A model generated the notes under the pieces. That model saw only the letters and a program-made list of their open reading frames with translations, made no database searches and had not been told where the DNA came from. From positions 16,959,764 through 17,023,763 of the forward strand of contig NC_088306.1 in NCBI RefSeq assembly GCF_032854445.1: a stretch of DNA of 64,000 nt, written 5' to 3'. This document shows positions 1-64,000 of this stretch, one piece after another (within the stretch, counting starts at the first letter, position 1; each line of letters opens with the position of its first letter). Source of the stretch: Liolophura sinensis (taxonomy: Eukaryota; Mollusca; Polyplacophora; Chitonida; Chitonidae). The translations under genes were made by a program, and so were the position numbers.

Positions 1-842
1 TGTTTTTGGTCTCATAACCGGAATGTCAAAATTCCGTTCGCAAAATTCAATAGAGGTTTTAAACTACTTGGCAGAAATGGCCAATACACATTCGTATAGC
101 GTAGTTAATACAAATAGGTCAATGTTAATGCATACGTTGAAATTTTCACTGTGAATTATCTGCATATTTAGTTAAACGATTAATGAAAGGGGTGTATGAG
201 GCTGCACCCCCAAGACCCAGGTATTCCACTACCTGGGATGTATCAATTGTGCTTTTCAGAAACTTTAGTCCCATTGGAAAATTTATCGCTGAAGCATCTT
301 ACATTTAAGTTAGTAGCACTTATGGCTTTAGTGACAGCAGAAAGGGTGCAGACATTACAAACTTTGGCCATTTCTGGCTTGAGAATGTCCAGGTGTAGAC
401 AAAAAAATGACATTTTTTGTTAGTGCAATCCATAAGACCATTTGATAGGGTGGTGGCTTAAGAAAAGCTGAGTTGATAAAGTATCATCACAGTAGTTATG
501 TCATGTTTCCACTTTGATAGAGTACCTGAGATGTACTGTGTTCGAAGGGAGACCTGATCAGTTGTTACTATCTTTTCAAACAAGTAAACCTGTTTCTTGT
601 AGTAACCATATCCAGGTGGTTGTGTGAAATATTGGACATGGCTGGAGTTGAAGAGTACTACTGCAGTCCTGAGGGAATTTGGTACTTAAGGGTGGAAAGT
701 TTCTCTATGTTATATGTATGATAGTCCATGTACACAGAAAATGCGTAAAGGTTGTTGTTCTGTGTTAATAAATGAGATCTTGTGTACATTACAAACATGT
801 ATATGAATCTGTTGTCAGTTCTTTAAAGATGCACTGTGACTC
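1..842. other. Intergenic, no gene seen
   Basis: AT-rich sequence with stops in all frames apart from short chance reading frames. No recognisable repeat or exon. Confidence 0.6.
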
Positions 843-1245
843 CAATTAGGTCAAGGCCATATGGAAAACAATTTCCTCTCTCACCCAAGCATCCTGGCGG
901 TGAAGGATGAGAGGAATACTTTGAGTAGGGCTGAAGGCCTTGAGGGATCATACCCACCCCGTCAGTGGGGAAGGTTCTCTTAAGTTACCTCTCGATTCTT
1001 GACTACCCGCCCATTTTTGGACTGCCAACAGATTGAATTATACTTTGCAAAGACACCGGCCAGAGGTGGTGTGGGCCTTATATAGGGCCTAATAGTAGAC
1101 CCTGTGAAAATCACGTAATCAGCTGACTGTATGATGGGACATGCACTGTGACCCCTCAAGGCCTTCGGCCACACTCAAAGAATTCCTCTCATCCTTCACC
1201 TCTGGGACAATTGGATGAGAGGGGAAATTCTCATGGACCAATTTA
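843..1245. mobile_element. Foldback (MITE-like) element with long inverted repeats
   Basis: The left arm (about 843-943) and right arm (about 1153-1245) are imperfect inverted repeats. The best-matched core is about 45 bp: TGAAGGATGAGAGGAAT at the left and its complement ATTCCTCTCATCCTTCA at the right, followed inwards by matching GGCCTTGAGG blocks. The centre (about 944-1152) is unpaired. There is no internal coding capacity, so this is a non-autonomous foldback or DNA-transposon derivative. I could not define a target-site duplication, so the outer limits are approximate. Confidence 0.6.
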
Positions 1246-1350
1246 AATATAAGAAAATAAGACCAAGGAAAAAGTAAAATTAAAAACTCTTATCAAGATC
1301 ATACGGAAAACTATAGGGTAGGACTTTTTTTTTTCAGATTACACCCAATG

Positions 1351-1440
1351 AGGTTTCCTCCCACCATAATGTTGGCCATCGTCGTATAAGTGAAATATCC
1401 TTGAGTATGGCGTAAAACACCAATCAAATAAATAAATACA
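1351..1440 (+). mobile_element. tRNA-derived SINE, 3' fragment
   Basis: This is the 3' part of the SINE family that recurs in the window: TTTCCTCCCACCATAATG, a CGTCGTATAAGTGAAATAT block, then GGCGTAAAACACCAATCAAA and an AATAAATA tail. The tRNA-like head is missing. Confidence 0.8.
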
Positions 1441-4178
1441 CCCAATGAACTTATACTTAATGCTAGCCTAAATACACAGTGGAGGAAAGAGAAACAAAAT
1501 TAACAACCATAGAGGGAAATTTAAATTCATAATTTCCTTACACGTTAACACTTGACTCTCTTGAAGAGGAAATCACCGCATCAGTTCAGTTAGCAAGTCA
1601 GTTTCCACCAATTCATAAAAATCAGATCTCAGGGACATTGCAACATATACAATGCACAAAATAACCAGGAAATACAAACCTAAACCGCCCAAACAATAAA
1701 ATGACCTTTCCTCATAAACAATGAGGTACTTGTAAACATGTACATGTAATCCTTGGCTATTGAGTCTAGTAATCAACTACAGCTGATATTTTTGTGACAG
1801 ACTAGGAAGTTACAAGAGCAGCATTACATGTACATGTATGTCTACATACACTGAACACTATTCATCCATGTAGTAAGTAATGGCTGGCCCAGCCACACCC
1901 ACTCAGCCTGCAGCATGGCACCATGCCTGGTGGATTAAGCAAGCAGTTCACAAACAAGTTACATGTAGTATATCTGTGGTGATCAACACTGCCAGTACAT
2001 GTACAACTCTTATCACATGGGTTGCTATGGGGAACTAACCGCATTATGACAATCCTATACACTGTCATTCTGAAAGCTTGCAGCCTATCGTTTTCCCTAG
2101 ACGTCTTTTCTTTTTGGAAATCACAATGCCATTTTTCCAGAAAACTGCAAATCACAGCCGTTATTCACTTACACTTCTCATTACCAAACTATCCATTGGG
2201 CTATGTACTGGGTATAAACTTGTACATGTAGACCTACTTAGCCATCACATTGGAGATATATGCAAATCCCTTAAAAAAACGTATTCTTCTGCACCGCTTA
2301 TCCAATTGCCTTGAAATTTAATTAATATGTGAAGATCTAATAAGCTACAAAATTTGAAAAGTTTATTCAAACTGGCTGAAAGTTCGCCGCAGATTCATTA
2401 AGTCCTGTGATGATTTCAAGTTTGAAATAACAAGATTGCAGTTACTCAAAATCGCAGTTGATTTGCTGAAGACAAATCTTGTTTTTTGTCTTGTCCAATG
2501 ATGTTTTCTTGCAAACTGCAATTAAACCTGAAAATTGTGTGGATTTTTCTTTTCATTTTAAACAGTCATCGAATCATGTGACCTCAAAACATAACCTCTA
2601 TCTAACTTATAGTGAATGACAAAGAATTTTGACTTACCCTGTGAAGGCAAAAAACTAATAAAAAGTTATACTTTTGACAATCTTATCCAAGACCAGAGAA
2701 AAATGGAGAGCAGTAGTTTGTGTGCATCGGTGCATGATTCCTGAAGGCTAGTCCTACATGTAGACGTCCGTACTATTTCTTTGTCTATGCAAATGTACAT
2801 GCTTAAATGTATATTTAAGTACATATATATTGCCACAGCTCACTTTGTGTTAATTTTGCCAGAATTCAAATGGATTTCATGAGTTGGATAGTAATTATTA
2901 TGAAGGAATAATTCTGTGTTAACTGATAAAGTTGTACTTTTTGTGGAGCCCTGAAACTGACCAATGTAGCTTAGTCTCCAAAATCAAATGAAAAATCTGA
3001 ATAAATTGCACTTAAAATGGCTCTTGCATATATGTAAAATGGTACAGGAATTAGGGTATATGTGTACTTTTTATTCCTCAACTGCACAATTAACTGTGCG
3101 CTCATTCTCACATAGAAGTCCTGTTAAACAGGTACATACAAATGTAGAAGAATAGTTGTTGTTTTTTTTTAACATAACCTATGGAATCTTTTAACAAAAT
3201 ATTCACTCACCTTGCAAATCATCTTATGACACTGTAAGGCTCCGTGAGTTTACATGTGTCCTGTACGACCCCCTATACAGGTAGCATACAATGTCAGATA
3301 TATGCATCTTTCACGAAGTGGTAGGAACAACAGTGAAAATCAAAGCGTTCTGTACGCTGATGGCACACCTGTACACCTGAACTAGAAAGCATGCCTCACA
3401 GTAAAAGCACAAAGTACTCAGTCAATTTGGGTTTTGTATGTATTATTCCAAGCATGAACGTGTCAAGCAGACTGACTCCAAAATACACAGAGGTAACCTG
3501 TTTTATCTTACAGGGCAGTGCAAAGTACATGTCAAGTCTGAGGCATACATGTATATGTAGGATATATACATAGAACTACAATACACAAGCATGTAGAGTT
3601 ACTCATACAGCACAAGGATGGTACAATTATCACTGAGGTCAAACCATCCTAATTTTAAAGCATCCATTCATCCTCTGGGACCATCCTCCTTACAAACGTT
3701 AACCTGGGCGCCATCCTTATTACATGTTAACCTGCTGCTAATGCTAGAGCTCTGACTGGTACCTGTATAAATAGTGCAAGCTGCGCCAGACCAGACGTGT
3801 TAGGGTAAATCCCTGCTCGTGACATGAGTGTCGAGGCCAACATGTGGTAGAGATCACAGCCAATATGCAAAAGGATTTATAGGGACAGTGATAGCAGCAG
3901 TTTATCCCCTCAACGTGTACATGTAATAACACCTTCGTGTCCTCACCCAGATATTGTACTTCGAACATTACACATGTAGCTTACCAGGTTATATCAATCC
4001 AGAAAGGTCAGTCAGGTCAACCAAAACAAACTACTCAATGCACTTGAAATGGCATCTCAAATTACAACCATGTAATTAAGCTTTATGATCAATATCTGTA
4101 TTCACATGTCTTAACACTGAAGTACATACACATGTACATGTTCTGTACACCTATGACAATCACAATGACTAATGTTGC
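1441..4178. other. Intergenic, no gene seen
   Basis: AT-rich spacer with repeated TACATGTA motifs and one MITE fragment (2901-3058). No exon with splice signals was recognised. Confidence 0.5.
2901..3058 (-). mobile_element. MITE family D fragment
   Basis: It aligns by eye with elements at 13448, 24680 and 50146 through shared blocks: ATTCTGTGT, a GATAAA-TT-TACTTTTTG-GA-GCCC region, GTAGCTTAGTCTCCAA, and a terminal GGAATTAGGGTA. Only the inner and right parts are clear; the left terminal repeat is not recognisable. It has the same orientation as the 50146 copy. Confidence 0.5.
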
Positions 4179-4197
4179 TTAACCCTTTAGCTACTGA
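4179..4197. repeat. Left piggyBac end: TTAA plus 15-bp inverted repeat
   Basis: TTAA followed by CCCTTTAGCTACTGA, an exact inverted match to 5192-5210. Confidence 0.85.
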
Positions 4198-4541
4198 ATT
4201 ATTTATCAGTATTACTTGAATTATAGGCATGTATTTTTGGAATGATGTAAGGTTGAAAGTGGCAAGAGGTAGAAACTTGGTATAATGGTAAACTTTATTG
4301 GGTATTACTAGTACCTCAAAATGACACTAATTAATTTGACCTATTTGCATATTAATTAGGTCACGTGAGGTCAAATGAGGTCACAAAAATAGGTCAACCA
4401 GTTTATTTCATGTTTTCGTTACTATTTTTGCCCTATTGTCACATGTAAATCATTAGATATGCTAAAATGGATATTTTATAAACACAATAAACTATTCTGG
4501 GACATAATTTATGAATTTTACTTCATTTACTTATGTATTTA

Positions 4542-4982
4542 CTAGATTTTCTGGAGAGTCGCCTTCAGAAAATCAATAGGGTTTGCATCAGTCATGTTTC
4601 GATCAACACTAAAACCTGTGTCTTTATTGAATTCTATGATCCACGGATCGTAGTTTTCCTCAGTATCTAGCATTTCCCAGTCATTTTCAGGCCTTTGGAA
4701 CTGCCGATTTCGTCCCCCACCGCCTCTTGCTCGCCCTCTACCACGCCCCCTGCCTCGCCCTCTGCCACGCCTAAAATCCACTTCCTGGTTTACAGTATGA
4801 TTTGCCGGTGCATGGAAATCACCTTCACTGTCCGTTTCAAAGTCACTTTCAGCGCCATTACCGCTGATCGGGAGATCGGTAGAATCCAATTCATCGTCCA
4901 AATCAGACAAATTCGGCTCACTTCCCGAATCATCGTCATTTTGTATCATATCCACCACTTGCCTCAGCGAATACGTTGCCAT
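4542..4982 (-). CDS. Truncated piggyBac transposase-like protein (146 aa)
   Basis: I chose the ATG at 4982 (MATYSLRQ...); a reading frame of seven codons upstream begins only with TTG. The protein has an acidic, Ser/Asp-rich N-terminus (about residues 14-55), typical of PGBD/piggyBac transposases. An Arg-Gly tract follows (about residues 73-90, RGRGRGRG then RARGGGG). The C-terminus, WIIEFNKDTGFSV...NPIDFLKATLQKI, resembles the start of the DDE_Tnp_1_7 (piggyBac) transposase domain. The frame then stops, so the catalytic DDD core is absent. Either this is the remnant left by an internal deletion or a short protein is still made from the element. Whether a downstream exon ever existed cannot be told. 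The family assignment rests on motif resemblance plus the flanking TTAA/TIR structure. Confidence 0.6.
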   Translation of the reverse strand: MATYSLRQVVDMIQNDDDSGSEPNLSDLDDELDSTDLPISGNGAESDFETDSEGDFHAPANHTVNQEVDFRRGRGRGRGRGRGRARGGGGRNRQFQRPENDWEMLDTEENYDPWIIEFNKDTGFSVDRNMTDANPIDFLKATLQKI

Positions 4983-5191
4983 CTTTCTGACGGAAACTCT
5001 CAAAAATTCAGAATGTTTCGCTAATCAAAAACTCCAAAAAATTCAATGTAAACATGTGCGGACAAAGGTACGAAACAGTGGCTGTGGTAGTGGGCTGCGT
5101 ATATACACAGAGTTATTTCTGGGTTACAGCCGCCTATGCGTATTTTTGGCGCGAAATTTAAACAGGTGTTTTTGCTCGCATTTTTGCGAGC

Positions 5192-5210
5192 TCAGTAGCT
5201 AAAGGGTTAA
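5192..5210. repeat. Right piggyBac end: 15-bp inverted repeat plus TTAA
   Basis: TCAGTAGCTAAAGGG followed by TTAA, the exact complement of the left end. Confidence 0.85.
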
Positions 5211-8200
5211 AGTACACACAAAAATGATGTCCACAATAACAAAAACATTGTTACTGTTACAAATCCAGGGCTCAACAGACAATTTCAGGGCTGTAAAAGA
5301 TACAGTTTCTTTTCTCTTGTCAGTAGCACCTTTAAATATGTTCATCTGTCCATCAGTGAATTGGCCAATCTGTCAAATTTTTAACAAACACATCTTACAT
5401 GCATCTTTCTGTTCAACACGGGCCACTGAACAATAAGCTTGAGTACAAGATGACATCCACTTTTTGCAGAATGTTGCTACTATTGTAAATCTGCACTTGT
5501 TTTTCTTGACGGGGATTTAAATTTATTTGGTGCCTGTTTTTTACATGCAACAACAATTTTCTTCCTCAATAGGCTTCCTCGACATACATTTGAAGAGTAA
5601 AATGTAAGAGACAAGGCCCCCGCTGGCTAATTCAGATAATTCTTGTTCTTGCTACAGCCAATCAGCCCAAGACCAATGAGATTACAGGTTTAAATCCAGA
5701 TCTGTGCCATAAATACAGCATTATATCAGGCCATTTGTCTGGTACCTTGCCACTGGCAGTGGATAACAATTTATAATCTATCTTAATCATAATTCTATCA
5801 AAAACCAGTAACATTGTTTCATCACTAATCTTTCAAAGAATACTGTAATTCACAGCTGAAGCTACAATGAGACAAATTTTTTTGGTGACTGGTCATCTGA
5901 ACACACTCTTATAAAAACCTGAATGCTGGCTTAGCAGGAAAATACTGGCAAATTCAAGCATAAACATCACATTGATCATGCCACAATACCACTTATTATA
6001 TGTTTGGATCATTTATCTTCACATGAACGCCTTTGCCAGGAATTATCAGCAGGTCACACAAAATCTGAAAGTGTCTCCTGCCTTGCAACTGTCTTGCTTA
6101 AACTGCCATCACATATGAAGTAACGATATATCAAAGTGAACTATCATGAGGTAGCAGCCAAAGGACAGGTTTCGAATTTATGGTAGTGTTTGTATGTATG
6201 CGTGAGGTTTTATGTCGTACTTCAGTTATGTCAAATTCCAGTCAAGTATCAAATGACAAAGAATCATAGGCTCTGTGAGCATATGTATACTGTGTCTTCA
6301 TGTGGCAGGGCGAGTCCATGCCGCCAAAGGGGAATTGTAAAGATAAGGTTGAGTTTGCCGACTCACTTCCCAGATGTTCACTGTGAATATGAGATTCTTT
6401 AATGGATGCTACTGTAAAACATGATACCAACCTTGTCTTTACATTAGCTCATTCCTGTTTCCTTGGTCTGACCTCTCAACGCTGAACGCCAAGTGGGAGA
6501 GCAACAAATACCCTTTTTAAAGTCTTTGACCCCACCTGGGTCTGTCTCTAGGAGCAAGTCGACATGTTAACCTCAGGTTACTGTCAGTCGTTCATGTGGC
6601 AAATTGACAACAATTCATTGAGGAACCAGCTTTTCACAATGAACATCTGAAAACTAGAGGAAGGCGTCCTATGCACTGACTAACAAAAGTATCAACCTTG
6701 TCTTTACCATTGCCAGAGCGTGTTTAGACACTACTGACAAAGTTGTTTTAGTGTCTGAACTTTGGACTAGCCGATATTTAACCTCCGTGATAATATTTTT
6801 GTGATCGGTCGCCGGATGATCAAACTCGATTCCTTGTTTCCTGTTGATACTTGTTATTTCATTTTTTTGGACCAAGGTGCAGGGTTCACTTTTCACATAC
6901 TACCATGTGAGATCTACAATACTGGGGCATAGATTGTAAATGAGAATTTCCGAGTCACTTGTTTTTGGGGACACCTGTCTGGAATTGATAGCTGAGACGA
7001 CTATGAGTACAGACAGACACATTATTTGGTGGCCAACAGTAGTGTATTAAAGCCAGCACAGAAAGTACAAAGGTGTTCAAGGTAAGCTTATGAATCAAAA
7101 CTGGACTGTGATAATATACGTAATCACAGCCGTACAGAGCCACACTTCACTGTACTTTATAGTTTCATACACTTCAGCAAAACGTTTTGTCCTTGCAAAC
7201 AGAGTAAAGCAGACAGTGTTTTCCAATCTTGTCCACAACACTTTGGTCATATCAGAATATTCACATGCAAAGACGTGTTTGTGCTAACTGAGCGATGACT
7301 GGTCACACTTTTTTTTTCTGTGACTTTGTGTGACAGTCTTAGAATAATGCAAGGATTACATTTTTACACAGGCGTTGACAATGACACGTACTCTATGTTG
7401 TTTTTTTTTGGACTTGTACCTTTACTACATCCCCTCTGAAATAAAGAACTACCTAACGGTTCCGGGAATTCTGCTATGGTTTTCAGTTGTGTGATAAACA
7501 AAGTGTTACTTACCAAAGATGTTCAGAGTTTTCCTCACATATTTCACATTACCATCACCAACCACACGACATGGCGGATTTTTGTTTTCGTGGGTGACGT
7601 CACATTTACGGAGACACGCGAAGGTGAGGCAAAAATTACAAGTGACCGAAATAATCTTTAAAAGTTTATAAAATATCCTACATAGTCCTTATTCATCTTA
7701 TGAGCTTTGAAAAACATCGATTTTATTTGCTTCTATCATATTCGATATCGCTCGATTTTGCGAGCGATACCAACGCGCAAGGCAAAACTAACCGATAAAT
7801 CCTAAGTTACTAAGGGGGCGATACCGGCACAAGTACACAATCGCAGTACCGCGCATTTAAAATGATTCCTCAAGATTTAAACAGCTTTATTTCAGGACAC
7901 ACTTAAAACAGAATCAGCACTCCGGTATCCGTAGTAATTATACAAACATTCTGATTAATATTAGATTCAGTATCACACTACGTTATGCAGTCCAAAATAC
8001 ATGCCGCATGCGCAATCAAGGGGTGTAACTCTAGTAGGCAAACGACTGATTCTGGTGGACCTTCGTCCTGTTGTCATGAAAGCATTCTTGACCTACTTCG
8101 GTGGGTTTCACGCTGTATTCGGCTGTTTTATGCCACTTTCAAATCAATTTTGCTCATATGATAATAACACTTATCCCCATGTTGCAGTCCCGAGACACTG

Positions 8201-8495
8201 TATACCTGATATGTCAGCTATATGTTGGCCTATAAAGTGCTTGCATTATGAAGTGCACCGCCGTATAACGTTCAGTCCCATATTTTTTTTACCTTTTGAT
8301 CGACCCGAGAACAAAATATATCAAGGCAAGAAAGTCCAGCCAAATTAGTCTGTATCACCATTGTCTTATTGTATGCATGCATTCAGTATAACGAGTTATA
8401 TTACTGTGACGATGAGCCAACAAAGTTCGTCCATATATTGAACGTGCATGCCGCTTCACTGCAAAACAATACATAAGATAATTATAGAGATGGGA
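5211..8495. other. Intergenic, no gene seen
   Basis: No exon is supported. It holds a CRE palindrome (7595-7602), a YY1-like ATGGCGG at about 7571, and a small perfect hairpin (TATCGCTCG/CGAGCGATA, 7746-7769) in a locally CpG-richer patch (7740-7860). Together these could mark a promoter, but no convincing coding exon follows in either direction. Confidence 0.4.
7595..7602. promoter_or_regulatory. CRE-type palindrome TGACGTCA
   Basis: Perfect CREB/ATF consensus octamer, about 25 bp from a YY1-like ATGGCGGATTTT. No gene is assigned to it. Confidence 0.35.
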
Positions 8496-9240
8496 CAGCC
8501 GCCCATCATCATTGACCTGTAGTGTATATGCTGTATGCGTAGTAACACCTGTCCATTATAACTGACATGCAGGGTACGCTGTATACGTTGTGACACCCGC
8601 CCATTATCATTGACGTGTAGTGTACGCTCTATAGGCCCTACGTAGTGACACACGCCCATTATCATTGACGTGCAGTATACATGCTGTATACGTAATGACA
8701 CCCGTCCATTATCATTGGTATGTAGTGTATGGTGTATACGTAGTGACACCCGTCCATTATCATTGACATGCAGTATATGCCGTATATACGTAGTGACACC
8801 CGCTCGTAATCATTCACACTCAGTATATCCCGTATACGTATTACCGACACCCGCCTATAATTACTGAAACTCAGTACATGCCGTACACGTATTGTCGACA
8901 CCTGCCCATAATCAGTGACAATCAGTATATGCCATATACGCATTGTCAACACCTGCCCATAGTCGGTGACACTAAGTATATGTCGTATACGTATTGTCGA
9001 CATCCGTCCATCATCATTGACAACTAGTGAATGCTGTATACGTAGTGACACCCGCCCAAAATCAGTGACACTCAGTTTATGCCGTATATACGTATTGTCG
9101 TCACCCGCCCATAATCAGTGACATGCAGTATATGTCGTATACTTAGTGACACCCGCCCAAAATCATTGATATGCACTCTATGCCGTATACGTATTGTCGA
9201 CACCCGCACATAATCAGACACTCAGTACATGCCGTATAGG
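8496..9240. repeat. Minisatellite, about 50-bp unit, about 15 copies
   Basis: Units read approximately GACACCCGCCCATAATCATTGACATGCAGTATATGCCGTATACGTAGT (quoted here as a period description) with 10-25% divergence and indels. The array shifts gradually from GTAGTGACACCC-type joints on the left to GTATTGTCGACACC-type joints on the right, so two subfamilies are visible. Reading frames crossing it in both strands are by-products. Confidence 0.9.
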
Positions 9241-9409
9241 GCTTACTTATAGTGAAATATTGCTCGTGCACCAGCTCTTGCGCTTGAGTGCTAAATACCA
9301 TGAGCTCAAAAGAAAAACGGTCTTTTTCACTGAAGACTGTGAAATTGTAGCTATGTAGTGCCGCCTATATGGAAGTGGATTAGCTACGTTGTAGCTGCGA
9401 CTGTCCGCC

Positions 9410-9691
9410 TACACTCTTAACAAAAGGGGTTCTTTGCCACTCCCATGGGTTCTGTATTGGGTTCTTTTTCATCTCCAGCACACGAAAGGGTTCTGAAACG
9501 CCTAGTCGGTTCTGTGTCTGAACTCATTTTTTGTTTTACCGCCGATTTCATTGTCACGAACCATATTTAAAGGGTTCCATATTAAACCTTTTCAAAAGGG
9601 TTCTTTATAGCACCAAAAAAGGGTTCTGCAGGCGAAATAAGCCAAAGAATCCTTTCTAGTTTCATAAAGAACCCTTTTTCTTTAGAGTGTA
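9410..9691. mobile_element. MITE (282 bp) with about 25-bp inverted termini
   Basis: The left end TACACTCTTAACAAAAGGGG and right end CCCTTTTTCTTTAGAGTGTA are imperfect inverted repeats. The interior repeats the motif GGGTTCT about eight times and has no coding capacity. The left half carries GGGTTCT and the far right end AGAACCC, so it can fold back. Confidence 0.7.
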
Positions 9692-10009
9692 TAGCTGTTT
9701 TATAGTTGCCAAATTATAATTATTTCACACGAATTTTATATACCAGACAAATCTATATAGTTTATATGCAAGTCAAAATTCCAATTACGGCTGGAAATGC
9801 CGGAACAACCTTCAAATTCATCGTCTCAAATACTCTGATTAGAGCTGTCTTTTGAATTCAAATGTTTGAACGCCATTAACCCTTTAAAAAAAAAATCTAA
9901 AAAAATAAATGAAAGTATATTTATGCATTGTTATAAATGGTCTATTTAGTGCTGCATACTTCGATTTCGAGAGGTTTTTTTTTCCTTTAAGAAGGTACAT
10001 CGTTTTTTA

Positions 10010-10545
10010 CGCTATGATGCCCGCCTCCAACTCCCGCTGGTTAAGTTGTGGTGATACGTCTACGGAAGATCTAGTTTCCATAAATTCCATTGTTAATGGT
10101 GGGCATTGCTTTTTACTCTATACAATCTCTACCCTTTCGAATACCCTTTGGAACAGCTATTATTGTACGCCCGGAAAGATCTATAGTTGAACTTTCCCAG
10201 TTAACGAGTTGTTCGTTGGCTTTTAAACTGATCCCTGCCAATCTCCACTGGTCAACTCAGGTGGTACATGTACAGCTAGAAGGTCTATAGTTACCAATTC
10301 CCTTGTTAAGCAGTTGCATATTGGTTGTTACGTTATTATCCCAGACAACTCATGCTGGATCAGCTGCAGGTCTATAAAAGACCTACTTGCCATAAATTCC
10401 CTTGCTAAACAGGTGCGCGTTGGTTTATACGTTATATGAGTCCTTTTAGACAAGCTACTACTGTACAACTAAATTTCTGATTGCCATGATCCCTGTTCAT
10501 TAGGCGCACCTTTATTCTTACGCTACATCTGGGATTAAGGTAGAT
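10010..10545. repeat. Strongly diverged tandem repeat, about 105-bp unit, five units
   Basis: Recurring landmarks are AGATCTAGTT (about 10067), AGATCTATAGTT (about 10168), AGGTCTATAGTT (about 10280), AGGTCTATAAAAG (about 10367) and a last unit near 10470. Each is followed by CCATAAATTCCCTTGTTAA-like sequence, then CAGTTGC/CAGGTGCG, TTGGTT and TACGTTAT blocks. The similarity is low enough to be missed by simple tandem-repeat settings. No coding potential is seen. Confidence 0.6.
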
Positions 10546-11043
10546 GTTTATCCTAATCTCAGGTTACATGTATGCCTATCCACTTTCTGATGCATATTTT
10601 TGTCATATACGCTGGAATGAACTATCTTAATTGAAAACGACGTACAACATCGGCGAATTAAAATAAATGAATAATCGAATGAATGATAGAATAATATATA
10701 GCTATATAAGCTGGATAGACAGAATGAATAAACAAATAGAATGTAAAATAAATGAATAACGACCATGTAAATTAATTGACGACTGGCAGCAATTAAGGGA
10801 TGGACTGCGTCAATTTAGGCAGGTAAATGAATAGTCTAATCATCGCTGATTGCAAGGCTGGTGTCAGACATTGACAAATTCAGACTGTGCCTAGGATGAG
10901 CTGAATTCAGTTAGATACGTGGTGGATTAATTCAAGCGTGACCTAAGCCCATGCTTTAACCTAGGAAATCCTATCTCCAGTGTCAGCCAATCAACATCCA
11001 TTCTGTATCCCTTTAAGATTATATTACATGTAGTTGGAAATAA

Positions 11044-11303
11044 TGTGTGTCAAGAATATACCGTCAAGTATGGGTGCCACGGATACAACATCAAGCACGT
11101 ATGTCAAGGACATTCCATCAAGCATGTGTGTCAAGCCTGTTCTACCAAGCACGTGTGTCGAGGATATTCCATCAAGCACGTGTGTCAAGGATATTCTATT
11201 AAACATGTGTGTCAAGGATATTCCATCAAGCACGTGTTTCGAGGATATTCCATCAAGCATTCCATCCATCAAGGATATTCCGTCAAGCCCATTCATCTTA
11301 TGC
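11044..11303. repeat. Minisatellite, 27-bp unit, about 9-10 copies
   Basis: The unit is close to GTGTGTCAAGGATATTCC followed by ATCAAGCAC. Because 27 bp equals nine codons, several frames stay open on both strands and give repetitive peptides (for example SSTCVKDIP on the plus strand). There is no start context, splice site or conserved domain, so I treat it as non-coding. Confidence 0.85.
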
Positions 11304-12900
11304 CTCTTACATTTTAAAACGAGCTAAGCTAGATAAATGATATATGAACAGTTGCAGTCGATACATATTGATTACATATAGATACATATCGATATGCTGA
11401 TTACACTTATACACCTTACATGCACTGCTTGTGCACTGTTTTGTAAATTAGCCTGTTGACCAGGAACATTCATTGCATTGTTGACGATTGTTATATGAAT
11501 GTGTTTTTCGACACCTAGATCAAGCGTACATTGCATACACGTCGACCCATCCCTGCGGTTGAAATCCCGTCCCGTCATATAATATATATGTTAAAAAGTT
11601 CATTATACATTTGACAAAAAGCGGTGGATTTACCCCTACTGGACTCTAGTTTCCTCGACCCATGGGACCAACCACTGTGGTATTTAAGCGAAATATTCGC
11701 TCATTAAAAACAAGTTAATCAGTCAATCTGTATTTATTTGAATCTTATTGCCCCGCTCTCACCGTGGGGCCATGATGAACATGAATAAAGCGGTCGACGT
11801 TGCTAGCATATATATGGCCGTTTGCGCAGTATAACACTCGCTTCAAAGACCATTTGTCTTTGTCTTTGAAGATCTGTATACGTCTTATACGTGAAGGAAT
11901 TCGTCAATAACTAGCCAAATGTCGGTGTTTTACCCTGAGCACACGGGTTTTTTTCCAGCCATAAACTGACCACCGTTGTATAAGTGAAAAGATCCACGCA
12001 TAGCGTTTCTGAACAACCTTGAAAATAAATATTTAAATCTCTTTCATGGGAGGATGTACCGTACAGCATAATGTGGTTAAATACCAATGATGAAAACATC
12101 CTTGACAGTTTGTTAAATTGGCATCACCTCCAACCTGATTCCACGCAAACCATATTCCCAGTGGGCAGCCTATAACGATCAATATACCAATACTTCAGAC
12201 TAAAACCTTGTATGTGCCAATAAGCCCTAGTTAGGTAGTGGTCTGACGTCACTCTGACGTGCAGACTGTGTAGACATCAAGGATACAGACACGTTGTTTG
12301 CCGGTGGTGACGTCACGGTTACGTCATATGTCTGGATCAGCTGCACTTCAAGACATGAGAAATTTGAAGACTGCTAACCTTGCTACAAAAGGTTTGCTTT
12401 CCCATGCATATGTACACATGCAAACAGAAATATGCATGTCGTTTATACGTAATGCTATAAACTGGTACAGACTGTTGTTTTTATGGGACAATGGCTTATC
12501 AGCTAGTTGTAAAGGAAGCCTTTAAAATATGATGTTTTAATCTGACCCTTCCTCACAGGGCATATATTTATATATACACTCGTTTTGACCGGTTTGGAAC
12601 ACTGTCCTCTGCCAGAAGAAAGGCAAAGTAGGGCAGTGTGTTAGTAGGTGAGATTTACAGCACTCATATCACTGGACTGATGCTTAACAAAGAAAGGGTA
12701 ATGCGATCCACCGAACTTTCTATTTATACGATTATGTTCTGGAGAAACAAACCTCTCATATGACCTCACTGAGCCTGCATATCATCTCAAACTGTAGGCC
12801 AATACGGCTGTTCTTGGGTATCGCAATACATTAAATTGACATTTAGACGTACTCTTAGTCAATCATGTTAAAATCATGTTAAAATTAATATGAACTCCAT
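11304..12900. other. Intergenic with two decayed SINE-like tracts
   Basis: About 11640-11700 and 11935-11990 (CCATAAACTGACCACCGTTGTATAAGTG) resemble strongly decayed copies of the SINE body found elsewhere. A CRE cluster lies at 12244-12327. No gene is supported. Confidence 0.4.
12244..12327. promoter_or_regulatory. Cluster of CRE-type sites
   Basis: Two perfect TGACGTCA palindromes (12244-12251 and 12308-12315), plus TGACGTGC at about 12255 and TTACGTCAT at about 12319, lie within 84 bp. Such clustering is typical of CREB/ATF-responsive elements, but no coding exon is recognised next to it. Confidence 0.4.
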
Positions 12901-13060
12901 ATTATTTATTTGATGGATTGATGTTTTACGCCGTACTCAAGAATATTTCACTTATACGACGGCGGCCAGCATTATGGTGGGCGGAATCCGGGCAGAGCCC
13001 GGAGGAAACCCACGACCATCCGCAGGTTGGTGACAGATCTTCCCACATACGGCCTGAGAG
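12901..13060 (-). mobile_element. 5'-truncated SINE flanked by 13-bp target-site duplication
   Basis: The inverted SINE body runs from the tail (ATTTATTTGATG) through GTTTTACGCCGTACTCAAG and GGCGGCCAGCATTATGGTGG to CCACGACCATCCGCAGG. It is truncated just before the tRNA-like head. GAACTCCATATTA flanks it at 12892-12904 and 13060-13072, which proves a retroposition event. Confidence 0.9.
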
Positions 13061-13447
13061 AACTCCATATTAAGGTACATCTATTATGTATTAGTGTAGA
13101 GTATGTAAGAATGTATCATTACGTTTAAGTGGATGTCAAATGTAAGGGGAGGTACAGAGTATGGATGAAAAACTGATAGCTTACATATGCATCACAGCTA
13201 TGTAGTCTTATGGATATTTAAGTGCACGTGACAAAGGTTTCGTTAATTTCATGACAGCCACCAGCATGTATGCGACAATACCAGCTTTTGATCAGATGGA
13301 CATACACTGTACAAGCGAAATGAAGGGTACTGTTGAACAGAAACCCAAGAGGGTACGTTTGGTCTAGCAGCTCCAGTCTACTCGTCCTTCCGTCCGTTAA
13401 AATCCTTGTATAGCAACTTTTAACAAACTTATACCACACGTACACTT

Positions 13448-13668
13448 ACTCTCATTCCTCAACATTTTCGCGTATGAAAGAGCAATTTTCAGGCCAATTT
13501 ATGCATGTTTTTAATTTGATTTTAAAAACAAAACTGCTTTGCTTGATTGGCCAATTTCAAGGCTTCACAAAAAGTATACTTTTTATCAGTCTACAGAGAA
13601 TTAAGCCCTTATAAAGTTGCTTGAATAAACACCATGCAAAGGTGTGAAAAGGTTGAAAAATTACTGTA
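13448..13668 (+). mobile_element. MITE family D
   Basis: Termini TCATTCCTCAACATTTT at the left and GGTTGAAAAATTACTGTA at the right are inverted relatives of each other. The interior GGCTTCACAAAAAGTATAC, TTTTATCAGTCTACAGAGAAT and GCTTGAATAAACACCATGCAAA match the copies at 24680 and, inverted, at 50146 and 2901. Confidence 0.6.
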
Positions 13669-14570
13669 GCAATTGGGAAGACTCTAATATATTTTTGGTG
13701 ACCCTGGAAAATCTTTTCAAGGTCATTGAGGTTCATTCTAGGTCATAGTTTGTGAAAAGGTTGTAAACATGTTATGCCTTGACGTATTCAAGCAACTATC
13801 ATCACAGTTTTGCCACAGTTGCATCTAACCATACGGAAGAAAACACTTTTGATTGACCTTGACCTATTTTCTCAAGGTTGCTTTGCTTATGTCTTATATA
13901 TAGCTTGCAAACAAACTGTACCTCTGCATCATACAAAGGCCAATTTTATGGTGCATTCCATGGATTTTTTTAGTTTTGTGCTGTAAAATATTTTGAGTTA
14001 ATGAAATACACATTTGTGAATTATTCCTACAACGTCGCCCCTCAATGTGGTAAACATTAACGCGATTTTAATAAAAGACAACATTGTAATAATACCTGAG
14101 CTATTTCAGAAGAGAAATTTTTCCAGGTGAGCTTCTTAACTCTATAAATCAACTTTTAATCTGGAATTCGCACAAGATCATGGGAAAAGCCTTGTTAGAG
14201 AAATGAAAAACAAATTAATCATGAATTTAATGCAATATGCATGCATCATTATTTTTTTTCAGGACCATGGATTGCGTGCGATGCAATATGTATGATGTAT
14301 CAATCACTAGGTAAACTCTAAAATGTCCAAAGTGTGAATAAAGAATCTGAATATGATAACGAACATATCGGTGCTTTCGATTTTCTCGATGTGTCTTGAT
14401 ATTGCTTATATATTATCAGATACTTCAGTTATGTGCCATTATGAAAATAAAAAGGAATATATGATTTCTAAACTTATATGTGGGATACTTCATCGATGCA
14501 TATATCTAGTGTTGTCTTTTCTTTGAATTAGGACTAGACGAATTAACATAGACTGTATCACATATAAGGG

Positions 14571-14727
14571 GCAGTACGTGGGATGGTCTTCCAGCAACCT
14601 GCGGATGGTCGTGGGTTTCCCCCGCGCTCTGCCCGGTTGCCTCCCACCATAATGCTGGCCGCCGTCGTTTAAGTGAAACTTTCTTGAGTACGGCGTAAAA
14701 CACCGATCAAATAAATAAAGAAAATAA
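14571..14727 (+). mobile_element. 5'-truncated SINE flanked by 14-bp perfect target-site duplication
   Basis: The element runs from GCAGTACGTGGGATGGTC through CGGATGGTCGTGGGTTTCCC, CACCATAATGCTGGCCGCCG and GAGTACGGCGTAAAACACC to an AATAAATAAAG tail. ATCACATATAAGGG is present at 14557-14570 and again at 14728-14741. The perfect duplication indicates a young insertion. Confidence 0.95.
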
Positions 14728-14937
14728 ATCACATATAAGGGCATTATGACCGAACAGACATAGAGGCTTTTCAGACAACAGACTGCGCTGACAAGACGTA
14801 CTGTCTGTTTAACTAAGGACCGGATATAAAACGTGTGATGATTTAAGAAGAGCCGATGGCGGGAGCTAGGACAGTGCCATCGGGAAATTCCGTCACTTGT
14901 GGCGCAAGTTCGTGCATGAGGATCCCAAGGTGACCTT

Positions 14938-15185
14938 CACTCAAAAAGTTAATCTGTTCAATTTAACAGAAAGCCTGTTGTCTAAGTAGTGCTAGAATGT
15001 ATTTTGTTATCGTAACATAATACTCTATTTTATTCAACAGAATATTCTGTTAGCCTAATAAAATCTTTATGTTGAATTAATAGAATGTATGTGTTATATT
15101 TAACAGAATAATCTGCTGCAACAGAAGAATATATTCTAACATTACTCAGACAAAAGACTTTCCAACAGATTAATTTTTGAGAGTT
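14938..15185. mobile_element. MITE family C, long copy (248 bp)
   Basis: The left end CACTCAAAAAGTTAATCTGT and the complement of the right end ACTCTCAAAAATTAATCTGT match. The inverted arms extend about 60 bp through AACAGAAAGCCTGTTGTCT and TAGTGCTAGAATGTATT. The AT-rich interior repeats AACAGAAT motifs and has no coding capacity. Confidence 0.75.
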
Positions 15186-15334
15186 TGTAGCTAGCTAGGA
15201 GAGGCTTCATCGGGACAAATACTACCTTGTTTTCTTGTGTATGTATATACAACAAAAGTTATAACATATATATCTATTACAGTGAAGGGCGGCTTATACG
15301 TGAACAAATGTAGGCCAACATCCAACTTTCACCT

Positions 15335-15395
15335 GTTCAGGCTGGCTTGACCTTTGGCCCCTGTGGTTCAGGCTAGCTTGACCTTTGGACTACAC
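15335..15395. repeat. Short tandem duplication carrying TGACCTTTGG sites
   Basis: TTCAGGCT(G/A)GCTTGACCTTTGG occurs twice 32 bp apart (15335 and 15367). Its complement CCAAAGGTCA is a good nuclear-receptor half-site. No gene is identified nearby. Confidence 0.5.
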
Positions 15396-15914
15396 AGAGG
15401 TCTGAAGGGCAGTGTAACTGCATATTTTTGACACTCGCAGGTAGAACGCATCGGCTTAGCTGTGTTTTGAGCGGTGGTTTTACGAAGTGGATAAGAACCA
15501 GCTTTAGCATGTTACGCACGGCGTAAGGTGGGATCAGTGTACCGTGGCGTATCATGGTCAGTCGTCACACTTCAGCGGATTATACAGATCCGCTCTTCAC
15601 TTGAACACTGTGAAGGTCATTTCAATGTCAGCGTGGCAATATCAGGTTTTCGCGGACTTAAAATACGGTGGCTGATAGCCAGGATCGTCACTTACACGTG
15701 TCACGTGACAAACCGGCAGTGTGTAGCACAAGCTGCATGTATATGAGATGGACTGTATTTGTTTAACTGATACGATCACATGTATGTGGTTGCCTGTTCG
15801 CCGACCTGAACTGCAGTTGACGTAGATTTATAGGCCGCGTATATATGTCGAATCATATAATGCGGATGTATAGGGCCTGTAAGCCATGCAGTTAATTATA
15901 TTGTCAGGTGTTCG

Positions 15915-16185
15915 CACAATCCGAGACTGGGAAGAGCATAAGGCATGTGCATACCGTTTCCCCAGCTAAACCTGCATCCCCACCCTCGCACCCGCCACAC
16001 ACCGGTTCTCGATATTCTCCCCCACCCACCCACCCACCCACCCCTTCCTACAGGCAAAGCAGTTAATCAAATATACATGTGCTCACACAGTCTGAAAACT
16101 GGGAAGAGCACATGCGTACAGTTCTCCCAGCTAAAACTGCACCCCAGCCCTAGCGCGCCCACGGACCTTTTCATATTCTCCACAC
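15915..16185. repeat. Diverged two-copy tandem duplication, about 173-bp period
   Basis: ACTGGGAAGAGCA at 15925 recurs at 16098. Both are followed by a TGCATACCGTT/TGCGTACAGTT block, CCCAGCTAAA-CTGCA, CCCNACCC/CGCCCAC stretches and ATATTCTCC. Cytosine-rich blocks dominate both copies. Confidence 0.65.
16019..16044 (-). other. (CCCA)n tract; G-quadruplex-forming on the minus strand
   Basis: A run of CCCA repeats gives at least six G-runs of three or more, separated by single T residues, on the minus strand. Single-nucleotide loops favour a very stable parallel G-quadruplex. Confidence 0.7.
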
Positions 16186-16685
16186 TGTACTCCTCACGTC
16201 GCCACCCCCTACCCCAGCTGCCGATCCATATGATTATGCGATGAATCTGAATTCTCTCACACTGACAGTCCAATCTGTCAACCATTCATATATTCATGCC
16301 TGTCTGGGGCTCCTTACTTATATGGGCCAGGCGTATAACTATAGTTTAGTATATAAGTGGTCGTCTTCTTCTGCTAAGCTGGTATTCTCTATAAGTACTT
16401 AAAGGCCAGGTTTGGACCTGTCACTCAAAACGCGAATTAACATAAAACCTGCATGAATGAAATCTCCACCTATAGAATTGGTATAACAAAAGCTCAGTGA
16501 ACAAAACATAACTACAAATATGGACAAAAGCTTTAATACCTGCAATTCTTATATATATCACAGTGACAGGACAAATATGTCGATCCCCAGTGTATATATA
16601 AGGCCTATAGCTGCGTGCTAAGCGTCTTATACAGATGCTTTAACCGACCAAGTTGTTACCTATGTAGGACATACGAACGTATACA

Positions 16686-16956
16686 ACTCTCAACACAAAT
16701 AATAACAGAATGTGTTTTCCGGTCTGAGTTATGCTAAAATGTAACTGTACTCTGTTAATCCTTGCAGCAGATTATTCTGTTATTAATAAATGTAGCTCAT
16801 ATATTCTATTATAGATATACATGGAAACTGTATTACACAAACAGGATATTATGTTGAGTATGACACATTATCATGTTCTGATAACAGAATACATTCTATA
16901 GCGTCACTCAAACAACAGGTTTCTGTTAACACTAACAGATCAGGCTTTGTGTGTAC
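16686..16956. mobile_element. MITE family C, decayed copy
   Basis: The right end (ACAACAGGTTTCTGTTAACACTAACAGAT...TGTGTGTACA) matches the 29499 and 14938 copies. The left arm (CACAAATAATAACAGAATGTG) is more decayed. The interior again carries AACAGAATACATTCTATAG. Confidence 0.55.
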
Positions 16957-18400
16957 ATAGAGATTATCATCACACTGTGCTGATATGCATCGTCGTGTCT
17001 GCTCGAGTTCTCTGCGATTAGGTCGACATTATTCACATACGTATATAGACCTGCAAAGGCTTTGCAGCTATACTGTACGTGTGTACGGTGTTTACTGCTT
17101 ATCCCGCATCGGACAAAATACTCCATATTTCATTGGACAATAACGGTCACATGAGGTACAGATATATTCTCGAATTCTGCACTCGACGTTACACCCCCAT
17201 TACAACTATTGTAGTTCTGTGTATTTTAGGGTATAAAGTCTTTTTTTGCTCCCAGGCGTTCATTTTTGGTGTACAGGTGCATGCTTGGTATCAAAATGCT
17301 GGAAACTGTCTAAACTTTGAGGAGGTATGAGCTTTATTGATGAAAGTTTGAAATTCTGGGTGAGAGGACACAAGGTGTGAGGTAGTGATGAGGCTGCGAG
17401 TGACGTCCCCTTGGCGTTGCTAGGCACGCCTCCCAGATTTTTATGGCTTGTTTCTCAAAGGCTGGGCCAGGTATACACCAAAGCTTATTGGCCAAGGAAT
17501 GTTTGGGACTGAGTTACAGCGCTGAACGTTAACATTGTCGCTTATGACAATTAATGGGGGGCTGAGGCCATGCGTGTCTGCTGAGTAGCTTACCTCCCCT
17601 AGTTTGGGGTCCAACAATAGTCGTATCGCAGATGCGATTCAGCTGTACATCGGTCTTCTGCACTGAATTGATGATTACGCTGTGGTTTATCGGCCGGGTC
17701 AGGAAATGAGTCGGCCGGATCAGGAAATGAGTCGCCCCATTTACATGCACTGGCAACGGATGGCATAAGTGCACTATAGCTCTGTATCATCAGAACGAAT
17801 CTTGGTAATTTCGTGATGAAGTTGACTGAATACTGTAGACCTCTATGTTTGAAATATCTGTCTGGATATGTCTTTACACAAGGCTTTGGTTCGATCATTG
17901 TAGGACCTTGTGTTCGGACAAAGAAATTGTATGCAGGGCCGGATCATAGACAATGATCACAATATCGTCTATAAACTTTCCATTGAGCTATTGTATAATA
18001 AGCTGCATTAAGAGGAAACTAAGTGGCTCGTCTGTTTTGCTTGCATACGTGTATCAACAAGAACATGCGTCTGTATCTGTAATATGTTCACTGCACTTTT
18101 ACTTATATAATTGGGGTAAGACCCAAATCGTCATCACTTGCTTGGATCATGACATCCGGATTTACGCAATCCTTTGATCGATACCCTCGCATTTGCCAGC
18201 TTTTTTCCCGTTTTACTTCACTTGCTGTACTGTTTCCTTCATTTGGCGTCAGCCCAAGAGCCGTAATGGTATAATTTATAGCACTCCCTTCATGAAGCAT
18301 CAAGTCAATAACAAAGACTAAAACTGGCCGCCATTGTACATGTATTTACAGGTGAATAATTCTTGAGTGGCTTTAAACACATCTGTCATGGAAAACGCAA
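16957..18400. other. Intergenic, no gene seen
   Basis: Contains a small direct repeat (TCAGGAAATGAGTCGGCCGG twice at about 17698-17737). No exon is supported on either strand. Confidence 0.4.
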
Positions 18401-18422
18401 CAACAAAATCCCGATTAAAAAT

Positions 18423-18428
18423 TTTATT
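18423..18428 (-). terminator. Candidate polyadenylation signal AATAAA
   Basis: Read on the minus strand, AATAAA is followed within about 20 bases by GGGATTTTGTTGTTGCG, a U/GU-rich downstream element. It lies 2.9 kb past the beta-subunit stop. Confidence 0.4.
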
Positions 18429-18733
18429 TTTCAAGAATCAGTGATATTACACAACGCTACATATTTTTTCCCCAGTTTTCTTTACATCCCTACACAACCA
18501 CAGGGACAAACAATACACATGTGGGTGCGCAAAACTGTGCCGTAGAAAAACAATACATCAAAAAAATACCAAGGCAGAACGTGAAAAATGTTCGAGTACA
18601 AACTGACCCATACATTTCCACGCGTCCTCGACTCTGCCTCAGCGTATAACTGAAATCATAGGTGATGAATACAAAAAAAAAAAAAAAACACAACGGTTGG
18701 AGTACTGAACTGCAGGAGATAAACGTCCACATT

Positions 18734-18741
18734 TGACGTCA
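18734..18741. promoter_or_regulatory. CRE-type palindrome TGACGTCA
   Basis: Perfect octamer inside the presumed 3' UTR. Function is doubtful there. Confidence 0.2.
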
Positions 18742-21299
18742 GTCGCCCCCCCGTGTGATGTTGGCCAAGAGCTAGCTTTTCCACATGCACAACCCGCGGA
18801 GTTGACACATCTGGGGAATAGCCCAGTGGTGCTACTGGGATCGTCTTCACATTTGTATTATCACGTCCGAAAGGCCAGTTCTATCCGACTGCTGGTTCAC
18901 TAGGCCTAGCTAAACACGTATCGGGCGAGTATCTGGGATATATATATATGTGTAAACATGAAGTTCTAGGGTACACGGCTGCAGCTATACCTACATACAA
19001 TGGACATGACTAAGTTTGCATACTTCCTAACGAGATCTGACCGTTTCCATAGAGGAGAGGACCTTGGTGGTTCTATGAAATACTGGTGCGAGCTTAATAA
19101 AGACTGCATGAAGCGAAAATAAGAGAGACTGGGTACACCAGAACTGCATGGAGACGAAAATGCCCTCTGGATGTGATAATACGTTATATAACGATCACCT
19201 GATTGGGGCAAAAAATTGAAAACTCGATATATGACGCATCTGCATGCAAGACCACATGAAAAAGTTGCACTTTCTCAACGGATCAAACAGTAAATGTCAA
19301 TATTACACCCACGTGAACAAAAACATATCATTGCTTGAGCGCTAAAATTATGTGGCAACAGGTGTAAATAACGCCTAAAACTAGGCTTCCACAATTTATT
19401 CTTTGTGATACACTAAGGAGAACTTGGTTTATTGACTTACAGGACTTCATTTTTTTCATCTGCTTTAATATACGAAAGACGACCAATTTTTCCAGGATCC
19501 AATCCATTGTTCTTGCGTTTTAAATTTAATATGCTAAGCGTCATACTGTTTGGCATTTTTTTGTCCTGTCAAAAAAAAAACAATTTGGGCATCATACGAG
19601 GAATGTTGGACACAAACATAAGGGAATCACATCAAATGGTTCATCACATGATGCAAACAGACACAAAACATACCTAGAAAGAAAACAGAATTACAAAAAC
19701 ATATAAAAAGTACACTAACGGAACCTAAATAATGTTATTTTGTCAAAATTTACACATATTCCATCATGGTTAAATATATGTTCCCCTCAACTGACGGTTC
19801 AATACTTCCATATTAACATGGTTATCTACAAAAAAATTCAATACAGTTAAATTATGAAATGAGTACATACAAATTAGGTTCCAGACATTTCATTCTCAAA
19901 AGTTGCATTTCAGGCACTGGATTCTAACACCACGCACACAGGGAACAAGAGGACACCATTGGTCTACTTTACAATCATTTACAACTTTAAATTCACACCC
20001 AATTAGTTTGAAATATATCCTTCAGCCTGCCTGGAACAAGCAATGTAAAACTGGTTCACCATCCACCTAGCTACCCCACAACTTTGCAGCACACAGGCTA
20101 ATAATGCTGCAGGATTTAGGCTATGTTCCAGCATACAAGCTAAAATCCACCGGATCAACTAGGAAAATAAAAAGGACATTAAATTTAAAGCAGGTAAAAC
20201 TCTCCTCAGCTTTTAAGACAGGTTTAGCAGTAACATCTATATCCCACAATCCGTGTTGCTCAACTCCAGTCTGTGTTGATCCTTCCAATTCCTAACAAAT
20301 ACTGGATATCCACGCCCTTCGTGACATGTACATAATCGGGTAGCTAAAACACACGCACAAAACAAAACTATGACAGAGGATCCTGAGTATTACAAAAGCC
20401 ATCATTTATCTTCATCAATAATGTATGGATTTAAAACAGATTCCTAATGAAAACTAGACAAAGGTGAGGAATAAAAATTACATATTTGTTTTGCATAACT
20501 TTAAAAAAAAAAAAATTCCTGGGAGTCCTTCAAAGCTTTACAATACAACAGAAATGTGCAGTAAAATGTTTTTTTTTTTTTTTTTTTGCCTCAAGAACAT
20601 TTGCCTCAGTTATCAGTCAAGCTGGAAACGCTTACTTTCTTCCAGTAATATTAATGTACACTTCATTAAAAAGCGATTTAATTTTCTATAAAATGTGACC
20701 TGATACATAGAGCAGCTTTATTTATAGAGAAGTATTTAATAACAAAGTGAAACCTGCTACAACAAGCAAGACCGAAAGCAGATACAGACAGCAACGCAGC
20801 TCCCAACTTTAATAGACTTTCTTGATTATCCAAGACTGTTCTTTGGCAGGCTGATAACAATGAGCAGCTCTGAATAGCTTAACCTATCATACTATGTTTA
20901 CATGTACTCAACACTGATTCTCAAAGCTGATATTAAATGCATTTTCAACAACTCCAAACTGTAGGACAATTTGAAGACAGCTATTTAGCTTTAATAAGTC
21001 GGGTCATCTCTATGTACACCAAGCCTGAATGTTACAGCTGACAAGTTTACTGGACCACCCCCTTTCAGAATAATGGACAAATCCTTAACAGGACCATACC
21101 ACTTTCACAACATGGGGGATATAAAAAAACAAAGGTCAGCTACAAAATTCAAGCCTGAAAACAGCAAACTGAGAAAAAAGCATGAGTGTGGTGAAGACAA
21201 GATGCAACTGTACACAGGGAGACCCGACATATTTATACATTTGTGAGATTTCTATATAAAACACTACATAATCAGATAGAACTAGCTAGTGGCTTTACG

Positions 21300-21539
21300 T
21301 TAGTCAACCATAAGCTCAAAATGCACGCTGCCTGCTCTCTCGTTGGTATCATAGGCAATGTTCTTTGCGAAAGCACGGCAGCGGACCATGATGACAACGC
21401 CATTGGTTACATTCGTGAACTGTGCAAACATGATTGGCTGGCGATATCCTTGCTGGTTGAGAAAGGGGAAATACTTGAAGTGGAATCCTTCTGGAGGGTA
21501 ATATGCCACATTCCCAATATTTTCCTGGTCCGATGGGTT
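21300..21539 (-). CDS. ATPase beta exon 6 (terminal)
   Basis: Acceptor ATTTTCAG; residues 233-311 with the YYPPEGF...YFPF motif, the NVT sequon and Cys286. It ends HFELMVD followed by TAA. Confidence 0.95.
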   Translation of the reverse strand, partial: NPSDQENIGNVAYYPPEGFHFKYFPFLNQQGYRQPIMFAQFTNVTNGVVIMVRCRAFAKNIAYDTNERAGSVHFELMVD

Positions 21540-24500
21540 CTGAAAATAGAAGACACCAAAGAACATTAAATTACAGACAGGCGGAAGTTTACTTTCCTTG
21601 TGGCTGAACATGGCATTCACCAATATTTTTCATCACATCACATCACAAGTTTTAGCAGGCCTGCCTCAATGATGAGATATAATATTGTTGTCCAATTGAA
21701 AATCCCTGCTAAAACCTCCATGACACAGGAAGATTCAACTGACCAGCACTTGGGTCTATCCCTAGTCCCGCAAGACTAGAACTCCTTTTCTTATATTGGC
21801 CTAGTGCCTCAATGCCAACAGTATTAATTTCGCACTCAACGAAGGTCCAGGCCGATTTTCATTATTATAGAACAAGTCTTGTGCAAATAAAATACACCAA
21901 ATTAAAGGCCTGCCTTCCACACCGCGACCATATGTCCCTACTAGCTTTAGAATAGATATATCATAGCCATGAAGGCTTCCATGGCACATGCTCCTCGGAC
22001 GTGGCCACCATGTTAAGCAGATACATATAGGACTATACCAAAAGAAACACCGTGATATAAAAAAATGGCCAAAACATGTCAAATAGGATGATTTTACTAT
22101 CTAGTTTTCAATGACTTCTGAACCTACATGACTAGCACTGAATAAACATGTGTTAAAACACCTATTCTGCTGGAAGTTCTTACCTCTCCAGTACACCTGA
22201 TATTGACAGCATTATCCATGTAGCCTCCACCCACTTCACCTGGGATTGACCCATTCTCATACTTCTGTGGCATCCAATTGTAGATCTGCAAATGATACAT
22301 ACAAAGACCTAATGTACACTTGTGTGCTTGATGTCAATCTTGATACCGTTAATTTGTAAGTTGTGTTTTGTATTTTAATTTGTCATTTTCCTTTTGTTGC
22401 CTGTTTACGGGCATGTATATATGTTTTTAGTTACAGCAAGCTAGACCAGACATCTTCATGAAGATCTTTTGATCAAGACATTTGAAATTTCATATAAAGT
22501 CAACCTTCAAGTGACACGTTTTGCCAGATGCAGATTTGACTGATCCACTCACCTTATAAGGAATAGTTAAGAGTTTTCATGAAGTTTGATTAATTTCTTG
22601 TACAAAACTCTTAAATGTGGACTTGAAAAGTATCATTTTTAGGCTTCAATACACATCTAGAAGTGCACTTTTACAGGCCAAACTTTAAATATGGTATTTA
22701 ATTCTCTCTCCACAGATTTATGCAACTAAAAGGAGGGAGGTCCCTAACACATACCTGCATGTAGGTGTTAACACTCGGCTGTATTAAAACACATCACATT
22801 GTCTCACTTTCATATAACTTCTCTATTCATTAACAGTTATCACATTTTAGTTCTAGAGGTCAACTGCTGCCTTTCAACCTGATTGAACATTAAAGCAGTA
22901 TAAAGACATTTGTCTACACTGCCTTTAATCCGAGGGTAAGAAGCCTACAGTTGTTACCTTGTTTAGCTTGATGAGCACACATGGCTGACCGTCGTCGTAC
23001 CCAAAGTCGTCCTGTTTGATGCAGGGATTGCCCTGTCCCAAGTCACGACTCAGATCAAACTTGCAGACTTTGTTCCAGTCTTTCTTCTCTCTGTAATTAG
23101 GGATACTGGAGCAGTCCATGACGTTTTCACCCACCTGTCCAGCATTTTCATAGACTACAAAACAAAAATGAAACCAGAACACTCAAATCCACCATCAACA
23201 CTGAACAACTAATTAAAGTGTGTCAACTTGTTGGTGAGAAACTGGCACCCAAGAAATCTGTTATTGACCGTACTATGCCAGGAGCCTGATTAAATCATTA
23301 TTCTTTAGTTCATTCAGGTGTACAACTATACTCAAGAATACTTCAGTTCTACAACAGTGGTTAGGTTTACGAATCAGGTCTGATACAAAACAGCAGGCCT
23401 GTAGCTATCTCTTTCAGCTGTGGTTGACAAATGTCAATACCCATGCAATCCAACTGCTGCTCTGAATATTCCCTATGTTCTTGACATATGAAGTTCATCA
23501 GCCACTACTTACTTAGTGAACGACAAGATGGGATTTTGATGCGTGATTATTGCTTATTTATTTGATTGTTGTTTTACGCCATACTGAAGAATGTTTCACT
23601 TATATACGACAGCGGCCAGCATTATGGTGAAAGGAAAACTGGCAGAGTCCAAAGGAAACTCAAGACCATCTGCAGGTAGCTGCAAGACCACAGCAAGGAA
23701 AACTGGCAGAGTCCAAAGGAAACTCAAGACCATCTGCAGGTAGCTGCAAGACCACATATGGCCAGAGAGGAAGCCAGCAAGAGCTGGATGAACTTGGAGC
23801 GACTCCAATGGTGGGATACTCCTGGGGCATTGCGCCGTGCTGGTGTGCTAACCCACCTCGGCCATGCAGGCCCTGCCAACAGTTCAAAACACCACGCTCA
23901 ATCTTGAAAATCAGCTAAAAGCAGTACTGCATCCTGGAGGGAGTAACTGCCTCATGACAATTAGGGTAGCACCGGGACCATATCACAGCCCTGCCACTCA
24001 TACGTAAAACTTACATTTGAGGAAGGCCTCAATATGATCTGTGTAGGGTTTATATGTGGAAGGCTTGCCCTTGATGAAGCGTATCAGTGTGGTCTTCACA
24101 TCAGGAAGGGGGCGAAATCCTAGGCCTGAAAAACAAATAATACAGTTCAGTATAACTTCAGTCTTCAATCCAGGTTTTTTGAGATCCTGGTGGAAGTAAT
24201 AAAATCTACTTCCATGTATTCAGTGCAACAACTGCTCTCCCAATAATTTCGTAAAATCCGACAGGTAGTTCAACTCCATTAAATAAATCTTTATGCCGAT
24301 TTTTACTCTGGACATTAAATTAACTTTATGCCATATCATCCACTCTTGAAAGATTATGTTGTTTTCCCTTGAAGTGAACAGATGAGATCAATGTTTGTGG
24401 ATATCCAAAATAATCTTGTTTTATAATGTATTCACAGGGGCGAAATATAAAGTATGAACTCGCGAGAAAATGATCTATCTGATCCCCTGTATGGCTCTTT

Positions 24501-26656
24501 CGAACATTTGTTATCAAGTGTGACTCCTCTAAGCGCCAACACAGAAGTTTTGTGCTGCTCAGATACTACACGCAAAAGGCCTGTATTTCAAACTCTGACT
24601 CAAGATGACGGAGATGTTTTTATAGATCTGTGTACTAGTACATGTAATACCTTAATTCAACTTTTTTAAGCAGGAAAGCGTTAATTTCATTGTGATTTAT
24701 GCAACATTTTAATTTGATTTTGGAGATTTAAACTACACTTTCAGAGATTAAAGCTGACAATCTCAGGGCTTCACAAAAAGTATAACTTTATCAGTATAAT
24801 GCCCTCAGAATATGCTTGAATAAAAAGCTTGCAAACATGCAGAAAGGTTGAAGAATTACAGTAGTACAAAGGAATCACTGCCATGACGATACCTGGATTA
24901 TCTCTCAGAAGGCTGTCCTCTCCAGATAACCTGGGGTAGTCCCAATCAATTGTCTGATAGAACACGGCTATCATAGCAATCCAGAAGCCAGCCAGACAGA
25001 TATAGTAGATCACGTAGAACAGGATAATCTTGGCTGTGGAAAAAACAGAAAAAAGGCATGGTCAAAATAAGCATGCAGATGGTTAAAATAGATGGGCAGT
25101 TCAGTGGTACACTTTCATTTCTACTGCCAATGGGAATTATTATCCTATGTGAGGATAAACCAACAAATTGTACAAAAATGTGCAAATTATTTTACAGCAG
25201 ATTTTGAAACAAAATCAAAAGATGGTAGGTTGGAGTGAGTGCGAGTGCTTGGGGTTTAACATCATTCTCAACAATTTTTTACTCCTTGAACAATCAGTGC
25301 ATCACTAGACCAATGAGCCAGGCGAGAATACCAGCCAACTCTAACCTCTGAAGTTACCCCTTAGCACAGACCCTCATATTGCTCCCATAGACGTTTTGAT
25401 GGATTCTCTCCACACTGAATAATTCCAATAAGTTATTGGCAGTGCCAGGCTCCGGGACACCACAGAATTCAGATGAGTGTAAAACTAACGAATAAATGCT
25501 TTATTTTTAAAATTGGTAAAAACTTTGTTTTCGACCTTGGCCTTCCCTATACATACTGAACACAGTGTGACCAGACCTGTTTGATTGATATGGGGACATG
25601 AGCCATTGGTAGAATTAAACTGGAGGAGTGATTGAGATTGGGGATTCAACTCCACACTGGCAGCATTTCAGCTATATTGTGGTGCAAGTCACAACATAGG
25701 GTAAGACAGTTAACAGGGCACATGTATAGTCACATGCAAATAATCACCATGGCAACCATATTAAAACAAAATGCCTGGTTTCCTTGATATATGTAGTTAC
25801 ATGCATTTAACACTCCAAGAACTTTGTGCAAGAGAGTGAAATCAGTTTTTCCTTGCTTTCTCTGAAAAGGCCTATCCCATTTTACTGGATGTTCTGATTT
25901 ATTAGCATGCAAGTTTCCCTTAGTCTTTCTGGTGCATATTAAATGCAAAGCAAGCTCTTCTGCAATATCAATATTGAGCCATTGATTATTTCTTGTAACT
26001 GTAGATTTACCAATGAATACCACCTGCAGATCATATCTTCACTTCTCTCAATCTTGGCTAATGAAAAACCACCCTTTTTGATATGGCTTCTTGTTTACGA
26101 TTAGAGCTTTCCCACTACAGTTATCTGCATATAATATAGAATCATATAATGTTAGAGACTATTCGGAAATCATACACCGGACAGGAACTGACGCCAGGCC
26201 TGTAATGAACGGTGCAGGCGACCTACATCATTACAATATTCGATGCAAAGAGATGCAAATAGGCCTAACAGGTTTTCCGTGGTCAGGGCGAAATGTAATT
26301 AAGTATACTAATAAACACAAGTCTAAAATGTAAACCACAGGCATCATATACACATATCAGCGAATAATGTCACAACAGATGCTGGAAAATGTCATGCAAT
26401 TACAAAATGCACCCCTGTGTTTGTTGGTCGATGTCGAAATTCGGGTCATAGCAAGTTGACCCCTGCAAGGGTACGCAGAGGAATTCGTAAAAATGTAAGT
26501 AATATACATACCCCAACTCAAACCGGTGCGGCCAAGACATTCCGATGTTTCTGGGTTCCACACAAACGTAGCAAACTCTCCAAGCCTTTGGCCTATCGTT
26601 TGCTTTTGTGGGCCGGTTGCGCCCGTATCAGCTTCAGAACCTACAGTCGACGCCAT
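21300..26656 (-). CDS. Na+/K+-transporting ATPase subunit beta (six exons, 311 aa)
   Basis: This is the obligatory glycoprotein partner of the Na+/K+-ATPase alpha subunit, needed for folding, membrane delivery and K+ occlusion. Exons on the minus strand are 26656-26512, 25033-24893, 24125-24015, 23154-22958, 22285-22184 and 21539-21300. All introns are GT-AG and the lengths sum to 936 nt, giving 311 codons plus stop. Residues 1-49 are cytoplasmic; 51-74 form the single membrane span (IILFYVIYYICLAGFWIAMI); the rest is extracellular. The six family cysteines pair as C147-C163, C177-C191 and C230-C286. The conserved YYPPEGFHFKYFPF motif is at 245-258. N-glycosylation sequons are N209-G-S and N275-V-T. 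The start ATG has a good context (GAAAATGG). The length is normal for the family and nothing looks broken. An H+/K+-ATPase or nervana-like specialisation cannot be excluded. Confidence 0.95.
22184..22285 (-). CDS. ATPase beta exon 5
   Basis: Acceptor TTTGCAG; residues 199-232 (IYNWMPQKYENGS...NIRCTGE) with one N-glycosylation sequon and Cys230. The donor is GTAAGA. Confidence 0.95.
22958..23154 (-). CDS. ATPase beta exon 4
   Basis: Acceptor TTTTGTAG; residues 133-198 with cysteines 147, 163, 177 and 191 (the first two disulfides). It ends in CVLIKLNK with donor GTAACA, a boundary that keeps the reading phase at 0. Confidence 0.95.
23560..23885 (-). mobile_element. SINE in ATPase beta intron 3, with internal duplication
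   Basis: Nearly full-length copy lying in the gene's sense direction. It includes the tRNA-like head (CATTGCGCCGTGCTGGTGTGCTAACCC... in this orientation). A 64-bp block starting AAGGAAAACTGGCAGAG is tandemly duplicated (23631 and 23695), an arrangement not seen in the other copies. Confidence 0.85.
24015..24125 (-). CDS. ATPase beta exon 3
   Basis: Acceptor TTTTTCAG; encodes GLGFRPLPDVKTTLIRF through HIEAFLK. The donor is T|GTAAGT. Confidence 0.95.
24680..24863 (+). mobile_element. MITE family D in ATPase beta intron 2
   Basis: Shares GGCTTCACAAAAAGTATAAC, TTTATCAGTATAATGCC, TGCTTGAATAAA, TTGCAAACATGCA and the terminal GGTTGAAGAATTACAGTA with the other family D copies. Confidence 0.65.
24893..25033 (-). 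CDS. ATPase beta exon 2
   Basis: Acceptor CCACAG; completes Ala49 and encodes the membrane span and the start of the ectodomain (DWDYPRLSGEDSLLRDNP). The donor is G|GTATCG. Confidence 0.95.
25225..25470 (+). repeat. Possible second SINE-type repeat in ATPase beta intron 1
   Basis: GAGTGAGTGCGAGTGCTTGG followed by GGTTTAACATCATTCTCAAC recalls a widespread mollusc interspersed repeat that begins with GAGTGAGTG and GGTTTAACGTCGT. The assignment is from memory of the pattern. The right boundary is uncertain. Confidence 0.35.
26512..26656 (-). CDS. ATPase beta exon 1
   Basis: Encodes residues 1-48 plus one base: the cytoplasmic tail, including FATFVWNPETSECLGRTGLSW, which matches the family's conserved pre-membrane segment. 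The donor is G|GTATGT. Confidence 0.93.
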
Positions 26657-27374
26657 TTTCCTGGGATCCGCTTCGGCTTGTGAGAGCGTGAGTTCTGTAG
26701 TACCCGGATGATCAGTCCAGGCATGTATAGTCGAACAAATTTAAACTTGCTCTACCAGTGATGGGGGGATAACTCTTGGTTGAAGTAGTTCTCTGTCACA
26801 TGCCATGTGCAAATTTGAAAGTCCCTGTCTGACGGATAATACTGAAATGATTAAAATTAAGCACTCTCAAAATATGCCATCTCAACTTAAAAATACATGT
26901 AGGCTGCTTAGGACACAGAATTATTAAATGTGTTTGCTGCTCAAACCTAGTTTAATTAATTTAGACGATGATGTCTATTTTCAACAATTTGTGATATTTA
27001 GGCCTACCTGCCTGAATATCAGAAACTGTTAAAAATACGTTGAATTTAGTTGAACTAGCTCAGACCACGGAGGCTATATACGTTCAAACAAAGAGAAAGG
27101 CGAGGGGGAGGAAGAAGGGTGAGTGGTGTGGGGGTGGTGGCGGTGGTAATGAGCCATAAATATCCGAAGTCAACATATAAATAGATATAGCAAACAAGCA
27201 AAAGGATAAATGAATTTATTAATCAGTATTATAGAGGGTAATCACCTGTTATGGTATATATAAATGTGTCGTTTAAGCTGGAATAACGCGGAAACGGAGT
27301 TATATTAGTTCAAGCCTTGTATACTGCTTTAGACTCATAGTTTTATCTGTTTTGCTGAAATATCCAGCGAGTGC
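26657..27374. other. Upstream region of the ATPase beta gene
   Basis: Contains the 5' UTR and presumably the promoter. I see no TATA box or CRE at a convincing spacing and cannot place the transcription start or an upstream non-coding exon. A G-rich purine stretch lies at 27097-27150. Confidence 0.4.
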
Positions 27375-27615
27375 TCTTGATTTATTTGATTTATTTGATT
27401 GGTGTTTTACGCCGTACTCAAGAATATTTTACTTATACGACGGCGGTGGGAGGAAATACAACAGAACCTGGAATCCCACAACCACTTGCAGGTTGTTGTC
27501 AGACCTTCCCATGAATGACCGGAGAGGAAATTAGTATGAGTTGGACTTGAACTCATTGTGGCTGCACTGGTGAGAGGCTCCTGTGTCACTCCGCCGCGCT
27601 GGAACGCTACGAATA
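27375..27615 (-). mobile_element. SINE, nearly full length, diverged
   Basis: TTGGTGTTTTACGCCGTACT, CTTATACGACGGCGGTGGG, AGACCTTCCCATGAATGACC and a decayed tRNA-like head (GCCGCGCTGGAACGCTACG) mark an inverted copy. Confidence 0.8.
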
Positions 27616-27720
27616 CACATGACGATAGACAATCTCTACATATCCGGGAAAGCAAGAGCAAACAGAGAGTATAAAACTTCTTAGTTTTCATAGGTCATTT
27701 ATCTCGAGAGCAGGATATAA

Positions 27721-27860
27721 TATTTATTTATTTGTTTGATTGGTGTTTTACACCGTACTCAAGAATATTTCATACGACGGCGGCCAGCATTATGGTGGGT
27801 GGAAACCGGGCAGAGCCGGGTGGACACCCACGACCATCCGCAGGTATCTGGGAGACCTAT
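27721..27860 (-). mobile_element. 5'-truncated SINE
   Basis: Inverted copy from ATTTATTTGTTTGATTGGTG through GGCGGCCAGCATTATGGTGG to CCACGACCATCCGCAGG. It is truncated at almost the same point as the copies at 12901 and 14571. No clear target-site duplication was seen. Confidence 0.85.
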
Positions 27861-29498
27861 GACATAATAAAACAAATATTTAACTTCAATGGTTCCGTAC
27901 AAATGTACAGTACACCTATATTGCTGGGAGTGGACCGTGATCTAGCCGGGTTTATAAAAGCGTTTGCCCGTCAGTCCGACAGGAGTGGACGTGTGGTCCA
28001 TGAATGGCTGTAGCCGCTTATATAATTTCATCGAGAGTGATCTCCCCTGAATCTGAATTTGAATTAATCAAACAAAACTATTTGTGGTTGTAAATATTCA
28101 CTTCCCAAGGTAATAATACAGAAATAGAAAATAAGTTTTAAACAGTTATCTTATATTTTTGCGGTCATATTTGTTGTCTTGTAATTAAAATGATCTATTA
28201 CGCGTACCTTACGTCAGATGTCTAAAAAAGTGCTAGCTATATACATGTATAACACGCTCATGATGTCAGTGGGCATAGCTGATACAATGCTCCACAGTTT
28301 CGAGAATAAAGATATGAAGAGTACATTAATTATTCCTTTCCACTTAATACTTCTACATTTTACACAGTGTATATAATATAAACTTCACTAGGTTGCAAGC
28401 GCAGATCTACCACTTTAGTTGAGACGAATCGCTCTGTGGAAGGACAGCATTGTTGAAACTTGTTTTTTTTGGTCTTTTTTTTTAATTTTTATTCTGTTTT
28501 TTTTTTATTCTTATACTTACATCATCTCGTTAGTGTGGCTGCAATATTCCCATATCGTAGCGCAAAGCCTATCAGTTAGTCAGTCAATCAATCAATCGAT
28601 TTATCCATCGATCAATCGATCCTTTCAATTATTGAATAAATCTGTATATGCCTTTATCGACCAATCTGTTGAACAAATGACTACTATAGTACCTAAAGGA
28701 TATCAAGCTTCGAATATTGGCACTTTATACAGAATCGGCGTTGATTGGCTAACAGTAGAGATAGGGATTCCTGGGTTAAATCCTGGAGCCCTAAAAACGC
28801 TTGAATAAATCTGCCGTACATAAAATTCAGCTTATTCTAGGCATAGCACGGACTTGCCTGTCTTTCACACCAGCCAATCAGAATCGATCCTGTGCCCCTT
28901 TAATAAATGCGAAACATTTGCAGATTTCCATACATATGTAAGTTCTCTACATTGTCCCCCACAGAACTACTTTTACTGTGTTTCGATCCAAGGAGTGCAT
29001 GGGGAATATACTGTAGTACAGACGTCCATTGAGCAGATCTATATATACAGAGACGGAGCTGTTCTATGAATTATTAAACACTGTTTAATGTCAGTTTGAA
29101 ATGTCACTGATGAATGTATATGCTGGGTCGGTTGATCCCAGGACGGGAGATGACGATAGCAGGGAGAGAATGGGATACTGTTACGGACAGTTACGTGCAT
29201 TATCCAGCAGGTGTAGCAGGTGGGCGTCTGGACAGGGAATATCACGGACAAAGCCGGACAAAGCCGAACTCGTAATCCGGCTTTGTCCTACAATTCCTAT
29301 TTGCAGGATGCTGGTCTACTCATGCGCACTAAACCTGCGGGTATGTACGTTTTAAGTGATAACGAAGGTGATAGCCATGGTTTCGTAATTAGGCCTCATC
29401 AATTTTTTTCGGAATACCTTTAATGCTCACAGCGAATATATGGTGAAAGGGTAGGTCTGTGATAGAGGGGTGCTGCAGATCACATAAATGCTTATACA

Positions 29499-29625
29499 TA
29501 CACTCAAAAATTATTGTCTTAATTTTAACAGAAAGTCTGTTGTCGGAGTGATAGCGGAATACATTCTAGCATCACTCAGACAACCGACTTTCTGTTAAAA
29601 TTAACAGATACATTTTTTGTGTGTA
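29499..29625. mobile_element. MITE family C, short copy (127 bp)
   Basis: Nearly palindromic: TACACTCAAAAATTATTGTC and TTAACAGAAAGTCTGTTGTC at the left, the complement at the right (GACAACCGACTTTCTGTTAA...TTTTTTGTGTGTA). It is the best-preserved copy and shows the family's ends. Confidence 0.8.
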
Positions 29626-30519
29626 CGACTCAAGTAAAATGGTACATTATTCAGCAGGGCCAGAAAGGTATGGGTCAGGTCGCTTTGTTGATTGGACTGG
29701 TACTATACCTGCGTGTCACCGATTGGTCAATAATAAAGATTTCTGGACCGAATGCTTGTTGAATGGTCAAAATCACTGCATTCCGATTGGCCAGGCAGAA
29801 GCTGAGAACTGGAAATATTCAACCGGTCCGTGGCTAACAAAATTTGACAAAAATAAACAAATCATAACACAAAGATTGGTCACTGGGGCATGTGTTCACC
29901 AAACCTCTGCACGAAAGACTACATATGGAGCGCAATGTGTATAACACTTGTCACTCTATCACTACTCACGTTTTCTCGAATTTACCTGCCTTATACTACA
30001 TACTGCGTGCTCATTTAAAAATGACGCAAAACAATTACTACAACCTCATTCTTCCTGGGCACATAACTTTTCAAAAATAAATTAATTAATACAAAATTTC
30101 ACACAAAGTTAGCTGAAATAGAATTAACCTTGGTATTCCCCTTACTTAATAATTGCACTTTGATTATATACCAAATGTAGGCTTAAGCCTTTATTTAACA
30201 GTAACACTTCTCCGATCATTTAATAATTATGGTGTTTTCTTGACACACAATAGATTCTCTTCACAATGTCAAATAACCGCAGTATGTATGTTCATGTTAT
30301 AGACACATGACACGACACTCCCGTTGAACGATTGAAAAGACGGCATAGATTTAATCCCGCTAGGTGGCGCCAGTGTGAAGCAGGACCAAGAGCCATTGTT
30401 CCGTTAAAAAAGGATTGTAGCATAACGTCTACACCGTTACAATGTATCAGGGTTTTTTTTTGTTAACGTCAGACTGTTTTTAATGTGGCATTATCGTGAT
30501 GAGCTGAAAACGGAACATT

Positions 30520-30527
30520 TGACGTCA
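30520..30527. promoter_or_regulatory. CRE-type palindrome TGACGTCA
   Basis: Perfect octamer about 0.76 kb upstream of kinase gene 1. It may be a distal element. Confidence 0.25.
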
Positions 30528-30895
30528 ATAAATCGAGTTCAAAGTTCTGCTGTCGGGCGTTTTGCCTGTCTCCATTAGTAGATGCCTTCGTGCTATATAT
30601 GCAAGCCACCCTTGAAATCTGTTACTTGTCAACGTTTAAAATTGATAAGAAGGAAATCCATATCAAATATTCAAATCAGATTTTTTAAAACCAGTTAACA
30701 GATTTATGATCAAATAAATAAACAAAATTAAATGTGAGTCACACTTTTTAAAATTAATTCCCACATTTTACTCCAATAGTCGCATGAACATTGATTTGCA
30801 AAACGTATCACTTCCTTCTCCCTCCACACCAATTAAGTGATTTGTTTGTTTCAGTTTAACGTCGTTTACCACATTACATGTATTTATATGCAGGT

Positions 30896-31149
30896 GGGGG
30901 CGTCCGTGGCCAAGGTGATTAGCGGGCCAGCGCGGCGCAATGACCCAAGAGCCTTTCGCTAACGCGATCGCTTTCAGTTCAAGTTCAGCTCATGCTGTCT
31001 TTCTCACAGGCAGTACGTGGAAGGCCTAGCAGCAACCTGCGGATGTTCATGATTTTCTCCTGGGCTATGCCCGGTTTCCTCCCACAATAATGCTTGTTTA
31101 AGGGAAACATACGACGTGAGAAACCAGTCAAATAAATCAATAAATAAAT
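30896..31149 (+). mobile_element. Full-length SINE just upstream of kinase gene 1
   Basis: The tRNA-like head has an A-box region (GTGGCCAAGGTGATTAGCGG) and a B-box (CAGTTCAAGTTC). The body has AACCTGCGGATGTTCATG and CCGGTTTCCTCCCAC, and the tail has AACCAGTCAAATAAATC. Homology between the two duplicated kinase units begins exactly at its 3' end. Confidence 0.9.
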
Positions 31150-31225
31150 ATTGAAAACGTTGTCTCTGACGCGTTTCCGCCATACACGAGATTCCCACCA
31201 ACTCTGGCCCAAAAGAGTGAAGCAC

Positions 31226-31233
31226 TGACGTCA
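31226..31233 (+). promoter_or_regulatory. CRE palindrome at the kinase 1 promoter
   Basis: TGACGTCA lies 51 bp before the chosen start codon and is conserved in position in unit 2. It overlaps an upstream in-frame ATG (31233), which is therefore probably promoter rather than coding. Confidence 0.55.
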
Positions 31234-31283
31234 TGCGTTTTGTTGCTAATATCAACGCGATCGTCATACAAGCAGTAACAAGA

Positions 31284-31442
31284 ATGGCGCCGAAACATGT
31301 ACGTCAACCTCCTCCTGCTGCGAATATGCAGAACTGTGAATATCCAAGCGAGATAAACGCGAGTACAAAGCGCCGAAAAAAGGCGGACAGAAAGGAGATT
31401 GGTGATTGTCTTGGACAAGAAGACCATATTGATAAGAAAGTG
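31284..31442 (+). CDS. Kinase 1 exon 1
   Basis: Encodes residues 1-53 (MAPKHVRQ... to HIDKKV), basic and Cys-poor. Donor GTG|GTGAGT. It differs from the paralogous exon far more than exon 2 does. Confidence 0.8.
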
Positions 31443-33436
31443 GTGAGTAAATTATATTGTTGTTCTACAGATCTACACCGTATGAAGTGTATAGGAGTAG
31501 ACCTATCCCTACACACAATCATCATCGCTGTATTTTTCAGCGTGTATAATTTACTCCTAGTTAATTAGGCATTCACATGAACATTTAGAATAAAATCGTA
31601 ACTGAGATATATTTAGGATTAAGAGGATGTATATTTCTCCGGCTTCGTGTGGCCATTTTCCAGCTATCACACTGTCGCTTTTGCTTTTGTCAGCAAAAGA
31701 AAAATGCAAACTATGTACTCCATGTAGATAATTAAGAAGATGATATTTTTTATAAATGTCATTTTATTAAATCATGATCGTTTTCCATGCATGTAAAATG
31801 TATAAAAGGTCAACTGTATGCACTCATGCCACAATATGTGTTATGATTACGAAGGTATTAAATAAATGGATGTTTTCGATTGTTTTATTTCGATAGTGCA
31901 TGCTGTACCGGTATTGCTTTTGAGAGCCAATATGTGCATGTCATGGCTAATCAAACAATCGTTTGTTTATGGTGAATCACTCCGAGAAATTGGTCAACCA
32001 GGCTGGGGTTGTATCTAAAATGCAAAGATTTTTTCAAAGATGTTATTTGTAAACTGATCTGACGGTGCAGATTCCTCTAATCTTTAGTAAATTTTCACAT
32101 ATTGTGTACATACGTGTTGTCTTTACGCATGTATGTTTTGTTTCTCTTTCAGGTGAGGACTGCAGGTGATGATGAACCAACCTTTCGTGTACCGGGTCCT
32201 AGAAAAAGACGAAAACGTCAAAGACCCTCCACTGATCCAGTATCACCTGGCCAACCTGTCGCCAAAAGAGGCCCTAGAGCAATTCAAGAAGAGGCCAAAA
32301 ACGGTCCGGAAACCAAGAATGGCCGGACAGGTACCCCTATCATAGCGGAAGCCAAAAGGCGAGGCAAAGATCGAGGTGACACCAAGGGTTTTGAGACAAG
32401 ATGGGAAACCAAAAATGTCCAACAAGGTACGCGCGCCATTGTGAAGGAAAACGGACGAGAGAAACATGGCGACCAACCCATGCGGGATGATCCAAGACCG
32501 GAAGTTAAGAATGCCCGGCAAGGTACGCCCACCATTGTGGAGGAAAACGGGCGACATAACCATAGCGATGACTCCATGAGGTCTCCGTCAACACCGGAAC
32601 CAGGATCGGCACCGTCAGGTTTTCACCAGATCAGGGTGCCATACCTGAACGCTGAAGAAGTCAGGTATCGGAGGACGGTTGGGGGAATGGTGAAGATATT
32701 CGGAGAAGGAGAGTATGGATATGTGGTCAGAGGAGAGTACACTCCGACAGGTGCTGATGAAGCTGCAGACGTCGTGGCCAAGTACGTCAAGAACGGCAGA
32801 TCGAGCTTAGGTGGCAGTCACTACGAAGCTCGGATGTTGGCGCATCTATCCGACACAGGGTGTGTGCCGAAAGTTTACGGTCTTTTGAAAGACGAAACGG
32901 GCAAGGGCGAACCTGCCATAGTGCAGGAATGTGTGGGTGGTGGGCTGAGCTTAGAGGACGTCCTTAAACTGAAAGCCGCTCAGTCAACGTGGGTGGAATT
33001 GTGTCTTCAGTCAGCCCAAGGCCCTGAAAAGATCCACGCCAAACATGTCCTCCTCAACGACATCAAAGCCGACAACATTTTGATGGCTTGTGCTCCTGGA
33101 GGAAACAACATTCGGTTCATCGACATGGGAATGGCTTCTTACAAGTGCGGGGTTCGCTTCCGGTCTGAAGCATCCATGGCCAGAAGCCATCACCTCGCAC
33201 CGGAAGTGAGGGAATGCGGCGTGACCTCTGAACTATCGGATATCTACAGCTTGGGAAAGGTCATCGAAAGTATCGCCCTCAAGGCCAAGAATAAAGTGCT
33301 GCATGCCACTGGTCAGCTGATGACATGTGAGGATCCTTCTGAAAGATGTAGTTTACAAACGGTAATCGAACTTCTCAAAGAATTCGCCAGTCGGATGGCT
33401 CAAATCCGATCAGTTCATGAACAGAATAATCTATGA
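31284..33436 (+). CDS. Divergent protein kinase, copy 1 (two exons, 480 aa)
   Basis: Predicted Ser/Thr-type protein kinase of unassigned family. Exon 1 is 31284-31442 and exon 2 is 32153-33436; the intron is GTGAGT...CTTTCAG, phase 0. I chose the ATG at 31284 (strong AAGAATGG context) over the in-frame ATG at 31233, which overlaps the CRE. Residues 29-36 and 70-77 are basic clusters (nuclear-localisation-like). Residues 105-200 are three 32-residue repeats. The kinase domain spans about 230-466: glycine loop GEGEYGYV (237-244), Lys263, helix-C Glu278, catalytic loop LNDIKADN (354-361; Asn replaces Arg of HRD), DMG (377-379), APE (402-404) and helix-F Asp416. All catalytic residues are present, so activity is expected. 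Copy 1 alone has Pro344 in helix E. No membrane segment or signal peptide is visible. CREB/ATF regulation is suggested by the promoter. Confidence 0.88.
32153..33436 (+). CDS. Kinase 1 exon 2
   Basis: Acceptor TTTCTCTTTCAG; residues 54-480 with the repeat region and the entire kinase domain. The open frame extends upstream through the intron end only from a TTG codon, which confirms that an upstream exon is needed. Confidence 0.9.
   Translation: MRTAGDDEPTFRVPGPRKRRKRQRPSTDPVSPGQPVAKRGPRAIQEEAKNGPETKNGRTGTPIIAEAKRRGKDRGDTKGFETRWETKNVQQGTRAIVKENGREKHGDQPMRDDPRPEVKNARQGTPTIVEENGRHNHSDDSMRSPSTPEPGSAPSGFHQIRVPYLNAEEVRYRRTVGGMVKIFGEGEYGYVVRGEYTPTGADEAADVVAKYVKNGRSSLGGSHYEARMLAHLSDTGCVPKVYGLLKDETGKGEPAIVQECVGGGLSLEDVLKLKAAQSTWVELCLQSAQGPEKIHAKHVLLNDIKADNILMACAPGGNNIRFIDMGMASYKCGVRFRSEASMARSHHLAPEVRECGVTSELSDIYSLGKVIESIALKAKNKVLHATGQLMTCEDPSERCSLQTVIELLKEFASRMAQIRSVHEQNNL
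32306..32593 (+). repeat. Three in-frame 96-bp (32-aa) repeats in kinase 1
   Basis: Units start PETKNGRTGTPII (res. 105), WETKNVQQGTRAIV (137) and PEVKNARQGTPTIV (169). The consensus is (P/W)E-x-KN-x-x-x-GT-x-x-I(I/V)-x-E, followed by a basic and His/Asp-rich tail. The spacing is exactly 32 residues. Confidence 0.8.
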
Positions 33437-34038
33437 CTTCATGTACACGATAGAATCATTTTAGCGGAGTTTATCGAATCATGCATGTCTACATTTAATT
33501 ATGCACTCAAGAATGTCGCTCTGCCATGCACAATACAGACCTATACACGTTGGACGTATTTTATAATTACCGTATACTTAACTGTAGGGCATCTATAATC
33601 ATATATAGTGGGTGATATGTGTGATCCACTTCATATAAAACACGACTCAAATGAGTAAATAAATCATATCCCCATATTTCAGGTTGTTGAACAATACTGT
33701 TTGTGCGATACCGTGTGATACACGCAGTCATGTCCAATTAACACAAGCCTTTCAAGTACATGCATTCCACAATGTTATAAATGAGGTTCTCTCCATGCAG
33801 AACCAGCTATGTACGACATGATAACTTTTCCAAGAACATCCAGTATGAGCTATACGTTTTTATCGTGCATATGATATGTTTATATAGCTGTAGCTGTAGG
33901 TACATGTAAACAACTGTGCATTGCTGATGTTTGGAGTAAGGTGTGATATTCAATCTATATTTGAAGATACATGTGATATAAGGTACGTACCCTATATAAT
34001 TTATTTTTCTTGACAAGATTGTGGAACACTGTGTTTAA

Positions 34039-34044
34039 AATAAA
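34039..34044 (+). terminator. Polyadenylation signal of kinase 1
   Basis: AATAAA followed by GATGGTGTTTGTTGGTGG, a classic GU-rich downstream element. It is conserved in unit 2. An earlier AATAAA near 33657 is a weaker alternative. Confidence 0.6.
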
Positions 34045-34069
34045 ACTGGTCACATATCTGAAGTCCCTG

Positions 34070-35277
34070 TGATGGTGTTTGTTGGTGGTTTATTTTTTAA
34101 CTATAATGGTATTACTTTATGACAGTCTCGCTGTGCATGTAGGTCTGCTTACAAGTCAGACACTGTATATATAGGTATTTTGACTTGGCGCAGCATCAAA
34201 GGGAAAGCGCTAATAGGTTTATGCCAGTATGCCCGACCCAGTATTAGGGCATGTACATGTACCGGGTGGTGGTGACACTGATACTGTCACCGCATCCTGT
34301 TGTGTTTCGCATCTTGTGTCGCATCATGTTTCGGTGAAGCAGAACGATTACAGTTTGAAGTCATTTGGACAGCAAACGAGACATGGGATAGTGAAATGAT
34401 CTCCAAAATCTTAAAACGACGCGCAACTCGAACCGATATACAATGGAGGGGAAAAACAGACCTACTTATATTTACGCACAGATGTAGGGCCATGATGGTT
34501 ATGAAGGTATGTTACCTCTAATCAGTAGCATGCTGCGTGAAATATACTCGCTCTTTCTTGCATCAATATATGTGTATTGGTATCGTATCTACTTTCCAAG
34601 ATATAAGGCGACTTAGAAACAGAAATTTAAAAATATGGAATGGAGATGAGAAGAGTTATCGTTCTTTTGTCCAGTTAACATTTATCGCAATCAAGGTATT
34701 GCGATGCGATATTGCACCATGCAACGACGAAGCAATGGAACAGAGCGACACTGGATGTAATACAGCAGTATGGAAGAGAGCACTGGACAAATGAAACCGA
34801 GCGAGTGTTGGAAATGCGAATGTTTGTTGGCCTGTACCGGTAGCCTACGTGTAAAAATTGATGTACAGAGTAACATGGAAACCGCTTACAGGCAGACAGT
34901 ACTTTGGATTGCTTAATTTTACCTGATTTCTGAAAGCCTCCCAGATTACACCGGAACATCAGATGGAAATGCTATTTCGTTAAAACACAAGCTACCGCAT
35001 TCTGATCAGATAATGAATGAATAATTGACATGGTATACGCCAAATAAATAGCATTACAAATACGCAGTGGTGGGAACAGTGGTGAGATTACAAAGAGTCT
35101 GTACATGGTTTTCACGTTTGGATGAATGCAAAACATGAAAGGTAATTAAAAACATACATAAAGAACGTAGTAAAGCACACTTTAAGAACCAAACGTGAGG
35201 TCAAATGCTCAAAACTATTCTCAAGGTCATTTTACATATACCAGATCATACATATCAGACATGTAGAATAGGTGTGT
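34070..35277. other. Spacer between kinase genes (duplicated)
   Basis: Corresponds to 38575-40090 of unit 2, with a roughly 0.4-kb length difference around 34570-34910 versus 39060-39800. The short open frame around 34300-34521 is not preserved in unit 2, so I do not call it a gene. Confidence 0.5.
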
Positions 35278-35285
35278 GATTTAAA

Positions 35286-35559
35286 GGTAAGCTTTGGGGC
35301 CTTTGTAGCCGAGTGGTTTAGCATGCCAGCATGGAGCACTGACCCTCTCGCTAGTGCGATCGCCGTGAGTTCAAGTCCACCTCATAGTGTCTTCCTCTCC
35401 GGCCGTACGTGGGATGGTCTGCGGGTAACCTGCCGATGGTCGTAGTTTCCCCTCCAGGATTTAGCCATTTCCTCCCACTGGCCGCCGTCCTACAAGTGAA
35501 ATATTTTTGAGTACGCCGTAAAACACCATTCAAATAAATGAATAAAGAAAGAAGAAAAA
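35286..35559 (+). mobile_element. Full-length SINE inserted in unit 1 after the duplication
   Basis: tRNA-like head with A-box TAGCCGAGTGG and B-box GTTCAAGTCC, then the family body and tail (GTAAAACACCATTCAAATAAA). GATTTAAA flanks it at 35278-35285 and 35560-35567. The paralogous position in unit 2 (about 40085-40100) has no SINE. Confidence 0.88.
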
Positions 35560-35876
35560 GATTTAAAATATTCGTGTTATTATTTTCATAATATCCATCT
35601 TCCCTATAGCCCTCTTCGCATCACCATATCGAAGAAACAGTTCAGAGCACGGTGTGATCAACCAGCCGGTACTTTGCCAAACAATTTCTGTAAACTTTGT
35701 TCCATCCAAGTATTTTTAAACAGGCCCGTTTAAAAGCATGCATGCATGTATTACTTAATGTCCAAGTACCCTATAAAAAGGTGGTATGAAATGCTTTCTG
35801 TATTGGTGACGTTGTCTCTGACACGTTTCTGCCATGCTATAGAGATTCGCACCAACACCTCTCTAAGGCAGTGAAG

Positions 35877-35899
35877 TGACGTCATAAAGCTTGACGTCA
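35877..35899 (+). promoter_or_regulatory. Paired CRE palindromes at the kinase 2 promoter
   Basis: Two perfect TGACGTCA sites (35877-35884 and 35892-35899) with a 15-bp period. Only the second has a counterpart in unit 1. Confidence 0.55.
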
Positions 35900-35949
35900 T
35901 GCGTTCTGTTGCTAATATCAACGCAATCGTCACACAAACAGTAACAAGA

Positions 35950-36108
35950 ATGGCGTCGAAAAGCGCACGTCAACGTTCTACTGCTGTTCTAATGCAGAAT
36001 TGTGAATATCCAAGCAAAACAAACCCGAGTAGAAAGCGCCAAAGAAGGGCGGACAGAAAGGAGATTGGTGATTGTCTGGGACAAGAAGACCATATTGACA
36101 AGAAAGTG
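35950..36108 (+). CDS. Kinase 2 exon 1
   Basis: Encodes residues 1-53 (MASKSARQ... to HIDKKV). The start context AAGAATGG is shared with copy 1. Donor GTG|GTGAGT, followed at once by a stop in the intron. Confidence 0.8.
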
Positions 36109-37865
36109 GTGAGTTAATTATATCATAGTTGTTCAAATCTACACCGTATAAAGTGTATAGGATTAGACCTAACCCTAGACCTAAATGTCTTTTTATCAAA
36201 TCATGATCCTTTTTCATGCATGTCAAATGTATAATAGGTCAACTGGATGCACTCATACCGCAATATGTGTTATGATTACGAAGGTATTAAATAAATGGAT
36301 GTTTTCGATTGTTTTATTTTGATAGTGCATGCTGTACCGGTATTGCTTTTGAGAGCCAATATGTGCATGTCATGGCTAATCAAACCATCGTTTGTTTATG
36401 GTGAATCACTCCGAGAAATTGGTCAACCAGGCTGGGGTTGTATCTAAAATGCAAAGATTTTTTCAAAGATGTTATTTGTAGACTGATCTGACGGTGCAGA
36501 TTCCTCTAATCTTTAGTAAATTTTCACATATTGTGTATATACGTGTTGTCTTTACGCATGTATGTTTTGTTTCTCTTTCAGGTGAGGACTGCAGGTGATG
36601 ATGAACCGACCTTTCGTGTACCGGGTCCTAGAAAAAGACGAAAACGTCAAAGACCCTCCACTGATCCAGTATCACCTGGCCAACCTGTCGCCAAAACAGG
36701 CCCAAGAGTAATTCAACAAGAGGCCAAAAACGGCCCGGAAACCAAGAATGGCCGGACAGGTACCCCTATCATAGCGGAAGCCAAAAGGCGAGGCAAAGAT
36801 CAAGGTGACACCAAGGGTTTTGAGGCAAGATGGGAAACCAAAAATGTCCAGCAAGGTACGCGCGCCATTGTGAAGGAAAACGGACGAGAGAAACATGGCG
36901 ACCAACCCATGCGGCATGATCCAAGACCGGAAGTTAAGAATGCCCGGCAAGGTACGCCCACCATTGTGGAGGAAAACGGGCGACATAACCATAGCGATGG
37001 CTCCATGAGGTCTCGGTCAACACCGGAACCAGGATCGGCACCGTCAGGTTTTCACCAGATCAGGGTGCCATACCTGAACGCTGAAGAAGTCAGGTATCGG
37101 AGCACGGTTGGGGGAATGGTGAAGATATTCGGAGAAGGAGAGTATGGATATGTGGTCAGAGGAGAGTACACTCCGACAGGTGCTGATGAAGCTGCAGACG
37201 TCGTGGCCAAGTACGTCAAGAACGGCAGATCGAGTTTAGGTGGCAGTCACTACGAAGCTCGGATGTTGGCGCATCTATCCGACACAGGGTGTGTGCCGAA
37301 AGTTTACGGCCTTTTGAAAGACGAAACGGGCAAAGGCGAACCTGCCATAGTGCAGGAATGTGTGGGTGGTGGACTGAGCTTAGAGGACGTCCTTAAACTG
37401 AAAGCCGCTCAGTCAACGTGGGTGGAAGTGTGTCTTCAGTCAGCCCAAGGCCTTGAAAAGATCCACGCCAAACATGTCCTCCTCAACGACATCAAAGCCG
37501 ACAACATTTTGGTGGCTTGTGCCCCTGGAGGAAACAACATCCGGTTCATCGACATGGGAATGGCTTCTTACAAGTGCGGGGTTCGCTTCCGGTCTGAAGC
37601 ATCCATGGCCAGAAGCCATCACCTCGCACCGGAAGTGAGGGAATGCGGCGTGACCTCTGAACTATCGGATATCTACAGCTTGGGAAAGGTCATCGAAAGT
37701 ATCGCCCTCAAGGCCAAGAATAAAGTGCTGCATGCCATTGGTCAGCTGATGACATGTGAGGATCCTTCTGAAAGATGTAGTTTACAAACGGTAATCGAAC
37801 TTCTCAAAGAATTCGCCAGTCGGATGGCCCAAATCCGATCAGTTCATGAACAGAATAATCTATGA
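35950..37865 (+). CDS. Divergent protein kinase, copy 2 (two exons, 480 aa)
   Basis: Paralogue of the copy at 31284. Exon 1 is 35950-36108 and exon 2 is 36582-37865; the intron is GTGAGT...CTTTCAG, phase 0. Exon 2 differs from copy 1 by 13 residues, and exon 1 by about 20 of 53. The domain plan is the same: basic N-terminus (KRQRRADRK), three 32-residue repeats, and a kinase domain with GEGEYGYV, Lys263, Glu278, LNDIKADN, DMG, APE and Asp416. Position 344 is Leu here, as expected in helix E, so this copy may be the better-folded one. Both genes point the same way and have separate promoters and polyadenylation signals, so they are independent units. The substrate and pathway are unknown. The basic stretches suggest nuclear location. 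Confidence 0.88.
36582..37865 (+). CDS. Kinase 2 exon 2
   Basis: Acceptor TTTCTCTTTCAG; residues 54-480, open throughout, no frameshift relative to copy 1. Confidence 0.9.
   Translation: MRTAGDDEPTFRVPGPRKRRKRQRPSTDPVSPGQPVAKTGPRVIQQEAKNGPETKNGRTGTPIIAEAKRRGKDQGDTKGFEARWETKNVQQGTRAIVKENGREKHGDQPMRHDPRPEVKNARQGTPTIVEENGRHNHSDGSMRSRSTPEPGSAPSGFHQIRVPYLNAEEVRYRSTVGGMVKIFGEGEYGYVVRGEYTPTGADEAADVVAKYVKNGRSSLGGSHYEARMLAHLSDTGCVPKVYGLLKDETGKGEPAIVQECVGGGLSLEDVLKLKAAQSTWVEVCLQSAQGLEKIHAKHVLLNDIKADNILVACAPGGNNIRFIDMGMASYKCGVRFRSEASMARSHHLAPEVRECGVTSELSDIYSLGKVIESIALKAKNKVLHAIGQLMTCEDPSERCSLQTVIELLKEFASRMAQIRSVHEQNNL
36735..37022 (+). repeat. Three in-frame 96-bp repeats in kinase 2
   Basis: Same register and number as in copy 1, so the repeat expansion predates the gene duplication or was homogenised with it. 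Confidence 0.8.
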
Positions 37866-38542
37866 CTTCATGTACACGATAGAATCATTTTCGCTGAGCT
37901 TATCGAATCATGCATGTCTACATTTAATTATGCACTCAAGAATGTCGCTCTGCCATGCACAATACATGGGCAATCAGGAATATGACTAATTGCATTGCTT
38001 TCGCATGCACTATAATATTGTTTTTTTTTTTTAAATTATAGACCTATTCACGTTGGACCTATTTTAGAATTACCGTATACTTAACTGTACGGCATCTATA
38101 ATCATATATCGTGGGTGATATCTGTGGTCCAATTCATATAAAACACGAATCAAATGAGTAAATAAATCATATCCCCATATTTCAGGCTGTTAAATAATAC
38201 TGTTTGTGCGATACCGTGTGATACACGCAGTCATGTCCAGTTAACACAAAGCCTTTCCAGTACATGCATTCCACAATGTTATAAATGAGGTTCTCTCCAT
38301 GCAGAACCAGCTATGTACGACATGGTAACTTTTCCAAGAACATCCAGTATGAGCTATACGGTTTTATCGTGCATATGATATGTTTATATAGCTGTAGCTG
38401 TAGGCACATATAAACAATTGTGCATTGCTGATGTTTGAATTAAGGTGTAATATTCAATCTATATTTGAAAATATATGTGATATAAGGTACGTACCCTATA
38501 TAATTTATTTTTCTTGACAAGATTGTGGAACACTGTGTTTAA

Positions 38543-38548
38543 AATAAA
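38543..38548 (+). terminator. Polyadenylation signal of kinase 2
   Basis: AATAAA followed by GATGGTATTTGTTTGTGG, at the position equivalent to 34039. Confidence 0.6.
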
Positions 38549-40150
38549 ACTGATCTCATATCTGAAATCCCTGTGATGGTATTTGTTTGTGGTTTATTTT
38601 TTAACTTTAATGGAATTACTTCACTAACTGGTTATTAAACTGAATGACAACCTCACTGTGCATGTTGTCAGACACCGTATATGTGGATATTTTGATCTAG
38701 GCGCAGCATCAAAGGGAAAGCGCTAGAAGGTTTATGCGATTATGCGTAGCCTAGGGTCAGGACATTTACAGGGTATGTTGTGTTTCGAATCTTGTGTCGC
38801 ATCCTGTTTCAGTGAAGCAGAACGATTATACCTCGAAGTTTTTTGGACAGCAAAAGAGACATGGGATAGGGAAATGATCTCCAAAAGCTCAACTGGAACT
38901 GTTATATAATGGAGGGGCAAAAAAAGAGAAAAATCTGCTTATATTTACGCATATATATAGGGCCATCCTGTAGCTGATGAAGGTTATGACGGTATCTTAC
39001 CTGTAATCAGTAGCATGCTGGGTGAAATATACTCGCAATTTCTTGCATCAATATATGTCTAACTGCTTGAACCGTTGAGACAGAAGGCCTACTATATCAT
39101 TTACAAGGAACTCCAGCCATCCTGCTTAAATAACCTATAGCTGGAGATGGTTCAGGTCGTGGCCTCCAGAGGGCTTGTGTTGGTGATTTTGACCCATACT
39201 GAATGTTTACAAAATTACATTAGGATTGTTGCACAACTAGATTCATGCTCAGTTCTTAAACAAATGGAGATAAATCTAAGCACCACTGAGGCTGATCAAG
39301 GCGTTTGACTGTCGCTGGATTTTATGTTTCAATTTTGTAGCGGCGGCTTCCCAGATGAAAGCCGGGCTGACCTAGATATCGCACCTATTACACGGTTTGT
39401 AATCAACTGATTTTACGTCTGTGGTCACCTGTAAATGATACAGACCTGTCCCACAACACTTTGTGAAATTGCCCTTCGGCTGCATGTAACTAAGTCGTTT
39501 TTAACGGTCTCAAAATGATGTCTTATGCAGTAGTTCTATGCTATTATATGTCACTTGATGGAGTGAATGGGGAAGGTCACAGTTTAGGCTGTGCAATCGG
39601 ATAGCAACGTGTTTGATTGGATCAAATTCTCAAGATTTCTGCCTCGTCTTACAGAAGCCGTTTGTGCAGTTTTGTCAGTTTGTTCCATATGTTATTCGGT
39701 GAAATCTCATTAAAATAATAAAGTATGATACCTTTTAGAAAGCCTGAGTATCCTGCTTTCGATTGAAATATGTTTTAGCCAGGAGCTGTCTTGTCCTTTA
39801 GTATTACCTGATTTCTGAAAAACCTCCCAGCTTGCACTGAAACAGGAAATGAAAATGTTATTTCGTTAAAACACAAACTTCCACATTCTGATCAGATAAT
39901 GAATGAATAATCGATGTGGTTTACGCCCGATAAACGGTATTATAACTACGCAATGGTGAAAACAGGGATGAGGTTACAAAAAGTCTGTTAACGGTTTTCA
40001 CCTTTGATTGAATGAGAACATATGAAGATTTCATTTTACTTATACCTTAGCATATGTCTGACATGTACAGATTAGACTTGTAATTAAAACATAAGAGTTT
40101 AAATATTATTATTTTTTTTTTATAATATCCATATCTGCATTGAATCGCTT

Positions 40151-41432
40151 CCATAACCCCATCTCTTTATCACTGCATCGCATCGCCCCTCTCGCTCCAT
40201 GGCTGCATTGTATCACCCCCATCGCTCTCATTGCTCCATAGCTGCATCACCCATACAATCTCTCCACCATAGCATATCGTCCCATGGGTGCATCGCATGG
40301 CTTCATCAAGTTATGATGAAACCTCAAACGCTTCATACCATCGCCATGAAAGTACGCAGTAACAAGTGAAAACAAGAGAGAAAATCAGTTCAGCTGGATT
40401 TTAAAAGGAAAGAAGTATTTCTGGTTGAAAGCACATAATATATATGTGAGCAAAGAAATGAATTTCCACAGTGTAACGATTTCGTACACACTTAATATTA
40501 AAAGCACTCATACGCAAACCCAAGCAAGCGGACATTTGATCAAATCAATCAATGAGATGGATTTCTAACAAAATGACATAACACTATAAAAATATTCCTT
40601 TACATTTTCTCAATGCCCTGAATCAAAGCATGATGAAAAACACCAGTTCCCGTATGTCTACAGGATTATTTTGGTTAACACTACACGCAAGTGTATCGTG
40701 AATCCTGAAGGAGACGCAGGCTGTTCTTCAGACTAGACAAATTGTCTGTCACCCGGTGGCTTCATACGGAAGTCTTTTGTTGTCATTGCGGGAAAAAATT
40801 GAGAGGAAAAAGGGTTGAAATGTGTCGAAGTTTCGACTTCCTTTTCAACTTTATTATGTTAAAATTTTGACTGTTTTCTCCACATTTCGACATTTTCGAC
40901 TCTAGAACATTTTTTCTAGAGAAACCTCGAGAGACTTGTGCGCTCTTCGGGCGCATCCATCAGTATCCCTGTTGATGTACTGTTCTGGAAAGTTATCTTG
41001 TATGCATGACTGCAACACCAAAATATGATAACTTCTATTCATGCACCAGAAAGAGGGGAACATTTGGATAGCACAGATAAATCCAGATAAAAATAAAATA
41101 AACACTTTTCCACATACACAATCAGTCATTGTCATTACCGGATACTGTAAATGCACATGCACGTCACACAGAAGACGAAATATCGAGATAGGAAAGTTCA
41201 AATTTTGAGATAAAGATGTCGAAATTTCGGGAAAAAAGTCTCCCACATAATTTTTTTTCACCGTGTCTAGAATAGGTTTCCTTATGGCGTCTATAGATCA
41301 GTGACGTCTAAAAATTGGCTAGACCTCTAAGCTTTATTGAAAGTTTTTCTTTTTTACCTATTTCTCCTTAAGTCACGGTGATATATGGCGTGGTACTTAT
41401 TACCATTGAGGCATTTACCTGAACAGTTAGGA
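40151..41432. other. Intergenic, no gene seen
   Basis: About 40140-40320 is a low-complexity stretch rich in GCATCGC/CCATCGC. About 40800-41250 has several TCGAAATTTCGAC-like palindromic words and a small hairpin CTCTAGA...TCTAGAG at 40900. No exon is supported. Confidence 0.4.
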
Positions 41433-41556
41433 TTAAATCCTAACTGAGGCCATTCATTGACTAACTGAGGTGATTCATAGACTAACTGAGGTAATTCACA
41501 GACTAACTGAGGTAATTCATTGACTAACTGAGGTGATACATAGACTAACTAAGGTA
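41433..41556. repeat. Minisatellite, 21-bp unit, about 5-6 copies
   Basis: The unit is CTAACTGAGGTGATTCATAGA with few changes; repeats start at 41461, 41482 and 41503, exactly 21 bp apart. Confidence 0.85.
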
Positions 41557-42589
41557 AATTATCCAGAGGCTGGATTTCAACGGTTAGATGGGTTACTATC
41601 CATGCTGCAGCATTTTATATTAAATATTATGAAAGCCGAATGTTTGGGAGTGACAGGGTCTGGCAGGTTCTCTAACACTGTACACATATATATCCTGTGC
41701 CACAGGAGCAAACATTACAAGGCACTTCCAAAACTAGAACAATGACTTCGCTGTGGTGATTCATGGATCGACTAACTACACCACACCTACACAATAAAAC
41801 CACCAAACATTACTAATCAGTGGAAAGGAGGAAGTTTCTCCTTTAACAACGACAGAAGTATATTAAAGACTATAGTCATATGAAGTATGCAATATGACAA
41901 AATCGATATACTATATACAGTCATCTGGTAGCACATTGTTCTGGCCTTTCACATGTATTGCTGCAACAACCCTAACGGAACAATCTTACTTTAAAGTTTT
42001 CATATATGCAAGGATATAGCAGTGAATTATCTTTTGTTTGTGAATGAATGAATGAATGAATGATTATGATTTAACGCCACATCGACAATGTTTCAGTCAT
42101 ATCGTGGTGACTTTGTTCTGTTTCTGCCATCAAAACAGACATTCATACACCAGCCGTTCATCAAAGTGGACGTTCCAGTCCAACAATCGCAAGGCCCATT
42201 CCCAAAACAACTTTCAACACAAACCACCAAAGAACTAAGAAGGTGTATAAATCATGAAGTATGAAGTTGGATTCATGCAAAAAGCAGCAATCAAGAGTTT
42301 TCATTGATGTAGGAAAGACACATATCAAATGTTCTAGGCGAATGAATGATATCAGTATTCAATATTTTATTTAACTTCTTATAGAGGCAGTACACTAGTT
42401 TATCTATATACCATATTAACCCGTTCCTGATAGCGAATTAATACGTAATCAGGAGGCGACTAATCCATTAGCTAGACCGAAATGCAATTGGTCAACAGTC
42501 AAGGAATGGATTTAATGAACGATTTTTTTTAGACGGTGACGTTTCTTGTGACAAAAGAAATTTATGACATATGGTTTCCAATAGTTTGC

Positions 42590-42745
42590 TCCAAGTCCGA
42601 TCATACCAAAGACTTTAAAAATGGTACTTGCTGCTACCTTCCTTGATGCTCAGCACTTAGAGGTTAGAGCAAGGACACGTAGCTGGTTGAACCATTGTCA
42701 ACATAATGACTATGTGTGGTGTCATATCTGGTGTCTTCGGCGTCA
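42590..42745 (+). repeat. Interspersed repeat family B, copy 1
   Basis: TCATACCAAAGACTTTAAAA, GCTCAGCACTTAGAGGTTAG, GTAGCTGGTTGAACC and CAACATAATGACTATG align with 63440-63620. About 42062-42110 (TTTAACGCCACATCGACAAT and CAGTCATATCGTGGTGAC) may be the head of the same composite element. Confidence 0.55.
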
Positions 42746-43494
42746 CAAAAAACATACTATGTACATATATACACACGCTGAAAGACTCCTCATCTTCATA
42801 TGACTGATAAATTGTTAACTACGGCGTAAAGTCCTAAGTCTCAAGCATACATATATATGCACACATATACTGCGATGATGTTATGTCTGATGTTTTCTGA
42901 ATAACGCCTCAGTGACGTAGCACTGTAAATATGAATGATCTGATGATGTGCTATAGAATCCATGAAGCATCAGCGTGATATCACCAAAATGTTGAAAGCA
43001 ACGATAAATGCCAATCATATAAAGGCGGATCCACATTTGACTTTCAACTCTCTACATATAGTAGCTAAGAGGTATCCACATCTGACTTCTCAACTCTCTG
43101 TTCTACGATTCATCACGTTTTCATGTCTAACATTTCGGCCTGGTGACGAATTGCAAATTTGAAAAAGTTGAAGGAAGACTTATATGAAAACAAATAATCA
43201 TGTCCAATCGACGTAATAATTTTTCATGCCACATGAGCGACCATACAGTGGATTATACTCTGGTTCACGCTGTCCCCTATATACTTTCAAGATGTTGTAT
43301 ACACATGAACTCTTGCTTACGCTTTCCCTTCGTCCATTCTAAGCCAGTTCGAGCTCATTTCCGCATACTAGCTGTTTGCTTATATAATAACAATTCCAGA
43401 ATATGTCACGTTTGAGGATCTGTCCACCTAACGGTATATTTTGTACCATGGACGTGTGCATTGTTGTATGGTTGGTTTCTATCCAATGTCGATG

Positions 43495-43565
43495 GTAAGC
43501 TGGATGTGGCTCAGTGACTATAGGTGCGCCAGTCTCTCAGGCTTGCTTTCAACTAGGTCCTCGCT
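43495..43565 (+). repeat. tRNA-like SINE head fragment
   Basis: GATGTGGCTCAGTGACTATA resembles a polymerase III A-box region; a decayed B-box follows (TTTCAACTAGGTCCTCGC). Too decayed to be a tRNA gene. Confidence 0.35.
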
Positions 43566-43912
43566 CAGCCCAGCTATATGGACTGGAAATTTCTAGATTT
43601 CTATACGCTCTCATTGTTCGTGAATGAGGTGCCCATGAGGCTGCTTGCAGAGTCCCTTAAACGCTATATTTATATTCAACCAATATACTGTGCATGCCTG
43701 TATGTCATAATTACCAAATTGCCTTTCTATATACAGGACTACATTATTTGCAATATATGTGTAATATAATATAATTCAAATATTTGTTTATTGTAACTGC
43801 GGACAAACTGGTTATACAAATCAATCCATTCTATTGTAGAAATGCATATTTCTGCTCAAATTGCATGTTTATTTGTCTATATACATATGAGTCACAGTGA
43901 ATTTCTATAATA

Positions 43913-43927
43913 CCCCCCCCCCCCCCC
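43913..43927. repeat. Run of 15 C
   Basis: Homopolymer; the length may be unreliable in assemblies. Confidence 0.8.
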
Positions 43928-44595
43928 AATATACGTGCATACATGCATGGATGAAGTGAGATGGGAGCGTCTTCTCCCATCCATCATATATCTGTGCATG
44001 TACACGTATGTGTTTCTATGGATTCACGCGAGTGTGTTTGCCCTGATACAGATAACAGATGGTCATCCTGGCAGCGATATTTTTAGACAATTCTTGGAAC
44101 AAAAATAGACTATGGTTCTTCATCGACTCTTGCGCTGGCGCACGAGACGAACTCCTTGCAAGTATAAATATTCACTTTCATTTACATTGATGGATTCGGT
44201 TTTTCGGAATTTTATAAACATATGTGGAGTATGTATTACAAGGGATTTGATTATATAACAAAAACTCGAACCTCTAATCTTGTCTCTGTGAGTGATGCGT
44301 GATGAATATATTGGCCTAAGCCAAACAAATTGCATGCAGTTCGAATTTCTGACTAAACCACTATACATGTTTACAACACAAGAGCTGAAAGCCTTGGGAA
44401 TGTTATCCTACAGGCCTGTGATCCGATTAACGCCCTGAGAGTAATCACTCATTTGTATCCCAATAAAACGTATATACAAGGTGATTCTCACATATAAATC
44501 TATACAACACAATTAATGTGTACTGCGTATATTTTACTTTACCGATGAGCCTTTCAAGAACGTGCAAGCAGAACTATATTCCCACTGGACCGTCG

Positions 44596-44603
44596 TGACG
44601 TCA
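44596..44603. promoter_or_regulatory. CRE-type palindrome TGACGTCA
   Basis: Perfect octamer with no assigned gene. Confidence 0.25.
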
Positions 44604-45779
44604 TACTCTGACTCGGCCGACTGTCAAATTCTTCAATATAACACAGTCGTATAATTTACAGGAAATGGCTTTCCATGCATAACAAATCTCGTATGACCAC
44701 AAAACACAGCATCAAAGGATACTCCGGTATTGTTATATCGGTCTTATTCGAATTAGTATATAGAGATGGAGTCCCTAAGACGTCCGGAAGACTACGATTG
44801 TATATATACAGGCCTTGTATACCATTATGGCAAATTTCTCATATATGTTCGAAGCGTCTATGCATTCAGGCTGAATAACAGGATCCCTGACAGCCAAAGG
44901 TGACTGTATAGGTCAGAAAATCGGACATGAAAGAATAGGCGAAACACCACAGCTTTTAACCATCTAAAGCTGCACACACTTCTTGAGATTTGCTAGTCAA
45001 GAAAAAAAAATACACACAGATTACAGTATACACATATGATTTTGTTATAGGAAATTATATATACTGAAGGTATATATTTTTTACCGAAGGAGAGAAAAAT
45101 GACAATGGCATCCTAGCTAGTGTAGAAAAAATGGGGGAATATAGCTTATACACCCCAAAACGGCCAGAGCGTTAAAATGATGCCCAGTACCAGCGTTGTA
45201 GTGGACGTCACGACATCTTGTATGGCTTAGCAAAGGCTGAAATGACGCAACGAGTTGAGATCGTTGTATACAGTATTAGAGGTGAAAGATTTTTGTATGA
45301 AGTTCATTGTTCATCAACATACGAACACCATGTGCCCTGAGTCTACCGTTTACACGTAATTTTTGAACGGTCATATTTCATGTACGTTAATAAATTTTTT
45401 TTTGCACTGTATGTGTTTTTTTTTTAATATGAATAACTTTAATAAAGATATCCTACAGGTATATAGGTATATACCTATTTACAATATAATTTCAATAGGT
45501 ATAGAGTATAGAAAAAACGAAACAAAACGAAGGAGTTCAGAATGATTGTTTTTCTTCCATTTTGCCTACAAACGTCGCCATGCACCATAACTGCACAGAA
45601 TCCTCCTATATAGGCTAGTACAATATTTGTGTTTTTTTTGGCTCTTTTTCTATCACACATGGGTAGATTAACTACATTTCCAGGAACTGAATTAAATTTG
45701 TACAATTTCCAGAGTTCTAAAAATTTTCTGCAAATCGAATCATTTCACGTGGGCTGTCCGAACCATTTATGGGGAAGAC

Positions 45780-46029
45780 AGAACTTGTCCTAGAAGAAAA
45801 ATCGATTGCGGCGCCGTCGGCAATTGTCACTTAGAGCGAAGAGATAACATAGGGGCTGCTTGATTTAGGCCAATAAATCTGCAAATTTGATTGGCAGGAC
45901 TGCTGGCCGACTGAGCAGCGTGGCAGCGTGGTCGCGAGCGTCAACCTGTCGCCCCTGTCAACCCGACCAGAATGGTACGACCCCGCGCGAGACTGTCCGA
46001 ATGTCAGGCAGTGATCGCAGAAAACCAAA
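45780..46029 (+). promoter_or_regulatory. Promoter region of the gene starting at 46030
   Basis: More GC- and CpG-rich than its surroundings. Two CCAAT boxes in opposite orientation (45870-45874 and 45890-45894) sit about 150 bp upstream of the start codon. The start itself is embedded in AAAATGGCGGCC, a YY1-type element often found just downstream of transcription starts. No TATA box is evident. Confidence 0.5.
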
Positions 46030-46182
46030 ATGGCGGCCGACGTATGGCGAGGTGTGATGGAAGGCACGGGGAAAACAGGAGGAATCAGTGGGCAAGATGA
46101 TTCTTCTGAGAGCGATGGCGAAACAGAGCCAGCCAGGGCCTTCCACAGACGGATTTCCACCAATAAAGAGATTAAGAGCGCC
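46030..46182 (+). CDS. First coding exon of an unidentified gene
   Basis: ATG in a strong context (CAAAATGG) opens 51 codons, MAADVWRGVMEGTGKTGGIS..., continuing through an acidic Ser/Asp/Glu stretch (QDDSSESDGETE) to AFHRRISTNKEIKSA. The frame runs into a canonical donor GCC|GTGAGT at 46183 (phase 0). The promoter-like upstream sequence, good start context, biased composition and canonical donor support a real 5' exon. RRIS with flanking basic residues is a possible basophilic-kinase site. I do not recognise the family, and no continuing exon could be assigned with confidence in the remaining 17.8 kb. Confidence 0.55.
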
Positions 46183-49100
46183 GTGAGTAGAGAGTCTTTT
46201 TACACGCAAAAGACGTATTCCGATCTTTTTCGGTGTTGAGCATGTGTGTGGATAACGGGCGGTATCATTTGTATGATAGCAGATAACATGCCGGTGGTGA
46301 GAGACTAAGTGGATTGATGATCTGTCGATTTCTCACCATACATCTTCTCACTGACTTGTGATTAGGCGATATGCCAAGAAATCATTCATTCATGAGTGTG
46401 TGTCAGGCTAGCGTGCTGGACATCGACACGGACGTCTGGGACGATGATTGTACGGTGTAGTAGTGTGGGCCAGCCTTCTGACGTTCTGTTACACAGGGGT
46501 CGTTGTTGTTATTAAATGTCAAAACTTTGCAGTTCATTAGGGTAAGTTATACACGTAGGCCTACTTCATCTATTCCTATATATTGGTTGTCAGACCACTG
46601 CAAATTTTAATTTTAAGTCGTTAAGATTTAGTACACTACGTAAATCACCAAAGGTAAAATTTACCCCCTTGCTCCATTTCCCCCATGCTGGTTCAAGTAG
46701 ACTTATAGAGGTAGTATAGGATAAGGCCTTATATATGTAGAACTTTGTATATACTGGACGAGTAGAGGCAGCTCAGTCTCTGATCTGTCTGAGTTATTAC
46801 AATACAGTCACAGTGTCACACTTGATCTAGTTGAATTGGTGCATGTGCACTGAATGATATTAGATGACAAAACACAAACAACAGAATAACCCTGTAGCAT
46901 AATGGTGTCATAATTCAGTCAGTGGTGACATTCACAGTAGGATAACTGGGTTCATTAGCTACTTGCAATCTGAAAAAAAAAAAAATTCAAATCAAAAAAG
47001 AAAGCAATGACTAAGCAAAGACCAAGTTTTACTTTGTTAAATTCTATATCAGGTACATCTAGCTGGCTAGTAAGTGCTTTTTCAGGGTAACCTCCAACTA
47101 CTCAAAAACATGATGTACACCTTGGGTAAACCCTAGACTCAAGGTGGCAGTAAAAGCTTATTGCATGAACATGAAATAGTGCTATACACTTTATGCTGCT
47201 TGAAGTTTTGTCAGCCTATAACACTTGGAATACTGTAAGATAAAGTTAGAGTAGCACCATTTGTAATCATCAATACTAATTTTCCAAGAATTTGATGTGG
47301 AAGTGAATGCCATGGTCTGGTATAGATAAATGCTTTCAGGAATTTTAATCTCAGACCAAGAGATGGGTTTGATCTATACTATATCTGTATTTTTGTAGCA
47401 CTCATATGTTTCACTTCATTTCCCATATGATGCATGGTGAGTGATGTCATTGTGTTATTAAATGCTATACTACTATTATATGTTCATGTGTTAAGCCCCA
47501 TTACAGTTTATGGACACTCCCTTCACAATCCCTATGATTACAGTTTTCATGTGATGATCTTGGGAAAAATATGTATTGTTTCATTGTTTACCGAATAATT
47601 TACCACATATGTGATTAGATGGTAGCCAGTTTTGTGGATGGAGGATTCCAAAATTAATGCCGGGTGTAAATCTTCGACCTCTGGCAAGTTACTGATGAAC
47701 TTTTCCATGCGTGACGTAAAGAATTGGACCTTCGTTGGTGGTTGGTCCCATGAACAGTGTTGACGATATATTGTCACCAAGGCTCCACAAATAGCGACAG
47801 CACTAGGAACCCTGTCCTAGGTCAAGATCTAGTCCGCACCACCACGTGTGTCTTGTAATTACCTGCTGAACCTTGTCCCATTCCCTCATGACTGATATAT
47901 CTTATTATAGTCCTTTGTAAGCCCAAAAGTTTGCCTGATTTGTGTGAAATAAATCTGACCCGGATCTTCAGCTTCTAACACAAATTCCACAAGGACATGA
48001 CATTGGATGTACTGTATGTGAATTTTCTTATGTCATAAAGGACATGTTCTGGGTATGTTTTTAATATTTAATAGTAGTAAATACATTTACTGACCTTAAA
48101 AAGATAAAATAATATTTTAAAGTTTTATCTTCTGAAATGTGAATTTAATGGCACCCAGACATGCTTTGACTTTTTAGCCGATGACGTCTCTCAGGGAAGA
48201 ACTTTAATGTAAGCAAGCCCATCAGTCTTTATAGCCCTACAGGGATTCTTCTTACAACTCTGTCCCAGTCTGTCAAGTATGGCAGAGATCTGAGATCCTC
48301 CACAGACAAGATTTCTAACCAGAAGGCGGAAACATGAGTTAATATACATGTAGTAAGGTGGTCAGTATGATTTTTGCCAGCTATGCAAACAAATCTACAT
48401 CCAAACCATTTTGAGCCATTTTACGAACCTGGGCCTGGGCAGATTGATAATGACAAGAAGGTTGACAATGTAAGAGATCAGTTGGAATACACTGTAAGTA
48501 TTAGATGCTGCTAGATGATGTGAAATACATGTAAGCTGAAATCATGCTGCAGAGCAAGATTTGCATGTTAAAAAGTACTTCATTTTACCTAAAGTTTGAT
48601 ATGTAAAAATGTATATTCAGAAGCACACGAAGGCCTGAAAATGGTACTTATGATACCAGCAATAAAGTTTTTTTTTGATAAGAAATTTATCAAATTTCAC
48701 AAAAAACTCAATAAGTGACTTTATCACAGGGAACGAATCAAGCAAAACATGTCATTTGAAGAAATGCCAAGTTTTGAATAGGTGAAATACATTATACTGG
48801 TCTTCAAATGTCCAGTCATTTTGAAGAAAATTCATCCGGAACAGCAGGATTTCGCATCAGTGTATCTCTACCACAAGTAGATGCTTACATGTACTTGCAC
48901 CTACTGTATTCTGGTTAGACGTAAACCCTACACTGTAGGATCATGGGAAGGTTCTTCATGCTGTTCAAACTCACATCATGTGAAGATGTGTTGTTACAGG
49001 CCTTAACAATACATAGTTGGCAAAAAAAAAAGCCCTGCTGAATGGCTTAGATACCATTATATTTCTCAGGCGAGCACACGAAAATGATTTACTACACCTG

Positions 49101-50028
49101 AGGTTTTTGGGATAGGAAACGCAAACAGTGGCATCCCTCATGTGATGTCACTCTACTGTACATGCACTGAGCCACTCTTGGATAGAGATGTTTATTTATA
49201 AATACATCTACCAGTATCTCGCAAACCAATTATGTTTTTTTTGTTTTGGGTTTTTTTTTAAAATTTTTTTTATTGACACATAATTCTTAATTATCACATT
49301 TCCCCTATGCTTTATTTTGTGAAGTATTTACAGGTGTTAGCTCTGCGGATAAGCTTCATCTCCTCTGATCTCAGCATCTAGGAGATGAACACTTGTCTGT
49401 CTGACCAACCAACCAACCAACCAACCAAAAGATTTACAGATATATATTTTTTTTTTTTACATCTTATCTGTATCAACTTTTTAGCTCTGTCTGAGCAGCT
49501 CTCTATGGGTCAGATTTTTGACATTCTGTCTCTTTAATGGGTGTTAACACAAAGGTTCTGAGTGCAAGACTAAATGAAATCCAGTTATGGCAGAATCTGA
49601 AAAAGTCTAGATGGACTCTTTTTATCATGTTCACTACTGTTTATTATTCTGTCGAGAAAGGCTATCATAGACTTGTACATTATGTACATGTACTGTGTGA
49701 TGAGTGAAAAGTACTCGAGGTTGGAGCTAAACAGCAGTAAAAAGAAATGCTTGTAAAAGGTATGCTTTGTGTAAACCAGGAAGTTGACCAACAGCCAGAA
49801 TAGTTTTTATTCCTATGTACATGTAATAAATTGCATTTAAAATCCATTTTGACATCAGAAAAGGTTAAGGAAAAAGGGTAGATTCCTTGACATTTCTTAT
49901 ATTTTTTTAGTGCTGAACACAAGCCATTCAATCTGCTCACCTTACATACTGTACATGCGTATGTGATTTATTTATTAGATGGTGAGCGGTAAAGTTTTTT
50001 TGGCTTGATCCCAGCAATGCCTGGTTTC

Positions 50029-50125
50029 GCACGGGCTTTACTTCCTGTGCTCCCATGTCTCCCAACCATAAGTCTTTGATTGTTACATGAGTGAAAAATT
50101 CTTGAGAACTGCATTAGAACACCAA
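50029..50125 (+). mobile_element. Decayed SINE 3' fragment
   Basis: GCCTGGTTTCGCACGGGCTT, CCCAACCATAAG, ACATGAGTGAAAAATTCTTG and TTAGAACACCAATG follow the order of the SINE body. It is next to a MITE family D copy. Confidence 0.55.
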
Positions 50126-50145
50126 TGTTTTCAATGAAAAAGGCT

Positions 50146-50342
50146 TACTGTAATTCTTCAACATTTTTGCATGTTTGCAAGGTGTTTATAAAAACATATT
50201 GTGAAGGCATTATTCTGTGTACATTGATAAAATTATGCTTTTTGATGAAGCCCCGTTTACCAACCCAAACCACTGTAGCTTTGTCTCCAAGATGAGATTA
50301 AAAATGTGCATATATTGCAAAAATATTGAGGAATTAGGGTAG
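50146..50342 (-). mobile_element. MITE family D, best-preserved copy (197 bp)
   Basis: Ends TACTGTAATTCTTCAACATT and, inverted, TACCCTAATTCCTCAATATT are about 75-80% identical over about 30 bp and define the family's terminal inverted repeats. The interior has no coding capacity. Confidence 0.7.
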
Positions 50343-52789
50343 ATTAATGTTGTTAAATTTGATTTCCAGTGCACTGTGTTGTTTTATAGTGCTTTTTATT
50401 TAAAGAACAGGAAATCTTCTGTCAGAGAATCAAGAGGATTACACTATAGATGCAAAACATCTATAGTGCTTCTTGGTCCGTGGGTGATGAAGAGTTAAAA
50501 GTGTTAGAAAAGTCGTAAGAGATAAGAAGATTGATGATTTTGAGACCTGTGTGTCACCACCAGGTTGATAATGACGGATATTATAACAGGTGCTAAGCGT
50601 ATAGGTAACTTACCTGGCAATGCTTGTGTAACACATCATTACAAAGGCACCATGTAGGAACACGAGGTAACGATGTACAGGTACATGTATGCTGACTGCA
50701 GATGGAAATGATAGATGCACCAGAAAATGAGAAAGTAGTGAAGGAAATCATCCCATCTTAAAGTAAGATGGTCGAATTTGAAAGTCTTTATTATAAGATC
50801 ACTTACAGACTTGGCCTTTTTTCAGGATGAATGTTCTGTGAAATATTGTTCCTGATCCTGATTCCTATATCTGTAACTCAATATGCACTTTAAATCTTCA
50901 ACCCTTTCCACCACTAAAGCACTTTTTCAGTAGATTTATGCACGGAATTGTTATGGAAATTAAGCAAAAAATGACTTTTGTCATTAAATATGGAAGCTTC
51001 ATAAAACTGTGCAAATTATTTCTCTGCACCCCATAGTTCTCTCAGAATGTTTCCAAATATTACTTGAAGAGGAAGGTAAAAAAAGTCGAAGAATAAAGGT
51101 TATTGTGTTTAAATACATGTGTACAACTTGTTTTGAGACAGAATTTGTGAACATCATGAAAGAAAATAACATTTGTTGTCCACATTTTTGGGATACCCAG
51201 CTGTGCCTAAAGTCCGTATCTTTGTTAAAGGGTAGAAAGCCAGCAGGAGGGTGAATAAGTACCAGAGGGTTTTTCAAGGCTCAAACTATTGTAGAGGGGG
51301 CCAAACTTTCCTCTGCAATCCTTGATTTATAAGTGGACGATGTTCACTTTGGATTCAACATGACAGAGTTTTTAGTCTGCATTTTCAACCCAGTTCAGTC
51401 TTTGATGTTGATGCTCTTTTTTTCATTTGAGCAAACAGTGGGGATTTGCCCAGATGACCTTGGTCAGGGGAGCTGTTGTTGAAATGCAAGTGTTGATGCA
51501 CCAAAGACCATAATTACATAGAAATTACGCATCTGTACTCGGTTGAAATAGAATCAGGAGATTGCATTATGCTGTCAAGGTCTTGAATTTAGGCTGGAGC
51601 CAGCTTGGAACAGTTGACGTATTGGGTGGTGGAAGTGGAAGAAAGAAACTTCCATGAACTAAATAGCCTGACTTGTTACCTCAATTATGTACAATTTCCT
51701 GAGTTACGCAACATTCTCAGTGGCAGAGTAGTAATTGTGTGCGTGTATGTTTGGAATGACCGCAGCGCATTTCTTATTATCACCCTATGGCAGCATGGCA
51801 GACTATAACAACACAGACTGAGCAAGGCCATTTCATCTGCTCACATGTATGTGTAACAGTGTGTACCATATCTACACAGATGTTCTTGGCTTCGAAATAC
51901 ATGTTTAGCTAAAAATAAATAAGTGTTGAACTAGTGGTGGAGACATGTATGCATTCAGATTTGTTTGATGGGTCAAATTCTTTAAATGTGATTGTGTACT
52001 TTTGGATTACTGTGTGAAAAAGTATTTCCTGGTATTGACATCAGTGTATGGTGAATCTACATGTACATGTAATTGTGTACATTCCGTGATAATTTCATAA
52101 GTATACAACAAAATATGTGCGTTATAGCAATATTCATTTAACCTGTCTAATAGTACGAGGGAGTTCATTGGAAGGCATTTATTGGCTACCTGCAGCCATT
52201 TACTTCTGCAGAAAATTGAGCAGGTAGCAGCTTACTTTGACCACTGCTTCTATTTTGCTTCATTTAATTCTTTATCAGGTGCATGAAGCTGGCTCCTTTT
52301 CCAGAGTAGCCTCCTGGTAAAGAAAACCCCTAGCAAATACATAGCACAACTGATTTTCTCTGCAAAGTACCAAACACGAGAATGTCTGAAACAATGACAA
52401 AGTGTAGGTGTCAGTGCCTGATTTGATGGGGAATGGGTTAATGATGGGTTAATGCTGGTGGTAGTGCATGTGCTTAGTGCTTTTACAATACACGTACACG
52501 TCAGAGTTGTTCTGCTGCGGAAAACTCAGAATGTCCATGTATTCCTGCTGAATGAACCATATGTTAACCATTGGCATCCTGCAGTGGCCTTTTTGTGGCT
52601 AGGAGTCTCTATATCAGCCATATGTTGTGAGAAGTAGTGTTTTGGGTGTGCCTTTTGTCACTAAATCTGTAGAGCTCATGTTAATCTCTTCCCTACTGTC
52701 ATTTAATCCTGGACTCATGACTGGGCTACACCTCTAATACCCGATTGGTGGGGACTATACCCTGGTAAACTACAGTACAACATGTACAG

Positions 52790-53100
52790 AATGCAATGTG
52801 CAGAATAAATCCTGAACACAGCTATGAATTCATCAAGCACATGTGCATGCAAAAGGCACTCCAAAGGAACTTAAATGAATGAGTGACTAACTGAAACCTT
52901 TATTTAATGATGGTGACTTCTTGCAACTTTCAAGCCATTAGAGTAGCCTTTAAAGCTTATGGTATGTGCAGAATAAGAACACGAACACAGTTACAAGTCT
53001 TCATGTAAAGGGCAGTTCAAAGGAACTTAAAAGAATGACTGACTGAAACCTTTATTTAATGATGGTGACTTCTTGCAACTTTCAGGCCATGAAACTAGCT
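52790..53100 (+). repeat. Two-copy tandem duplication, about 152-167-bp period
   Basis: CAAAGGAACTTAAA(T/A)GAATGA, then ACTGAAACCTTTATTTAATG and ATGGTGACTTCTTGCAACTT occur at about 52862-52936 and again at about 53018-53090. Each is preceded by a GTGCAGAATAA...GAACACAG block. Confidence 0.8.
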
Positions 53101-53240
53101 TATCGATCTAAAACATACCGAGTGAAATCCTAAGAGTGCTTGGTAGTTTGTTTTTGGTGAGTGTCACTAGCTTAAGTGATCTCATGCTGAATGACTTAAG
53201 GGTAGCTTTGTAATTTCTGGAAATAAGACATCAAATTTTT

Positions 53241-53379
53241 TACGTGGGAAGGTCTGTCAGCAGCCTGCTGATGATTGTAGGTTCCCCCTGGTCTGCGCGC
53301 AGTTTCCTCCAAGCACAACGCTGGTTGCCATCATATGAGTGAAATATTCTTTCTTACGGTGTAAAACACCAGTCAAATT
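53241..53379 (+). mobile_element. 5'-truncated SINE
   Basis: TACGTGGGAAGGTCTGTCAG, GTTTCCTCCAAGCACAACGC, ATGAGTGAAATATTC and GGTGTAAAACACCAGTCAAA. It starts at the same body position as the truncated copies at 12901 and 14571. Confidence 0.8.
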
Positions 53380-53859
53380 GGGGCAGGGTACTGACAAACT
53401 TTCCCACAGGTGACACGATTACATGTACGTAGATCATATCAGTGGAATACAAGCGGCTGTCATGAACTGTCAAAAAACTCCACGCATAATGAGACTACAT
53501 GTTAATAACTATCAACTAAAAATTCCGATCTTGGGTTTGAACCTGTACCTTGAAGCTTGAAAGTCCAGATCTGACAAAAGACCTTGCATGTTTTTGACAC
53601 AGACATGCCAGTGATCAGATTTAATACATTGGTGCAAATATTGAAGTGTTCATAACATTGCATTTGTTTGCATTGTTGCTGATACGGTTGCTTGCATTGT
53701 TTCTGATACTGGTGTTTGCATTTTGGCAGCTGTCTATTTGAATTGTTGCTAATACATGTAAATGGATGGAGTGGTGATAGGTTGCTTGCATGGTATAGAA
53801 AGCTGTAGCTACTGTGTACATATACTCCACAGTTCCATTAGTGCAATAGCACAAAGCAT

Positions 53860-54433
53860 CAAAGGTGGACAAAACATAAAAATGATATAAAGTTCAGATG
53901 AAAGAGTGCGAAAAGTTATACCTAAATGTGGTTTTTCTGATTTTTCCTTAAGGAAAAAAAGGCACTTGAAAATAATTTTTGTATGGTGGGTATTTGGGAC
54001 CACCTTTTGGTATTTATACTCATTGTTTAATAATGTCATAAATGAGGATGTTATACAGGTTTAATAAATATTTTTGCACTAGAATTTGTTCTTTCAGCAA
54101 ACAAATGTATTAAACCTCAATTTGGATCATATTTATATTTTTAATACGTTCATAAATATTATCATAATTTATGTTAATGCATATGTTTCAATATAAACAA
54201 CAGATTTACATTGAAATAAATTTATTACACAAGCATCACATTCTTATTTAGAACATTTTATGCAACAACAATAAATACCAAAAGTTGGTCCCAAATACCC
54301 ACCATAAAAAAATATTTTCAAATATCCTTTTCTCTTGAAAAAAAAATCCCCCAGAAAAGGCCATATTTGCAAATAAGTTTTGACGCTCTTTCATCTGATT
54401 TTGGCATCATTTTTATGTTTTCTTCACCTTTAA
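53860..54433. mobile_element. Near-palindromic foldback element, about 570 bp
   Basis: The arms 53860-54020 and 54262-54433 are inverted repeats of about 160 bp. Paired blocks include AAAACATAAAAATGATA/CATCATTTTTATGTTTT, CAGATGAAAGAG/CTCTTTCATCTG and ATGGTGGGTATTTGGGACCA/TTGGTCCCAAATACCCACCA. Weaker pairing continues inwards so that only a short centre is unpaired. No transposase is encoded. RNA from either strand would form a very long hairpin. Confidence 0.75.
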
Positions 54434-55829
54434 TATTGCCCTCAATCAGTATCTGATATACTTCATATCCGTAAATAATGAATGTTGTGGGGAATGTATA
54501 TTTTTTTTCAAGTAAGTAAAAGTATATTTGAGGGATATATTTATAGTATAAGCATATACCATATGTGTACATGTTGTATACTACTCAGTTACACATGTGT
54601 TTATCAAGCAAGTCATAAATTGCAAGCCCTTAAAAAGCCAAACCCAGACAGGAAAGAACTCAAATTTTGGTTAGTACTTTGTTCTGTACAAATTTTAAAC
54701 ATTTTAGAGCAAAACATTTTAATTGTACATGTAGCTGTGTTTGGAAATTTGAAATAAGTCTTTAAGACGTTTGGTAAATATGATGCCAGATGTTATTCCT
54801 GAGCTTAGATTTGAACTTTACGTCTAATTTTCATTTTTGTCATAAAGGTCTCGAGACAACTCTAGAATCAGTTCCTTTTCCATGTTTCCTGGAAAAGACT
54901 CTAATCCCTGCTGGCATTTTCGCTAAGCCATCGATGATTATTGTTGTTGTTGCAACCTCGTCTTTGTCTGGTCTCACATTGACACGTCTTTGACAAACTT
55001 TCTTTGACGTACTCTGCTGTGGTAATTTCTACAGCGTGTATATAAGCATGTTTATCTCACCTTTCACTGTTATTGTGATGCTGGTCACAATTTGTAATCA
55101 GGAACACTCAAGGCAGGATTTACTTATCTACTGAACACTTTATGAACGATAGGAAAACATGCACATATAAATTAGACAGATTCACACTAGCTGGTGTAAC
55201 TTTAGCTATGGCACAATTGTATCGCAGAGTCGGTGGTATCGGGGCTCTGGGTACACTTGACAAGTGACAGTACATTTTTATACAAAAACATACAGCATAG
55301 TAACAAACAAGTTTTAACAAGGTTTACAGACATACAATTCTAACAATAACGTACATGACTGGTCCTGATATGCAGCGTTGCGGAGGATTAAACAGTAGGT
55401 GGTCACCAAGCCTACAGTTCCACTGCAAGACCAGATTAAAACAGATTATGTGTAAGGCCTGCTAACATTCACAATACAACACTGTCACTGTTTTGAAAGT
55501 AGCTGTTGCACATTTCGGTCCATTTGTGTGAAATACCTGGTCGTATTGTGTCCTATCCTAACATAATCTGTTTCTCATACTTACATATGTGATATATCGC
55601 ACATTATTAAGTTTGATGCCCTTCAATTTGTATTCTAGGGTAATTTGAAGGTAGGACACATTCGCATTGGAATTACGACCTATAATAATGTCAGCAGGGA
55701 ACAATTGATAGGTTTTGTTATGAAACCAAACACAGTTTCAGATGTAGGTTTTTTGTTCTGATTTCAGTTACGTGCACGTATGCTTTTGTACAAGTGTGAA
55801 TTTGAAATTCCACACACTTTTAACGTACA

Positions 55830-55905
55830 GTGTGCTAGTCTCAGTGTGAAAAACAGGCTGTTCACAATTGAGGTTGTGAGTTCGAATCTCACTTCAACTT
55901 GTTAT
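55830..55905 (+). repeat. tRNA-like fragment with B-box
   Basis: GTGAGTTCGAATCTCACT is a good polymerase III B-box stem-loop, but the upstream A-box region (TAGTCTCAGTGTG) is imperfect and no cloverleaf can be drawn. More likely a SINE remnant than a tRNA gene. Confidence 0.35.
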
Positions 55906-56940
55906 GGTGCAACTTTACATCAAACATGTTAGGGATTTTTTTTCAGGTACAGGCACCGTACATACATGTACATTGCTCATGGTCAGGGGACCACTTCAGG
56001 GTTTCAACTGGGCTCGGAATGGCTATTTTGGGCAATTTTATCAGATTTTAAGGCCTTTTCTCATTGCTTTGTTCTTTTTAAATTGCCATTAGGCTACAAT
56101 TTACAAAATGATTGTCAAAGTGGAGCACATGTACTTTGTATGATGTGCACACCTTTTTACATGTTATTGTGAGGTTTCATCTTAATACAGTGTTTGTAAG
56201 GGATCATGTAACATTTTCTCTGATTGTTGCCTGAGAGTGGTGATAGTGGAGTGAGGTCATTAGGTTAGGCATATATGAATGGGGAAGCAGCCAGGAAATC
56301 TACACATTTGTTAAATATGGCATATATCTACAAAAGACCCTAAAGCAAGCAGGGCTGAAAAACAGACTGGGTGTGAATTGGGTCATACACGTGTTGATTG
56401 TTGGCCAGGCCTCTTTGATAGACTTTTTTGTTTGTGTGTGATCTGACAGGAGGTTTGCATTATTCATCTGTTATTCACAGACAACTCTCATCATGTATTT
56501 ACACTGCGCTTAAGGCAGCGGCGGAATTGCCATCATGGGTATGGATGGTCCCTGTTTGTTTGATGGGTGCATCCGTTACGCATGTGTCCACTGTGTACAG
56601 GAAGATGAATGGAGATAAGACAATGGCTTTGTAAAGTTCCGGGGTACCTGGTGGTGGATTGAGTCAGCAGTCTCGCCCAGGACTTTCCATTGATAAGGGT
56701 TAGCTAGATTAGTCAACCAGACTGTTCTGTAGTTAGTGCTTAAGAAGTTAATGGGCCGCACAGTTGATGTTTGGTATTCTGGATGATCAAAGTACAATCC
56801 ACAGAGATTAATTTGTGTTCAGTGTACATTGGATCTGAGTTCATACATAAACGGACACATTAAGCTCAGACCACTGAGAAGGGCAGATTTAAAGCTATAT
56901 GAATCCTCAGCCTTTATTGTTTGGAAACATGTGTTACGGA

Positions 56941-57164
56941 GCGGGAGCTTTTGTTGCCGAGTGCCAGCGCGGCTACTAGGAGTTCAATTCCAGCTGGTGC
57001 CGTTTTCCTCTCATGGTGAATGTGGGATGGTCTGTCAGCAATTCGCCCATTGTCATGGGTTTCCCCCAGGTTTCCTCCCACTATAAGCTGACCGTCGTGG
57101 TATAAGTGAATATATTTTAGGATGGCGTAAAACGCCAATCAAATAAATAAAATAAAATAAAATG
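56941..57164 (+). mobile_element. SINE, nearly full length with a shortened head
   Basis: Head TTTGTTGCCGAGTGCCAGCG with B-box GAGTTCAATTCC, body GGTTTCCTCCCACTATAAG, and tail GGCGTAAAACGCCAATCAAA followed by AATAAAATAAAATAAAAT. The head lacks part of the sequence between the A- and B-boxes. Confidence 0.85.
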
Positions 57165-57707
57165 TACATTTGTGCAGCAAGACTGTGTCGTCGTTCCTTT
57201 TCTGTGCATGTACATATGCATTTGCGTGTCCCAGAACACTTTTTTTTTTTAGGAATGGTTGATGTAACTTTCTTAGCTGATCAATTTAGTTGTGTTTTAA
57301 GATACATGTACATGTATCTTGTAATTCATGTATATTAGGATAGTGTAATCATGGTCAAAGATGTTGTTTGCTGAGACAAGTGGTCTGAGGTTTCATGTTA
57401 AAAGATTTCAGAGGTAACAGTACCTGTCTTTTTTATTAGTACCCTGCTGATCCGGCGGTCTGCCATTTAAACTCTTCAGTAATGTAGAATCTATTTTAAC
57501 GACTTCATTCGCAAGACTGCATGTACAATATAGACCATTTCTTGTTCATGTTCCTGGTTTTACATAAATTGAAGATATGTTTCCTGCTAAGTTGTGGTCT
57601 TCAAAAGAGGGCATGCCAGCTTGTGTGAATTTCTCATTCCAGCATCAATGCATCATACACTGTGGATGCAATCTAGTTTGTTCCAACAAATAGATGCCTA
57701 CAGTGTC

Positions 57708-57720
57708 TATATATATATAC

Positions 57721-57777
<57 letters not shown>
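57708..57777. repeat. (TA)n microsatellite
   Basis: About 70 bp of TA repeats with two interspersed C positions near the left end. Confidence 0.9.
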
Positions 57778-57778
<1 letters not shown>

Positions 57779-59430
57779 GGGACACATTGTAGAAGACTGC
57801 CCTATTTACAGACTTGTACTGCCACGTGGGCTTTATAACTTCAAAATCCATGTACATGTACTCCAGAGAAACATGGATTCACACTAAGCTACTTTACAAT
57901 GATGTCACAGCTCGGGGGAATTTTGATAATTTGCAAATGCCGTTTCTGTCTTCCAATTATCATTTATCCTCGGTAAAAAAAAAGTTTTTTTTTTCACTGT
58001 GTACATGTAAATATCTGGCTTGTGTACATGCAATATGTGTGGCATCAAACAGGAAAAGAGTCAAGATTTCAAGAACCGGGTTGCCATGGCTACTGGAAAG
58101 AATGTGTGAGAAGGAGCTAGCTGTTATCTGCCAGCATTTTGCCCCAGAAAGGTCTTTGTTGTGAAGCATGTATACATGTGCACCTTTGAACCTATATCTG
58201 CAGGGGCTATCATCAGCCTGTGGCTGTCCGATTTCCTCTACATATATGACAATGACAGGTGTTGAACAGTTCTGTATGTATGAAATATTCATAATTATGG
58301 CTTTAGACATCAATAAATGAGTGAATCATTCCATAGCTCTCTGAAGAGTCATAGAGATGTTGTCAGCGCGGAAATTGTACGTTTTGTCTGACTGAAATAG
58401 GAGTGATGTTGCCTTAAACTACAACATTTGTTAAGAAAAGCTGTTAAACTGTTTTCCATGCAAGTACAAGGGCAGTATTAACCCTGTCTGTTATCCATTA
58501 TACAGGTTAAATCCTGTTGAATCTTATCCTAATTGTTTAATATGGTTGTTCTAAAACTTTTGTACAAATCACTCCATGCGATGACGCCCCTCAGAGGTAC
58601 GTTATTTGAAGATGGTCCCCAATCAGGATGTTGCCCTAATACATACACCACATGCCTATGGTTGAATGCATCGGCTTTTATGATCTGTGCCTCAATGCCT
58701 CATTTAGATAATGGACTGTATCTGATCTGTGTGATAATGATACATATGGGTTATTGCAAGAGGGGGTACATGTGGTGTACGTGATTCTGTGGTTTGCTGC
58801 ACTGCCTGACAGGTTGGGCTGGCGGACGATTTGTTGCCTTCTCCCCAGGCACAAATCCCTTGTCGGCAGATCAGGTGTTGAAAACCTCTTTTCTACCGTA
58901 GTCATTCTGGACTTGGTAAAACTACAAAAAAAAAGAAAAATTGTATTTGTAATTTAGTGTCTCTCATTGCTTTGCCTAGCATGTCCATTTTCTTTTTATA
59001 GTGGGGGAGGAGGGGAGGGGAGAGAAGGCTAGGCAAGGATTGGTATAAAACCCATAAGATTTGACAGAACTAATCAGTGGAATTTTCCTGTGGGTTTTAA
59101 AATGCTTGTTGAGTTCCGATGCAGACTATTGGTGGAAAGGTTTCCATTCAAGTGGAGATTCATGCTTGGGAAGAATGAGTTAGGTCTTAGGCAGTGGGGC
59201 TTAGCATACTGAATTATACACAACAGTGAGCGCTGCTGTGGTAGTCTCTCCACTCCCCCAGCAGTGACATTTAAAATAACCCCTGTTTAACAGAGAGACC
59301 AGTCCCTCGTATCATTTCACATCCAATAGCTCTGACAATAATTGTGTGTCAGCAGTTCACATGTACCTGAGCCAGACTTGGGCAGCTGATAATCACAACA
59401 CATGTGGAGTGCTCAGAGGTCATCCTCTTA

Positions 59431-59585
59431 CATTTATTTATTTGATTGGTTTGGTTTTCTATGCCATACTCAAGAATATTTCACTTAAACGGCGGTGACC
59501 GGTATTATGGTGGGAGGAAACTGGGCAGAGCCTCTGGAAACCCTTGACCCTCCTCAGGTTGCTGTCAGACCTTCCCACATAGAGG
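59431..59585 (-). mobile_element. 5'-truncated SINE
   Basis: Inverted copy: ATTTATTTGATTGGTTTGG, CTCAAGAATATTTCACTTAA, TATTATGGTGGGAGGAAACT, CAGGTTGCTGTCAGACC. Truncated at the usual body position and next to a minisatellite. Confidence 0.8.
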
Positions 59586-59628
59586 AAGTGAGCGTGCATT
59601 GTTTTACAAGTGTTATATGTAACTATAT

Positions 59629-59895
59629 ATGTACATGTACATGTATATGGTGGGTCCTTGTCAGTACATGTACATGGTGGGTCCTTGTCAGTACATATAC
59701 ATGTACATGGTGGGTCCTTGTCAGTATATGTATATGTATATGGTGGGTCCTTGTCAGTACATGTACATGTACATGGTGGGTCCTTGTCAGTACATGCACA
59801 TGTACATGGTGGGGTCCTTGTCAGTACATGTACATGTACATGGTGGGTCCTTGTCAGTACATGTACATTATGTACTTTATGTACATGTACAAACG
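59629..59895. repeat. Minisatellite built on ACATGT hexamers, seven units
   Basis: The constant core GGTGGGTCCTTGTCAGTA alternates with one to three copies of ACATGT/ATATGT, so the period steps between 27 and 33 bp. The frame-preserving length keeps repetitive open frames on both strands; these are not genes. Confidence 0.9.
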
Positions 59896-59999
59896 ACATG
59901 GTTGCATTATAACAGATACTGTACATGTACAATGTTACATGTCAGCAACAAAGAAAACACCTGCATTGCAGTGCAAGTTCGTATGCAGCATGTTAGGCC

Positions 60000-60960
60000 A
60001 ACATTGGGCCAATGAGAATACCCTAGTGTAGCTGTAAAGTAGAACAGTGGGCCAATGAGAACACTCCGGCATAGCTGTGAAAGAAGCACATTTGCCCAGG
60101 GAGAACATTCCAGCATGGCTGTGAAAGTAGCTCATTGGGCCAGTGAGAACATCCCAGCATAGCAGTGAAAGTAGCTCATTGGGCCAGTGAGAACACACCC
60201 CGGCATAGTTGTGAAAGTAGCTCATTGGGCCAGTGAGAAGACCATGGCATAGGCTATGAAAAGTTCACATTGGGCCAAGTGGAAACATTCCAGCATAGCA
60301 GTGAAAGTAGCATTGGGCCAGTGAGAACATCATAGCATAGCAGTGAAAGTAGCTCATTGGGCCAGTGAGAACACCCCGGCATAGTTGTGAAAGTAGCTCA
60401 TTGGGCCAGTGAGAACACCTCAGCATACGGTCAAGCAATGAAAGTAACACATTGTGCCAAGGGGAACACCCAAGCATAGCTTTTAAAGAGCACATTCGGC
60501 CAACGTGCATTGTAGCATTGAAAGAATCACATCAGGCCAGTGAGAACACCCCAATGTAACTTTTAAAGTAACACATTGGGCCAATGAGAACACCCCAGCA
60601 TACATTGTAGCATTGAAAGTAACACATCTGGCCAATGAGAACACACAAGCATACATTCTAGCATTGAAAGTAGAACATTGGGCCAATGAGGGCACCATAG
60701 CAACATAGCAGTGAAAGGAGCACATTGGGTGTAGGAGAACACCCCAGCATACATTGTAGCATTGAAAGTAGTGCATTGGACCAGTGAGAAGACCTTGGCA
60801 TAGCTGTGAAAGTAGAACATTGGGCAAATGAGAACACCCATATGTGTACGTGTAACAGTGAAAGTGGCATGTTGAGGCAATGAGGAGATCCCATCTGTTC
60901 CTATGAAAGGAGCAGATTAGGCCAGCGAGAACACCCCAGATCAGTGAAAGTATACTCTCC
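60000..60960. repeat. Minisatellite, about 45-bp unit, about 21 copies
   Basis: The unit is close to ATTGGGCCAGTGAGAACACC followed by CCAGCATAGCTGTGAAAGTAGCAC. Divergence rises to the right, where units carry an extra ACATTGTAGCATT-type insert. No relation to the preceding array is seen. Confidence 0.9.
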
Positions 60961-61663
60961 AAAGAGAATATGCCTTGAATACGAATGTTCCTTTTCGTTA
61001 TTTTAGCTTAACTTTGATTTACAATAACATATCCAGAATTTACATTGTCAGGCAATATTTTGACCTTGTTACCTAAGAAATAACAATTTTAAAGTAATTT
61101 GAAATTTGGACTGAAGTCTAAGATCGCTTTCTGATCCAAGGGCCTAGGTCTTGACGGTTAGATAGCATTGCATAGCTCTGTGTACATGACTAGTGTGTGT
61201 TAACAGCTCTATTTGTCTTCTGGTTCAGTCGCTGTAAACAGTGAATTTCCTCTGCCTGCTCGGCATCTTCAGGCCCAAGGACATGCCATGGCATGGAACT
61301 AATCGGCCTTAACCCTTGTTTGAGCAGCTTCATATTGCTGCGGAATGGAAATTTTGGGGTCCGATTTTTTCCCCCCGTCTTGCTGTAGAAGCTTACATGA
61401 AGAGGTCAGCTTTTTCCTATATATGCGATGGAAAATCATGGTCAATTAACTCGCTTGGTTAACCAGGCTCATGTGGCTTTATTGACCAGAGGAGGTTTTA
61501 ATTTGTCTGTGCTGTCTGTACAACAATCTAATCTCCTAATCTTTTTTCACAAAAAAAACAAAAACAACTTTATTTGAAATTGATGTCACAGAATGGTTCT
61601 GTTTTGGTCGTCATTATGTGTTTGTGCAAATATTCAGGGTGAGCAGATAGAGGAAGAAAAAAA

Positions 61664-61775
61664 AGAGCATGATTAAGAAAAATGAAAGAGCCTGAATAAG
61701 AAATATGAAAGAAATATGAAAGAGCCTGAATAAGAAATATGAAAGAGCCTGAATAAGAAATGTCAAAGATGGATG
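61664..61775. repeat. Short minisatellite, about 27-35-bp unit, four copies
   Basis: GAAAGAGCCTGAATAAGAAA(T)AT is repeated from about 61684 to 61760, with a decayed first unit at 61664. Confidence 0.8.
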
Positions 61776-62629
61776 ACAAATATAAAAGAGGATGATAGAT
61801 GTACATGAAAGGTTTCCCACAACACATGGAAATTTGAAGTATGGCAAAATAACAAAAAATGCATCAACATGTACCATATTTCTTCCAATTTTTCACATGT
61901 TCACTTGATGTTGTTTTAAGAATATTTTGAGGGCAAATATCTTTTTGCAGGCTAGTCTTGAGGCTAGCTAACTCAGCAAATATTAATAATCTTTGTGATC
62001 AAAACCTTTAGGTGGATAACTTGCTTTCAAAGTTGCCCATATTATATGTGAAAGGTTGAAGAAATATGGTAAAAGGGGCTCATCTGTCCACTTTGCATAG
62101 AAAAATGATGATACTTTCATTTAAATGTACCATATTGTACTCTAGGCTCTATTGATAATATCAAAGCCTGTCCTCTAACAATTTACAGACCTAAACAAGC
62201 CTTCATCCACACAGTCTTTGGTCTTTGGTGGAGTGGAATGTCCCCGGGGTAAAATTTAAACAGCATTGTCCTGTCAATACACCTGTGATCCAAGGCTATC
62301 CAGATAAAGCCCAGTATAAGCCCAGGTGGGCAGGAGCTTAATCACCATCTGTACCTGTGCTGTGTTTTAATGCGCCTCAGTATTGACATGTTACAGGGGA
62401 GAGTTGTGTGAGAGGGTGTTAATTGTGACTTGATTGTTTGCGTTCCTCCAGGGCGTCCAGGACATTAACCCTACCTTTGAGAGGTCGTCAGTTTCCATAC
62501 TTATGTATCCATTAACTAATGCAGGGCTTGATCAATGACTTGTCCAGTGCACTATTATGTACAGGGGTAGCTTATGCCATACCCCGAGCATCGGCGTCAG
62601 TGTCCAATAACAGGAACGACAATGTTATA

Positions 62630-62990
62630 CAAAATGTTAGGGATGGTTTCCTGAAACGTAATGCATGTGCTGACCTCAGGTTTTGCACACACAGAACGCA
62701 TTCACACAATGGGATCTACTATCATTCATTCACTGTCTGCATATTAAATACCGTAAATTGCAAAATTCATGACCAGTGTATCGTGTATTAGAATCACTGC
62801 TTAACAGATTTTAGGGGTGGTATCTCAAAAAGTGTGGCATGTATTGACCTGAAGTTTTACATGCATGTAAAGCACAATGACACAAGGAGGATTTTTCATC
62901 GCTGATGCTCTGTGTATATTAGTTACCGTAAATTACCAAATTCACGCTTTCAGCACTTCATGTATTGAGCTGAAGTTGTGCATTCCTGTA
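62630..62990. repeat. Diverged tandem repeat, about 170-bp unit
   Basis: TGACCTCAGGTTTTGCACAC...TACCGTAAATTGCAAAATTC is followed by TGACCTGAAGTTTTACATGC...TACCGTAAATTACCAAATTC. A third, partial TGAGCTGAAGTTGTGCAT follows at about 62968. Confidence 0.65.
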
Positions 62991-63080
62991 TCTCCAATGG
63001 GGAGTGTCTTTGGTAGCTGAATCTTCAGTACTCAGTACAACTACTGACAATTACAACTTTAGATGAAATATTCATAATTT

Positions 63081-63356
63081 CAGACAATTTGTTTGATTGC
63101 TTGTTTATTTTTAATGATACAAATGGAATTTAATGAATTTCACACCTGTATATTATTTTGGATGACTAGGTCTTCTGTCTGAATTGCTTGAAATATCGGA
63201 ACATTTTTGATCCCTGTTCAGACAATTTATTGATTGCTTGTTTATTTTTAATGATACAAATGGAATTTAATAAATTTCACACCTGTAAATTATTTTGGAT
63301 GAATCGGTCTTCTGTCTGAATTGCTCGAAATATCGAAACATTGTTGATCCCCATAC
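63081..63356. repeat. Two-copy tandem duplication, 138-bp period
   Basis: CAGACAATTTGTTTGATTGC at 63081 and CAGACAATTTATTGATTGC at 63219 begin copies that stay about 90% identical to their ends near GTTGATCCCC. Confidence 0.9.
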
Positions 63357-63439
63357 AGTATGTATAGCCAAGCGCCATCTCAGTATTTACACATAAATAA
63401 GATTCCACTTCAGACACCTTGTGGTTTGATTGTCCTCCT

Positions 63440-63620
63440 TGAAGTCTGGGGATCTAAGATCAAAACCAGGCTGGGTTATACCAAAGACTTCAATAATGAT
63501 ACTCGTGGCTGACGTTCAGCATTGAGAGGCTTAGAACAAAGGAACAGAACTGGTTGGCTTGGGGTCACCATAATGTGACCAGTTGGGGACCTACCGCAGG
63601 AAGACACAGTGTATTGGGTG
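63440..63620 (+). repeat. Interspersed repeat family B, copy 2
   Basis: ATACCAAAGACTTCAATAAT, CGTTCAGCATTGAGAGGCTT, GAACTGGTTGGCTTGGGGTC and CACCATAATGTGACCAG align with 42590-42745 on the same strand. Confidence 0.55.
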
Positions 63621-64000
63621 GGCATAAAAAAATGGGTCGTACTTTGATGCTGCATTGCTCCATTATCCTTTGTTCAAACCCTTTCAAACTTTAGACTTTC
63701 AAATGGCATGTTTTTGTTAATACACTGACAAATTTTCAAGGTCATAGCTTAAGTAGTCTGTACACAGGGTTAAAATGAAAACATAGCCTCAAAAACGCAC
63801 GTTCCGGTGACCCACATTGCATCACCTGTCAGGTGTCATGAGTAGAGCGTGCGCTTCACCTGTGTGATACACACCAGTCAAGTGTCTGGAAAAATTGTCT
63901 GGCTCTAGTGTCAGAGAAACCCTTCTGCCAGATAGGCACAAGTTTTGCTGAATCAAGATGGTTTTCTCTGCGGCGGACAAGGGATTGATCACCCTTTCAA

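Follow-up and report, generated by a model that had tools for sequence, protein, structure and literature searches.

What kind of protein is encoded by the two adjoining genes found at 31284–37865 of the 64-kb window (the whole stretch of Liolophura sinensis DNA that was analysed), and is it still a kinase? We think it probable that the pair are tandem paralogous animal genes for a divergent ePK-type kinase, homogenised by gene conversion, with the kinase domain under constraint. From the window sequence we reconstructed both gene models, which agree with the first-pass annotation in giving an adjacent pair on the same (+) strand, with two exons and 480 residues each. Gene A has exon 1 at 31284–31442 (aa 1–53, of which the first 33 residues are divergent and aa 34–53 conserved), a 710-nt intron at 31443–32152, and exon 2 at 32153–33436 (aa 54–480 and the stop codon), which encodes a basic linker, the repeats and the kinase domain. 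In gene B, exon 1 is at 35950–36108 (aa 1–53), the intron at 36109–36581 (473 nt), and exon 2, with its kinase-like core, at 36582–37865 (aa 54–480 and the stop codon). The donor is GTGAGT in both introns, and the acceptor, TTTGTTTCTCTTTCAG, is identical in both. The two proteins differ at 28 residues over 480 aa, and neither reading frame contains a frameshift or a stop. A tblastn search of the 64-kb window found only these two copies, with all other matches at E ≥ 0.66.

The kinase-domain segment (aa 227–480) lies at 32672–33433 in gene A and 37101–37862 in gene B, both on the + strand. Both proteins exceed the curated Pfam cut-offs of 23.1 bits for PF07714 (PK_Tyr_Ser-Thr) and 31.7 bits for PF00069 (Pkinase). 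Gene B scores 68.2 bits (8.8e-19) and 58.6 bits (8e-16), respectively, and gene A 62.9 bits (3.8e-17) and 52.8 bits (4.9e-14), about 5–6 bits lower in both models. No Pfam domains other than the kinase models were found in exon 1 or exon 2. In common with the ePKs of these two Pfam families, the domain has a predicted kinase-like fold, a Gly-rich loop (GEGEYGYV), the pair Lys263 and Glu278, Asp356 and Asn361 of the catalytic loop, Asp377, an APE motif (402–404) and the subdomain-XI Arg451. K263, E278, D356, N361 and D377, as claimed at first pass, were read on gene A, and the motif strings occur at the same places in both copies. Unlike ePKs in general, A and B have LND (354–356, in the string NDIKADN) in place of HRD, DMG (377–379) in place of DFG, and an Arg at the Thr position of GTxxYxAPE, and they lack about 25 residues around helix alphaG. 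The LND and DMG substitutions, also seen at first pass, are present in both copies, and with no Arg before the catalytic Asp the sequence falls outside the RD class. We regard the predicted proteins as a new and divergent addition to the protein-kinase superfamily.

The gene B kinase domain was modelled with AlphaFold (segment starting at 37077) from a six-sequence alignment that is poor in the C-terminal part. The model has a kinase-like fold, with a mean pLDDT of 67.6 and a pTM of 0.72. Blocks within model residues 181 to 260 reach a pLDDT of 79–93, whereas residues 1–54, which are most of the N-lobe, are below 50, and a model of the whole of exon 2 has a pLDDT of only 33.5. Among the 50 Foldseek matches listed against PDB kinases, the best E value is 1.7e-8, with a probability of 1.00, and the TM scores (query) are 0.50–0.63. 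As to a bilobal fold, the C-lobe is well modelled and Foldseek returns kinases at a probability of 1.00, but the N-lobe, from an alignment of six rows, has low confidence.

The C-lobe is shorter than usual. The spacing between the APE Glu and the subdomain-XI Arg is 47 residues, compared with 71–79 in five of six comparison kinases and 55 in the sixth (L009), which is also short, so a short C-lobe is not unique to A and B. In the gene B model, helix 195–213 leads directly into helix 216–225, with no helix at the alphaG site. From the alignment and the model, the C-lobe is predicted to be without about 25 residues around the usual position of helix alphaG. Helix alphaG (subdomain X) is a variable feature, and is not decisive for membership of the kinase superfamily. 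The two copies differ at residue 344, which is Pro in gene A, Leu in gene B, and Leu (7) or Val (1) in all eight comparison kinases. It corresponds to model residue 126, inside the helix at 112–131 (alphaE), and gene A may be impaired, or losing activity, through this proline.

Are these then genes for working enzymes? Between A and B, the kinase domain has a Ka/Ks of 0.21, with 5 nonsynonymous and 7 synonymous changes (binomial p 0.0085), and by this test, built on 12 substitutions, it is under purifying selection. By contrast, aa 1–33 diverge at the neutral rate, and the linker (5 changes) and the repeats (1 change) have Ka/Ks values of 0.63 and 1.51, which means that no constraint on the repeats is visible between the copies. 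It could be argued from the LND and DMG motifs, from Pro344 and the lower Pfam scores of gene A, and from the unconstrained aa 1–33 and repeats, that A and B are pseudokinases or decaying genes, with no catalysis and at most a scaffolding role. We consider this unlikely, given that A and B both retain all five catalytic residues, that the kinase domain is constrained, and that both frames are open. The encoded kinase is unusual, but it probably works.

To which family would such a kinase belong? The first-pass annotation could not place it in a named family, and this stands for the profile and PDB matches. The top PDB sequence match among those listed is a calmodulin-domain protein kinase, CDPK1, at 42.4 bits over the kinase core. 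However, Pfam finds no EF-hand in A and B, and the match is generic, with the STE20 kinase MINK1 scoring 37.3. Membership of the CDPK/CAMK group is not indicated, since there is no EF-hand and the best score among the matches listed, 42.4 bits, is close to those of STE20 kinases. Animal IRAK and RIPK kinases also belong to the non-RD class. Assignment to these TKL kinases is not indicated either, as exon 1 and exon 2 have no Pfam match to Death, CARD or RHIM; no IRAK or RIPK sequence is among the 60 matches listed of 945 and of 1090, and one IRAK4 chain is among the 50 Foldseek matches listed. VRK kinases are marked by HGDIKxxN and DYG motifs and by the lack of APE. A and B have NDIKADN, DMG and APE, and no VRK is among the matches listed, so they are not placed there. 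Plant EFR resembles A and B in having no Arg before the catalytic Asp, according to PMC8463890. The suggestion made at first pass, that a non-RD loop dispenses with the usual activation-loop phosphorylation, agrees with the general view of non-RD kinases given in that paper, but not with EFR itself, a non-RD kinase found there to be controlled through activation-loop phosphorylation.

The best PADLOC profile is that of the bacterial defence kinase mad6 (MAD6), with 65.5 bits (1.1e-18); PD-T4-6, another such kinase, has 53.8 bits. Both matches are to the kinase core only, mad6 being matched at positions 59–243 of 659, and the MAD6 model of NCBIfam gives 28.7, where 460 is required. As the match is confined to the kinase core, we do not read it as membership. 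All 13 NCBIfam models matched are far under their cut-offs (best 38.7 bits versus 650), the top PHROGs match, at 46.7 bits, is a serine-threonine kinase family, and the viral fold library matched generic kinases.

No close relatives were found in the viral, phage, plasmid and prokaryote sequences scanned. With a single-protein query, 3 stretches of viral_contigs and 28 of genome_contigs matched, and none was confirmed in either. One degenerate catalytic-loop pattern gave a single stretch in viral_contigs, a generic kinase with 31–34% identity, and another gave none, while an alignment query recovered 5 loci from 119 candidates there, 27–34% identical. One of these 5 loci, L007, is on the contig that also carries L001. 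Phages gave 12 records, with at most 30.4% identity, and plasmids 29, with at most 33.8% among the 15 listed. These matches are generic kinases, and horizontal transfer is unsupported. That the kinase was delivered by a mobile element, virus or bacteria seems to us very unlikely. The mad6 score is roughly equal to those of the Pfam kinase models, and dispersed repeats lie immediately upstream of both genes, as such an origin might predict; against it are the spliced intron, the single-protein searches, the identities of no more than 34% among the viral, phage and plasmid kinases listed, and the adjoining animal gene. The latter is a Na,K-ATPase beta-chain gene on the opposite strand, four ORFs of which pass the Pfam cut-off, and it gives the kinase pair an animal context.

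Within animals, A and B might belong to a widespread, annotated but uncharacterised invertebrate kinase family, in which case the loop and the C-lobe would not be peculiar to this locus. Such a family, marked by a short C-lobe, H/L-N-D-I-K loops and 'SD-Y-S-L/F-G-K/R', would include cnidarian, amphioxus and lophotrochozoan database sequences. In PMC4883820, 28 of 371 oyster kinases are left ambiguous and 21 urchin-specific kinases are cited; these are likewise without a family-level match, although the comparison is by description and not by sequence. If A and B are one of many such genes, they would help to explain these unclassified members of invertebrate kinomes. Among the papers listed, none describes an animal kinase family with an HND/LND-type loop like theirs or names a kinase of this type, and we rate this placement as quite possible without favouring it. 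The first-pass annotation also offered a lineage-specific expanded family as a possibility; the 64-kb window shows two copies.

How did the pair arise? The duplicated units, as followed by blastn, extend over 31149–35136 (A) and 35801–40021 (B). Within them, a 2.2-kb block (31836–34045 on the gene A side) has 97.5% identity to gene B. It spans half the intron (the final ~320 nt in gene A), exon 2 and the 3′ end, and its right end coincides with the AATAAA at 34039. There are 55 differences in 2210 positions of the block, 31 of them in its 926 non-coding positions; outside, the non-coding flanks differ at 122 of 771 positions (15.8%) and exon 1 at 24 of 159. In the mosaic test, the observed likelihood gain was reached in 0 of 60 shuffles. 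A retro-copy origin of the block was rejected because it contains intron sequence. The 97.5% identity of the core might also suggest an assembly artefact, the second copy being a mis-joined allele or a duplicate of the first. With flanks and exon 1 about 15% different and introns of unequal length, this is scarcely credible. Judged by the divergence of the non-coding flanks, A and B were duplicated in tandem long ago, and the mosaic is best read as gene conversion that skipped exon 1. This mosaic, the shortened C-lobe and Pro344 go beyond the first-pass annotation. On this reading, the locus is a clean example of conversion homogenising an enzyme while the N-terminal exon is free to diverge.

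The three 32-aa repeats ahead of the kinase domain (aa 105–200) lie at 32306–32593 in gene A, where a 96-bp period is found with 1.8 copies at 32423–32599. The gene B counterpart, at 36735–37022 (+ strand for both), is assigned by homology in the shared 480-aa register, the repeats being scored on A only. The exact period noted at first pass is upheld by a diagonal score of 126 over gene A aa 54–226, where none of 1000 shuffles exceeded 55. Compared in pairs, the units have 10, 12 and 16 of their 32 residues in common, and are thus degenerate even though the period is exact. Residues 1–226 have a pI of 10.0 and 10.4 in the two copies, with an NLS-like RKRRKR at aa 70–75.

In the mechanism that we propose for the predicted enzyme, at least that of gene B, Mg-ATP would be held through K263, E278 and D377, and phosphate would be transferred with D356 as the base. 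The Lys in NDIKADN points to Ser or Thr as the residues phosphorylated, although the Arg at the Thr position of GTxxYxAPE makes the substrate class uncertain. Since the HRD Arg is absent, the kinase is probably not activated by classical activation-loop phosphorylation. Helix alphaG is a usual docking surface; in its absence, partners are probably recruited through the N-terminal repeats. The basic N-terminal segment probably directs the kinase to the nucleus. Gene conversion would keep A and B alike yet bypass exon 1, where residues 1–33 drift. If active, the kinase would add to the natural examples of catalysis that needs neither the HRD His/Arg nor alphaG, and could help to show how much of the kinase fold can be spared. 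A bolder version, in which A and B represent a new family of animal kinases whose catalytic loop is rewired (LND/DMG), with no alphaG, substrate docking by a fast-evolving N-terminus and the repeats, and conversion that spares exon 1 so that an unchanging enzyme is paired with targeting ends that diverge, is speculative and, in our judgement, rather improbable.

In the 64-kb window, there were no Rfam matches at the gathering score and no tRNA, and a scan for bacterial promoters and terminators at 31000–31400, ill-suited to an animal gene, returned nothing. The sequence TGACGTCA sits 50–75 bases 5′ of both gene starts. It was considered as a CRE and rejected, since with 9 occurrences in the window it does not set these genes apart. 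In both copies, an in-frame ATG lies 17 codons upstream of the start (31233 in A, 35899 in B); a start there would give a protein of 497 aa.

Rebuilding the gene models and scoring their motifs and repeats confirmed the first-pass annotation of a tandem pair of unusual kinases with 32-residue repeats. The exons lie at 31284–31442 and 32153–33436 (gene A) and at 35950–36108 and 36582–37865 (gene B), all on the plus strand, with 4,666 bases from start to start. The introns, of 710 and 473 nt, respectively, both begin with GTGAGT and end with an identical TTTGTTTCTCTTTCAG. Each product has 480 residues, of which 28 are not the same in the two copies; the nucleotide differences number 48. An AATAAA is found about 600–680 bases past both stop codons, with others close by (33658 and 34039 for gene A; 38161, 38543, and 38634 for gene B). 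The motif TGACGTCA, the CRE/ATF consensus, is located immediately upstream of the genes at 31226, 35877, and 35892; it occurs 9 times in the whole window, with 0.80 expected and none of 100 shuffles reaching 9, and the sites do not resemble copies of one repeat.

Residues 1–226 are basic (pI 10.0 in gene A, 10.4 in gene B) and include RKRRKR at 70–75, a segment that probably directs entry into the nucleus. Residues 105–200 form three repeats of exactly 32 residues, sharing 10–16 of 32 positions between units; the diagonal score is 126 for gene A, whereas none of 1000 shuffles scored above 55. Exon 1 matched no Pfam family. The kinase domain, at about 230–480, matches Pfam PK_Tyr_Ser-Thr (E = 8.8e-19 for gene B, 3.8e-17 for gene A) and contains GEGEYGYV, K263, E278, LND (354–356), N361, DMG (377–379), APE (402–404), SDIYSLGK, and DPSERC. 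These include the residues that serve to bind ATP and transfer phosphate. Without Arg in the catalytic loop, an activation-loop phospho-residue would have no usual partner. The earlier claim that the usual activation-loop phosphorylation is unneeded agrees with the general view, given in PMC8463890, that non-RD kinases are thought able to dispense with it, but the same paper demonstrates a counter-example, so the claim is supported only in part.

The spacing from the APE Glu to the DPSER Arg is 47 residues, compared with 79, 71, 72, 71, 73, and 55 in six kinases from bacteria and viral contigs, for which the Arg of the matching motif was picked by eye wherever the script gave several candidates. 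Most of the PDB sequence matches listed end at about query residue 206, near the same point. The AlphaFold model of the gene B kinase domain, built on a six-sequence alignment that is poor in the C-terminal part and with an unreliable N-lobe, has a helix at model residues 195–213 followed directly by one at 216–225 (pLDDT about 85–92); a model of all of exon 2 was unsuccessful (pLDDT 33.5). As judged from motif spacing and prediction, the C-lobe is shortened between APE and DPSER, and the 32-residue repeats probably do the docking in place of helix αG. All 50 Foldseek rows listed are kinases, tyrosine kinases on top, with query TM of 0.50–0.63, and we read the modeled domain as a kinase fold without an assignable family.

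That the kinase could not be placed in a named family, as noted initially, agrees with the PDB sequence matches listed (best 60 of 945; best 60 of 1090), among which CDPK, STE20, MLCK, EGFR, and bacterial PknB score close together and the best reaches 42.4 bits. No close relative was confirmed in the viral and prokaryote collections scanned, and the distant relatives found are generic kinases. The PADLOC profile mad6, of a bacterial defence kinase, scores 65.5 bits, about level with the general Pfam kinase models, but the match is confined to the kinase core. Similar N-D-I-K kinases may occur in cnidarian, amphioxus, and lophotrochozoan databases. The pair are further members of an already known kind of protein kinase, with a mildly unusual architecture. 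In the oyster kinome, 28 of 371 kinases stayed ambiguous, according to PMC4883820, and therefore such kinases are not rare in invertebrates.

Residue 344, in helix αE, is Pro in gene A and Leu in gene B; the comparison kinases have Leu (7 of 8) or Val (1 of 8). Gene A also scores 5–6 bits below gene B in both Pfam models. For these reasons the gene A kinase may be impaired, and gene B is the copy to test. Of the 12 changes between the genes in residues 227–480, 5 are nonsynonymous and 7 synonymous, which gives a Ka/Ks of 0.21 (p = 0.0085). Ka/Ks is 0.63 for the linker, 1.51 for the repeats (5 nonsynonymous changes and 1 synonymous), and 1.03 for residues 1–33; both of the changes in residues 34–53 are synonymous.

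The duplication is traceable over 31149–35136 (unit A) and 35801–40021 (unit B). A three-segment divergence fit, equalled by none of 60 shuffles, delimits a block at 31836–34045 with 55 differences in 2210 positions overall and 31 in 926 in its non-coding part; outside it, there are 122 in 771 in the non-coding flanks and 24 in 159 in exon 1. Coding constraint is excluded as the source of this identity because the block takes in about 320 bases of intron. From the pattern of divergence, gene conversion can account for the block, giving the pair an instructive history. The right end of the block falls at the AATAAA at 34039. Copies of a dispersed repeat, SINE-like in appearance, lie immediately upstream of the two units (about 31001–31149 and 35341–35552), with relatives near 1352, 12902, 14570, 23554, 27375, 27723, 57008, and 59432.

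A Na,K-ATPase beta-chain gene (Pfam PF00287) on the minus strand at 21300–26740 identifies the window as animal DNA; four of its ORFs are above the cut-off (26360–26740, 24774–25061, 22928–23182, and 21303–21629), and a fifth (24001–24219) matches below it. A minus-strand ORF at 4542–5024 encodes 160 residues that begin with an acidic segment and include a stretch rich in Gly and Arg, and is reminiscent of piggyBac-type transposase N-termini; this likeness has no Pfam match, the one weak sub-cut-off match there being to an unrelated model. Long tandem arrays are located at 8494–9238 (period 51 bases), 59631–59868 (33 bases), and 60002–60838 (about 44–51 bases).
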